Positions 1-64,000 of a DNA stretch of 64,000 nucleotides are shown one piece after another (the stretch's first letter is position 1; each line of letters starts with the position of its first letter). The stretch is from contig CP142456.1 of NCBI GenBank assembly GCA_038049695.1, positions 17,698,501-17,762,500 of the forward strand, in the 5' to 3' direction. A model generated the notes under the pieces. It saw only the letters and a program-made list of their open reading frames with translations, was not told the DNA's origin and did not search any database. Source of the stretch: Cinnamomum chago. Lineage: Eukaryota; Streptophyta; Magnoliopsida; Laurales; Lauraceae. The translations under genes were made by a program, and so were the position numbers.

Positions 1-179
1 AACACCCTACTAACCAAATTACTAACCCAACTAAGCTAGTCTAACTATAACTTAGGAAAATCTATCTAATTACCCTGATTAACCCCTAATTAGCATAATT
101 AGCTAGTAATTAGCAATAATTAGTAATAATTAGTATTCAAAAACCCAATTAGAGGGCCCACAAGGGGTGGGGCCTCACA
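1..179 (-). mobile_element. Partial LTR (E family), cut by window edge
   Basis: AT-rich sequence with repeated 'attagcaataatt'-like words ends in 'ggggcctcaca' at 179. It closely matches the right end of solo LTR E (about 23,080-23,341), including the 'gagggcccac' block before the terminus, so it is the end of another copy of that family. The other end lies outside the window, so its target duplication cannot be tested. The minus strand is chosen because the family's TATA-like signal in E is on that strand. Confidence 0.75.
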
Positions 180-835
180 CCTCAGGTTTCGCTTGAGGTG
201 GAGATCGCTCGAGAGAGCCTAGGGTTGCACAATCGATCAAGGGAGGTTAGAGATTAAATCTTAGAGGGCACTGAACATTCAGATCAGTCGTAGAACGCCA
301 TTGTATAGAAGTACAGATCAGTGTCGAAATCGCAAAGCAGATCCATCGCAGAGGAGTCAACCGAACAAAGAAGAAGAAGCCCCGACATCTGCGCACAGAT
401 CGAAGAAGAAACCCCAACGTTTGCTATAGAGATCAGAAGATCAAAGGTGGGCAATCCATATCAAAAGGAAGAGGGAGATTGGCTATTGATCTCAAGGAAG
501 GCCACACAAATAGGTCCTAGTTACGCAGAGATTCTAGAAGCAACAGATAGTTGCAGATCGGAGAATCTGATCTCTACTTGGAAACAGAGAGTCAAAATTG
601 AAGTTTTTCCATCCCTAGTCGCTGGAATCGGAGATAGAGAAGATAAAAAACGAAGGGCACGTCTGGTGTTTGGCAATTGCGGTTGCAGAGGTCATCCATC
701 GAAGAGTAGGGCCTAGCAAAGATCTACAAAGGAGACAAGCTACAGAGAGAGATAGAACGATCTTTTGATCATAGAACTCTGAGAAAGGAAGATCAGAGGT
801 TCCAGCCCTAGTTATTGGTTGTGGAAGTGAAAAAG
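180..835. other. Left part of the copia-like host remnant
   Basis: This stretch lies between the LTR fragment ending at 179 and solo LTR C. With C removed it joins 14,935-15,939. A 131-codon frame (321-716, +) is rich in Arg, Lys, Glu and Ser; I recognise no domain in it and codon quality is poor, so it is not called as a gene. It may be internal, non-coding sequence of the copia-like element whose LTR is at 15,940-16,373. That assignment is inference. Confidence 0.35.
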
Positions 836-1904
836 TGTCACGACCCGAGCCCGAGATCCTAGTAATCGGGATTAACCCCAGGTCGCGAATCCAATCATAC
901 TTACTCCCGTAAACCCCGAATTAACCAAAAGTCAAGACGAAGTCCACAAGGGATCTTACATACGTACCTGTCAATGTACATTTTGCAGAAACATATGTAT
1001 GTATACATTGACAACTATTAAAAACTGAACAAGTTCTTACATAAAGTGAAGTCAATATACATAATTCACTTCCTATTGAAGTCAACCACTGCATATTCAA
1101 TTACAATGCATGTGACATCTAATTACTATGCAAAAAGAGTATACAAAAGTATCTATCAAAACATTTCCCAAAATATCCCTTTCGTTGGCACTCCAATTCA
1201 CGTCCATTCGATTAAACCTCCTGGAGGAATTGGATAGGCCTCCTCCGCTGGCGGTGCGGCGTCGGCATGACCGACATGAGCAACTAGGCCTATAATGTTC
1301 ATTGATAACACCGTGAACACGACAGTTCAATAATGTATATACAATTCTATGATAGTTCATGTTACCATATACAATAACCTGTCAATCTATCAATTTAACA
1401 ATTCTAAACAATTCCATTCAGTACAGTAATTATTCATGAGAGTCAAGTAATACTAATTACTAAATTGGCAACTACAATAACATTTGTTTCAACTCAGTTC
1501 ACTTCTTCCTAAAGGAAACAGTCGTTCATTTCATGTTCATTCATTTGTATTCCATTCATTGATTTCACTGAATATGAATTCAGTGACTTTTCAGTCTATG
1601 TCTTTTAGATAATTTATCAAGTGAGACTCTTCAGTCCATATATGTGTGGGATCTACTAGTGTTTTGATCAGAGATCACTGGCATCGCCACGGAGCTCTAG
1701 AACACCCAAGTCCATCTGCTGCAACAGGATCGTTCATTAATTCATTGTTACATTTAGTAACTATTCATTATTCGGTGTTACATTTAGTAACTATTCATTA
1801 TATTAATCAGTTCGGTTTGATAACGAGTTGAGAAATCACTATGTAGTGCCAAGACTCAAGAAATCTACTCAATCTATCATTTAATGTAGATTTCTAAACC
1901 AAAC

Positions 1905-2728
1905 TGTGTGGGGTGTTTTCTTAAGAGTAGGGTTACGTTGGTCTCGGTAGTGGTACTAGCTCAGTGCATCCCGATCTCGGTATCCAAGTTCGACCACAGC
2001 ACCAAGATCCATCTAGTTCGGTAACGGTACCAGTTGGACATCTCATCTCAGCTCGGCAAACAGTGCCAGCTTGCGCTAAGCTTGAGCCAGTCTCGGTAAG
2101 AGTACCGACTGGGCTCATCTCGGTCTAGGTATAAGGCACCTGGGCAATAGTGCCAGGATGCATCCGAATCTGGCATCAGTATCATCTTCAGTTCGGTCTG
2201 TCCACAGAGATGAGTACTAGGCCATGATTGTACTTTTATGAAATTACGACTACGTTGTAGAACGTGCTGACAGACAAGATAGGCGCCGGATAGTGGTCAG
2301 CTGTCTCCTTGATCAATCACATCCACGTTAATGACAGGGGTCATCTCTTGAATGACTTGACGGTTTCTCCACCTACCCCCACTAAGGGTGCGCCAGGTGA
2401 AATCTCTACATATAGAGGGATGCCAATCCCTTCTGAGGTTCGCAAGAACACGTAAATGTACGCATCATTGCACCATACTATACATTGCATAGCGCGTTAC
2501 AGAAGGCTTTGCATAAGAGCATACTTGCCTCTCATCTCCATCCTTTGTTCAGTGACAACACTAACTTAGGCATCGAAGAGCCTTCGGCTGACGGCAGTCA
2601 GGGTCTCTGATCTCTATTTCTCTTTTCCTTTCAGGTCTTAAGGCGATCTATCTTCCCCAAAGAATCTTACACAGCAAATCACAAGTCGTTCACTAACCTA
2701 ATGAGTCCTTAACTTTTAGGCACTCACA
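1905..2728 (+). repeat. Element A 5' LTR
   Basis: It starts TGTGTGGGGTG and ends GGCACTCACA. It matches 11,407-12,234, 16,724-17,543 and 27,362-28,180 along its whole length. A TATA-like 'catatagag' near 2,408 sits after the conserved 'cccccactaaggg' block and is the likely start of the transcribed R region. Confidence 0.92.
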
Positions 2729-2730
2729 AT

Positions 2731-2748
2731 TGGCGCCGTCTGTGGGAA
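2731..2748 (+). promoter_or_regulatory. Primer-binding site of element A
   Basis: TGGCGCCGTCTGTGGG starts 3 bp after the LTR end. The same sequence follows the LTR of element B at 17,546. The TGGCGCC core is the tRNA 3' complement used by many Tat-type elements. Confidence 0.8.
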
Positions 2749-3300
2749 ATTTGATCGAAAAAGCCATGCCTCTAGCAGCGGCAAAGGATCTGCAAAGCCC
2801 AGCCACCATCATCGACAACCCCATGTCGAGCCAGTTCCAGGGAAGTCTGATGCGACAGGCATGGGATGACTTGTAATTCGGACATGTTCGTCAGCAAAGG
2901 GGGTGACAGCACCTCCCCAACAGAGCACTCCTCCACTGGAGCACACTCAACAGAGTGTTGTCCTGTTGGAGACTCCCCTGCGGAGCGAAAGTCCTAGCAG
3001 CAGCCGGGTCTCGTCATTTCCTCTACCAAGTGGGTCGCGACAGCGATAATTATGAAGATCCATCCCTTGTTGATACCAGGGGCCGCAACCGCGACCCTTT
3101 CATCTTTCAAGCAAGCTTCGCTGCCAGCCGGTAAGCTTCGAAAGAACCTCTTTTGGATCCCCATAGTCACTGTGAAAGTACTGATCGATAGGGCGAACCA
3201 GGACGAGGCTCAAGCTCGAGCTCATAAGAACTTTAAATCCCTGGCGGGACCCCTCCCCCAGAAAAGAGAATGGAGGTCACGGAAACGGTTCCTTGACTCG
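2749..3300 (+). other. Gutted leader/gag region of element A
   Basis: A short frame begins at 2,767 (Met-Pro-Leu-Ala-Ala-Ala-Lys-Asp) and stops within about 40 codons. The same start is present in B near 17,579 (Met-Pro-Leu-Ala-Thr-Thr-Lys-Asp). The rest is broken in all frames. It resembles the truncated beginning of a retrotransposon polyprotein, with no nucleocapsid knuckle or protease motif. Confidence 0.5.
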
Positions 3301-3319
3301 CCATACCAATCTTCATCCT

Positions 3320-3720
3320 CAAGTTCTGGTTCGGTGATAGCACCAGCCACAGCTCGGACATCTCCAACCGCGATAGCTTCGGCAGTGGCCTGGGCAATAT
3401 CACCAGCCCCGACTGAGGTATAAGCGCAACCCAGCAGGAGTTTCATCTACGGCTTCGGTGAAAACACCAAACCACTCCTCAGCTCCTTCAGCTGCTAGCT
3501 CCAACAGTGGTCTTGGTGATAGCACCAGCTGCTGCTCAGACAATCTCGACCTTGACAGCTCTAGCAACGGCCTTGGTGATAGCACCACCCTTAGGTCGGA
3601 CGATTCCGGTCCTCAAAGCTTCAGCAGTAGCCTCGGTGACAGCACCAGCTTCTGCTACACAGCTTTAACGTCGGGCCTCTATGACAACACCAACCTCGAC
3701 TTACAGAGCTCCGGCAAAGG
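3320..3720. repeat. Degenerate 60 bp (20-codon) tandem array, element A
   Basis: Units contain 'ggcctcggtgatagcaccag' followed by 'ctcggac' and 'agcttcag'. The spacing is close to 60 bp, as measured directly in the better-preserved B array. Because 60 is a multiple of three, no frame is shifted between units: Ser/Gly/Asp-rich units on + and Ala/Val-rich units on -. Confidence 0.6.
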
Positions 3721-3744
3721 TCTCAGCCCGGTGACAGCACCAGC

Positions 3745-4470
3745 ATGGAAGAGACCACAGCTCGGTTACAGAACCAGCTGCAAAGCGCCGCAGTTATGGA
3801 ACTCGGCAAAGGTCTCAGCTCGGTGATAGCACCAGCATGGAAGAGACCACAGCTCGGTTATAGAATTAGCTGCAAAGCGCCGCAGTTATGGAACTCGGCA
3901 AAGGTCTTAGCTCGGTGGCAGCACCAGCATGGAAGATACCACAGCTCGATTATAGAACCAGCTGCAAAGCGCCGCTGTTATGGAACTCGGCAAAGGTCTC
4001 AGCTCAGTGATAGCACCAGCATTGAAGAGACCACAACTTGGTTACAGAACCAGCTGCAAAGCGCCGTAGTTATGAAACTCGGCAAAGGTCTCAGCTCAAT
4101 GATAGCACCAGTATGGAATAGACCATAACTCGGTTACAGAATTAGCTGCAATGCGCCGCAGTTATGGAACTCGGCAAAGATCTCAGCTCGGTGACAACTC
4201 CATCATGGAAGAGACCACAGCTCGGTTACAGAACCAGCTGTAATGCGCCGCAGTTATGGAACTCGGCAAAGGTCTCAGCTCGGTGATAGCACCAGCATGG
4301 AAGAGACTACAGCTCGGTTACGGAACCAGCTACACAGCCCAGTTATGGAACTCGGTCAAAATCTCGGCTCGGTTGTAGAACCAACCGACCTAGTCACGAG
4401 ACCAAACAAGCAACACGCCAAGTTATGGAACTCGGCGGCTATCCTAGTTCGGTTATGGAACCAGCTATGC
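3745..4470. repeat. 92 bp minisatellite, element A
   Basis: The word 'ctcggttacagaaccagctg' and close variants recur at 3,761, 3,853, 3,945, 4,037, 4,129, 4,221 and 4,313. The spacing is exactly 92 bp each time, about seven to eight units in all. Each unit also carries 'gttatggaactcggcaaag' and 'agcaccagcatggaagag'. A 92 bp unit shifts frame every repeat, so it is not coding. The array lies between the 60 bp array and the end of the antisense gene. Confidence 0.93.
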
Positions 4471-4881
4471 AGTTGAAGGATCTGATCGCCTCCTCTGACA
4501 ATCTAGTTCGGTTGCGGAACCAACTACGAGTTTTCTACCTCTAAAGATACAGGTACCTCTCAAAGTTATTTAAACTTTAGCGCAATTTGAATTCCGGTTG
4601 TTAAATCGGGTTCGACTAGCCTATGTTATTTATGGTTGAAAGAACCAAAGTAATTCTTATCCAATAGTCACTCAGTTCCGGTTACTAAACCGAACTCAAC
4701 TACTTGGTAAAAAATCGGGCGTTCGTGCTAAGAGCCCAGTTATGGAACAAAAGTCATGCACACACATTGTTATTAGAAGAAAAGAGAGGCAAGTATGATT
4801 GTAAAAATTCTCTTAATTGATAAAAGAATCATTACAAGATTAGTTCTTTACATGAGAGAGAAAAAGAAAAAGTACAAAACT
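4471..4881. other. Spacer between minisatellite and antisense gene end
   Basis: AT-richer spacer matched by 24,140-24,538 in element B. It carries 'ggttactaaaccgaactcaac'-like words. No gene is seen. As the downstream flank of the antisense gene it may hold that gene's poly(A) signals. Confidence 0.5.
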
Positions 4882-5297
4882 TCAAGATTCAGTAGCCTCG
4901 ACATTGACGTCAAAAGGCTCGGTCCTGGTGGCTTGGGGAGCATTGATCTGTCGTGGAAATCAATCAAATTACCAAACTAAACTACTAGTATAGTCGTAGA
5001 GTAAGGGTCGAACTCACAGAGATTGCTAATTGTTTAAAAACCAAGGTTGAATTTAATTTTAATTCCAAAAAGAGTGATTGATTGTTAAATTTTCTAAAAT
5101 AACTGAGAACTGAAATTAAAACAGAATTATAATTAAATTAAACGATGAACAAGTTAAAAGAAGAATTCCTAGGGTTGTCGAATTCACTACTAATCTTGCA
5201 ACTATCTTCAATTGTTTTAATTTCCAGTTATTATATTAGGATGTAAAGATGTATTTTAGCTACAAGCCAAAATACAATCACCAAGAAAATCTCGCAC

Positions 5298-8118
5298 TGT
5301 CGCGACCCCGGAACGGGTCCCGGTCCCGCGACGCAGTAGATGATACTTTCCCACAGGTTCCCGCGGTGAGGATTCCCAAAGACACGCGGAATCTGACTCA
5401 CACGTACAAACTTTGCGGAAGCGTGTAGCAAAACACATCAAGATGAGCACCAATAAAATAATTGAGTGCTATGACAGATAATAACACGACATAGTATCAA
5501 AGAAAGAAACTAACATGGCATTCCCATTAAAGTTCAAGTTGTAAAACTGACACGAAAGTAAGTTAAGTGTTGTTACAATTCCAAGAGAGGCCAACAGAGG
5601 CCAATACATTTCTTCAAAATATAACCAAAAGAAACCCCAAGACAAAAGGTGACGAAACTCGAGAACTCGCCCGACGTCTAAATGACATCGTCGGGCTGCC
5701 ACTCTCTCACAGGGGTTGGCTCACAAGCCTCCTCCTGACGCTCCTCCTCAAAGGTAACGTCTCCTGCACCTGGGCACCAATAAACAAGGGTCAAACACAA
5801 CGGTTTGGCAGGTAATCAATTTAGGCATGAACATGAACAATAATGTTTAGCGAAAACATTGAGTCAAATCCTTGATATGAAACACTATAAAAGTTGAGGT
5901 ACGTTTTCAAGAATGCGAACCAAGTTAAGATATCAAACAAACTAGCATGAGTACATAATATATCATGAATAGTTATCAACCACAAAGAGCCCATCATTTC
6001 TCTATCATTTATCTAATGAAAAGAGCAAGCACGCACGACAAGCACGAAATACATAATATAAGCACGACATGATTTCCCACAAAGAAGGGAATTCCGGCCG
6101 CGGAACCGGACACGCACGATGTGTAATAAATACACGACCAGTCTGCAGACAGTCCACATGTTTAAAGACCCCCAGACAGTTGATCAAACCGAAAGGGCAG
6201 TCTAAGCTCAGTGGTATTTACTTAATTCATGAATGCACAAAACCCGCGAAACAGGTCGAAACAAGTCGAGATAAAAAGGGGGAAATCACTTATCAAAACA
6301 CGACGAGCACGACTAGCAAGAGGCGTAATAATATGCATAACACGCTTAGGAAGTGATCCCCTTTTTCTTTAAACAAAACTTCAAAACAAGCTTATACTTG
6401 AAACTCAAAACAAGTGCACGTTTATACTTATCGTACCAAGACGGAAGTTCAAATACAAAATCTGACAAGCATGTGCTAAGGCTACTAATTGACCTTTGTG
6501 TAATTGAAACTCCAAATGTCAGAATATACAAGAATTGGTGTCCCCGAAGTTGGGTTGCATTTCGAAGTTCCATTTACACAATGTCAAGCCAAAACCCTTA
6601 ACATAGTCTAGTTTTCAACCCTCGAGAAAAAATACACAAAATGGGAAAAAACTCATCTTCCTGAATCTGGCAGGTTCGCTCGAGCGGACCTGCCACGTTG
6701 ATGACACTTCGCTCGAGCGAACTGTTCGTTCGAGCGGATAATACGTGCGTTCGAACGGACGACTCTCTGCCTTGCTCCAGATTATACAGAGGGCAGTTCG
6801 CTCGAGCGGACCCAAGGGTCGCTCGAGCGAACAGCTCTCTGTCTGCGCTCGGACCAAACAGAGGCTTGGTCGCTCGAGCGGACCCAAGGGTCGCTCGAGC
6901 GAATCGGCTTCTGCCTGAACTCGCAGAGTGCAGAAATGCCTTCCTTTTTCACAACTTTTGCCACTTTCTTCCCCTTCTTCTCAACAATCAATCACATAGC
7001 ATCCCTTGAGCCTCCATGCTCACCAAGGGTTCATTTCTCACCATCCACACATCCAAATCAAGAAAAATGAAATCATAAAACTTGTAAACAAATCATATGC
7101 ACAATTTCTAAAACACAAGAGAATCAAAATACAATGCACATGAAGCCTATAAAGATCACTTGCCTTGACCAAAGCTAAGTACTCTTCTCAAGCACTCCAC
7201 TCAAGCTATTCCACACTACAAGGAAACCCAAGAGAAAAACCATACAAATCACTAAATCTTGAAAACAAGAAACCCATTTTACCAAAGGGTTTACAAACAT
7301 GGAAAACAAGATCTTTTAGGGAATAAAATGACTCTAAGAAAATATAGGTTGAAGCTCTTACCTAGAGAAAGTCAAACAAGAGGAATGAAGACAAATGGAG
7401 AGCTTTCCCAACTTGGAACCTCAAGAAACTTGCATCAATGGAGAGCTTAGGATGAGAGGAGGAAGATGGTACCCTTGGAATCCTCTTTAGAGTCTTCTAG
7501 GTAGATCATGCAAGATGAAGAAGATGGAAGAGAAGAAGAGCTTTCCTTGCCCTAGGTCAAGATATTGCAGAGATTGGGGAAATGAATGAAAATGAAGAGG
7601 GAGAAGGGTTTAAGTGAGGAGAATGGGTCCCAACTAACTAGAACTTGAATGGCCAAAACATGATCTTGCGGGCCTCGGATGACTTCGACGAAGAAGGATA
7701 AAACGATCGTCGAAATATCTAGTTTCCAAAAAGTATATTTTTGACATGGTTTTGAGACCTTGAAAATCGTGTCCAGATTTGTGCAAGAAAGACAATTTTA
7801 CCCCCTTTGGGTCAGAACATGGGTTTTTGGGCTTCAAACATGAATGGGCTTAAAACAAAAGTTGTAACGCATAGAAGAATCATTCAAATGAAATCAAAAT
7901 CACAATCACACGGAAAACGATACGATCTTCCCAAGCTCACACGCGCACTCGGACCTTTCCGGGTGTGTCTAATTAATACTAAACGTTCTCAAAATCTCCA
8001 AAGCTATGTCCAAGACTAAACTAATCACTTCTAACCCCCAACAACAACTAACCCCAACTTATGACTAAACACACACTAATCGCGCACTAATCGAATTGGT
8101 CTGGGTCGGGGTCTAACA
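5298..8118 (-). mobile_element. Solo LTR D
   Basis: The ends are TGTCGCGACCCCGG and GGGGTCTAACA, flanked by 'cgcac' at 5,293-5,297 and 8,119-8,123. Its length is 2,821 bp with no internal region. Its termini resemble those of C, F and G, so it belongs to the same broad Ty3/gypsy group. It carries a palindrome island at 6,671-6,905. Confidence 0.9.
6671..6905. repeat. Island of CTCGAG-centred palindromes in LTR D
   Basis: Six copies of the 12 bp dyad TCGCTCGAGCGA (some with one terminal mismatch) and two diverged relatives lie within 235 bp. They are arranged as paired sites around 'cccaaggg' spacers. Confidence 0.85.
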
Positions 8119-8984
8119 CGCACCAAAACCCAAGTACGAATTATCTTTGGATAATACGAACCATCTACGCTACTTCTACTGTCATAGACACGACTCGTTT
8201 TCCTAAGTTATAACTCGTCCTATGGTTTTGGTGTATGTATAAGAATCACCATTGTATAACCACATATGCAAACTCACAGAAATTGAATATGTGAAAAGAA
8301 AATAAAACCATTAATTGCAATAAATCTCAATGTTATATAATCAACATCCCAATATAATTATTCCAAAAATTAAATACAAAAAAGATAGAGTTACTTGACT
8401 AGGGTTTCATCTAAACCCTAGGAATAGGAGAAGCTTAGCCCATGATGGTGGAAGAGGAGAAAACCATAGCCATGGAGTTCTTCATCTTCTTCTTTTGAGT
8501 CGTCTTCTTCTTCTCTTTCTTTTCCCCCTTTTTCTCTCCTTCCACCTCAGAATAGAATCACCGAATGATAGAATGATTCACCTCCTAATATCTCTCTTTT
8601 TGTTAAAACACTCTTTCCTTATCTCTTAAGAGAAAATCAATGAAAATCCCGTAATTAATCAAAAGGGGCCCAAAGAAGGGTGATAAAATGCTCCAAATTG
8701 GGTTCTTTTATGCTAAAATAGGCCCTAATCCACTAACATATGGGCCAAGCCTCTCTTCTAACCCATAACCACTTGTTTTCCACTTCTTTTAGCACTTCAA
8801 AGCTCAATATTTTTCTTTTGCTCCAATTCCATCACTAAATCATCAACTTTGTCAAGCTTTCTCTGTAAAAAGATAAAACAAGAATTAACTAGCAAATGCA
8901 TATAAATTGAAGAAAATGAAATAATAAAAGTGCAAGAATATCTAGGATTAACAGAATAAATATGCACTTTTTAACCAGTTATCA
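8119..8984 (-). other. Right half of solo LTR H
   Basis: AT-rich LTR sequence with no gene. A TC-rich tract near 8,480-8,550 and several short homopolymers are visible. Confidence 0.6.
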
Positions 8985-10723
8985 AGCATCCTCAGGCGGA
9001 ACAGCTTCTGCAGTGGAGGTAGAACTCAGCTCAGTCCCGTAGCGAGTGAACTTTGGCAGGTCCTGATAAACAGGATGATCATCTGGGATCCCTGCCTTCT
9101 TCAATGCAGCTCGGCACCCGAGCTCGAATAGCTCAGAGCAGGTGTTCTCGACTTGGGCCTCGTACTCCTTAGTAGCTGCATACACCCCGTCCTGAAAATA
9201 TTTCTTGATCTCAGCATCAAGTGAGGCTTGGAGTGCGGCTTTCTCCCTGTGCGCCATTTCGAGCTCGGCATCTCGCTTTGCCAGCTCGGCCTCAAGTGCG
9301 AGAATCTTCTTTTCTTTAACCGTGGCCACGCCCCTTAGCTCGTAGGTCTCGACCTTCACATTACAGAGCTCTTGGAGCGTAACCCCCATTTCTGCCTCTT
9401 GGCTGCTTATTTTCTCCTTCGCCGCCTTCAGCTCCAGGCTACTCCCCTACAAGGCCACAACGAGTTTCTTCTTCTCAGCTTCAAGCTTCTCGGCCTTAGA
9501 GTCACTTTCGCGGGCCCTCTCCAGGACCACCTGAATCCTCTGCGCAGTTTGAACAAAGAGACAAATTCAGAAGAAGGTTAACAAAAACAAATGCTACTCG
9601 AAGATCTGCATCAGACACTTACCGAGAAGATCGACTGCAGAGATGTAGACAGCAGTGTCATGTCATCCGCTCCTTTGTGCCTCTGCATATCGAGTGGCAG
9701 GGCGCACGCGTTGGCAAGAGCAGTCACGACCAACGACAAAGGTCCCTCTTCTGCCTCCCCGACACTCCCCGAGACTGCAGAGGAAGAGGGAGTTCGAACC
9801 CCCAATATTTTCGCCCCCAGGTCTTGCACCTTCAAAACAGGTCGCCTTTTCTCCATCTCCTCTCCCCTCTCTTCTTCACGGTTGGAGGGAGATGAATAGC
9901 TCTTGACGAGCTGGGCCAAATCAATAGCTTCCGAGCTGGCGGGCGCGAGCTCCTTCCTCTTGATGTACGTGTGGTACCTCGGCTCGTATCCGAGCAAGGA
10001 CCAGGCAGCTCGCCCGTTGTGGCTGTGATACTCGCTCACGAGTTTCAGCCAGCTGTCGTTCCGCTTCCAGCCGGCACGCTCAGCTCGCTGCTTCATCTGG
10101 TTGGTCTTTGCATGGCAGAAGATAACATCAGCTCGGCAAGACAACATAAGGAAAATATAACACTTTGAGCTCGATAATTACTTGGAGGAACCCCGAAGTG
10201 TCGAGGAATCCTGTACAATTTCTCCACCTCCGCCTCGGTCTCATCCTTGCTAAACTCCCAGTTGCAAGAGACAAGCAGACGATCGTCTCTGGCGTCCCTG
10301 TTTGAGTCCTCCACATCATGGATGAAGGGCTCATCTTCGGCTTCCCGCGGAGATAATAGCTGTGACCGTCCCTGGCGGTCTTGCACAAGTCATATACATC
10401 CTCGATGTCATGGACACCGAGGTTTATGCCCAATATCTTATTCAGCTCGACAACGCCCATTATGACTTTGAAGCCATTAGGCATCAGCTGGCATGGGCTG
10501 AGGTGCCATTTCGCCAAGCAAGCCCTGAGCAAAGGGTGGACAGGGAACCTAACCCCTCCCTCTATTACTGAAACTAATGGGAATGGCCATCCCGGAAGGA
10601 TCGACCCTCAAAGAGGTCTTTCGGGTAGTCAAGTTTCGTTGGGACATCCTCTGGGATCCCATACATCTCCCTGAAACAGGCCATAGCCTCAGGGGTCTCT
10701 GCCCAACTCCTATAAGACCCCAT

Positions 10724-11406
10724 TCTTCTATGGGTGGTGATACTGGAAAAGAGGGCAGGAACACAAAAAACCAGAACTCTAGAGCAGAACCCCTAAAATA
10801 GAGAAAGGCGGTATGCAAAGACGGGAACAGGGAGGAAAAACTCATAGATAAGGGGACCAACTCAGGGCTCTGGTTCGCTAAGACAGACTTCCAGCAAAAG
10901 CTCCAGTAGAGTCTCCGACAGAGTTCTCTTCTCTCTTGTAGCAATGCTTTCCCTAATGAAATGCCAAAGTGAAAGAGACGACGGAGGAAAAAACCCTATT
11001 TATAGACGGTATGGTGCCCGTTCCAAATCCTGAAGGCACGCGTCGCTTCGATTTCGTTGAACTACTAACCAGATGGAGACACGTGGCACTGCTAATTAAT
11101 CTCGCACAGAGATTCAGATGCTACATTTATTGCCTTGGGAAGGTGAAACATTAGCATGCAATTTATTGCCTCGGGCTGATAAAGCGTCACCTACCAAATA
11201 TTTATCGCCTCGGAAAGACGAAGCGTCACCGGCGTGATATTTATTGTCCTGGAAAGGCGGGCAGACTTCATGATAAAGATCAGATGTCACCATCCAAACA
11301 CCAAGATGAATTTCAAAATTGATACCTCAGATCCTCTCAACACAATACTCAGCTCCCGGCCTCAAAAAGTTAGAGAACTTCAAGAAGTCGCGAGCTGAGG
11401 GGCAAT
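10724..11406 (-). other. Antisense 5' leader/promoter and purine tract, element A
   Basis: This contains the presumed antisense 5' untranslated leader (10,724 to about 10,970), its TATA box, and further on 'tattgcctcgg'-type repeats about 50 bp apart (11,129-11,250). The purine-rich 'gctgaggggcaat' at the end is the polypurine tract that primes + strand synthesis of element A. B has the matching layout at 26,707-27,361. Confidence 0.55.
10997..11004 (-). promoter_or_regulatory. TATA box of antisense gene, element A
   Basis: The minus strand reads CTATAAATAGGG here, a near-ideal plant TATA box. It is about 275 bp upstream of the antisense start codon at 10,723. The same motif at the same relative place is kept in B (26,958-26,965). 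Confidence 0.7.
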
Positions 11407-12234
11407 TGTGTGGGGTGTTTTCCTAAGAGTAGGATTACGTTGGTCTCGATAGCGGTACCAGCTAAGCGCATCCCAATCTCGATTTGCAAGTTCGACTACA
11501 GCGCCAAGATCCATCTAGTTCGGTAACAGTACCAGCTAGACATCTCATCTCAGCTCGGCAAACAGTGCCAGCTTGCGCTAAGCTTGAGCCAGTCTCGGTA
11601 AGAGTACCGACTGGGCTCATCTCAGTCTCGATATAAGGCACCTGGGCAATAGTGCCAGGATGCATATGAATCTGGCTTCAGTATCATCTTCAGTTCGGTC
11701 CGTCCACAGAGATGAGTACTAGGCCATGATTGTACTTCTATGAAATTACGGCTACATTGCAGAACGTGCTGACAGACAAGATAGGCGCCAGATAGTGGTC
11801 AGCTGTCTCCTTGATCAATCACATCCACGTTAATGCCAGGGGTCATCTCTTGAATCGACTTGACGATTTCTCCACCTACCCCCCACTAAGGGTGCGCTAG
11901 GTGAAATCTCTACATATAAAGGGATGCCAATCCCTTCTAAGGTATGCAAGAACACGTAAATGTACGCATCATTGCACCATACTATACATTGCATAGCGCG
12001 TTACAGAACGCCTTGCATAAGAGCATACTTGCCCCTCATCTCCATCCTTTGTTTAGTGACAACACTAACTCAGGCATCAGAGAGCCTTCGGTTGACGGCA
12101 GCCAGGGTCTTTGATATCTATTTCTCATTTCTTTTCAGGTCCTAAGGCATTCTATCTTCCCCAAAGAAGCTTACACAGCAAATCACAAGTCTTTCACTAA
12201 CCTAATCTGAGTTCTTAACTTTTAGGCACTCACA
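11407..12234 (+). repeat. Element A 3' LTR
   Basis: A full-length copy of 1,905-2,728 with scattered substitutions and the same TG and CA ends. The target duplication 'caaac' follows at 12,235-12,239. Confidence 0.92.
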
Positions 12235-12424
12235 CAAACAAATGGGTGAAGCGCTCGTTATCCAATGTACATGTTATTCTTGATGAACATCAATTTATTT
12301 AGTAATTTGTACGTTCATATAACCTTAGCTAACACCTATGAAGGTTTAGATATCACTAATACTAGCCTCAATGATTAGACTTTTAATTCAGAAAATTCAG
12401 AATTCAATCTGTAATTTTTCTCAA

Positions 12425-12690
12425 TTTCGGTTACTTTGGCGGTTACCACTTCGGTCACCACCTCGGTCCCCACCTCAGTCATCCATCTCGGTCACCACTT
12501 CGGTCAGCCATTAGTCACCACCTTGGTCACCACTTCGGTCACCCATTGGTCCCCACACCACCTTGGTCACCCATTGGTCACCACTTCGGTCACCATTTTG
12601 GTCACCCATTGGTCACCACCTCGGTCACCCATCTCGGTCACCCATTGGTCACCACTTCGGTCACCCATTGGTCATCGTGAGCTTGGTCAT
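12425..12690. repeat. Short 'cggtcaccac' tandem array in LTR C
   Basis: Imperfect units of 'acttcggtcacc' and 'cattggtcacc' repeat many times. The array fades into 'gagctcggccattatgag', where the hAT-type element inserted; related units resume at 13,951. Confidence 0.75.
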
Positions 12691-12726
12691 TGTGAACCCG
12701 GCCATTGGGAGCTCGGCCATTATGAG

Positions 12727-13768
12727 CAGTGGCGGACCCAGGATTTTTGTTTAAGGGGGGCTGACGATAGTCAACTAAAAATGTTAATCATTATTTTATT
12801 ATACCTTCTTCACATTATTAATGGCATAAAAGAAAGTCAGTCAATTGTATTTGTGTTCATTATATATTCCTATGATACGAGAGCTATTTTGAGGGAATCT
12901 AAAACTCGTTTAGCAACAAAAAATAGAAATAAAAATGGAGAAGTGGAAAATCCCTTCTAATTAAAAGCAAGACAAGCTTAGAGGTTGAAAATTCCTAGAT
13001 GATGAAACCTCATTTGTTAATTAACTCATGTTGAGCCTCTACCATTGGATAAAACGATATTCAATACTTTTTTCTTTCTGAGTCAAATTATATGTGTAGC
13101 AATTCTATAATAAGATGTGCCAAAGTACAATTTACCTCTATTCTCTTCCTTTTTTTTAATCAAGTGGCTAATTTCTCATGTAGAAAAATTGGAGATTGTG
13201 CACTTCAGAAATTCCTTTTTCTTTATAGAACTTTAAAAAATTTGTTAAACCAAATCTATGTAGTCTGTTAAAAAGAATAACTAACAAAAGATTTCATGGA
13301 TTTGGCCTATTTCCTTTTTGGCACTCCGATTGGAAACATCCTTCGATCTTCATTCATTTGTTTATTCAAATCAAAACTAAAACTAGTTCCTAAAACCTAA
13401 TCTAAAATCTCCTTCCTAAAACCGACACAAATCACAACCAAATAATGCATCAAAATTAAATAAAATTAGCCAACAATCAATAACATGCATCATTATCTAA
13501 AAAACATTAATGACAGATTAGATGCATCTCTCATCTCCCATCTCTAATCTGAATATTTGTTTAATTTGTTCTTGAAATCAAATCCAACTTCATCAAGAGA
13601 ACCCATTTCAATAATGGGGATTTTTCTCCACTTGTCAAAATCTTTTATAAATCAAGAGAATCCATTTCAAAAATGGGGATTTTCATAAGATGTAGATTTT
13701 TAGAAATTCCCCATTTCTAATGTTGTCATTTCTAAAAATATTTTTGAGATAAAGCACCTAAAAATATT

Positions 13769-13817
<49 letters not shown>

Positions 13818-13942
13818 ATGGGGGCTAATGGGTCTTATTCCATGGGGGCTGGGCTAGCCAGCCCATATAGCCCTATGGGTTTTTTTTCAAGTTTGTGGGG
13901 GGGGCTGAAGCCCCTAAGACACCATACATAGGTCCGCCCCTG
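12727..13942. mobile_element. Non-autonomous hAT-type element in LTR C
   Basis: The terminal inverted repeats are CAGTGGCGGACC and, reversed, CAGGGGCGGACC. An exact 8 bp duplication 'attatgag' lies at 12,719-12,726 and 13,943-13,950. An 8 bp duplication with CAG..CTG ends is the hAT signature. The 1.2 kb interior is AT-rich with a (GA)n run at 13,774-13,813 and no transposase frame. Confidence 0.85.
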
Positions 13943-14934
13943 ATTATGAGCTCGATCATTCTGAGTTCGGCCATTCTTTTGGTCACCTTTCCAGAGCTTC
14001 AGAAACTCTGAAGCAATTTCTGGAAATTGAACTCCTTGAGTTCCTACAAGTTCTATAACATCATAAATCATTAGAAGAGCATATACTTGCCTCTGACTGA
14101 AGGTTGACTGACAAAAACCTCTATTGAAGATAAATTTGGTAAGAAGTCCTTTGTTAGCTTGATTTGAAATGGAAACTTCTCAACTTGAATCCCTCTTTTG
14201 AAGCCTTTCTCCATGAAAACATTCAAGGTATACGTCCTATGAGTTAACTGAGTTAGAAACCATTCCTAAGCACTCAATAGAACTTGAAAGTTCAATAAGG
14301 ATTCAAACACTCACTTGTAGCCTGTGTGAAGAGAAATCTTGAGCTTTCTCTCAAGCTTTATCTCCAAGGAAGATGAAGAAGATGAAGTAGATGGAGTAGC
14401 TCCAATCTCTACCAAAATCACTTGAAAACCTTGACACTTGATGGGGGAAATGGAAGAAGAAGAAGAAAAGAAGACTAGGGTTTGCTGGAGCTGGGAATGA
14501 GATGAATGAACTCATCTCATCTCTATATAAGCCCCACTTTGCCTTTTAGTCCACTATCTCTTCTTATTTACAGTTTGAGTCAAATAAAGGGTCATTTGAT
14601 CTAATACTCGTCGAACGAGTTCGAGTCTTTTATGGAAGTTAATGTACTCGTCGAGATACACGTGTTGGTATCAAGAGTTTTCGTATTCGACAAAATACGC
14701 AATGATTCATATTCATGAAAAAGTCCTTAGTTTTCCTTATTTAAGTATAAAACTCATCCAATTCATTTGTTCTCTTTCATTATCATTTTATTGGGCCCAA
14801 ATCATTCATTTTAGGCTAATTCGATTTCATTTGGCCATAAACCATAATTAGCTTAATTAAACATAGTGAATTAGCTTTATTTCCAATCAATTAGTTTTAA
14901 TCTCTATTAACTCGGGACGGGGTCTAACAAAAAG

Positions 14935-15939
14935 GGCTGCTAACATTACAGTTAGTAGAGCAGAGCATAAAGGAGCCACTGCTATTCGTAGTTGTTCGAC
15001 GGACGGAGCAGTCACCGAACAAGACTCGGATTGCCCGCCTACTGTCGCCGAGGAAGAGGCCAAGAGATCCTATCGGGTGCTATTGCAAAGATTCTGTTGT
15101 AAGACAGAATCGACAAGGAAGAGAAAAAGACCCTGTTTACAGGCTGGTTCGGGTTAGATTAAATCCAACCAGCAGTTAGAAACACAATTCAACAGAACCA
15201 CACTAGCCAACGCTGACTTCAGGTCAACGTTAGCAGTATGGTCAACAGCCAAAGTTGACTAGTTTCACAGTCAGAGTTTAACAGCGAATTTCGGGGTCAT
15301 CTGGACACATATTTAAGCTTCATTTCTTTTTGCGCACTCACGTAGACGAGATTTACAAAGTTAGCGGAGCAGATTGACCGTTTGATGGGCTGAAAAAGGG
15401 TGATTTTAAAGACACATGTTATCCGATCACATGTGGTGCCGTTTATCTTGCCAAAGTTCAGTTAGTGCAGAAGGAGCGAGCAGGAGCTGATGCCATGCCT
15501 ACATCAGCAGTGGTCAAACACAGGTCTTAACAGATTGGAAACAGGGATCTAGGCTAGGTCAAATAAAGATTTGATCGTTCAAAGGCAAAGGTTGTTTTGT
15601 AGCTGTAGAGTCATCAGAACTCAGATTCCCGATTCGTTTTCGTTTGCATGTTCGTTGTGAATGGATCTTCGTAGGGGTGTTGAAGCAAGGCAATTTGAAG
15701 GTTGTATAGTGAGTGATTCAGTAATGGACATCACTCGGACTTGTCAATGAATTTGAGAGTCAAAGTTTGAGGTGGAGTTTGACGAGAAGACGAACCTTGC
15801 TCAAAGTTCAAGTGTTGGTTCAACATATCAGAATTTTGAAGAATCAAGATTGCACCATCGGTGCAGGGAGGTACGAGAAGACATTACTAGTTATCTTTAA
15901 GGTGGCTCAAGTTCTACGGAATCCAAGCTAAGTGGAGAT
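14935..15939 (+). other. 3' internal remnant of a Ty1-copia-like element
   Basis: There is no open frame of note. The sequence ends 'ccaagctaagtggagat', the polypurine-type run-in that precedes the 3' LTR in many Ty1-copia elements. No RNase H or integrase motif is readable, so the element is either non-autonomous or badly worn. Confidence 0.45.
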
Positions 15940-16373
15940 TATTAGGTTTATGTCTTGTATTCCGGTTTAACCGGATTAGTTCATTGGGTTGGCCAATGAC
16001 CAGGTTTAGGGTCAATGGTATTTTAGTCATTGTACCGGGGCTTTCTTGGAGGCCAAGAAAGCAGAATTTATATATTGATGTAATCGGTAACCCTAAACTT
16101 CAGGAGTGAGAGAAGTGAGAGCTTTCTCTCTTGTTGTTCCCAACCACAGAACGGGGCAGATGTGAGAGCAAGATTGAGACCTATGCAGAGAGAGTATGCT
16201 AAGTGTTAGAGGGCTTGGAATCCTTTTAACGAACTGTCCAATTTTCTGCATAGTGAAATTCTCATGGTCCCGTGGACGTAGGTAATTGTCAAACCATATA
16301 AATCTCTTGGTCGTGTGATTGCTTGCGGTTGATTAATCGGGCGTGTTTTGCACGAATTAAAATTTCCTCAACA
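15940..16373 (+). repeat. Copia-like 3' LTR
   Basis: It starts TATTAGGTTTATGTC, a decayed form of the usual TGTTAGG start, directly after the polypurine-like run, and ends CCTCAACA. Inside, 'tttatatattg' near 16,068 is a likely TATA box. The left LTR is not in the window, so there is no target duplication to confirm it. Confidence 0.55.
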
Positions 16374-16718
16374 CTTTTCTCGTGGCTGGGGTCTCTCATA
16401 CGTCTCAACTCCCTTAGCTGGGTAAATTAAAAAAAAAAAACTAATCAACACTTGACCCTACCCGACTAATTGTAGCATGACTCGTGAGCCCAGCCTGAAT
16501 CTGACTTATTAATTAATAACATGGTTGACCCCTTTGACTCTAGAGTTGGGTCCATGTTGATATTTTTAGTTTGATTTGGTAAATGGACCAGGCTTTAGAC
16601 GCGACTATGAATTCAACGCACCCAACTTATTGCCACTCCTAGATTATATTGCTAAATTCAAATAACCCAACTCATTGCCACTCCAAGCTTATTCTTTGAT
16701 GCCATTATAAAGCCAATT
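16374..16718. other. Intergenic remnant before element B
   Basis: No gene is seen. It carries a 12-base A run and the near-duplicate phrase 'cccaacttattgccactcc' / 'cccaactcattgccactcc' about 50 bp apart. Without B this joins 28,186. Confidence 0.4.
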
Positions 16719-16723
16719 CCCAT

Positions 16724-17543
16724 TGTGTGGGGGTGTTTTCCTAAGAGTAGGATTTTGCTAGTCTCAGTAGCAGTACCAGCTCAGCTCATCCCGATCTCGA
16801 TATCCAAGTTCGGCTAGAGTGTCGAGATTCGTCTAGCTCAGTAACGGTACTAGTTGGACATCTCATCTCAACTCGGCAAACAGTACCAGCTTGCGCCAAG
16901 TTTGAGCTAGTCTCGGTAAGAGTACCGACTGAGCTCATCTCGGCCTCGGTATAAGGCACCTCGGCAATAGTGCCAAGGTGCATTCGAATCTGACCTCATT
17001 ATCATCTTCAGCTCGGTCCATCCACAAAGATGAGTACTAGGCCATGATTGTACTTCCATAAAGTTATGGCTATGTTGCATAACGTGCTGACAGACAAGAC
17101 AGGCACTGGATATTGGTCAGGTGTCGTCTTGATCAATAACATCCACATTGATACCAGAGGTCATCTCTTGATTCAACCGGACAGTATCTCCACCTACCCC
17201 CACTAAGGGTGCGCAAGGTGAAATCTCTACTTATAGAGGGATACCAATCCCTTCTAAGGTACGCAATAGCATGCATTATTACGCCATATTACATATTGCA
17301 TAACGTGTTGCAGAACGCTGTGCAAAAAAGAGCATACTTGCCTCTCATTTCCTTCCTTTGTTCAGTGATAGCACTAACTCAGGTATCGGAGAGCCTTCGG
17401 CTGATGGCAGTCAGAGTCTCTGATCTCTATTTCTCCTTCTCTTTCAGGTTCTAAAGCGATCTATCTTCCCCAAAGAAGCTTAAACAGCAAATCACGAGTC
17501 TCACACTCACTTAATCTGAGTCCGTAATATTTAGGCACTTACA
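16724..17543 (+). repeat. Element B 5' LTR
   Basis: It starts TGTGTGGGGGTG and ends GGCACTTACA. It aligns with the A LTRs throughout. TATA-like 'cttatagagg' lies near 17,230. Confidence 0.92.
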
Positions 17544-17545
17544 AC

Positions 17546-17926
17546 TGGCGCCGTCTGTGGGAAGCAATCGGCAAAGCCATGCCTCTAGCAACGACAAAGG
17601 ATCTACAAAAACCAGCCACCATCATCGACAACCCCTTGTCGAAAGAGATCTAGGAAAAGTCTGATGCGACAGGCGTGGGACGACCTGTGACTCAGACAGG
17701 TTCATCAGCAAATGGGGTGATAGCACCTCCCCAATAAAAAGCACCTCCACTGGAGCACCCCCAACAGAGTGCTATCCTGCTGGAGACTCCCTCGCGGAAC
17801 AAAAGTTCCAGCAACAACCAGGTATCGTCATTTCCTCCACCAGATGAATCACGACAACGATGGAGACGAAGATCAGTCCCTTGTTGATATCAGGGCCCCC
17901 AGCCGCGACCCTTGCATCCTTCAAAC
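17546..17926 (+). other. Primer-binding site and gutted leader of element B
   Basis: TGGCGCCGTCTGTGGG is followed by the same Met-Pro-Leu-Ala start as in A. Stops and small indels break all frames. Confidence 0.55.
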
Positions 17927-18437
17927 TAGGGGTGTAACGGTTCGGTTAACCGGTAAATTTGGAAAACCGTTAACCGAACCGTAACCGCGGTTTTCTTTCT
18001 TTCAAAACCGTAACCGTAACTGTATCCACAAAAACCGTGAAAAACCGTAACCGCGGTGAACCGTATTAAATGGTTCGGTTACGGTTAATAACCGTGGAAT
18101 GCCTTCCTCACATAAGGGGATAAATGTGAATGATTGAAGGAAAAATGACACATAAGGAGCAATTAAATAAGGTAAGAAATATTTCATTTAGCCCCCTTAT
18201 TTTTTCTTTTATTTGTAAATGGTACGGTTAACCGCATATGGTTATCCGAATCGTATTATACGGTTCGGTTCGGTTAATAACCGTAAATCATTATGGAAAA
18301 CTGTAACCGAACCGAACCGTGCGGCTTTTGGATTTCATTAACCGTAATTGTAATCGAACCGTGAAATACGGTTATTAACCATGGTTTGGTTCGTTTTGGT
18401 TCGGTTAGACGGTTTTTCGGTCTTTTTTACACCCCTA
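17927..18437. mobile_element. hAT-type MITE with CGGTTCGGTT-rich ends
   Basis: The ends are TAGGGGTGTAACGG and TTTTTTACACCCCTA, with an exact 8 bp duplication 'cttcaaac' at 17,919-17,926 and 18,438-18,445. The 511 bp interior is full of 'ggttcggtt' and 'aaccgtaacc' words on both strands and can fold extensively. No coding frame. A lacks it. Confidence 0.85.
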
Positions 18438-18639
18438 CTTCAAACAAACTCCGCTGCCAGCCAGAGAGTTTCAAAAGGACCTATTTCGGTTCCCCATGGC
18501 CATGGTGAAAGCATTGATCGCCAGGGCGAGCCAAGATGAAGCTCGAGGAGTTCACCAGAGCTTCAATCTCTGGCGGGACCCCTCCCCCAGAAAAAATGGT
18601 TGTCCCGGAAACAGTTCCTTAAATAGCTATGCAGTCTTC

Positions 18640-19135
18640 ATCCTGAAGTCCCGGTTCCGAGATACTGCCGGCCACAGCTCGGATAGTTCCAATCTCGACA
18701 GCATCAGCAGCGGCCTCAACGATATCACCAGCCACGACTCGGGTAGAAGCATAACCCAGCAGGAGTTTCAGCTGCGGCTTCAGTGACAACACCGACCACA
18801 ACTTAGCTCCTTCAGTTGTTAGTTCCAACAGCGGCCTCAGTCATAGCACCAACTGCTGCCCGGACAATCACGATCTTTACAGCTCCAGCAGCGGCCTTCA
18901 TGAAAGCACCGGCCATAGCTCGGACAATCCCAATCTTCATAGCTTCGGTTGCGGCCTTGGTGACAGCACCAGCCTCAGCCCAGCTTCTTCGAACATGAAA
19001 CAAAGCTTTAGCAACGGCCTCGGTGATAGCACCAGCTTTCGTTTCACAGCTTCAGCATCGGGCCTCGGTGGCAACCCAGCCTCGACTTATAAAGCCTCGG
19101 TAATGACATCGGTGATAGCACCAGCCACGACTCGG
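18640..19135. repeat. 60 bp (20-codon) tandem array, element B
   Basis: Two adjacent starts of 'ggccttcatgaaagcacc' / 'ggccttggtgacagcacc' are exactly 60 bp apart, with more diverged units on both sides. The minus strand reads Ala/Val/Met-rich 20-residue units (KIGIVRAMAGAFMKAAAGA). The plus strand reads Ser/Gly/Asp-rich units. Neither matches a family I know. Confidence 0.65.
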
Positions 19136-19259
19136 ACAGCTTCACTTACAACGACTCTGGTCCTTGCCAAGTTACAGAACTTGGCAGCGGTCACAGCTTG
19201 GTTACAGAACCAGCTGTAAAACGCCATAGTTATGGAACTCGGCAAAGGTCTCAGCTTGG

Positions 19260-19405
19260 TGACAACACCAGTATGGAAGAGAACACAGCTCGGTTACAGA
19301 ACCAGCTGCAAAATGCCGTTGTTATGGAACTCGGCAAATGTCTTAGCTCGGTGACAATACCAGCATAGAAGAGATCACAACTCGGTTACAGAACCAGCTG
19401 CAAAG
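19260..19405. repeat. 92 bp minisatellite, element B, left of LTR E
   Basis: Units at 19,289 and 19,381 are 92 bp apart and match the array in A. The second unit is cut by LTR E. Confidence 0.85.
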
Positions 19406-22400
19406 TGTAACGCCCCAATTCCGGATACCGATATACTCGTTCGAATACTCAAAATTGGCGCGCTACTTCCCGGAAAATCCGAGAACTTCCAAGATTGTAG
19501 GCCGCAGTGAGGTCCAATTTAAAACTTTTTGACCAATATAGTTATAACATTTAAATTGCGGAAGCATAACGATTAAATAAAGCGGAAGCAATAGGTATCG
19601 ATATATATTAAGTATGAGCAGAACTACAGTCTACTTAAAATGGTTCAGTGTAAATTTAAAGTTAATACATTTGAGTTCTACCCAACTCACTACAAAATTG
19701 TCTCTCAAACCCAAAACAAAGAGAGTCCCTCAAAACCCATATAGATCGTCTCCACCCTCCGGCTCGACATCCGTGTCGGTCGGGCCCCACGCGTACTCTC
19801 CTGCAGCGGGTGCCTCCACTACAGCTAGTGCATCGTCTGGAATCTCGGGATCAAGGCCTAAGCACCAATGAATGGGTCAGATCTAAACGATCTGGCAAGT
19901 TACAGCATACTACTAACATAGAACATATATATCAAAGGAAATAAAGACGGGTATAAATTAAATGAATAGCAAGATAAATGAACTAGGCAGTTGTGCATTT
20001 AAATCATAAGGAATCAGTATAAATGAAACCATCTAAACTACTACAATAAGGTGGCACATTCACACGAGCTGGAATACCGCGGGATATTATGCCGCGGCCC
20101 TCCCATACTGAACACAGTTGCGGTGGGGGAAATCTCACCAGTGGGAATAACTAATCCCGTAAATCACTCATCAACTCATCAACTCAACACTCCAGATCGG
20201 CACGGTATCACACCGTCCGTCTCAACCACACAGCTCATCATGATAGCTCTACAACACTCATCTAGCTCCTACCGGGGATGATCAGTCCACAGGCTGAGCT
20301 TAAATCAACCGAGTGAATGTTCATGCCGACTCGAGAATAACTCTAAGGTCTGTGTCTGTCTAGGCTTTGCCTTGCGTGAACAAGGTCCTAACAATATCTC
20401 TAAGAGGTCTACACATCTCAATACAGTCTCTGGATCTCATTCAAGGTCCAGGCCCACTCGTTGGATCCATACCAAGGCCCATCAGTACATGGCCTGGTCT
20501 AAAACCGTCCAAACGAGGCAACTAATCCATCTACTACTGATAAACAGTTCCATTATAATCCATATAACTTAACAGTCCAATAGAAACTACCTCTTCAAGC
20601 TAAAGGGTTCACATCACCACACTTAGGCCCAGTAAGGGCCCGCCTAGACACAGACACGGGTCAATGATCTCCGACATCACACCATCGGGTCACCTCTAGA
20701 CACCCTAGGTTCAGGTCTTCCAATTATGTTTAATTAACAGTAAACAGCTAATCTTAAGATCTAAGAATGACAGAACAATAATAAGGAAGTATGAACTTCA
20801 ACATAGGAATCAATAGGGAAATCCAACGGTCCAATCCTAGGTAATGGGCCACTTTAGGTTCGGGTCTATCTCCGGTAATTCGATCTCTAAACGATGTCGT
20901 TAATGCCGTAAAATACTATATTTGGTGCTTAGTTGGTTAAGGCATTGTTGACAACTTTTAGAGGTCAAATCATCTTAGATTATCAACCAAAACTCTAAAC
21001 AGTGGTCCCCGCGAGTCAAGGTTGAGCCACACCTTTGACTCGGGCTTAGGACACTGATAAATGCTCATTTGGATGGTCAATGGGCCCCACAACTGATCAT
21101 AACTCCTAAATGTTGAAAACTGAAAAATCAGGGTTTTCCAGGTGAACCTGATGTGTTGTGAGCTCGGTTGATCTCCTGGCCTGGAGGATCAACCGAGTGC
21201 ACTGACAAACCTGAATCAGGCTTCCTGGACAACTTAATTCGTTTCTAAAGGTTTCCATCGTGTCCGGTCAAACAACCCGGCCTAGGTGATTGACCGCATA
21301 CTCTAAAAACCTTAAAAAGATTGATGTTCCAGCTTTAAACACTTTCTAAATGTAAATCCCGAGTATCAAGTTGATTTGGGTGTAAGGAGTCTGAGTTTCG
21401 GGTGAAAAACCAACCTTCAGTCAATTCTTGCAGTAATAGTGTGTTCCAGGTTAACTTGGTCAAGGCCAAGTCAACTTGGCTAACTGAAAAGGATTTTCTG
21501 CAAGAAAATGGCTGAGGGCCAATTTTTCATAAAAATATAGTGTTCTCGGTCGACCAAGGTAGGTCTCGGTCGACCCAGAACACTATCGGTTGAGTCAGGT
21601 CGAGTCTGCAGAAAACAGAATAACTGGGAGCAGAATTTTCAAATCTGCAGTGTCGCCGGTCGACCGAGGTGGGTCTCGGTCGACCGGGAACACTGCAATT
21701 TCAGTCCCGGGAGCACTTCTGCAGATTTTCCGTTTTGACTCATTTTTCGCCCAAATCACTTCCAAACCTTTCCAAACTTCACCAACACCTTTCTAAACAT
21801 TAATTAACTCCATAAACCATCCATTAACACCTTATGGCTCACTGATCTTCCAAATGGGGGGTGAAAACCCCCATCCATTAGTGACCTTTCATCCAAACAA
21901 ACAAGAACTGAGCTCAAATGTAAACTAGACTTAACTGAACATAATATGAACTGAAAACCACTGAATCACGAAAATAAACATACATCCTAAGTTATCAGTA
22001 TGATGCACTTGCCTTTGATAATTAGAGAGAGGGTTGTAAAGAGAAAGAGAGCTAGAAATGAGAAATTCTACTCAACAGTGAAGAAGAAGAGCAGCAATAA
22101 CAGTAGCAGCAGTCCCTAGAGGGTTTCCAGCAGAGTAATAGTAGCTCCTAGAGCAATATCCCAGCACTGAAATAGTCCCAGCTCAGCAAGGGAGAAGGAG
22201 AAGAAGAAATATAGCAGCTGCAGTAGTGGTTTGGAGAACTCCCAGCAGGGTAACAGTATCCCAAGTGAAGAAATGAGAGGGGGAGAAAATGGAGAAAAGG
22301 GCACAGCAGCTCTGGCAGCAACTCCTCAGTAATTCCAGCACACCCAGTAGGTTGGAGAGTGAGGGAAATGAGGAAAAGAAAGATGGCAACAACTGCTGTT

Positions 22401-23341
22401 TGAGAAAATCCCAGCACAGAACCCGGGGTTCCCAGGTGGATGAAGAAGAAGCAGAAGAAGGATTACAACAGTGGCTTCCAAGACCTCTCCAGCACAAATA
22501 GAGATGAAGGAGAAGAAATGCTGCAGCTCCAATGGAATTTCTAGCAGCAGCAGGACCTCCCAGGTGAGGAAATGAAGAGGAGAAGATGAGGTGGTGGGGT
22601 AGTGGCTGCTACAGAGGAGGAGTTCCAAGATGAGGTTCCAGCAGAACAGTGGCACCTAGGTGGATTTCCAGCAACAGATTCAGTGGCTTGGAAGAGATGA
22701 AATGGGAAAGGAAGGAGATGGTGAAGTGGCTGCAACAGAGAAGGGATCCCAGCAACAGTCAGTAGCAATGGCTCATCCGTAGGGAAGGATTGAGAGGGAG
22801 GAGAGGAGAGTTGCTATGGAATAGTGAATTTGTCTTGGGATGGGGGCTGATTTAGGATTAGGGTTCTCCTTGGGATAAGAGAGGTTTTATAGCTTAGGTG
22901 GGAGTGATTAAGGACCAAATTAGCCCTAGGGTTTTCATGTGGTTAGGGTTAGGGTTAGGGTAGGTTAGGTCTTTTGGTTAGGAAGCTTCTAGAAGAGCAC
23001 CTCTTTGCACTAACCCAACCTAATTACTTTAATTAGACTCACTAACTAAGCCTACCCCACACTAATAGCCTAGGATTAAATCCAAAGCACCCAACTACTA
23101 AAATAACCCAACTAAGCTAGTCTAACCCAAAGACTTAGGAGATCTAACTAGTCTCTCTAATCAACCCCTAATTAGCACAAATCAATAGCAATTAACAATA
23201 ATTAGCAAGGATTAGTAGTAATTAATAGTAATTAGCAAAGATTAGCATAATTAACCAATAATTAACATAGATTAGCATAAATTAGGATTAATTAGTCTAT
23301 AAATTAGCATTTAGAGGGCCCACCAAGGGCGGGACCTCACA
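19406..23341 (-). mobile_element. Solo LTR E
   Basis: The ends are TGTAACGCCCC and GGGACCTCACA, flanked by 'caaag' at 19,401-19,405 and 23,342-23,346. Length 3,936 bp, with no internal domain. A minus-strand TATA-like signal (complement of 'ggttttatagc') lies near 22,885, supporting minus orientation. A long purine-rich stretch (22,020-22,800) gives Leu/Ser/Phe-rich frames on the minus strand that look like composition rather than genes. It sits inside the 92 bp array of B. Confidence 0.9.
21541..21690. repeat. GTCGAC-centred palindromes in LTR E
   Basis: Four copies of 'cggtcgacc' occur in two pairs, each pair separated by 'aaggtaggtct' or 'gaggtgggtct'. A longer dyad 'ctcggttgatct'...'ggatcaaccgag' lies upstream at 21,166-21,200. 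Confidence 0.8.
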
Positions 23342-23346
23342 CAAAG

Positions 23347-24140
23347 TGCCGTAGTTATGGAACTCGGCAAAAGTCTCAGCTTGGTGACTGCACCAACACA
23401 GAAGAGACGCCAGCTCAGTTACAGAACCAGCTACAAAACGCCGCAGTTATGGAACTCGACAAAGGTCTCAGCTCGGTGACAACACCAGCATGGAATAAAC
23501 CACAGTTCGGTTACAGAACCAGCTGTAAAACGCCGCTGTTATGGAACTCGACAAAGGTCTCACCTTGGTGACAACACCAGCATGGAAGAGACCACAGCTC
23601 GGTTACAGAACCAGCTGCAAAGTGCCGCAGTTATGGAAATCGGCAAAAGTCTCAGCTCGGTAACAGCACCAGCACAGAAGAGACTACAGCTTGGTTACAG
23701 AACCAGCTGCAAAACGCCGCTGTTATGGAACTTGGCAAAGGTCTCAGCTCAGTGACAACACCAGCATGGAAGAGATCACAGTTCGGTTACAGAACCACCT
23801 GCAAAGTGCAACAGTTATGGAACTTGGCAACAGTCTCAGCTCGGTGATAGCACCAGCATGGAAGAAACCACAGCTCGGTTACAGTAACCAGCTGCAAAAC
23901 GCCGCTGTTATAGAACTCGGCAAAGGTCTCACCTTGGTGACAGCACCAGCATGGAAGAGACCATAGCTCGGTTACAGAACCAGCTGCAGAGGGCCGCAGT
24001 TATGGAACTCGACCAAAATCTCAACTCGGTTACAGAACCAGGCAACCTGGTCGTGAGATCAAACGAGCAACACGCCAGGTTATGGAACTCGGCGGCTATC
24101 CTAGTTCGGTTATGGAACCAACTATGCAGTTGGAGGACCT
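23347..24140. repeat. 92 bp minisatellite, element B, right of LTR E
   Basis: Units at 23,414, 23,506, 23,598, 23,690, 23,782, 23,874 and 23,967 are 92 bp apart; the last step is 93 because of one added base. With the two units left of LTR E the original array had about nine units, more than in A. Confidence 0.92.
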
Positions 24141-24538
24141 GATGGCTTCCTATGAGAATCTAGTTTGATTGCGGAACCAGCCATGAGTTTTCTATCTCTA
24201 AAGGTGCAGGTACTTCTTAAAGTTATTTAAACTTCAGCACAATTAGAATTCCGTTTATTAAACCAAGTTCAATTTTGCCTAAGTTACTTCTGGTTAAGGA
24301 ACCAGAGTCATTATTGCCCAATAGTCACTCAATTCCGGTTACTGAACTGAACTCAACTACTTGGTAAAAAATCGAGAGTTTGTGCTAAGAGCCCAGTTAT
24401 GGAACGAAAGTCAAGCACACACATGTTGATATTAGAGAAAAAGAGGAGGCAAGTATGAATGTAAATTCCTCTTTATTGATAAAAAAAAATGGTTACAGTG
24501 TTCTTTACATGAGAAAGAAAAAGAAAAAATACAAGAAA

Positions 24539-26706
24539 TCAAGAATCAGTAGCCTCGACATTGACGTCAAAAGGCTCAGTCGAAGTGGCTTGGGGAGCAA
24601 CCTCAGGCGGAGTCGGGACAGCTTCCACAACAACTTTAGCAGTGGGGGCAAAACTCGACTCAGGCTCGGGGTGAGTATAGTTTGGTAGGTCCTAATAAAC
24701 AGGATGATCATCTGGGACCCCTACCTTCTTCAGTCCAGCTCGATACCTAAGCTCGAACAGCGCCGAGCTGAAGTTCTTGACTTGGGCCTCATACTCATTT
24801 GTAGCCGCATCCACTCCGTCCTGGAAACATGTCTCAAACTTAGCTTGGAGCGAGGCTTGAAGAGCGACTTTCTCCTTGCGCGCCATTTCAAGCTCGGCAT
24901 CTTGCTTTACCAGCTCGGCCTCAAGTGCAAGAATCCTCTTTTCCTTGACTGCGGCCACGCCTTTCAGCTCATGGGTCTTGGTCTTCACATTGCTAAGCTC
25001 ATTGAGCGCGAACTCAATCTCTGTCCCCAGGCTGTTTATCTTCTCCTCTGCCGCCTTCAGCTTTCGGCTACTCCCCTCCAAGGCCGCAACAAGTTTCTTC
25101 TTCTCTACTTTCAGCTTTTCGACCTTAGAGCCACTTTCACGGGCCCTCTCCAAGACCACCTGAACCCTCTGTGCAGTCTAAGAAAGAAGACAAGTGTCAG
25201 AGGAAAGCTAACAGAAACAAATGCTACTCAAAGATCTGCGTCAGACACTTACCGAGAAGATCGACTACAGAGATGAGGACAGCAATGTCACGTCATCCGC
25301 TCCCTTGTGCCTCTGCATGTCGAGTGGCAGGGCGCAAGCGTTGGCGAGAACAACAACGATTGATGGACTGCTGGTTAGATGGTCTTCTACCGTCATGGGC
25401 CTCCCAAGCCCAAGTTGCAGGCTTGTCCTCCACAAAGGTGCCCCCGCAGGCTGAAGAGCCGAGGCCTGCCTAGAGCCTTTCTCTGATGAGCCCTCGCCCC
25501 GGTCGGGGCCTTCTTTTTAGCCCCTTCAGCATGATGCTGCCGAGTCGCGGCCCTCAGACCGCGACCTCTTCTCGGCCTGGCCTCCCTCTCTCAGGGTCTC
25601 GGCAGAACGCTGCCGAACTGCACCAACACCAGCACCAAGACCAGCACTAGCAACAACAACAGCAATTCCAGTAGCAGTGCCAGAGACAATAGCGGCACCA
25701 CCAGCGGTAGCAGCAACAACAACGCCAGCAGCAGGAGCCCCGACACTCACTGAGACTGCTGAGGAAGAGGGAGTTCGACCTCTAAAAAGTTTCGCCCCCA
25801 GGTCTTTCACTTTCACAATAGGGTGCCTTTTCTCCATCTCCTCTCCTCTTTCTTCTTCACGGTTGGAGGGAGACGAATATCTCTCAACGAACTAGGCCAA
25901 ATTAATAGTCTCCAAGCTGGTGGGTACAAGCTCCTTCCTCTTGATGTAGGTGTGGTACCTCGGCTCGTATCCGAGCAAGGACTAGGCAGCTCGCCCGTTG
26001 TGGCCTTGATACTCGCGCACGAGTTTCAGCTAGTTGTCATTTCCCTTCCAGCCCGGCACGCTCAGCTGCCAGCTTCCTCTGGCTGATCTCTGCACGACAA
26101 AAGATAACATCAGCTCAGCAAGACAACGGAAGGAAGAAAAACACTCTGAGCTCGGTAATTACTTGGAGGAACCCTGAAGTGTCGAGGAATCCTGTGCAAT
26201 TTCTCCGCCTCGGTCTTGTCCTTGCCGAACTCCTAGTTGCCAGAGACAAGCAGACAATCGTCCCCGGCATGTCTGCTTGAGTCCTCCAGATCGTGGACGA
26301 AGGGCTCCATCTTCGGTTTCCCCTGGAGATAATAACTATGACCGTCCCCGGCGGTCTTATACAGGTCATATATATCCTTGATGTCATGGACACCAAGGTT
26401 TTTGCCCAATATCTTATTGAGCTCGGCGACGCCCATTATGACCTTGAAGCCATTACGCATCAGCTGGCTTGGGCCGAGGTGCCATGTCACCAAGCAGGCC
26501 CTAAGTAGAGGGTGGACGGGGAACCTAACCCCTCCCTCTATTATTGAGATTAGCGGGAATGGCATCCAGCCATCCCAGAAGGGGTAACCCTCGAAGTGAT
26601 CCTTCGGGTTATCCAGTTTTGTTGGGACGTCCTCTGGGATCCCATACATCTCCCTGAAACCGGCCATGACCTCAGGAGTTTCCGCCCAACTTCTATAAGA
26701 TCTCAT
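24539..26706 (-). pseudogene. Antisense three-exon gene of element B (Transposase_28-like), not interrupted by insertion
   Basis: ATG at 26,706. Exon 1 26,706-26,163 (donor GTAATT), exon 2 26,089-25,253 (acceptor TGCAG, donor GTAAGT), exon 3 25,168-24,539 (acceptor TGCACAG, stop TGA). Exon 1 starts MRSYRSWAETPEVMAGFREM and holds GGVRFPVHPLLRACL. Exon 3 is a coiled coil (RILALEAELVKQDAELEMA). Exon 2 has about 380 bp more than in A, including an Ala/Gly/Val-rich stretch. Breaks: TAG for a Trp late in exon 1, stops in exon 2, and TAG for a Gln after DDHPVY in exon 3. A is intact at most of these places, so the parental gene was probably open. It resembles antisense ORFs of Tat retrotransposons; the function is unknown. 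Confidence 0.7.
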
Positions 26707-26957
26707 TCTTCTACAGATGGTGATACCGGAAAAAGGGAGAAACAAAAACCCTAAACCCTAGAGCAGAATCCCTAAACAGAAAAGGCGGTGCGCAAAAGAC
26801 AGGGCCAGGGAGGAAAACTCATAGAAAAGGGACAAACTCCGGACTCCGGTTCACTAAATCAAAGTTCCAGCAGAGATCCGGCAGGGTATTCTCCTCTCAT
26901 GCAGTAGAACTTTCTCTAATGAAATGCCAAAGTAAAGAGACGAAGGAGAAAAAGCCC

Positions 26958-26965
26958 TATTTATA
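26958..26965 (-). promoter_or_regulatory. TATA box of antisense gene, element B
   Basis: The minus strand reads CTATAAATAGGG, identical to the site in A. It is about 250 bp upstream of the start codon at 26,706. Confidence 0.7.
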
Positions 26966-27361
26966 GACAGAATGGCACCCGTTCAAATTCCTGAAGGCAC
27001 GCTCGCTTCAATTTCGCAGAACGATCAATCAGATGGAGACACGTGGCACTGCCTGTTCATCTCGCATAGAGATTCAGACGCTATTTATTGCCTTGGGAAG
27101 GCAAAACATCAGCGTGCCATTTATTGCCTCGGGCTAATGAATCGTCACCAACCTAACATTTATCACCTCGGGCAGACGAAGCGTCACCGACGTGCTATTT
27201 ATTGTCTCAGGAAGGCAAGCAGACTTCATGATAAAGATCAGATGTCATCTGCAAACGCTGAGATGAAATTCAATTGATACCTTAGATCCTCTCAACACGA
27301 TACTTAGCTCCCGGCCTAAAAAAGTTAGAGAACTCCAAAAGGTCGCAAGCTGGGGGGCAAT

Positions 27362-28180
27362 TGTGTGGGGTGTTTTCCTAAGAGTAGGATTACGCTAGTC
27401 TCGGTAGCAGTACCAGCTCAGCTTATCCCAATCTCGGTATCCAAGTTGGGTCAGAGTGTCGAGATTCGTCTAGCTCGGTAACGGTACTAGCTAAACATCT
27501 CATCTTAGTTCAGCAAACAGTACCAGCTTGCGCCAAGTTTGAGACAGTCTCGATAAGAGTACTGACTGGGCTCATCTCGGTCTCGGTATAAGGCACCTCG
27601 GCAATAGTGCCACGATGCATCCGAATCTGGCCTAAGTATCATCTTCAGCTCGGTCCGTCCATAGAGATAAGTACTAGGCCATAGTTGTACTTGCACAAAG
27701 TTACGACTACGTTGCAGAACGTGCTAACAGACAAGACAGGCGCTGGATAATGGTCAGGTGTCGTCTTGATCAATCACATCCATATTGATACCAGAGGTCA
27801 TCTCTTGATTTGACCGGACAGTGTCTCCACCTACCCCCACTAAGGGTGCGCCAAGTGAAATCTCTACTTATAGAGGGATACCAATCCCTTCTAAGGTACA
27901 CAATAACATGCATTATTATGCTATATTACACATTGCATAATGCGTTACAGAACGCTATGAAAAAAAAAGCATACTTGCCTTTCATTTCCATCCTTTGTTC
28001 AGTGATAGCGCTAACTCAGACATCAGATAGCCTTCGGCGGATGGCAGCTAGGGTCTCTGATATCTATTTCTCCTTCTCTTTCAGGTTCTAAGGGGATCTA
28101 TCTTCCCCAAAGAAGCTTACACAGCAAATCACGAGTCTCACACTCACCTAATCTGAGTCTGTAATATTTAGGCACTCACA
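27362..28180 (+). repeat. Element B 3' LTR
   Basis: Matches 16,724-17,543 with scattered substitutions. It is bounded by the polypurine tract on the left and the target duplication 'cccat' on the right. Confidence 0.92.
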
Positions 28181-28185
28181 CCCAT

Positions 28186-28537
28186 CATCCAATACTGGTG
28201 CTTTTTGGTATTGCTAAGAACTGGACAAAACAATCCTATGATTGCTGGATAAATATCTCCCTACTTCCCATTATAGTTTATAATGTCTACATAATCCGTT
28301 GGTTTGGAGGTATTCATACCTTCTTCCTAGAGGCTCATCAACAATTGACATTTTCTGTTATTTTTCCCTTACATTAGCAAGCGTGTGAAGGAATAGAGAA
28401 CTAGAATAAGAATTGGAACTACCATCATTGGACTTGCCTAGAGAATAACTACCATCATTTGATAAGCGTAGAGAATACCTTTGAGATTGGGCATAAAAAT
28501 TCCAAGGAAGAATTCCGGCAGATCGCTGATATAGTGT
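28186..28537 (-). other. Unrecognised minus-strand coding-like remnant, left part
   Basis: A Ser-rich minus-strand frame (for example QRYSLRLSNDGSYSLGKS) runs through about 28,380-28,540 and seems to continue across the hAT-type element into 29,636-29,860. I do not recognise the family. The frame changes at the insertion and there is no clear start or stop, so it may be a decayed exon or chance. Confidence 0.25.
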
Positions 28538-28545
28538 AGTATGAT

Positions 28546-29627
28546 TAGGCCTGTCAATGGGCCGGGCCGGGCTTAGGCTTGGGTTGTCCAATCCCGTCCC
28601 AAAAATAGGACGGGCCTACCAGGTGTTGTCCAATCCCGACCCTAAATTGAACGGGCTTACATCTAATCCCGTCCCGTATGGGCCCGGGCTGGGACAGGGC
28701 CGGGCCTGGGCTTAGCCCGATCCTGGAGATAAGCAAAACATTATCTAATTATTCCTACTGTCACCAGACATTCGGTGTGAACCTGACTTTAAACCCTCCT
28801 CTTTTTTCCAAGCTTGGGACCGGCAATGCAATGCAACAAGCAACATGGCGGAGTTAAAAACTTTATTTTTGTTTTTTTGCTAGTGACAGTAGAAAATCAG
28901 AAAATCAATAGAAATGAATGAGTATACTATATGCTATATGGGTCAAGTAATGTAGGATAGATTAAAACCTTTTTTTTCCGGTAAAAGTAGAAAATCAGAA
29001 TATCAATAAAAATGAATAAGAATAAGTATTCTATATGAGTCAAGTTAAAGTAATGTAGCATCAGTTAAAAACTTTTTTTTTTAAGTAGAAAATCAGAAAA
29101 TCAATAAAATGAATGAGAATGAGTATCCTATATAGGTCAAGTAATTTAAAAAAGAAATCAACAGAAATTAATTTTCTTTTAATATGTCTAAAACATCAAT
29201 TAATGCATTCCCATCATTATCTAAATCACCATCACTAGTTGGGTCATGACTAAACCAATCTTGGGTAGAAGAGGCAGAAGAGCGATTGAGTGTGGGATGT
29301 TTTTAGGGCTTGCAACGTCTTATAAAAGAGATGGACTGATGGAGGACGCAGTTACAAGAATGCCCCTCCTAACTAGTCGTTTTTTTACTGTTAGTGAGGG
29401 ACAGTTTAGGTAATATATATATTTTTTATCAAAATTAACTTGGAGTGGGCCGGGCCGGGCCTAAACGGGCTGGACATCCTCTGCCCAGTCCCAGTCCCAT
29501 TTTGGCCGGGCTTTAAAATTATTGACCAAGCCCAACCCACTGGGCTCAAATTTTTTTATAAAGCCCTGTATTTTCGGGCTTGGGCTGGGCTTTCTACCCG
29601 TTTCAACTCGTCCCATTGAAAGGCCTA
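28546..29627. mobile_element. Non-autonomous hAT-type element, GGGCCGGGC-rich
   Basis: The ends are TAGGCCTGTCAATGGG and, reversed, TAGGCCTTTCAATGGG. An exact 8 bp duplication 'agtatgat' lies at 28,538-28,545 and 29,628-29,635. Both subterminal regions are packed with 'gggccgggc' and 'cccgtccc' words. The middle has three degenerate copies of 'agaaaatcagaaaatcaata' with 'atgaatgagtat' (about 28,890-29,130). No transposase frame. Confidence 0.87.
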
Positions 29628-29635
29628 AGTATGAT

Positions 29636-29883
29636 CCTAGCCCTAGCTAGCATGATCACACCTTTCTTTTTTGTCCAACTTATGTTTGGTTCGTATAAAT
29701 GAATTTTGATAGGTTCCACTTCTTCGTATGTATATATTCTCCCAGATGCATTATAGTTTTTGCTTATTATTCTGCTTTGTGCTTTGAACCACATAGAAAA
29801 TGGCAATAGATTGAAAGGATTTACTTTTGATTCCCTGACATGCATACATACATACATACATACATATATATATATAGGGAGCT
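29636..29883 (-). other. Unrecognised minus-strand remnant, right part
   Basis: A minus-strand frame reads NPFNLLPFSMWFKAQSRI and YNASGRIYTYEEVEPIKI before stops. It has protein-like composition but no family I can name. It ends against a (CATA)n/(TA)n run at 29,842-29,876 where the foldback element begins. Confidence 0.25.
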
Positions 29884-29979
29884 GCTCTCCTACACTGTAG
29901 TTGAGCATAGTATCAGCTGCGTTGTGTGAGTCGCACGTGTGGGCGGAACAACAGGGTTACATGGATTGAAATTTGCTGG

Positions 29980-30645
29980 CCCCGCGCTTTCCCCTTTCCC
30001 TCTTTTAATTTCATTTCCTCCTTCTTCGCTAGACCTAATCGAGAGCTCCCTGTTGCTGCCCACCTTTCTCTCTCGCCTGATCTCTCTTCCTCGCTACTGG
30101 TCTCCTCTCTCTCGCCTGACCTCTCTCCTTCGTTGCCCTGCTCCACTCATCTCTCTCGCTTGATCTCTCTCCCTCACTACCCTGCTGCTGCTCTCCTCTC
30201 TCTCCCTCGCTGCCCTACTGCGCTCATCTCTCGCTTGATCTCTCTCCGTCGATGCCCTGCTGCTGTGCTCATCTCTCTCACCAGATCTTTCTCTATCGCT
30301 GTTGTTGCGCTCATCTCTCTTTATATCGCTGCTGCTGCGCTCATTTATCTCTCTCTCTCGCTGCTGCTGCGCTCATCTGTCTCTCTCTCACTCTCGCTGC
30401 TGCTGCGCACGTTTCTCTCTCGCTGCAGCTGTGCTCATCTTTCTTTCTCGTTGCTGCTGTGCTCATCTTTCTTTCTCGTTGCTGCTGTGCTCATCTCTCT
30501 CTCGCTGTTGCTCTCTCCCATCTCGATCTCGTTCTCTCCCTCTTTGCTGCGATCTCTGTCTCTCGATGCTGCTCTCTCCCTCTCTGTTGCGTCTCCCTCA
30601 TCTCTCCCTGTCTCGTTGCTGCAGGTTACTGTTACTGTTGTGCGG
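29980..30645. repeat. TC/GCTGCTGC-rich block, left arm of foldback
   Basis: Runs of 'ctctctcgctgctgctgcgc' alternate with 'tcatctctctc'. All six frames give Ser/Leu/Cys-rich pseudo-proteins; these are composition effects. Its mirror is the GA-rich block at 34,340-34,890. Confidence 0.8.
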
Positions 30646-31399
30646 AAGTTTATGAATGGATGGAAGTTGTCTAGGAATGTTGTCTAGTCATGTTGCAGAA
30701 ATTTTGTTGCAGAGATTGTAATGCACAGAGAGACTTTTGTTGCATATTGGTTTTGTTTAAGCTAGTGCAGAAATTGTAGAAACACTTTTTTTTCAGTTTT
30801 AGATAGTGCAGAAATTGCATTTGTTTCATCAAGTTTCTGAAATTTGTTAATGTTGTGTGGAAGTTTATGAATGGATGGAAGTTGTCTAGTCATGTTTTCT
30901 GTTGTCATATGAGTATAAATTATTTCTTGAGTGTTTCCCTTATTGAAAATTATGGAATGGATGGAATTTCTGTAGGAATATTGTCTAGTCATGTTGCAGA
31001 AATTTTGTTGCAGAGATTGTAATGCACAGAGAGACTTTTGTTGCAGAAGTTGGGTTTGTTTCAGCTAGTGCAGAAATTGTAGAAACACTTTTTTTCCAGT
31101 TTTTGATGGTGCAGAAATTGCGTTTGTTTCAGCTAGTGCAGAAATTTAGAGGCCAAATTTAGTGCAGAAAACAGCAAAACCCAAGTTTTAAAAAACCCAC
31201 ATTGCAATCCAATTCAATCTCAATATATCAAATAAAATCCATTGACCAAACTAAACTAGCAACATGGTAAGATAACAATCATAGTATTCTAAAATCAAAT
31301 TGAAAACAAAATAATGCTAATTGGAACAACATAAAACCTACAAGCGTACATATATTAAAAAAAAAAGGAATGTTTTCCTCCAACAAGCAATGACTCAAA

Positions 31400-31438
31400 T
31401 GTAATCCCACAATGGCAACAAGGACCTTGTTTGGGCAT
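31400..31438 (-). pseudogene. GATA zinc-finger N-terminal fragment, left arm
   Basis: The minus strand reads MPKQGPCCHCGIT from an ATG at 31,438. Plant GATA26/27-type factors begin M-x-K-Q-G-P-C-[YC]-H-C-G-V-T, so this matches the start codon and the first CxxC of the zinc finger. After Thr the similarity stops at a former splice-donor position, read here as TTTGAGT. Confidence 0.55.
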
Positions 31439-31639
31439 TTCTATACTCCCTCCCTCCGATATTAAATCCCACAATGTTGTCCAATATGTTTCAGCAGATT
31501 TGGCAGACAAGATAGGAAAAGTGCGCAAGTTGAAAACGGGGCAAACACGATTGATTCCTACCGAAAAATTGCAGATTTGAAGTTCATCATATGGACTTCG
31601 AAACCCCCAAATTTCGTCCGAAAACTTCCTCAGGAAGTG

Positions 31640-32640
31640 GGTTAACCAGTGCCCCAAACAGGAGTACTTAGCAAGGTTTCAACAGATTTGGCCGACAGGA
31701 TAGGAAAAGTGCGCAAGTTGAAAACAGGGCAAACGCGATTGATTCCTACCCAAAAATTGAAGATTTGAAGTTCATCATATGGACTTCGAAACCCCTAGAT
31801 TTCGTCCGAAAACTTCCTTGGGAAGTGAGTTAACCAGTGCCCCAAACAGGGGTACTTAGCAAGGTTTTAGCAGATTTGGCCGACAGGATAGGAAAAGTGC
31901 GCGAGTTGAAAACGTGGCAAACGCGATTGATTCCTACCCAAAAATTACAGATTTGAAGTTTATCATATGGACTTCGAAACGTGGCAAACGCGATTGATTC
32001 CTACCCAAAAATTACAGATTTGAAGTTTATCATATGGACTTCGAAACCCCTAGATTTCATCCAAAAACTTCCTCGGGAAGTGAGTTAACCAATCCCCCAA
32101 ACAGGGTACTTAGTAAGGTTTCAGCAGATTTGGCTGAGAGGATAGGAAAAGTGTGCGAGTTGAAAACATGGAAAACGCGATTGATTCCTCCCCAAAAATT
32201 ACAAATTTGAAGTTCATCATATGGACTTCGAAACCTCCAAATTTCGTTAAAAAACTCTCTCGGGAAGTGGGTTAACCAGTGCCCCAAACAGGGGTACTCA
32301 GTAAGGTTTCAGCAGATTTGGTCGACAGGATAAGGAAAAGTTTCCGAGTTGAAAACGCGGCAAACTTGATTGATTCCTACCCAAAAATTGTAGATTTGAA
32401 GTTCATCATATGGACTTCGAAACCCCCAAATTTCATCCAAAAGCTCCCTCGGGAAGTAGGTTAACCAATGCCCCAAATAGGAGTACTTAGTAAGGTTTCA
32501 GTAGATTTGGCCGGCAAGATGGGAAAAGTGCGCGAGTTGAAAACCCGACAAACGTGATTGATTCCTACCCAAAAATCTCATATTTGAAGTTCGTCATATG
32601 GACTTCGAAACCCCCAAATTTCGTCCAAAAAGAACTTCCT
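31640..32640 (-). repeat. 188 bp tandem repeats, left arm
   Basis: The phrase 'ggttaaccagtgccccaaac' and variants recur near 31,640, 31,830, 32,084, 32,271 and 32,459. Spacing is 187-190 bp, except one unit enlarged by an internal duplication of about 65 bp (31,911-32,045). On the minus strand many units read an open 62-63 residue repeat (WGFRSPYDELQICNF, FPILSAKSAET). Confidence 0.85.
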
Positions 32641-33060
32641 TTTGAAAAGAATGGCCTATTAAGTATATTTCAATAGGCCTATTGAATAGGCCATTCTTTT
32701 CTAGTTTATTTAATTCTTATTTTCTGTTTACGGGTTATTGAAAAGAGACTAGCCAAAAAAGAATTATAGCAAAGAAGATCTCAATGAGATCGTTCTTCTT
32801 TTTCAGAGAAACACCATCAAACAGAGCTTTTACGAAAGAGAGATGATAATCTGAGAATCGGTTACTGGGGCACTTTTTCAACCCGTTTAAGAAGATCTCC
32901 ACAAACCTTGCTGAGTACCCCAGTTTAGGACACTTTTCAGCCCACTTTCCGAGGGTTTTTTTTTTTTTTTTTTGTTTTGCTGAAATTTGGGTCTTTCTAA
33001 GTCTATATTATGAACTTAAAATATACTATTTTTCAGTTAATTACAATCATTTTTGCGATA
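32641..33060. other. Unique centre (loop) of the foldback element
   Basis: Contains a local hairpin, 'gaatggcctatt'...'aataggccattc' at about 32,659-32,698, a 19-base T run near 32,957, and no gene. In a transcript this would be the loop between the two arms. Confidence 0.6.
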
Positions 33061-33129
33061 TTTTCAACTCGAGCACCTTTTCAACTCGATTAAGAAAATT
33101 GCTGAAACCTTGCTAAGTACCCTTGTTTG

Positions 33130-33480
33130 GGGCACTGGTTAACCCACTTCCCAAGGAATTTTTGGATGAAATTTGGGTGTTTCGAAGTCCATATGATGAA
33201 CTTCAAATCTGCAATTTTTGGGTAGGAATCAATCGCGTTTGCCGCGTTTTCAACTCGCGCAATTTTCCTATCCTGTCGGCCAAATCTGCTGAAACCTTGC
33301 TGAGTACCCTTATTTGGGGCCCTGGTTAACTCACTTCCCGAGGGAGTTTTCGGACGAAATCTGGGGGTTTTGAAGTCCATATGATGAACTTCAAATCTGC
33401 AATTTTTGGGTAGGAATCAATCGCGTTTGCCTAGTTTTCAACTTGCGCACTTTTCCTATCCTGTCTGCCAAATCTGCTGA
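33130..33480 (+). repeat. 188 bp tandem repeats, right arm
   Basis: Two units and part of a third, in opposite orientation to those in the left arm, reading VFRSPYDELQICNFWVGINR and FPILSAKSAETLLST on the + strand. The repeats in both arms read outward from the centre. Confidence 0.82.
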
Positions 33481-33532
33481 AACATATTTGACAACATTGT
33501 GGGATTTAATATCGAAGGGAGGGAGTATAGAA

Positions 33533-33571
33533 ATGCCCAAACAAGGTCCTTGTTGCCATTGTGGGATTACA
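33533..33571 (+). pseudogene. GATA zinc-finger N-terminal fragment, right arm
   Basis: ATG at 33,533 reads MPKQGPCCHCGIT, then 'acat' followed by GTGAGT, a good 5' splice site. The captured piece therefore seems to be a first coding exon with the start of its intron, as expected for Pack-MULE capture of genomic DNA. About 35 bp of sequence upstream of the ATG is shared with the left arm. Confidence 0.57.
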
Positions 33572-35028
33572 TGTGAGTCATTGCTTGTTGGAGGAAAACT
33601 TCCTTTTTTTTATTATATGTACGCTTGTAGGTTTTATGTTGTTCCAATTAGCATTATTTTGTGTTCAATTTGATTTTAGAATACTATGACTGTTATCTTA
33701 CCATGTTGTTGGTTCAGTTTGGTCAATGGATTTTATTTGATATATTGAGACTGAATTGGATTGCAATGTGGGTTTTTTAAAACTTGGGTTTTGCTGTTTT
33801 CTGCACTAAATTTGGCCTCTAAATTTCTGCACTAGCTGAAACAAACGCAATTTCTGCACCATCAAAAACTGGAAAAAAAGTGTTTCTACAATTTCTGCAC
33901 TAGCTGAAACAAACCCAACTTCTGCAACAAAAGTCTCTCTGTGCATTACAATCTCTGCAACAAAATTTCTGCAACATGACTAGACAACATTCCTACAGAA
34001 ATTCCATCCATTCCATAATTCTCAACAAGAGAAACACTCAAGAAATAATTTACACTCATATGACAACTCTAAACATGACTAGACAACTTCCATCCATTCA
34101 TAAACTTCCACACAACATTAATAAATTTCAGAAACTTGCTGAAACAAACGCAATTTCCGCACTATCTAAAATTGGAAAAAAAGTGTTTCTACAATTTCTG
34201 TACTAGCTGAAACAAAACCAACTTCTGCAACAAAAGTCTCTCTGCGCATTACAATCTCTGTAACAAAATTTCTGCAACATGACTAGACAACTTCCATCCA
34301 TTCATAAACTTCCACACAACATTAACAGTAACCTGCAGCAACGAGACAGGGAGAGATGAGGTGAGACGCAGCAGAGAGGGAGAGATTGTAGTAGATAGGT
34401 CGCGCAGCAGCGAGATCGAGCTGGGAGAGAGCAGTAGCGAGAGATAGAGATTGCAGCAGAGAGGGAGAGAACGAGATCGAGATGGGAGAGAGCAGTAGTG
34501 AGAGAGAGAGAGATGAGCACAGCAACAACGAGAGAGAGAGAGAGACAGATGAGCGTAGCAACAACGATATATAGAGAGAGATGAGCGCAGCAACAACGAT
34601 AGAGAGAGAGATTTGGCGAGAGAGATGAGCGCAGCACTAGGGCATCAATGGAGATAGATCAGGCAAGAGATGAGCGCAGCAGGGCAGCGAGGGAAAGAGA
34701 TCAAGAGAGAGAGAGGAGAGCAGCAGCAGGGCAGCGAGAGAGAGAGAGAGAGATCAGGCAAGAGAGATGAGCGGAGCAGGGCAGTGAGAGAGAGAGGTTA
34801 GGCGAGAGAGAGGAGAGCAGCAGCGAGGGAGAGAGATCAGGTGAGAGAGAAAGGAGGGCAGTAACAGGGAGTTCTGGATTAGGTCTGGCGAAGAAGGGGG
34901 AAATGAAAAGAGGGAAAGGGGAAAGCGCGGGGCCAACAAATTTCAATCCATGTAACCCTATTGTTCCACCCACACGTGCGACTCGCACAACGCAGCTGAT
35001 ACTATGCTCAATTGTAGTGTAGGAGAAC

Positions 35029-36785
35029 ATATATATATATATTAGATTTCCTTAGCTAACCATGACTACCAAAACCTTTAGGTGTTAGTAGATGCAACAT
35101 AAATACTTTTCAATACTCCTCAAGTGGAGCCCACTCCTCAACACTTCCCCTCAGGTGGAATCTGGTTGGCGCAGTTTCAGAGCATTCAATACTGCTCAGG
35201 TGGAGCCCACTCTTCAACAATATATTTATAAATATCTCTAAACTGAGGATGCGTAAATGAGATTTCATGTATATGAATGGTCTCAATTACCTTGCCTTAA
35301 CAAATTACTGGTATTGGCATTTAAATTTGCTGGTAAACTAAGTGAATGGCAACCAAGTTCAAATAGTCCAACATAGGCCTAAGATTCAGTAAGCAATGAT
35401 CTAAAGTTGTAATAGTAGCCAAACACCACCCCCTCGCAAATTCTAAGAACTAATATTTTTGTTACATTTTTCCATTCGCCTAATATTTCTTCCACTACAC
35501 CTGAAGTATAATCATGTATTTTGAAACTTTCTTCAATCCAATGGTGGGTCATGTATGGATTGGATAAATCATAATCGGATAAGTATAGGTGTTGATTGTT
35601 GTCATGATCAATTTGGATTTAATGAAATGAGCCTTGTATTGATAAAAAGAAATGAATTTATGCAGGGTTATTCTCTCCCACTAAGTGTAAGTGTTAATGT
35701 TACATGTTTTATAAAGAGAAATTCAACCTATGCATATAAGTATAAAAGATATGGACAAAAATGTCATTTTGCTCTAAAAACTTATGGTGGTATACACAGG
35801 GTCCTATTTGTAAATATTAAAGCTTCATGAACCTATTTACAAATTGTACAAACCTTAGCGTTGTATATACAAAAAGCTCTAAAATTATAATGACAACTTG
35901 TCACTGAAAATCCTCACTACACCGATGTGCATGTGTTTACAAAAGAACATTGATTTGCATATGAAATTAATCACAATCTCATTATTACCCTAAGTGGGTC
36001 CCACTTATCAAAGATCCAAATCAACAAATCAATTCAAATAGCTGGCTTATATATTATGGGTCCTCACCAAAATCATCAAGAGTTGACTCCATTGTTAGAT
36101 TATGAAAATGTTAATTTTCTTTTATACTCATCAAAAGGAAGTGGGCCCAACTCATGTTGAATGAAATTTGGTTTGTATAGATCCTAACCCTATAAACTGA
36201 TCCATTCCCCATAATAGTGATTATTTCTAAACTGATATTGATCCAACCATTAAATTTTTGTCGGATTTATGTATGGACCCCCCATTCATGCTATGATTTG
36301 AGAATACCCACCATTAGATTATGGAAATGCAAGATTTCGGAAGTCATCAATTTGGAGGTCGGCCCCAACACATGTTGGAAAAAAAAAACTGGTTTGTATA
36401 AAATATAAATCAAGCCCTTTAAGCTTGAATACCCCCTATGAATTGGTGATTATTCCATAGTTAATACCAATTCAACCATTAATGGCCCATTGCATATATT
36501 TATGTATGGGCCCATTCACCCCATAAACTGGAAAACCATTTAATACTCGTCCTCTACTAATAGGAAACTCAAAAAAGAGAAAATAGGATGGATAAAATCT
36601 CCTCCTAATCAACTTATGTGATTAACTCTTCGTTTTTCATTGGTTGAATGGAGGGGCGTTTTTGCTTTTGACAATGCCCTGGGTGTTTTCTATCGCTTCT
36701 CATATTTATATGACTGAAAAGTTCTCCCATTGCGCCCCAATCGATTTCAGTCTACCCATCCAGAAGTTAGCCATGGCTCAACACA
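35029..36785. other. Intergenic, no gene seen
   Basis: AT-rich. Two diverged copies of a block with 'ccattgttagattatgaaaatg' / 'ccaccattagattatggaaatg' lie about 210 bp apart (36,090-36,360). I found no coding signal. Confidence 0.5.
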
Positions 36786-36798
36786 CATGGAAAATAAA

Positions 36799-36803
<5 letters not shown>

Positions 36804-36857
<54 letters not shown>

Positions 36858-37027
36858 GGAGAATATTCATATGCATTCATCCCTTACCATAGGGTGAGGG
36901 ATACTTCCATAAATGAGGGGTTTCAATTATACCCTATGTACTTAAAATACCTCTTTTGTACTTGAAACACCTCATTTATGGAAGCATCTCTTACCTTATG
37001 GTGAGGGATGGATGCATATGAACATTC

Positions 37028-37030
<3 letters not shown>
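36804..37030. mobile_element. MITE M1 in (TC)n(TA)n
   Basis: An almost full-length hairpin: the left side 'gaatattcatatgcattcat' pairs with the right side 'atggatgcatatgaacattc', and the arms meet near 36,940. The element proper is about 36,855-37,030. (TC)n then (TA)n lies on the left and a 42 bp (TA)n tract on the right. No frame of note. Confidence 0.78.
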
Positions 37031-37073
<43 letters not shown>

Positions 37074-37077
<4 letters not shown>

Positions 37078-37450
37078 ATATTCAACTGAAAACTAGTTCT
37101 CACCTATTATATGAGAACTTTTTTGCGGAGCCCAACTAACAATCCATCCAAATCTAGCAACCAATAGGGAACCCCCTGATAATCACTAATCTCAAGAATT
37201 GGCACACATCCGAATGGACTGAACCGTTGGATCGATGATTGAATATTTTTTTGAACATGAAGCCATTAAACTTGTGGGCACAAATGAAGCGGTTAGGGGT
37301 ATGAGTTTGGAGTCAAATTTGATACTCGGGGGTGGTCTCACGTAGATCTTTTCATCCCACTTGGTCTCATCCCCAAATGAGGTCTACAATTGGGCCCCAC
37401 AAAAACGTTCTCACATAATATGTGAGAACAGTTCCCACTTGAATATTACT
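37074..37450. mobile_element. MITE M2 in (TA)n
   Basis: The ends 'gaaaatattcaactg' and, reversed, 'aagtaatattcaagtg' each lead into an inner dyad 'gttctcac'...'gtgagaac'. It lies between two TA tracts and has no coding frame. Confidence 0.75.
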
Positions 37451-37487
37451 TATATATATATGTGTGTGTGTGTCTATATATATATAT

Positions 37488-37642
37488 GATGTGCTCTTGT
37501 GAGAGACACTCCCACCTTACCATGAGAGATAAGGTAGGGGCCATCACATTTAAGTTGTTGACATTGGATATGGATGTGAGACCCCCACCTTATTTCTCAT
37601 GGTAATTAGGTGGGAGGAGTGTCTCTTATAAGAGCACCTCCC
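37488..37642. mobile_element. MITE M3 in (TA)n
   Basis: The left end 'gatgtgctcttgtgagagac' pairs with the right end 'gtctcttataagagcacctc', and the pairing extends through 'ccatgaga'. It is 155 bp and flanked by (TA)n on both sides. Confidence 0.75.
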
Positions 37643-37653
37643 ATATATATATA

Positions 37654-37792
37654 TGAGGTGGGATCCCACAGGCTGCAGCCTATGTTATCACAGGCTGCAG
37701 CCTGTGTCACACGTGTGGGCAGAGGCCCTGGGCCCTCGCACGTGTGCGTGCAGCCTGTGATAACACAGGCTGCAGCCTGTGTGATCCCCCCA

Positions 37793-37794
<2 letters not shown>
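37654..37794. mobile_element. MITE M4 with nested palindromes, in (TA)n
   Basis: The perfect 18 bp palindrome 'cacaggctgcagcctgtg' occurs at 37,689-37,706 and 37,764-37,781, with an imperfect third at about 37,667. The element as a whole is also an inverted repeat centred near 37,725. GC-rich, unlike its neighbours, and flanked by (TA)n. Confidence 0.75.
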
Positions 37795-37827
<33 letters not shown>

Positions 37828-37830
<3 letters not shown>

Positions 37831-38000
37831 AAATATTCAAGTGAGGGATTCCCTAGCTCACCATGTGTGATGAGGGACTCCCCTTTTTGGAGAGGTTTCA
37901 AGTACAAAAGAGCTTTGGTACTTGATGGGAGTACACCCTTTTGTACTTGAAACTACCCAAAAAGGAGAGTCCCTCACCACACATGGTGAGGGAATTATAT
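37828..38000. mobile_element. MITE M5, related to M1, right end lost
   Basis: The left part 'accatgtgtgatgagggact' pairs with 'agtccctcaccacacatggt', and the inner 'tttcaagtacaaaagag' is shared with M1. The left flank is (TA)n. The right terminus is missing: the sequence runs into 'aattatatattctcg'. Confidence 0.7.
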
Positions 38001-39357
38001 ATTCTCGATTTAGGTATACAAAGGCCCGAGCTTGGCCCATCAAGTATTGGACTACAAAATGAGGTCCATTCCAGCTCATGGGAGTAGAAAGTAGAAATGC
38101 AGCCAAATAAAGTCTGAGCTCTGGTCTATTCCCGGGTGGCTCGCGAAGCATGACTTTGTATTCTAACCTCATGTTTTAGGCGAGGGTGGAAAATTTACTA
38201 AAGTCTCAATCACCGTCTCTCTCTATTTTTACTTTTACTTTTTATTTTTAGGACGAGGAACTCCCCTCCACACCCCACTCCAAAAACCAACTTATGGTCG
38301 ATCATTATTGGTAAAACCACGCCCCCCAAACCAACTTATGGTTGATCATTATTGGTAAAACTACGGATAGACAACAACACCATTCACTAGCGCTGTGTAT
38401 CAGGTGTTGGAGAGAGAGAGCCTTCTCTAGCTTCTAAGAATAAAATGCCTCATTTGGTAAAATGCACATGGGATTTGCTGGCTTAAATATCTTGATCTAC
38501 AATTAAGTGGGTTGGACACAGATTGATCCACCTAATCGGTTCAATTGCCTAACACTGTATATATGAACTTAATAAAGGTGGACCAGAGTGATTTTCTGAA
38601 TGTCACTTTTGCAAGGCCATAATATGAATATTTGGGCATCATTTTGGCGGGCCCAAAACAATAAATAGTGAAAGTGGGTCCACATGCATGTAATATAGCC
38701 ACACCTCCCCACCTTCCCATCCTCAGAAAAAAAAAAGATAGAAAAGCAAAAATATACTGCTATGAATGGATTGTGATTAAGGTCGGGTTGACTTGTGTTG
38801 GGTAATATCTAACCAGTTCAATGAGCAGGTTGGATTCGAGTTAAGCCTCAGTCATAAACCTCCCAAATCTACCTGGCCCGTTTGCCACCCTATGTGAGGC
38901 CCAATGCAGCAACTACTCTCACCTTTGGTGAAGCTTATAGTGATGCTTGAGAAACAAATGAGTAGACAAATAGATGGGTTTTGATGTGGATTAAGAGTTG
39001 AGCCTAGTATGATCAGTAAAAGATTAAATGACAGAAAGCCTTAAATTTATTGGCCTCAAAGTTTATGGCTCTATATAGTGTCATTTTTATTATTAATGAC
39101 CCAATTATTGTCAATTAAAAGATGATCACAAGTTGAAAATACTGAGTAAGTAGAGTCTTGCTTGTATAACGACTTGACTTTTGTCATTACAGGATAATAG
39201 TTAAATACAGGACATATAGATGCGATCCACTCTGCACTATACTATAAAAAAGAGAATTTGTTAAAATATCAAGTCAGAGAAAATTAGTTCCATGGAATAT
39301 TACAAGCCATCCCATTAAAGGAAATGAAAGTACATAGTAAGGAAAAAAAAAGGAGAT

Positions 39358-39588
39358 TTGACATTTCAATGCCCCATCAACACTCAATCTCCGATTTTTT
39401 TTTTTTACTTTTTTGCCCTTGATCCTCATGGGATCCAAATATTAAAAGTTGAAAAGCTACCCTGGATCCAAAAAAGTAAAAAAAAAAAAAAAAAAAAAGT
39501 ATACTAGAGTCGAACGACTCTGGTGACATTTAGAGACTTTTAGTGGTGAAATTGGGGATTGGGTGTTTAAGGGGCATTGAAATGTCAA
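39358..39588. mobile_element. MITE in unit 1 only
   Basis: The ends 'ttgacatttcaatgcccc' and, reversed, the same word form an inverted repeat that extends through 'aacacccaatcccc'-like sequence. The centre has poly-T and poly-A runs. No counterpart is seen in unit 2, so it inserted after the duplication. Confidence 0.7.
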
Positions 39589-39689
39589 CTTCCCAATAAA
39601 TAATTCAAAATCATTTCCCTTGATTGACTGCTATATACCACATGTGATGTAGTTGTGAGAGAGGTGAAAATTCTTATGTTAATATTATT

Positions 39690-39770
39690 TTTTTGATAAC
39701 GCAGGGTTCTCGGCCTTTTGGGTCAGAATAATCCCTACGAGCCCAGAAGAGAAAGCCAGGTAAAATTCTC
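39690..39770 (-). mobile_element. Short SINE-like 3' end, reversed
   Basis: Read on the minus strand it ends 'ccctgcgttatc' followed by an A run. This resembles the 3' tails near 56,735 ('ccctgagttat' + A run) and 62,018 ('cccatgttatc' + A run). No clear target duplication was found. Confidence 0.35.
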
Positions 39771-40287
39771 TTATGGCCCTAGTGTGGTAGAGCAAATAAA
39801 AGCTTTTATGCTATTAATATCGATCTCTTGAAATAAGGGTTTGATGATGATGATGATGATGTGACGATTGTGATAGCTTAGATCAATCTACAACCTAGCT
39901 ATCCACAATCTAGGTCACTATGGCTGATTCGCTATGTGCATAATATCAAATGATCTACAAGATTTTGGTTCTTCATTAGCTAGAATGTTGTTTAACTTCG
40001 ATTACAGCCCAAGATTTCATAATTCAATATTCAGATTGCTAATAGATCAGGATTGAAACAGAACTCCATCACCCCTTGTAAACTAAAAATGAATAGGTGT
40101 GTTATACCCCTGGCGAATGGAGATCAATGAAACGAGGACACATTCTATGAACCACAAAAAGCAAACCGCTACATAACGATCCAAGTAACCCTAATGATGA
40201 TGTCATGATAGGGATGACGACACCATTGTGATGATAACAACAACAAACAGGCAAGCATACATGGTATAGAAAGAGACTCCTCTATGC

Positions 40288-43200
40288 TGTCACGTCCCCT
40301 GAACCCGATTAGAAAATAAACCGGATCCGGGGAGTGAAATTTTGGGCCAATTAAAAAAATTTGCCCCTTTTGGCCCAAGGATTGTAAATCCGCTGTGAGG
40401 ATAATGTATTTCAACCTCAAAACATAAAACAATAGTGGAATTCATACATTGATATCAACAATGGATAATAAATCTCAATTAAATTTAAAGTTGCAAGCAA
40501 CGATTAAAGTTAAAGAGGAAGTTAATTTAATTACTATGGCCATCCCATAAACTAATACCATTAAACAACATAGAGGCAATGAAAGAAAAGTTCAACAAAG
40601 AATAACAATGAATTAAATAAAATCTAATATTTGTCCCAAAGTGAGTCTCTCATGTGCCTGGTAATGATAACGCTACTCTACGTCATCGGCACTCCACTCC
40701 CGTGCCTCCTCTGCTGGTTGGAGATCCTCTGGGATCTCCTCATTGGCCTGCTCCTCGTAGTAGTACTCACCTGAGGAGTCTGCACACCAAGGAACCGAGT
40801 CAACGACATGTTGAGCAATAGATAAGCAAGATATAATTAAAACATAACATGCATCAAATATAAGAGTAATGACAAGTACAAGATCGTAGGAATACAAGAA
40901 ACAATACTAGGCATGTAGCATAAGTAAATAACTATCAAAATCATAAATAGAAATCCTAGTAATACTAACAATCACCACTACCAATGTAATGCAATGCACA
41001 AGCGGAAATCTCTGTGGATGTCCAAACCACCTCACGGGGTACTAGTAATAATTCTACCCGGACTACTGATACCAAAGTCCGGCTCTAGGGGAATCCAAGC
41101 TCCCGGTCCTGGGAATAGTAGCACGGTCCAAGCCCGCTCCCAACTATTCAACGTCATGGACGCCGTCCAAAGCCGACTGCCCACCCCGATGTCCGAGTAA
41201 CCGACCCATCAATAAACCCCAAACTGCAGCTGGCCATGATATGCAAATAATAATAATAATGTGGTGTTGACATGCGGGGAAAACCAAGTCAAGCAAGTCT
41301 GGCTAGTTCAGCACACCAAGCGTGTTCTTAAGGATTATCTCATTCAAACAATACAAGATAGACCATCCACACGATAATCCCTTACATTCTAGCCAGTCAT
41401 GTTTATTAATACACGATACATGATTCCTAAGGTACACTCTAAATCAGGTCCTTGTTCTAATTCTATAAGAGTTTATGTTTAATAATTAATTAGGTGTTTT
41501 ATGCCAAGAGAATGTACAAGGATACAAAATCAACGGATACGATTAACAAATCAGGGAGATATTATAATCCAATCCTAAGCAAGTGTTGTCATCCATGTAC
41601 CATATGTGGTTTAACGGAGTGCGTGGGGAATTCGAATCATCAATGCTTATAAAGAATTTTCTTGGTGTACAATCATGTTGAGCACCGATTGATTCAATTC
41701 CATACGCATTCAGTTAAACCATACACAATACACGAAAACCTAGACAACCCATCGGAGCACACCAAGCCACGTGCTACGATTTCAAAACCCCATTAATGGT
41801 CATGTGAGAGTGGTTTCATGGTTTCCAATGTCTAAGGCTCAAACCTAGGCTAACAATCTCGTTACTAACAAGAAAGTGATCTAAATAATTAATCTCCTTA
41901 GTTACCTACCTACCCGATCCCCAATCATCACGAAACATGTATCATTGGATTCTAAGCTCAAAGAGCTTTTCAACGGTATATGGCTCGCGAAATTCCGTCG
42001 TATGTTTTAGAAGTTATGGCCCATAGAAGTTTGTCCCTTTATATATATATATGTATATATAAAGAGCAAGGCTCTCCTAAGCTCAAGCTTAGGAAAAAAT
42101 TTCGTAAGCTCATGCTTGTGGGGCCCACGTTTGGTCCATCCAAATGGACCAAATACATGACTTTCCTAAATTACACATGTCCACCAACTTTCGGTCAGAT
42201 TTGAATTTATTGGACCGTTGGATTGACTATGTATCAATCCAAATGGACCGTTGACCATTAAATTTTTGGGCCCATATGGAGATGTTATAAATCGCATTTG
42301 GGGCTTATTTTTTGTAGAGAGGAAGATCCAAGGGAGTCCTTGAAATCCCCCCCACCCCCATCCTCATGTGGGTCCCCAAGTGGGCCCCACTACATACTTG
42401 AGCTAACCTTCTTATAAGCTTGAGCTTAGGAGAGCTGACCCCATATATAAATATATATATATAAAAAGCGCGACGGACCAACAATGTGTCCAACTCAGTG
42501 GATGGATGATCCAACCGCAACCATGATTCATGTCAGGCAACATTTCTTTGTTTTTTTTTTCCTGACTCATCATATGCGCTGATGTCATGGCCATGGACGT
42601 TCTGAACGTCCAGCCATCATTCAACGTTTCCATTTCTTTTTTTTTTTTTTTAACGTCAAATACAGAACCCCATTTTTTGCAGTTTTTTACCCAATCCTTT
42701 CCAAAAATTCACATGCACAAAACTGAGCCACCGTGCTCCCCTAATAATTAATTCCATCCATCATCACTTCCACTTACATCAATTAACAACTAAAATTAAT
42801 AATTAAATTAAATAAACCCAAATTAATAACAGAACAGGCTTGGAATAAGGGAAACCTAACAAGAAAACACATCCAATCAATGGAAGACATACACACATGC
42901 TTAATTATAAAATGCAGATCTACTTGCCTCAACCAAGAAGAAGATTGGAAATGGGGAAATCTGAGGAGAAGTCCTAACACTGTCGAAACATCAATCTACT
43001 CGACCAAACGCAATCTAACACGTAAAGGAGAAGAAAAAAAAGGAAAAGATCAAGATCTAACCTAAATCTAAACCAAAGAGAATTGATTGAAAAGATAAAA
43101 GAGAGGGAAATCTTACCAAACTGATGTCAATGGAAAGAGGAGATCGCGAGGAAGAAGGTGAGCGACTCGGATCGCGGAAGTGATCCTTCAGGGAAGGAGT

Positions 43201-43696
43201 TCTGGAGCCTTGGAAAATGAGGAGGAAGAAGAATGGTTGTGGTAGGTTATCTTTCGTTGCAGAGAAAGAAAAGAGATTAGGGTTAATCTCTTGTTAAGAA
43301 GAAAAGGGAGGGAGAAAAGACTAAGTTACCCTTTAAGTGGGTCCGGAGAAAGAATGAACTATTAGAAGGGTTTCTGGTCGTCAGATCGCAACGAGTCAGA
43401 AGACAAAATTGATCAAAACGACGAGACCTTTCCAACAAACCCAAAATCACGGAAATAGGATTTTTTTGGAAAAACACTCAATTTTTTCCTAATTTGCAAA
43501 CGACCCCCTACTTGGGTCAAACGAACTCAGAATCGCACGAAACTCCGCAGACACTATTCTAACACTAAAAGAAACTCGCTGACCATCTAAACTCACTTAA
43601 ATATATAATAAAACAATAATTATAATAATATCAAAATAAATGGATCAACGGGCCGGTAATTGGGCCCAGCTGACCAGTAAGGTCGCAGACCTTACA
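40288..43696 (-). mobile_element. Solo LTR G
   Basis: The ends are TGTCACGTCCCC and CAGACCTTACA, flanked by 'tatgc' at 40,283-40,287 and 43,697-43,701. Length 3,409 bp. It contains MITE M6. Unit 2 has no such insertion, so it postdates the duplication. It lies about 900 bp upstream of bHLH gene 1. Confidence 0.9.
42061..42442. mobile_element. MITE M6 in (TA)n inside LTR G
   Basis: The left end 'gctctcctaagctcaagctt' pairs with the right end 'aagcttgagcttaggagagc'. TA tracts flank both sides. The interior is GC-richer than the flanks and non-coding. Confidence 0.8.
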
Positions 43697-43701
43697 TATG
43701 C

Positions 43702-44158
43702 TGTCTAGAACCAGAACTGGATTTTGGACTCAGGGTCATTACTTTCATACTATCCAATTAGTAGCTGTTAAATAGAATGTTAAAAAAAAAAAAAAAAAAG
43801 GCCAGCAGAGATCTAATTTTCTAAGGCGATGAGATCCAATTACTTTCTAGCTACCACGACTCTCATCGCCTTCGAATGGGGCTAGTGCGCGCCACAAGCA
43901 TTCCGCCTGTCTAATTTTTGAAAAAGATGCAGAGGATCTGAAGTGGTGGACCATAAGTAGGAAAGTGTTTCGTGAAACTCATGACACTTTCACTGCTCAT
44001 CGAGCACCAGCATTAGTACCTTATTGACATGGCCACACTTTGTCCCCATTTCACACTTCACAAGTTATCCTTTGGTAGCAGCATCCCATGCTTTTGTAAT
44101 CATCATTTATCTAAAATAATGATTTCATACCTAAACATGTTTAGGTGATACTTAGACA

Positions 44159-44228
<70 letters not shown>

Positions 44229-44280
44229 CTTTAGTGCTTTTCTTTTGTTGCTCCCAATAAACGCCAAGAGATCGCACACA
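43702..44280 (+). promoter_or_regulatory. Upstream region of bHLH gene 1 with (GA)32
   Basis: From about 43,920 it aligns with 57,230-57,430 and 58,020-58,130 of unit 2. It contains a perfect GA tract at 44,162-44,225 (32 repeats) ending 55 bp upstream of the TATA box. Unit 2 has only 'gagagagag' there. An 18-base A run lies near 43,782. Confidence 0.6.
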
Positions 44281-44288
44281 TATAAAAA
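44281..44288 (+). promoter_or_regulatory. TATA box, bHLH gene 1
   Basis: 'catataaaaatatagatta' is conserved in both paralogues, 314 bp (gene 1) and 315 bp (gene 2) before the start codon, within otherwise diverged sequence. The likely transcription start is about 44,315. Confidence 0.7.
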
Positions 44289-44594
44289 TATAGATTACAA
44301 AAAGAGGTTATGCCGGGAATTCGAAATCTCCTCCTTGATACCGTTGGTAGTCATGTTTTCATCTTAATGTTCTCTTTATATACATATTTTTTCCATAAAA
44401 AAACACCAAAGGATCCCACCCAGAAACCTTGCATCAGTTCATCCCCTCAAGCCATATCTCATCCACATCAAGAGAGAGTGTCTTGGTCCCTCAAAGATTT
44501 TCTTCCTCAACGTCATATCATATAGAGGAGAGGATCTTTGTTCTCTTGACCCGACCAAAGATCATATTCTCCAACATAAGATCCTATCTCTAAA

Positions 44595-45555
44595 ATGGAA
44601 AGCAAGAATTATGCTTCACCACAGAATTTGTATTTCCAGCAAGGTGATGATCTGGAAGAGAATTATGGTGCACCACAGAATTTATATTTCCAGCAAGGTG
44701 ATGAGCTGTGCTTCCAGACCTCTCTTCCCCACCACACCCACAAAATGCAAGACATGCTTGCCAACCAGCCTCCAATGTCTGTTGACACCTCTCATGACCT
44801 TCAAAGTGGCAAATCCAAGAAGTTGGTTGCACCCATCATCCATGATGCCGAAGGCGATGTAAGCCACGTTGTTAAGAGGAAAAAGAGCATCCATCGGATC
44901 GTTGAGAGGCAGCGCAGGCAGGAGATGTCGATGCTCTACTTGTTGCTGAGATCGCTGCTCCCACTCGAATATCTCAAGGCAAGGAATGTGGGCCTCTTCA
45001 TTATTTTCTGTTGTTCATGTTCAAGGAATTGGGTTTAACATTTGTAGATTTTTTGTAGGGCAAGAGATCTATCATTGATCACATGAGCGAGGCTGTGAAT
45101 TACATAAACCATCTGAAGGTAAAGATCCAGGAGCTAACAGAGAAGCGAGACCAGATGAGAAGGCTTATCACATCCTCATCCAATTCAGGATCTCCACAAA
45201 ATGAAGCTTGCCTACTGTCACCACACATATCAGTGATGGCTACTTTAAATGGAGCCATAGTTGCTATTGTTGGCAAGCAGGGGCATGAAGTGCCGCTGTC
45301 GAGGGTGATTGCCACCTTGGTAGAAGACGGCCTTAATGTCATCCGTGTTTCAACTTGCATAAAGAGGCAGTCAATTTACAGTATTGAATGCGAGGTACAT
45401 ACGATTTATCTATTGTTGTTGAATTATGGGAATTCCATGCAAGATTTGAATTTTGCTAAGGTTTTTGGCAATTTCTATCACAGAGTGATGATCCAGGAGT
45501 CGATTCATCTAGGGTAGAACAAAAACTGAGAGATTCAATTTGCTATTCAAATTGA
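44595..45555 (+). CDS. bHLH transcription factor (bHLH36/118/120/125-like), gene 1
   Basis: Nuclear DNA-binding regulator of the plant bHLH group with a basic region starting near residue 95. Three exons: 44,595-44,978, 45,059-45,394 and 45,484-45,555; 263 codons. The basic region IHRIVERQRRQEM has the His-Glu-Arg pattern (H100, E104, R108) for E-box/G-box contact. Helix 1 (LYLLLRSLLPLEYLK) ends at intron 1, and helix 2 (SEAVNYINHLKVKIQEL) opens exon 2. The later part of exon 2 (GAIVAIVGKQGHEVPLSRV) looks ACT-like and probably dimerises; exon 3 ends VDSSRVEQKLRDSICYSN. Intron 1 has a GC donor (AAG then GCAAGG). The start is chosen by conservation with gene 2; an in-frame upstream ORF (44,310-44,525) stops before it. 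Oddity: APQNLYFQQGD occurs twice. Confidence 0.9.
44979..45058 (+). other. GC-AG intron 1 of bHLH gene 1
   Basis: 80 bp from GCAAGG to 'ttttttgtag'. Joining the flanks restores the helix 1-loop-helix 2 frame (LEYLK then GKRS). Gene 2 has GTAAGG at the same place. Confidence 0.8.
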
Positions 45556-45714
45556 GCATTCAAGGTAACTGATGATTTTTAGTAACTGTTTTCATTGCCT
45601 AGCTACTGCCATTTTTTACCAGTGTGAGCTCAGTCATCTCATTAGGGTTAGGGTTTCCTATTTGTAAGTATACTCATCAGTATTTGGGTTTAATACTTGT
45701 AAAACAGGAGTCTC

Positions 45715-45750
<36 letters not shown>

Positions 45751-46651
45751 ATGATCATTAACTTGTTATCTACTGCTCACAAAGGGATGCTTCTAACCTC
45801 ATCTCGCCCTTCCTTAGTTTCTGTTTGGCAAATGGAGGAGAGGAAGTGTTTGCTTAACTATACTGGTCTTATCAAACTAATGTGAGATTTGTGAGTTATG
45901 GTGTTCACTGCAGCTAGCATCATGGGGGCCTCTCTCTAGATGGTTGATCAAGACACCTTACTAAGGCATCATAAATTACCTAAAAGTAAATTTATTTTCA
46001 TTTTTCCTTGTGATATGATTATTTTTGTGCTTAACAGAATTTCATGGAAATAGGCAAGAACTTCCTCAAATAGTAAACCACAATGTTTTGCTTTCTCTTG
46101 CATGGTTTTTAGCTGAGAGTGTGATCATATTTACTCAATGGGGATGAGCATATGTTAGATTAATTTAAAGGAATTGATTGCCCCTTAGTTTGGTGCTCCA
46201 ATGGACTAAATCATGGTTTCAAACTTGTCAAAGCCAAAGTTCGGCCCCTTTCATCTCTTTATCCAATTTAAAAGAAAATATGTTGTAAACTTAAACATAG
46301 ATCTTCATTCTTAATGGTTTCTGAGGTGTTCTAGATGTTAGAAAGGTCAGAAATATTTGTGTTTTTAATGGAGTTACTTGCAGTTATCATCCTAGTTGCT
46401 TTGGTAATTCCCTATAATTTTTTGTCCTTGCTGTGAAAGTAAGATCCATCGAACCATTTCTTCTTGTGTGGATAATTAACTCGCCAATATTGCATCTCTA
46501 TAATTTAGTTTCTCGAAATTGACATCCATTTTTACCGTACCAGTTCTTTAGTCTCTGTTAACTAGTTTAGACCTTCAAGTTGTAGGTATGGGATTCTTTT
46601 GTGATTTTTATAAATAGAAGGAAATGGTTTGATATTGATACTTCATTTAAT
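45556..46651 (+). other. 3' region of bHLH gene 1, possible 3' UTR intron
   Basis: Nine bases after the stop is 'caag' followed by GTAACT, kept in gene 2. A (TC)n tract lies at 45,711-45,750. The region aligns with 59,354-60,360 and has no further coding frame. No poly(A) signal can be assigned with confidence. Confidence 0.5.
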
Positions 46652-46656
46652 TCCTT

Positions 46657-49375
46657 TGTCACATCCCGGTCTCGAATCACCCTGGCTTAGGGTAATCATT
46701 GATGTGCAACACACGTACTCCCGTGATATTATACTTGTCTCGAATCAAGTACAACATCGCAAAGGAGAAATTTTCTCTTTTCCACTTGTGAGTCTAACTC
46801 ACCAACACCTGTCAATACTATTTAGTAGCGGAAGCATCTCAAATAATATACAACTAGATACCATTTCTTTGAACATTCCATCTAAAGTTAAAGTTTATAC
46901 AAAAGATAATTACACATTTAAACAAAGTAGGGATTATAAAATCAACCTACAACGCTAAACCAAAGTATCCTCATAACTATCTTTTGAATCTAGTGTGACC
47001 CACACAAAAAGGGGTCAGTCACACCCTCCATTTAAGCTCTCAAAGGAATTATCCGCATCGCTCTCCGTAAACCACTACATAGGCCCATTATTCAGCCATT
47101 CCTCTAATCTTTAAGGAACCTCCTCAGTCTCCCCCTCTCCCTCCTGGGCCTCCTTAGGCTTGGGAGATGTACCTGCGTCTGTGACATCAAGAATAATATC
47201 TCAATACGATGATTCAATAAATATAGGCATTAATAAGGAAATACGTAATGTATCAAGTCGAATTTAAGACAATTGATTAAAAGATGTCAATATCTAGTAA
47301 TAACTAAGCAATTGTGCAAACTTGAATAATTCATGCTTTATGAATCCAATGGATAATAAACATACTAATTGGCTATTGCATTGAGCTCATCATCTCAATA
47401 GAGAGCAAATCTAGTTGGGATGTCACCAGCGTCCCAGCCAAAGGTTGACTGGCCACCCGGGTCTGGAGGAGTTCCGGTACTCCAGATAACTTATTGCAGT
47501 AGTCTCGAATAATAAACTGAGTGTAACCCTGTCAGGTATCACAAGGCTAAGGCTAAATAGTGCCGACTCAATCGAATCAAATAATAAATGATTGTGAATC
47601 ATTTTTCATAGCATATAATCTAATAATCTCAAATTGAATTGAATCAAATAGCAATGGTTCACATTCATATTAATTCAAGAAATCAACCTCGAATATAGTA
47701 ATTGAATTAGAAATCCACCAATATATAATGCATTGATAAACCAACTTGAAGTCAATGATAATATTCAACTTAATATGAAATACAATGAATTTAAGGAATC
47801 AAGGCAATTACAAGCCAATCATAATCTAACTATCCATTGTTCCTCACAATCCAATTCGATATAGGTTTAGAGAATCCATGTATTATTATTCTAATTAGTG
47901 TTATATTATGTAATTAAATACAAAAGATTCACTAAATTAACACCCATGGCATGGTGGTAGATTCCACGATAGGAAACATGAGTTTACCCTAGCCTCTTGA
48001 GATATTTCATGCTCTTAAAGGTTTCCGTTGGACATGAAATGGCCAAGGTGCCAAGGTATAGCCCTACAAGGTCTCCCATTAATTTTTCTCTTAATTAAAT
48101 TGGGGAAAATTCTGTGAGAATTCGGCCAGCTGCACTCAGGAATTCGTACAGCCGAGTTCTTGGGTTCGGTCGGTTGAATGTTTCCAGAAGCTTGAGGAAA
48201 ATTCTGTCATCAATTCGAACAGCCGAATCCTTGATTCGGTCGACCGAATTGATACCGATTGTGGCCTTAAAATTCTTTATTAGTCATGTGTCTCATTCAT
48301 CACTGAGAGAGTTCTTCTTATCACTTCCAAACTTTTGTTTGAGCTTCTTACGACAAAAAATCCTGCTAGAAATCAAAGCCTCCTTGCTCCCCATTTCAAA
48401 CATAACAACCCATTCACCTTCCAAACCACTACTCATTTGGTTACAATTCAAGCCATACATTTCTATTCCATTTATAAAAAAAGAGGCTAGCATTATCAAA
48501 ATAGAATTATTGAATCAATCAAAGGAGAATCCATATGTAATTCAAATTAACACTTATACTTGCTTTAATTCCAAGCTTTCCAAGTCCTCTCTCTAAAATT
48601 AGCTCCAACAAACCAAAAACCCCAAAAATATCCAAATCCTAAATAAGAATACAATGGAAAGGATGAGGAACATGCATGCATGTAAGAATATGAGTCACCT
48701 TGACTCTCTTTCAACTAAAAAACATAAATAACAAGAGTTGGGTTCTTACCTATAGCAAGAAATCCGAAAATGAAAGTTGTAGGGGCCGGATGATTCCTTG
48801 ACAACAAAGGGTATGGAAGTGAAGAGGGAGTGATGAAGAGGCTCAATCTTTCTTTCAATCCCACATGCAACGAATGCTTAGCTGATTTGAGAAGAATAAA
48901 AAGGAAAATGGAAGGAAAATAAGAAGAACAAGTTCTCTCTCTCAACTAACATGGATGGGTTGGAATGAAGTTGGGTTGAGTTTAAGTGATAGAGATGACC
49001 ATTTTACAAAAAAGTCCCACCGTTTTTTAGTATTTTTTCATAATGAGTCAAATGATCGCCCACTTCCTCAACGAGTGATTAAATGAGATAGAGTTCAATA
49101 CAAAATTTGACGTGCTCGATAAGATACGTGCGAAGATGCCGAGATGACGTACATATGACGCAAAATGAGAAAATCCAAATTTACGTAAAAGTCTCTGACT
49201 ACACCTAAACTAGCCAATTGAGTTCAGACTCCTACCCAAGACTCAAGATCTAACCCAAAAGCTAAAACAAGACTAATTTATCTTAAAATAGCTTAATTAG
49301 TTACTAAGTATACTTAATTAAATAAAATATAATTAATTAGTATTAAACACTATTAATTTGGGTCGGGCTTTAACA
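46657..49375 (-). mobile_element. Solo LTR F
   Basis: The ends are TGTCACATCCCGG and GGGCTTTAACA, flanked by 'tcctt' at 46,652-46,656 and 49,376-49,380. Length 2,719 bp. It contains one TTCGGTCGACCGAA palindrome near 48,236 and related half-sites at 48,120-48,215. Absent from unit 2, so it inserted 1.1 kb downstream of bHLH gene 1 after the duplication. The long frame at 48,114-48,596 is not supported by any recognisable motif. Confidence 0.9.
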
Positions 49376-49380
49376 TCCTT

Positions 49381-50560
49381 CATTCTTCTTTTTTATTCAT
49401 TTTTATATAACTTTGTAGTGTTTCTTTGGGGGGAGAGTTTCTCATGCTACAAAGAGAAAAAAAAAAAGAATCATTATATAAAGTTGGTCTCTTCTTTCTA
49501 TGTATAAAAATCTGATGGAGTACTGAACCTAAAATAAGTAGATCATGCTTCAGTATTAATTTCATGGATAAACAAGAATGGTGTTTTAGCTACAACGAAA
49601 AGGGTAGAATAGTGAATTGGGTCTTCTTCTTTCTAGAATGGTTTAATATGTAAATTGGGTTTTCTTCTTTCTATTGAATGTAGATTCAGCATGAAAGCAT
49701 GAACTTTTTTTTTCCCCCTTCAGTGTAGCCTTAGAAATAGATGTCTTTCAACAAGGTAAACAAAGCTTAAACACTGATGCTCTTTATGGGAGTCTAATAT
49801 TCCAAAAACTACACTGATGTCTAATGTTCCAAAAACTAAACTATATGCATCTAGGAAGAAAACCTTTTTATTTTATTTTATTTATCTATTTCTCCATTGA
49901 GATTATGATCAACTATTTCACCCCTGATTTGACATCTATTGAACAAGGTGAGAACCTTTGTAAAAATTTAAAATCGCAGCTGGTTGCAATGGTCACAAGG
50001 TATGTATCGGCTTTTACTTTATGGTGTCTCAAATATACTTATTTCCAGCTACACATAGACCACTTTTACTTTTTGACAATTACAAATGCCTTATTTCTAC
50101 AACTAAGCACCTCTACTAATTTGAAATACTTAGCCAACAATTTTGACCACAATTCCGTGGCAGATTTTTTATTGATTTATAAATTTCCCTAGTTTGGACA
50201 AGAATTTTAAATGTCTTTGCCAAGCTTACCAAGGCTCATATTAAGGGCATGTTTAGATAAATGAGGAGTGAAGTAAAATGAAGTGGATTTCATATGTGAA
50301 GTGGAGTGAAAAGAAGTATGTTAAAGTTAAAATAGAGTACCTCACTTCACTCTATTTGGATGCTTATTTTGAAGTTAAGGTTTGTAGTAGAATTCACTTT
50401 TATTCAAGGAAATTGAAGTATTTAGAGTTGAAGTGAAATGGAGTACATGTGGTTCACAATATTACTTCATCTATCGAGCCAGCTGACTCACCCAAACGAG
50501 GTAGAGTTGAAATTTTAGACTGTTAGCCCACTTAACTTTACTCTAAAGATTTTAGAAAAG
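49381..50560. other. Intergenic tail of duplication unit 1
   Basis: Aligns with about 60,420-61,330 as far as roughly 50,190. No gene is seen. From 50,240 to 50,520 there is a repeat-like stretch of 'gaagtgaagt' and 'agtggagtgaa' words of unknown origin. Confidence 0.5.
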
Positions 50561-51660
50561 ACATTTTTCTCTATGAAATTGACAAGGTTACCAAGGATAT
50601 GGATCCTTTTAAATATCCTTGGCCTGATGGGTTTCATGTCATGTTCTTCAAGCTCCACTAGTCTATTATCAGTCTGGACATCTTGTGGTAGAAGATTATT
50701 TTAAATATGACAAGATGGTCCAACAATTAAAACACACTCTCATTTCTATCATCTTGAAAAGGGAATGTCCATTTTATCTGGATCAATTTAGGCCTATATC
50801 CTTCACTACTATGCTCTACGAGATTATATGCAAATTATGGTGAATAGGTTGAAGCCCATTATGCCTTCTCTTATTGACCCAGCTCAGTTAGCTCTTATCC
50901 ATAAAAGAGCAATATCAGATAATATCTTTATGTCTCATGATTTAACTAGGGGTTTCCACCTTAATAAGAAGAGTTTGGATGACATGGTAGACCGTTATTG
51001 GTCCACTCACGGTGAAGGTGTAATATATGCAATAAGTAATCCGGACTCTAATAAAAATCCTCTTCGTATGTGCTTAAATGTGGATCTCTACAAATCTTTT
51101 GATACTCTCAACTTGGATTTCATTGAAGTTGCTCTTTTGGTGTCTCTTAATTTTCCTTCTCATAGGATCCAGCTATAATTATGGCATGCATTAAGGAGCT
51201 CTTTTTCTTCATCCTTATAAATGACAAACCAAAAGATTTCTGTAAAAACAACCAAGGTATTAGACATGGTTTCTCCTTATTCTGTTTCATTTTTCCTATT
51301 GCTATGGAAGTCTTCAGAGCAACTATGAAAGACATGGTTTAGAATGGGCTCATTGGTACTCCCTTCAAGCAAGGATCAGTTTCTACTTCAAATCTTTTTT
51401 TATTGATAATGACATGATATTTGTGAAGCTAACCTCTTGTATGCTGGATTGGCCACCTTAAGTTTCTTTTTAGAGAATTTTTAAGAGTTTTAGGGTTGGA
51501 TATCAATTAATCTAAAAGTGCAGCTTATTTTGCAAACATGTGATTGAATCTTCAAAGGGAGATCGATCTCCAGCATACTTGGTATGCTTGCATTGTGAGC
51601 AACCTTCCTGTCAAGTATCTTGGACTTCCTCTTTACTTCAGTGTTTTCTGCACTTCTCTA
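50560..51660 (+). pseudogene. Decayed L1-type LINE reverse transcriptase fragment
   Basis: Scattered frames carry plant L1 ORF2 signatures in the right order: GPDGFH-like at about 50,615, ICKLWxNRLKPIMPSLIDPAQ at about 50,830, DNIFMSHDLTRGF at about 50,920, CLNVDLYKSFDTLN (the block before the first catalytic Asp) at about 51,070, NNQGIRHGFSLFCFIF at about 51,250, and NLPVKYLGLPLYF at about 51,600. Many stops and frame changes separate them. The YxDD-like catalytic site is not recognisable. Confidence 0.75.
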
Positions 51661-52099
51661 GGCCCCCAATTTAAGATCTGAATCATTCAATATTCTTGTA
51701 TTAATGTTACATATCAGGATATTTAATTTTTATATTAATTCTTCATGAATTTTGAGAAATTTATGAAAAAATGTGAAAAAGAACCCTAAATAAATCGCAT
51801 ATGGCTGGTTGCACTCATTTGCTCATTTGAAAATGGTGATTTTTGACAAACACGATAATTTGTTTTTCATGTACAACACTTGCACAGGAATACTTGCATA
51901 TCCGACGTTTACACATGTAAATCTCATTTTCTTATCACATGTAAAAGGCAAGTGATCCCTTAGGATTTTCCGCCTTGATGCTGATCTTTCGCTTTAAGGA
52001 CACTAACTTTATAACTTCTCTTCTTTGATTAAGCATATTCATGGGGTTTCTAATCATTGAAGATCAAGTAATTGTAACTTTGGTTAACTGTTAAATTCG
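51661..52099. other. Spacer between LINE fragments
   Basis: AT-rich, no motif recognised. It separates RT-like and endonuclease-like LINE pieces that are in the wrong order for one insertion. Confidence 0.4.
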
Positions 52100-52500
52100 T
52101 CAAGTGGGTCTTAGAGGGCAAAGTGGGTTTTCCAGGGCTTTCAGATCACAGTCCCTCTCCATCCTTCTTGATGCTCCTTCGCTCCCCAAAAAGACTCCAT
52201 TTAGTTTCTTCAATGCTTGGTGCAAGGATCTTAGGTTTTCTTATAGCATTCACGAAGCTTGGAATATTGAGGTCATAAGTTCACCTTTGTTTAGAGTTAC
52301 GACTAAGTCGAAATCTGTTAAGAAGGTCGTTCAACCTTGGAGATGTACTCCAACCTCCTCTCCATCTCTCTATATTAGACTAGAAAATGTCTCTGGCATC
52401 CAAGAGGATCTTTTTTACTTCTCCTCCTCTTCATGTCGAAAGGAGAAACCTGGTAAGGTTCTTGTGGATCACTTGCTTTGTCTTCAGGAAGACTAGTTAA
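52100..52500 (+). pseudogene. LINE endonuclease C-terminus and linker fragment
   Basis: One frame reads LSDHSP near 52,140, the usual end of the L1 endonuclease domain. The next frame then reads KKTPFSFFNAWCKDLRF and SSPLFRVTTKSKSVKKV, the linker found between endonuclease and RT in plant L1 ORF2. It lies downstream of the RT piece, the reverse of the normal order. Confidence 0.6.
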
Positions 52501-53780
52501 AAAGCAAGGGAATCTAGGCTAAATCGTCATGGACCGTCATAAAATTGCAAAAAACTTCTGAACCATTGATCATCCACAATGCACAAATTGAATCCAAAAC
52601 TGGGTGAAGAGTCCTGACATTGATATCAAGGTTGGGAAAATCATGATTCAGACTCGACTTGGCCACTGTTAAAAAAAAAAAAAAAAAAAAAAAAGACGAC
52701 TCAGATGGAGTCAACGCAGAGATTCGAAAAATTCATGTTTATTTAAGAATAATTTTAACAATATTTTAAAATAAATTCATTACATATAAAATATAAATAA
52801 ACATTTATTTACATGCATTAATGATAATCAATTCAAATTAATAAATTTATATATGCGAGAAAAGTATTGTAACAAGAAAAAATGAAAGGAAACATATTGC
52901 ACATTACATAATTTATTAGTTTAAATATTGAATATAAAAGATCAGATATAAGTTTCAAGTTACATTCTAGTCATCATTTCTAAATTGTTGACTCCAAGCA
53001 CCATTCATAATTTCTTATAAGTAAACTTTAATTGTTTGAAATTAAATATGCCTATAAAATGGTTCTAAATGCAAAAAGCTTAATAAAATGAAATGACTCT
53101 ATATAGTCTCCCTTATATTTGACTCGATCCTTCATTAAAACGAGATAACTCAGGAGAGTCAAGACCTGACTCAGAATTTTCCAACTGTGATTTATATATA
53201 CCGATTTTGATTGTGCAACCCCCTACCTTATTGGTTTCACTTTCAAGACTCGAAACGTTAATCATATTAAGAAAGTCAGAAACAGCCGTGAGGTCATTTT
53301 AATTTCAACTGCTTTTTCTTCATAAATTTGAGATATTTGCAAAAAAAAATGTCCACAACATAAAATTTTTATTTTTATTTTTGTGGGACCCACAATGAAG
53401 ATCTAAACCGTCCATAATATGTAAAAGGCCAAAAAACTGCTAACCGTTCAAATTTTAAGGCTTGAGTCATTATAGATTGTAAGGATTTTGTGAAAAACTT
53501 GTGACCGTTGATTGTAGTATCAGTAAATCCACTGGTTCATGGTTGTTTGCCAAACTTGGAATGCCTTGAAAGGTGCCTTGATTGAGAGAAATCCTCAGTA
53601 AGAATAGCATTATATAAGAAAAACAAAGGAATCCTACGATTAATGAAAAAGGAAAAACACGCCGGGCACATTTTATATTATAAAAGGTACAAGTCTTATT
53701 GACTAAAGTGAGTTGTCATTAGATGATCCATCTATGCCGCTAAATGAACAGTACATCAGATCTGAGATCTCATGCACTCA
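52501..53780. other. Intergenic between the duplication units
   Basis: No gene is seen. A 23-base A run at about 52,671-52,693 and the words 'gactcgacttgg', 'gacgactcag' and 'agtcaagacctgactcag' suggest worn MITE ends. 'cacgccgggcac' (about 53,660) and 'ttcggcgtgcg' (about 53,787) form a weak inverted pair. Confidence 0.4.
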
Positions 53781-54644
53781 TGTTTTCGGCGTGCGTATAA
53801 AAATATATAACTAGTCTCCCTCACCGTCCACTTTTCCTCCTCTCTTGATTTATTTATTTATATTTTGTTGTTATTTCAAATCATCTCACCTCTCCTTTCT
53901 CAACCCTAATAAAATAAAATATTTGGGCAATAGGGTGTGGCAAAATGACTTGAAACCCGTGGTAATTATTTGACTCATCTAAAACTTTGTCTTTCCCACA
54001 ATTTTTTTCCTTTTTGTATAACCCATGGTATCTCTCGCATTTTCTAATCCAGGAGGCTTTGGCCCTGAGCCCGAAGGACACTCAATTTTGAATAATCGAA
54101 AACTAATTCTTAAAGCACATGCACACCCTCCTATCTGCATGCACCAAGTAAAATAATGGAAAATACCCTAAAACTTTTTACCTAAAATTAAATGGGTTGG
54201 TCCCGTTGGATACAATTGATTCACCTTATAATCTCTTCAATTGCCTAAAACCCCTGTATCAACCTAATAAAGAGGGGCCAATACATTTTCATTAAGTCAA
54301 AGTGATTTTCCGGGTGTCACTTTTGCATGGCAATAATAAAAACATCAGGTGGGACCCCACGTAATGAAAATAGACTTTCTTGTTAAGGACTTAAGGTTGG
54401 ATATATATGGCCATAATATGTAGGCCCTAACATATATAGGCCCTAACGTCGGGTTCGCTTTTATTAGTGGGTACAGGTTGGATATATATGGCCATAATTC
54501 AATAAACAAGTTGGACACAAGCTGGACTTCAACCCATAAACCACCCATCTCAACCTGGCCCGTTTGCCACCCAGAGACCCGCTGCAAAAATTACTCTTGC
54601 CTTCGGTTGAACTCTCACAGTGATGCTTGAAAAACAAATGGAGT

Positions 54645-54791
54645 ATTTTTTTTTTTTTTTTTGTAAAACAAGCAATTCATTAAAAAAGAGAAAGAGCAAA
54701 GATACAAGACAAAATCAAACCCAAAAAGAATAGCAAAAGAAAGAAACCGATCAGCCCACGGCCATCAAGAGAATAGAAGCCCTTTCCCAAC
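54645..54791 (-). mobile_element. 5'-truncated LINE tail, reversed
   Basis: A T run (poly-A on the minus strand) is followed by 'gtaaaacaagcaattcatta', the 3' end style of plant L1 LINEs. The 13 bp target duplication 'aaacaaatggagt' is exact at 54,632-54,644 and 54,792-54,804. Unit 1 has the empty site near 38,960. Confidence 0.8.
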
Positions 54792-54834
54792 AAACAAATG
54801 GAGTTACTTAAAAAGGATTACAACTTGTAAATAA

Positions 54835-55457
54835 CACGAGGTGGACTCAGGATTTTTGTTTGGGTGGGGCTAAACTTTTGCCCTTGCTCAAAATTTTGAC
54901 ATTAATAATACCAAAAGAGAAAATATATTGCAGCTAAATTGACACAAAACTCCTTTTTATGCTCAGTTCTCCTTGCCCAATTGAAGGTTTTTCCCACTTC
55001 CTCTCCCAAATTCAGGTGATCATTAATTTATCATCATCAAAACAACTTAACATAACATTTTCTTTAATCCTAGGTAATTGGATGCCCTGAGATGATAATT
55101 TGGGTGAGCACCCAATTACCCTATTTGGGTTTCCAAAGAGGTTCTATTTGGATCTAACGAATTTGGTTGCATGCACTTACCTTACTTTATTTAGGATTAT
55201 TTGGTGATAGAGAGAAACTAACCACGAGAAGACCGGGACGAAAAGTTCAATCGGTGTGAAAAGGATCTAGTACTTTCAGTGGAGAAGAAGATGGAGAAAA
55301 TGAGTATTTTCACAAAGGTTTTGTGACGTGGGGCAATCACATGATTTAAATGTGGGGCGATTGTTACTAGTTATATAAAAGGATAAGTCCAGAAACATTG
55401 AAATCTAAGGTAATTTCAAAATTGACCTGGGGTGGCCCATGTAGGTCCGCCGCTGTG
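54835..55457. mobile_element. Worn hAT-type element, same ends as 12,727-13,942
   Basis: The left end 'gaggtggactcaggattttt' and right end 'taggtccgccgctg' match the ends of the element in LTR C. The 8 bp duplication is no longer clear. About 620 bp, no transposase frame. Absent from unit 1. Confidence 0.55.
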
Positions 55458-55811
55458 CATTTCTATTGTTATATAATTACACAGCTAAATACAGGGCACT
55501 TGGCATGGGGAAGTGACCCATCCCTATTGTAGAAATTAAAAAAAAATCACTCTATGAGATACTACAAGCCTTTTGAAATGAGATTATGAAAGTAAACCAT
55601 AAATAAGGAGGAATGAATCATTCAAAAAAAAAAAAGAAAAAGAAAAAAAAAACGAGCCATGATCAGCTGTATAGAATATTCTGCAAGTCATGTTCAACTG
55701 TTTAACTCCATGATTATTTACTTCTCATGGTTAGCAGATCTCATGGGATAAGAGTTTGATGATGATTATCATGGCAGCTTAGATTAATCTACAACTCCGT
55801 GATCTATATCT

Positions 55812-56005
55812 GTGTGTGGGGTTGCTCATATGGTTGGCAACCCCAGATGTCACTTCCATATATATCCTGAGATCGATTCCTGAGTATGCTACTCTTCCCA
55901 CTTGTGTGGGCTTCTCTTATGATATAAGTGGTATTTCTTCCTACTTGTGTGGGCTCCTCTTCTACATTTGCACTTGTGTGGAGTACCTTAGGTCCCTTAA
56001 AAAAA
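55812..56005 (+). mobile_element. SINE-like element with tRNA-type promoter boxes
   Basis: 'ttgctcatatggttggcaac' resembles box A and 'gagatcgattcctg' resembles box B, about 45 bp apart. Repeated 'cccacttgtgtgggct' hairpins and 'ggagtacc' come before an A run at about 55,999. A relative is at 57,528-57,745. Unit 1 lacks it. Confidence 0.5.
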
Positions 56006-56479
56006 AATGAAAGAGCATGGGTCTCTTCTCTACATATGCATAATATCAAATGATTTTCAGGATTCTGGTTCTGCATTTAATTCATAAATTAGTTAAAATA
56101 TTGTTTCTCTTTGATTGTGATTGAAGGTTTCGTAATTTTATACCCTGATTGCTAATAGATCAGAATTGAAACATATGAAGGCCCCACTGGTAAACTAAAA
56201 TGAATAGAAACCTAATCATGGAGAATACTTCAAAACTTAAAATAAGAACTAAAAATATAAAGTAACCGTAATATCTTTTACTAACTATTCCTGATATAAT
56301 CCAAGCTTAATCTAATTAATCTAGAATGAACTAAAAATGGTTAGTTATCATTTTGCTCTGCTCCACCTACAATGATATCTGCTCCACCTTTGCAGTTGAG
56401 GCAGAAGGCTAGATGAGATCTTCATAGCGTGGCTGGGAAGTTTCTCATTTTATATGCCATGTCTCTGTATTTATTTATT

Positions 56480-56740
56480 TATTTATGGTAAAAGTCTCTG
56501 TATTTATTTTAAAGCTAATATTAAGTCCGTCAAGACTCGGTTGAATAGGGATGAAGTGCGAACTGGTTCCGTGCTAGACCTCGACCCTAGATCAACTTGT
56601 ATATGTATTGGCTCCTAGGGATTAGTTCTCGGCTGTCTAGAATTGAGTGTCTCTCGGGCTCAAAGCCAAAGGCCCTTGGGTTGGATTATGTGGGAGATTC
56701 CCTGAGTTATAAAAAAAAAAAAAAAAAAACATGTATATGT
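56480..56740 (+). mobile_element. Retroposon 3' end with A18 tail
   Basis: 'gagattccctgagttat' runs directly into 18 or so A residues. It resembles the reversed tails at 39,690 and 62,018. The 5' limit is not clear and no target duplication was found. Confidence 0.4.
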
Positions 56741-57430
56741 ATGGGAACTGAACCCAGACCCAGTCTTGTGTTAATCAGATTTATCCTAATTACTGAAGAT
56801 GGGACTTATGCATGCTGATCCTTTTAGTGCTAGAGACCCTTCTCTAGCCACAGTGTGTTGTGATATGTTTTATATAATAATGTTAATCTAAAATATGATT
56901 AATATATTTACATACATAATTCATTCAATATACATCCTAATTTTATATTGAAAATATATTATTATACATTAAATACATTATACATTTGGGTACTCTAATC
57001 TAGGTATGCATGACAAGACACAAACCCAATCAATTGGAACCCAAATTAAGTGTGGACCCAGACTCAGGCCAAACTCCCAATTGGATCAAAATGGGTCCAT
57101 AGCCGGACTTTTAATGAATTTAGATTGGGCAGCATTACATTGTCTAATCCGTCTTATTTTTGGGAAATGGCTAATCTAAAAAATCTTTCTTAAATCGAGA
57201 CGGTAGCGGGCCACTCTAGTTTTTGAAATTTTTTTTTGCAAAGGATCATGGTCCACTGATAAATAGGAAAGTGTTTCGTCAAACTCATGACCCTTTCAAT
57301 CTCATGGAATACCAAGAGTACCTTGTCGACATGGCCGCACTTTGATCCCATTTCACACTTCACAAGTCATCCCTTGAAAGCACTACCAGCATCCCATGCT
57401 TTTGTAATCATCATTTATAATTAAGTACTT
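56741..57430. other. Intergenic, upstream of bHLH gene 2
   Basis: AT-rich to about 57,180. It then aligns with the distal promoter of gene 1 (43,920-44,130), including 'ggaaagtgtttcgt' and 'tcccatgcttttgtaatcat'. No gene. Confidence 0.5.
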
Positions 57431-57447
57431 AATAAATAAAAGTGTTC

Positions 57448-57990
57448 CGGTCGGAGGAATGGGACTTATGGCTCTTTTTTAGGGATGTAGGACTCATGTG
57501 ATCAGTCCAACCTCCTTGTAAGAACGGCTTTTTACTTGAGTGGCAGACAGTTCTTATCTGGTTGCCTGGGGTTGAAATCCCGGATACGTCATCTCTTTCG
57601 GTTTGTACAGACATTTTTTCCATTTAGATGAGCTTTCTTCCCGCTTGTGCGGGCCTCTTTCCCACTTGAGTGAGTTACCTTCCCGTATGTATGTGGGCTC
57701 TCTCTTGGGCCCCCTTGACTGGAGTACCAAAAAATATAAAAAAATCCAACTTCCTCGTACCCCCATACCGTCTGGATGTCAGTCACATGCTCCAAGTTTG
57801 ACACCCATCCAAATGTGATTCGCTATTGGATTGACGTCCTAAAGAAATGATCTCTTTCAAAACCGTTAAACTTGAGGGCCATCAATTAAAGGTTAGGATG
57901 GTCTAAAAAACTTGAAATTTTGCACACAAGTAGGTCCCATATGAATCTTTTGATCCGCCACCTCTCCATGATTGCGGCGGGCCTTGGTGC
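57448..57990. mobile_element. Insertion in the gene 2 promoter with SINE-like part
   Basis: Gene 1 lacks this stretch between the two conserved promoter blocks. 57,528-57,745 carries a box B-like 'ggggttgaaatcccg', 'cttcccgcttgtgcgggcct' hairpins and 'ggagtacc' before an A-rich tail, as in the element at 55,812. The ends and target duplication are unclear. Confidence 0.45.
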
Positions 57991-58128
57991 TGGTGGTCAC
58001 ACAAAGAGCACGGCCCCTCACTAATTAGTGCTTCCATAACTAAACACGTTTTGGGTGCTAATGAGAGAGAGCCGCATCTTTAGTGCTTTTCTTTTGTAGC
58101 TCCCAATGAAAGCTTGGACACTGCCCCA

Positions 58129-58136
58129 TATAAAAA
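58129..58136 (+). promoter_or_regulatory. TATA box, bHLH gene 2
   Basis: 'catataaaaatatagatta' as in gene 1, 315 bp before the start codon. Confidence 0.7.
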
Positions 58137-58443
58137 TATAGATTAGAAAAAGAGCTTATACTGTGTATCCGAAATCTCTTCCTTGATACTGTTGGTAGCC
58201 CTTGCTTTCTTCCTGATGCCCTCTTTATATATATTTTTTTTTCATTACCAACACCAAAGGATCTCACCCAGAAACCTTTGCTTCAGTTCATCCCCTCAAG
58301 CCTATCTCATCCACAGAGAGAAAGTCTTGGCCCCTCAAAGATCTTCTTCCTCTATACCATATCACATAGAGGTGGAGAGGGTCTTGGTTCTGCTGACCCA
58401 ACCAAAGATCATATTCCCCAAGATAAGATCTCATCTCCCTAAA

Positions 58444-59353
58444 ATGGAAAGAATGAATTATGTTGCACCACAGAATTTGTATTTCCAGCAAGGTGATGAT
58501 CTGTGTTTCCAGACCACTCTCCCCCACCACACCCACATAATTCAAGGCATGCTTACCAACCACCCTCCCATGTCTGTTGACTCCTCTCATGAGCTGCTTC
58601 AAGAAGGAAAACCCAAGAAGTTGGGTGAATCAATCACCCCTGATGCCAAAGGTGATGAGAGTCACACTAGCAAGAAGAAAAAGATCGTCCACCGAGACGC
58701 CGAGAGGCAGCGTCGGCAGGAGATGTCCACGCTCTACATGTTGCTGAGATCGCACCTCCCACTCGAATATCTGAAGGTAAGGAATGCTGGTTCTTTCATT
58801 ATTTTTTCTTGTTGATGTTCAAGGAAGTAGGTTTTGTTTTTGTGGATTGTTTGCAGGGAAAGAAATCCATCTCTGATCACATGTGCGAGGCTGCGAATTA
58901 CATTAACCATCTGAAGGCCAAGATCGAGGAGCTGACAGAGAAGCGAGACCAGATGAGAAGGCTTTTATCACATCCTCATCTAATTCTAGATCTCCCCAAA
59001 ATGAAGCTCGCCCACTTTCACCAGACATATCATTGAGGGCTACTTCAAATGGAGCTGCAGTTCTCATCGTTGACAGGTCGGGGCATGAATTGCCACTCCC
59101 ACGAGTAATTGCTGCCTTAGAAGAAGAAGGCCTTAATGTCATCAGTGTTTCAACTTGCATGAGCACACAGTCTGTCTACAACATCGAATGCGAGGTACAT
59201 ACCATTTCTCTATTATCCTTGAATTATTAGAATTCCATACAAGATTTGGATTTCGCTAACCTTTCTGGCAATTTCTATCAGAGTAATGGCCCAAGAGTCG
59301 ATTCGTCAAGGCTAGAACAAAAACTAAGAGCTTCAATTTGCTTGGCACATTGA
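58444..59353 (+). CDS. bHLH transcription factor paralogue, gene 2, frameshifted after the bHLH domain
   Basis: Paralogue of the gene at 44,595 with the same exons: 58,444-58,776, 58,857-59,194 and 59,282-59,353, all with GT-AG introns. The basic region VHRDAERQRRQEM keeps the His-Glu-Arg pattern. Helix 1 (LYMLLRSHLPLEYLK) and helix 2 (CEAANYINHLKAKIEEL) are intact. Exon 2 is 338 bp against 336 in gene 1 because of two extra T within 58,963-58,966. As read, translation stops at 59,034-59,036 after 170 codons, losing the ACT-like part. The old frame downstream is still open to the exon 3 stop (VDSSRLEQKLRASICLAH), so the shift is recent or an assembly error. The start is placed by match to gene 1, but an in-frame ATG at 58,216 could add 76 residues. 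Confidence 0.75.
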
Positions 59354-59495
59354 GCATTCAAGGTAACTGACTATTTCTTTGCCTACTGCCTTCTCTTCAG
59401 CAGTGTAAGCTCAATGGTTCTCATTAGGGTTAGGGTTTACAATTTGAAAGTATACTCATCAGTGTTAAGTTAGGGTTTCCCACTTGTAAAGCAAG

Positions 59496-59554
<59 letters not shown>

Positions 59555-60420
59555 GATGATGAACTTGTTATCCTCTACTCTAAAGGCTTGCTTCTCACCT
59601 CATTCCATTCTCAGTTTCAGTTTGGCTAGGGGAGGAGGGGGAAGTGTTTCCTTAGCTCTACTTCTCTATCTATCCAATGTAAGACTTGTATGAGTGATAG
59701 TGTTCATTTCAATATGGGGCATTGTGGTTTCTCTCTGGATGGCTGATGAAGACACCTTGTTAAGGCATCCTAAATTACCTAAAAGGAACTAACTTCAATT
59801 TCTCCCTGTGATATTATAATTTTGGTGCTTAATATAATTTTCAAATAAATTGTTGAGAAGCACTTCAACAGGAATCCACCATGCCCGCTTTCATTGGCAT
59901 GGTTTTCAACTGAGATTATGATCATGTACGTGTGTGCACAAAAGGGATGGGCATATGATGATTTCTGGAATTAATTGTTCGTCAGTTTGGTGCTCCAATG
60001 GTTTAAACCATGATTTCAAACCTCATGGTGAAATTGTGTATGGTCAAAGCCTTTGGCCCCTTTTATCTCCATTTTCCATGTAAAAGAAGATCTATAGAAA
60101 ACTTAAATGTAAATCCTCGGTAATTCCGTACACTTATTTTTCTTTCTTGCAAAATTAAGGTCCATATGTACCTTTAGACTATTAACTTGTTAGTATAGCA
60201 CGCTTTCTGATTCATTTTCTTGAGGAATTAAGGTCCTTATTTACCATTGCTGCAATCATTCTCTCTCATCCAGTGTATAACCTTCAAAGCTGCTGTATAG
60301 CATGCCTTACTGATTTGTAATAGGGTATGTAGGCAATGGTTTGACATTGGTACTTTATATTTGTACCTCATTCAGTTACCCTTCCTTTTACTAATTTTCA
60401 TGTTTTGTTGGAGACTTATT
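59354..60420 (+). other. 3' region of bHLH gene 2
   Basis: Aligns with 45,556-46,650. 'caag' followed by GTAACT nine bases after the exon 3 stop is kept. A long (TC)n tract lies at about 59,492-59,552, longer than in gene 1. No other coding frame. Confidence 0.5.
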
Positions 60421-61999
60421 TAGAGAGAGAGAGAGAGGAGTGGTTTTCAACCTGCAGAGAGAAGAAAGGTTCATTATATAAAAATTGGTTTCTTCTTTCT
60501 ACTATAATTATCAAGTTTGATGGACTTCAACTCATGAAAGATTATACCAAAAAAAAAACCTCATGAAAGAATAAAATGCTGTTTGGTATTATACAAATCA
60601 GTAAGAACGATTTTCATGCTGCAGGAGCTTCTCATTATCAAAGTTTTAGGCTGTCTTCTGTCTAGTACACATTCAACAGGGTGAATTTGAAAGAAAGATG
60701 CAGGTTGGAATTAATCAAATCAATAAGTGTTATCTATCCATAAGCAATATGGAAACAAATCTCAAACTCAGTGTGGTTGCTGCAAATTCCAAATCCAAGT
60801 GGAAACAAAATAAATATAAAAAAGGATTATCATAAAACTCTATTTTTTTTTTTTTTTTGGGTAGGCTGTCGCTTTATCTGGCTTGTATGTCTTTCAATTT
60901 GAATCCTAGTGCTACTTATGGGAGCCAATGTCCCTACTACCACCCTACATGTGTGGGGGCAAAATATCTTTTGTTTTTTCAATTTATCTATACAATTCTC
61001 CATTGAGATTATCATCAGCTGTTTCACTTTTTATTCATTGTCTCAAGTTACTATGAGACCCTTTTGAAACATATATTTCATATCGTAGGCTGCAATGGTC
61101 ACGGGAACCTTTGCATTGGCTTTCATTGTACGATGGCCTGAAACATGCTTATACCCATCTATTTACATATACCACCTGTATCTTTTGACAATTAGGCATG
61201 CTTATTTTTAGAAACAACCGCCTCTATTAATCTTAAAATATTAGTCAATCACTTTAACTACAAGTCAATAATCATGATTAACTTTGATTTTGCCTACTTG
61301 AAAGATTCACTTAAATGGTGATACTGTTACCATAAATGTGTTTTCAGGCCATTACTAATCAAAGGGAGATTCATAGCTAACAGTTTGTGCCCATTAGAGG
61401 TGGATCCATTGCCCAGAATGATCAGGAACATGTTATAACTGGCTGCATATAATCTCTCTCTAAATATGTATTATATGTAGTACTTTTTTGAGAGAAGTAT
61501 GTATACACACAGATCTTAATACATGACTAGGTGGATCACAAGATTCTCCAAGGTATTGGGTTGTGCCAGATCTGACTAAAGTAATAATCATTCCCACCAC
61601 CTAAAAGCACGATTTAATCAAGGATGAAAGAACTCAAATTAGAGTTGAAACTTGGGCTAGTTCCACTACATTGGCAACGCTTTTGTTGGTAATTTGGTGC
61701 ATCATCTTTACAGTTACACTGATGTTTTGCTTATTTTACCTTTTTCTTCTTCTTTCCTTGTTTTGGATTCTGTGGCCTTGCACAAGTTTATATAAATAGA
61801 GGGTGACGTTTTTAGTTTTTAAACCTTGTCCTAAACCTAACATAACCTTGCTCTTTAAAGCATATGGATAGAATTTAAACATAATTCTAGATTGTATATA
61901 GTAACTTGAAACTCAACCATATTAATGCAGCTCAATCATATTTAAAGTTACCTTTTGAGTCAAGTAACCAACAAACTTAGCTTGACTAGGACTCGATGA
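60421..61999. other. Intergenic, end of unit 2 and beyond
   Basis: Aligns with 49,480-50,190 to about 61,330. A 17-base T run lies near 60,843. 'gtttatataaatagaggg' near 61,787 looks like a strong TATA box, but no coding exon follows it. Confidence 0.45.
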
Positions 62000-62017
62000 A
62001 TGATTGTTGTGTTTTTT

Positions 62018-62240
62018 TTTTTTTTTTTTTTTTTTGATAACATGGGAACCCGCCGACCCCCCTTTGGGAGATCATTGGTAAACCCACGGATACATAGAAT
62101 CACCCACAAGCCCTATGTATCGGGTAAGGCCAGGCAGGACCTTTAGGTTAAAACTGGACTTCCTAACCACACGAACATTTTAAGTGTGGGTAACATTTTA
62201 AGTGTGGGTTAACCCACACTTAAAATGTTGAACCACACTT
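62018..62240 (-). mobile_element. SINE-like retroposon with palindromic 5' end, reversed
   Basis: On the minus strand it ends 'cccatgttatc' plus a poly-A tail. The 18 bp target duplication 'aatgattgttgtgttttt' is exact at 62,000-62,017 and 62,241-62,258, which sets both ends. Its 5' end (right side) contains a perfect palindrome at 62,192-62,229. Confidence 0.75.
62174..62229. repeat. Direct plus inverted repeat forming a 38 bp perfect palindrome
   Basis: The unit 'aacattttaagtgtgggt' occurs at 62,174-62,191, again at 62,192-62,209, and inverted to 62,229. The last two form a perfect 38 bp palindrome with no loop. Confidence 0.9.
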
Positions 62241-62321
62241 AATGATTGTTGTGTTTTTGTTTGTTTAGTTGGAATTACAATTTGTAGTTTTGCATATACC
62301 TTTGAAGGATTCAGATGTTAA

Positions 62322-63926
62322 TGTTAGAAAAGTTGATGGGCGGGCCTTATGGATAGGTTTTAAAAACTTTTGACACACTTGATGCAAAGACTAACTATCC
62401 ATAAGGCTATAAACCCAATCCAGGATCTAAGACCTTAATCTCATCAACCATGATTAGTAGAACACTATCTCCAAGATAAAAAAAAAATAACCAACAAGCA
62501 ACCACAAAATTCACAACATACAAAGAAGTAGATAATACATTGGGAGCTTGATTGTGCTCTAATGGAGAAGTTGACAACTTGCTTGATGAAGAACTTTTCT
62601 TTGTAGTGAATTAAGATCTCCAAGACCTTGTTGTCTTCCATGCTATGACCCGCTTCAGATCCCTTTCCTCAAGGAGAATTGTAGAATCTCCAAAAGAAAA
62701 ACACTAGAACCTCAATGGAAACCAGAAGAGAAACTAGAAGAGAGAGGAGAGGAGAGGGCGTGTGCAACTCTTGCACTTGTTGGGCGTGAATCCCAAGGAT
62801 GATATTAGCATGGGTTGGACGTCCAAAACTATTCATCTTTTATAACATAAGCAACCTTCTTTTACTAATTATTATTAGAAATCTCACTTACATAACAATT
62901 AGTAACTTTTTATTTCCTTTCATTTTGAGTTCAAGTAGAATTAGTAATGCTCTAATAATGCGCTAGCGTGGGAACCATTAGGAATTCCATAGAAAGTTCA
63001 CTCCAACTGGGACACTCCGACCCCACATCTCATGTGCAATTTGGGCCAACAGTTAATTGCAAATAACTCCACTATATAAATGCAACTGTACTCCAATCTT
63101 AAGAATACATTACAAGAATACCCTAAACTTCTCTATGACCACAAGTAGGCCCCTCCATCTATATCCATAGATCAATTGGATTAAACCTGTCCATCCAACT
63201 TAGATCCATATCTTATTATCCTTGAGACCTAATCAATTACAGTGATCATCAGTACCATCCAATTAACTCTTAGTTAAGATAGGTGCACACTTACGAATAA
63301 TAAATCCATTAATTGGTACAAGGGGATAATCAGGATTGATTCCATCTTGACTATGGATCGAATGTTCCCATAGTGCTACTATCACGTACCCAAGACACTG
63401 AGATATTGACTTACAATTGGTCTCACTCATTAGTAACTCAAAGTAAATGAATAGATAGAAACTCGAGTTCATTAATGTCTCAGGATTAAGAGCCTATTGC
63501 TTGGGAATTATGAGAGTATACCTTAAAGTAAAGACAATATTTCATAAGGTGCTTCTTATGGTCCTTCAATACATTCAATTTACCAACACAATGATCAATA
63601 ATCTTACATTCCTAATCTCATAGTGATCAAAGTGCTATAACCTTATCAAATGAGATGCTCAATCTCATCACCAGTTGTGAATCAATTTAAGTATAAGATT
63701 TGTGATACATTTCTCCCTTTTGTGGATTTCATCCATACACACAGGTTTTACATCTAATATACTTGTGGACTCCTGCTCATCTCATGAACCATCATGTCAT
63801 TCATATTAGTTATGTACAAGAAGTAATAAAACACCATTTATCTCATGAAAAGAAAACATGATTATATTGATAAATAAAAAATAAATTAATTTATTACATC
63901 ATCAATAGAGACCATATAACCTAACA
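62322..63926 (-). mobile_element. Solo LTR I (copia-like)
   Basis: Read on the minus strand it starts TGTTAGGTTATATGG and ends CTTTTCTAACA, flanked by 'gttaa' at 62,317-62,321 and 63,927-63,931. It is 1,605 bp with no internal domain. The 6 bp TGTTAG/CTAACA terminal inversion and AT-rich body fit a long Ty1-copia LTR. Short minus-strand frames inside are not supported. Confidence 0.83.
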
Positions 63927-64000
63927 GTTAATCCATTGGTAACATTTTAAAATGTCACATACCAAGTTGAATATTCGAGACAACCAACTTACTAGACCAC

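Follow-up and report, generated by a model that had tools for sequence, protein, structure and literature searches.

The element at 29877-35028 of the window (the whole 64-kb stretch of DNA that was analysed) is very probably a non-autonomous foldback transposon of a Mutator-like family that often inserts in (TA)n. The GATA gene piece in its arms would have been captured from C9 by an ancestor and mirrored later.

Architecture of the window element

The element is about 5 kb long and each end abuts a (TA)n tract; 14 such tracts of at least four units were listed across the window. The sequence-only reading had proposed a long-armed foldback, and the inverted arms do align, 29864-31979 pairing with 35042-32994 (86% identity in 2149 aligned columns). 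Identity reaches 90.3% without gaps in the outer 1.6 kb of the arms, and by part, the terminal head gives 92.6%, the CT-rich tract 82.0%, the ~300-bp repeat zone 95.8%, and the GATA segment 96.4%. As in other foldbacks, very long arms built of internal sub-repeats enclose a short centre, and long terminal inverted repeats are present. A short palindrome (32644-32701) lies inside the centre. The coordinates of all parts are given in Table 1, including a tract identical between the arms that is possibly a gene conversion tract. Since assemblies often go wrong at long inverted repeats, the long palindrome formed by the two arms might be an assembly artefact, but this is extremely improbable: the arms are unequal in repeat number and disagree at ~10% of outer sites, both element ends coincide with (TA)n, and three further foldbacks of a longer form were found on C9 and C3.

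Table 1. Parts of the window element and its flanks (positions in the window)
Feature	Position	Strand	Remarks
Left (TA)n insertion flank	29864..29876		(TA)n tract listing
Left terminal repeat head, GGGAGCTGCTCTCCTACACTG...	29877..30050	+	Arm comparison
CT-rich tract, left arm	30051..30629	+	Arm comparison
~300-bp repeat zone, left arm	30630..31150	+	Occurs also in transposase-bearing relative L043
236-bp tract identical between arms	30981..31216		Partner begins at 33987 and runs down
GATA segment, left arm	31167..31469	-	31187-31469, parent gene match; 31167-31186, junction common with family B
Exon 1 copy, left arm	31399..31438	-	ATG at 31438; TTGAGT at donor position
188-bp tandem repeats, left arm	31488..32640	+	6 units, one longer, last incomplete
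Centre (loop)	32641..32869		Nearly no match to L042-L044; parts match family B
188-bp repeats, right arm	32870..33491	-	Two good units and one diverged
GATA segment, right arm	33502..33801	+	33502-33781, parent gene match
Exon 1 copy, right arm, MPKQGPCCHCGIT	33533..33572	+	ATG at 33533; donor GTGAGT directly after, at 33573
~300-bp repeat zone, right arm	33818..34327	-	Arm comparison; L043 comparison
CT-rich tract, right arm	34328..34866	-	GA-rich on +; arm comparison
Right terminal repeat head	34867..35028	-	Without outermost G-rich bases
Right (TA)n insertion flank	35029..35042		(TA)n tract listing

We found no coding function of its own for the element: none of the 19 ORFs listed with a length of 80 aa or more matched a transposase in Pfam, where one weak unrelated hit was seen. 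Scanning the window for Rfam families and tRNAs gave no hits. The motif GCTCTCCTA occurs three times in the window (0.49 expected), each time at the end of a (TA)n-flanked element. Elsewhere in the window, 36829-37996 looks like a stacked cluster of microsatellite-targeted elements. It resembles the SaTar arrays of guayule and rice, in which microsatellite-targeted non-autonomous MULEs form stacked clusters (PMC5907723). Unlike the window element, the guayule elements are 400-1050 bp long with TIRs of 40-170 bp among the table rows shown, and the available part of PMC5907723 names no foldback (the term 'foldback' has 0 occurrences there).

Origin and mirroring of the GATA segment

The peptide MPKQGPCCHCGIT begins at an ATG in both arms, as the sequence-only reading had noticed. 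This 13-mer scores 64 against the N-terminus of a GATA26/27 factor; when the window was dinucleotide-shuffled 40 times, the highest score was 33. A chance match was ruled out by these shuffle scores and then by matches to genes on C8 and C9. Queries with the peptide against solved structures, Pfam, and texts found nothing, and exact patterns scanned in viral contigs and genome contigs gave no match. The lack of a parent gene, or of shared flanking DNA, would have spoken against capture; both were found in a GATA gene on C9 of the same genome, which shares ~285 bp with the element at 92-93% identity (92.6%). The match covers the leader, exon 1 encoding MPKQGPCCHCGIT, the GTGAGT donor, and the start of intron 1, and the donor is indeed kept in the right arm. 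In the C9 gene, the ATG of exon 1 is at 67886978 and is followed by the donor GTGAGT, and exon 2, from 67892033, continues into the GATA finger (PF00320, 47.4 bits). A paralogue on C8 has the same exon layout, with MGKQGPCCHCGVT at the position of the 13-mer and matched stretches at 72.6-90.2%. By sequence match, the captured segment is the 5' part of a GATA26/27-type gene on C9. A Stowaway origin of the leader, suggested by a TACTCCCTCC-like stretch, was dropped because the leader is present in the C9 gene.

The GATA segment was found in 16 further transposon copies at 13 loci. It lies at one end in five loci (L011, L015, L019, L020, and L022) and at both ends in three (L012-L014). In each of the three one-end forms whose far side was searched (L015, L019, and L022), the terminal head was present at the far end as well, and a search of L040 for the head found none. 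There are 12 sites at which family B differs from the C9 gene; the family B state is carried by both window arms at 12/12 and by L011 at 11/12, with one gap. Moreover, ~20 bp of transposon sequence past the gene edge is common to the window arms and family B. In the window element, the segment has on either side a block of repeats that belong to the MULE family itself.

In a simple Pack-MULE scenario, the window element would have made its own capture of the GATA fragment from the gene, separate from that of the other copies. The 92-93% identity across 285 bp agrees with it, as does the exact match of 13 residues, but the arms are gene-like at 0 of the 12 sites and share with family B the sequence beyond the gene edge, and we regard it as highly improbable. 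Judged from these sites, the capture is common to a dispersed family, and the window element is a shortened derivative rather than a fresh capture of its own. Of the Pack-MULE-like capture claimed by the sequence-only reading, the parent gene was recovered, but the event belongs to the family and not to this element. Arm doubling, also claimed, is supported by the one-end and two-end relatives, and segment-bearing ends have been mirrored in at least two branches. The coexistence of one-end and two-end relatives supports an order in which capture came first and mirroring later. In the tree, support for grouping the window element with L011 is weak (0.78), and other nearby nodes are weaker.

Our preferred reading, ancestral capture followed by mirroring, would run as follows. 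The family ancestor took up as much as ~742 bp from the 5' end of the C9 gene, as the shared sequence indicates, presumably first inside one end. In L011 and the window element, a shortened ~285-bp version is enclosed by repeat blocks belonging to the family; its orientation is opposite to that of the longer form. One arm would then have been copied onto the other end to give the foldback, as the one-arm relative L011 suggests; the arms may later have been partly homogenised, to which the identical tract points, and the element was probably moved by a transposase supplied in trans. Counting against this reading are the outermost G-rich bases missing from the right end of the window element and the weak tree support, together with points detailed below: the unreadable target-site duplication, the deviating TIR pair L041, the transposase pieces on separate ORFs, the indirect match of the L042 ends, and the alignment score of the end of the 42-kb element.

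The window element is similar to Pack-MULEs in its MULE-type ends and relatives, in having several copies and no transposase of its own found, and in holding a piece from the 5' end of a known parental gene, exon/intron border included, with the parental copy elsewhere (C9). It differs from them in that the fragment occurs twice, in opposite orientation, inside long inverted arms and not between TIRs, and in its insertion in (TA)n. Among MULEs with multiple or tandem TIRs, the tomato Pack-MULE PM-ZIBP is alike in its duplicated ends and in a zinc-ion-binding gene fragment in several copies; its type has tandem TIRs per end, whereas here the whole fragment-bearing arm is mirrored (PMC3310237). 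The Drosophila Pack-TIR Ssk-FB4 is likewise a foldback with repetitive arms that acquired a host gene, but it is an FB4 of an animal and its gene copy is potentially coding, in contrast to the exon 1 fragment within the arms here (PMC8277862).

Relatives and superfamily

Ends like the left head GGGAGCTGCTCTCCTACACTG were found in L011, family B, L043, and L044. Three relatives (L042, L043, and L044) share with the window element its (TA)n flanks, its 188-bp repeats, and ends of a similar kind. Their transposase pieces lie on ORFs that were read separately, and these match PF10551 (MULE, 87.5-106.4 bits) and PF03101 (FAR1, 57-73 bits) in 3/3 elements each; PF04434 (SWIM) is above the cut-off in L043 and L044 and below it in L042. 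Because elements with similar ends encode these pieces beside the same 188-bp repeats, the superfamily is, on sequence evidence, Mutator-like (FAR1/SWIM-type transposase). L043 matches 3878 of the 5152 bases of the window element (CT-rich tracts included, low-complexity filter off), and the GATA segment is not among them. The ends of L042 match the window head only indirectly, via L011, and direct pairwise alignment of the window end with the end of the 42-kb element scores no higher than the 98th percentile of the background.

Insertion in (TA)n is seen for the window element, L011, L041, and L042-L044. Flanks in family B are mixed, with TA-rich ends in L019 and L022 and not in L015, L017, L021, or L023. 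As both ends of the window copy abut (TA)n, its target-site duplication is unreadable, and those of L019 and L022 are not readable either. MULEs are recognised by target-site duplications of 8-11 bp, commonly 9 bp. An 8-mer search of short flanks in family B gave nothing convincing; once the far ends had been located, the 9-bp flanks of L015, which lies outside (TA)n, were found to agree at 8/9.

MULE pieces lie inside three of the four fetched TIR pairs, the exception being L041. Its TIRs are 97-99% identical and enclose a 473-aa ORF matching PF04827 and PF13359 and a second ORF that matches PF14303, and a PIF/Harbinger transposase as the partner of these ends was first taken seriously. We then compared TWA-flanked 16-mers in L041 (601-2330 against 5276-8890); two pairs with at least 12 matches were listed, one of them a 14/16 terminal repeat at 849/5610 with TTA on both sides of the transposase. 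As this is expected of an insertion within L041, the Harbinger there is probably nested, and the partnership was set aside. Given also that all three other fetched TIR pairs carry MULE pieces and that the 9-bp flanks of L015 agree at 8 positions, it is very unlikely that elements with these ends are PIF/Harbinger.

The Mutator-like family closely recalls MuTAnT of Medicago truncatula, a MULE with foldback arms made of modules that inserts in (TA)n, often has incomplete G-rich extreme ends, shows 9-nt duplications where readable, and has a transposase-bearing relative (PMC4486113). These features have counterparts here, the 9-bp flanks of L015 being a probable one for the duplications. By inspection, however, the published TIR mask GGGGTTTGCTAGAACA does not match GGGAGCTGCTCTCC here, and membership in MuTAnT proper was rejected; furthermore, 90% of MuTAnTs are 200-300 bp long, and no gene fragment is mentioned in the available part of the source (PMC4486113).

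A predicted hairpin and its possible target

Any transcript of the element is predicted to pair exon 1 and the leader with their complement. The predicted folding energy is -3608 kcal/mol, whereas three shuffles gave values between -1394 and -1406. A hairpin of more than 2 kb had been suggested; the long stem is predicted, but it would be imperfect and slightly shorter, with arms of 1.7-1.9 kb. For the 71-nt leader and exon 1 stretch of the C9 gene, 51/51 21-mers are present in the left arm and 37 in both arms, and none occurs in the 10-kb stretch with the C8 paralogue. Small RNAs against the C9 parent are plausible from this match, and its silencing by an element transcript would be possible. 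The maize Mu killer is similar in that an inverted duplication was proposed to give long hairpin RNA and siRNAs; it targets a transposon and its silencing was measured, whereas here a host gene would be the putative target of a predicted hairpin (PMC3440606).

The doubled arms might further be a standing source of hairpin RNA that regulates the C9 gene in trans and is kept for that. The folding, the 21-mers shared with the C9 gene but not with the C8 stretch, and the left arm, with 0/71 differences from the gene in leader and exon 1 and 23/212 in the intron part, are in its favour. However, such excess identity can stem from constraint on the gene together with young copies, and the other transposon copies hold the same 21-mers. 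The contrast is also weak within the transposon copies (25/1203 against 114/3353 differences; Fisher p 0.024, kinship of copies ignored), gives p 0.052 in the right arm, and for the exon alone is 15/680 against 124/3876; purifying selection on exon copies is not established by these exon/intron contrasts. We consider such a regulator unlikely. Across the dispersed inverted copies, the foldback members of the family could be ready-made, paralogue-specific silencers of the C9 gene, an idea to which we likewise give a small chance. With regard to silencing, the left-arm leader and exon 1 stay gene-identical while the intron part drifts.

One genome holds the parent gene, one-end elements, two-arm foldbacks, and transposase-bearing relatives, so that the way in which foldbacks acquire and mirror host sequence becomes directly testable. 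The element may also serve as a tangible candidate for a hairpin of transposon origin that is directed at one particular transcription factor gene.

The parent gene and its copies

A search of the genome (1.06 Gb in 14 contigs, in which the window is C6:17698501-17762500) with window stretch 33480-33620 gave at least 28 matches, all of these counts being lower bounds. They comprise the two window arms, one gene on contig C9, one paralogue on contig C8 (41 bp), eight leader-only loci (30 bp), and 16 further copies at 13 loci. The parent GATA gene that the sequence-only reading proposed to seek with this stretch was thus found on C9, with exon 1 (ATGCCCAAACAAGG... at 67886978) and the donor GTGAGT. 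Its exon 2 starts at 67892033 and continues in frame into the GATA finger (PF00320, 47.4 bits); this splicing is predicted from the sequence. The C8 paralogue starts with MGKQGPCCHCGVT, has a finger exon of its own, and matches the C9 gene in two further stretches (72.6% and 73.8%). Homology between the window element and the C9 gene is confined to the two GATA segments (see table), which correspond to exon 1 flanked by the leader's end and the initial part of intron 1.

Loci of a third kind (L025, L026, L027, and L028, with L035 at C10:71.62-71.63 Mb) carry the 5' leader of the C9 gene and stop just before the ATG. There are at least eight such places, and the four that were fetched hold 49-179 columns. 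By eye, six of the eight are within about 17 kb of a MULE transposase match among the 150 listed, and the C10 locus has a 671-aa ORF covering a PF10551 match 3.5 kb away.

Features in the window and in L041
Feature	Position	Details
Foldback element	29877-35028	(TA)n tract adjoins each end
GATA segment, left arm	31187-31469	
GATA segment, right arm	33502-33781	
Row of five small palindromic elements	36829-37996	(TA)n tracts between them
Another (TA)n-flanked element	42062-42444	ends GCTCTCCTAAGCTCAAGCTTA; shares GCTCTCCTA with the left end of the foldback
Two similar bHLH-type gene regions	44580-45517; 58147-59036	PF00010 at 23.2 and 24.8 bits; possibly duplicated locally
92-bp tandem repeats, similar consensus	3712-4373; 19192-19404; 23348-24041	perhaps parts of repeated retroelement copies
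PIF/Harbinger element	L041:852-5609	open transposase reading frame of 473 aa plus a NAM-associated ORF; apparently nested within an element flanked by (TA)n

Mirrored arms and the shared capture

The inverted arms claimed by the sequence-only reading are real, as arm-to-arm alignment confirmed. Each arm begins at its outer end with a terminal head, followed inward by a CT-rich tract, a ~300-bp repeat zone, the GATA segment, and, innermost, 188-bp tandem repeats. Between the arms, all six of the 2+2 informative sites in the ~300-bp repeats match outer copies to outer and inner copies to inner, so the duplication of these repeats probably predates mirroring. The inner zone shows 51 differences between the arms in 861 columns; a 236-bp tract identical between them, not reached in 5000 permutations, suggests conversion after mirroring. 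The 188-bp repeat is dispersed genome-wide and frequently forms short arrays (at least 151 matches, from scoring 40 of 697 candidate stretches).

L011 on contig C5 resembles the window element in its ends, (TA)n flanks, and repeat order, but has the GATA segment on one side only. A second element form, family B (L012-L015 and L017-L023, with L024 as a partial copy), carries a longer piece of the C9 gene, reaching 742 columns at 92-93% in L014 and L015. The gene piece points inward in family B and outward in L011 and the window element. At 12 diagnostic sites, defined by a difference from the C9 gene in at least 75% of the family B segments, each window arm has the family B state at all 12 and L011 at 11 with one gap. 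About 20 bp past the gene's intron-side edge are also common to the window arms and family B. On sequence comparison, the GATA capture is shown to be a single one that the window element inherited. In a tree of 17 TE segments (C9 gene as outgroup, partial L024 left out), the window arms group with L011 with support of 0.78 within a burst of TE copies, the nodes being mostly weak. The exon translation MPKQGPCCHCGIT is kept in 10 of the 17 copies.

Within family B, the segment is confined to one end in L015, L019, L020, and L022, which have in common a different other arm (85-91% among them); L012, L013, and L014 have the segment in both inverted ends. This sorting leaves out L017, L018, L021, L023, and L024. 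The family's terminal head is also present at the far end of L015, L019, and L022, and none was found in a fourth stretch, beside L017. A segment-bearing end is thus mirrored in two branches, and we infer that the one-end form is the older state.

Transposon class

As a direct query, the window element's terminal head had three outside matches, and the end of L011 had 45, several of which are inverted pairs. Three of the four fetched pairs (L042, L043, and L044) lie between (TA)n tracts and have ends that read CT(A/G)CTC(C/T)CCTA(C/T)A(C/T)TGCAGT, and, among the matches listed, 188-bp arrays at 67-80%. Their minus-strand ORF pieces match MULE in 3/3 and FAR1 in 3/3, and SWIM at scores that pass the cut-off in L043 and L044 but fall short of it in L042. 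The 188-bp repeat adjoins the transposase in the three transposase-bearing relatives. The ~300-bp repeats also occur in L043, which matches 3878 of the 5152 window-element bases when low-complexity tracts are counted; the GATA segment has no match there. Family B ends align to the window element's end, with 69 columns at 75-77% for the L015 and L019 far ends. L015 also has 9-bp flanks, GTCTATAAT vs GTCTATACT, that are alike at 8/9 positions. Membership of the window element in the MULEs is supported through these relatives. Both ends of the window copy are in (TA)n, so a target-site duplication is not readable there.

The fourth fetched pair, L041, has a Harbinger transposase inside, and these ends might therefore belong to PIF/Harbinger. 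However, TTA and short repeats of its own enclose that transposase, which was read as nested, and the 9-bp flanks of L015 also count against Harbinger. We regard this ownership as highly improbable, and slightly more so in light of the flank results.

Predicted hairpin and mechanism

For a transcript of 29884-35028, the predicted fold has -3608 kcal/mol, compared with -1394 to -1406 for three shuffles. It contains 1574 pairs with a span above 1500 nt, which lie between 29886/35026 and 31829/33330. A long hairpin is thus predicted as had been proposed, but its stem is 1.7-1.9 kb in this fold and not more than 2 kb. The seven exon positions printed from the fold are each predicted to pair with the mirror position. 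The exon is covered by a 57-nt run identical between the arms, and 414 of 1609 21-nt alignment windows between the arms are perfect. All 51 21-mers in 71 nt of the gene's leader plus exon 1 occur in the left arm, and 37 occur in the right arm and in both; a 10-kb stretch containing the C8 paralogue has none in common with the arms. Compared with the gene, the left arm differs at 0/71 positions in leader and exon and 23/212 in the intron part (Fisher p 0.0017), and the right arm at 1/71 and 18/209 (p 0.052). This contrast would be expected from a constrained gene exon and an unconstrained intron, so it is no proof of function.

The comparisons establish a shared capture, MULE-family modules, a (TA)n location, and mirrored arms. 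The element may have been mobilised in trans, and mirroring could have occurred via template switching or recombination between ends; models for comparison are given in PMC8277862. The row of small palindromic elements looks similar to SaTar, the microsatellite-targeted MULE arrays described in guayule and rice (PMC5907723). The literature used for comparison was PMC4486113, PMC3310237, PMC5907723, PMC8449440, PMC8277862, PMC3169594, and PMC3440606. Among the papers listed by literature searches, no title or visible abstract opening described a plant foldback with a gene fragment in both of its arms, which does not amount to a claim that none has been published. The element kind itself is known, and what we treat as new here is Pack-type cargo inside mirrored arms combined with the (TA)n location.
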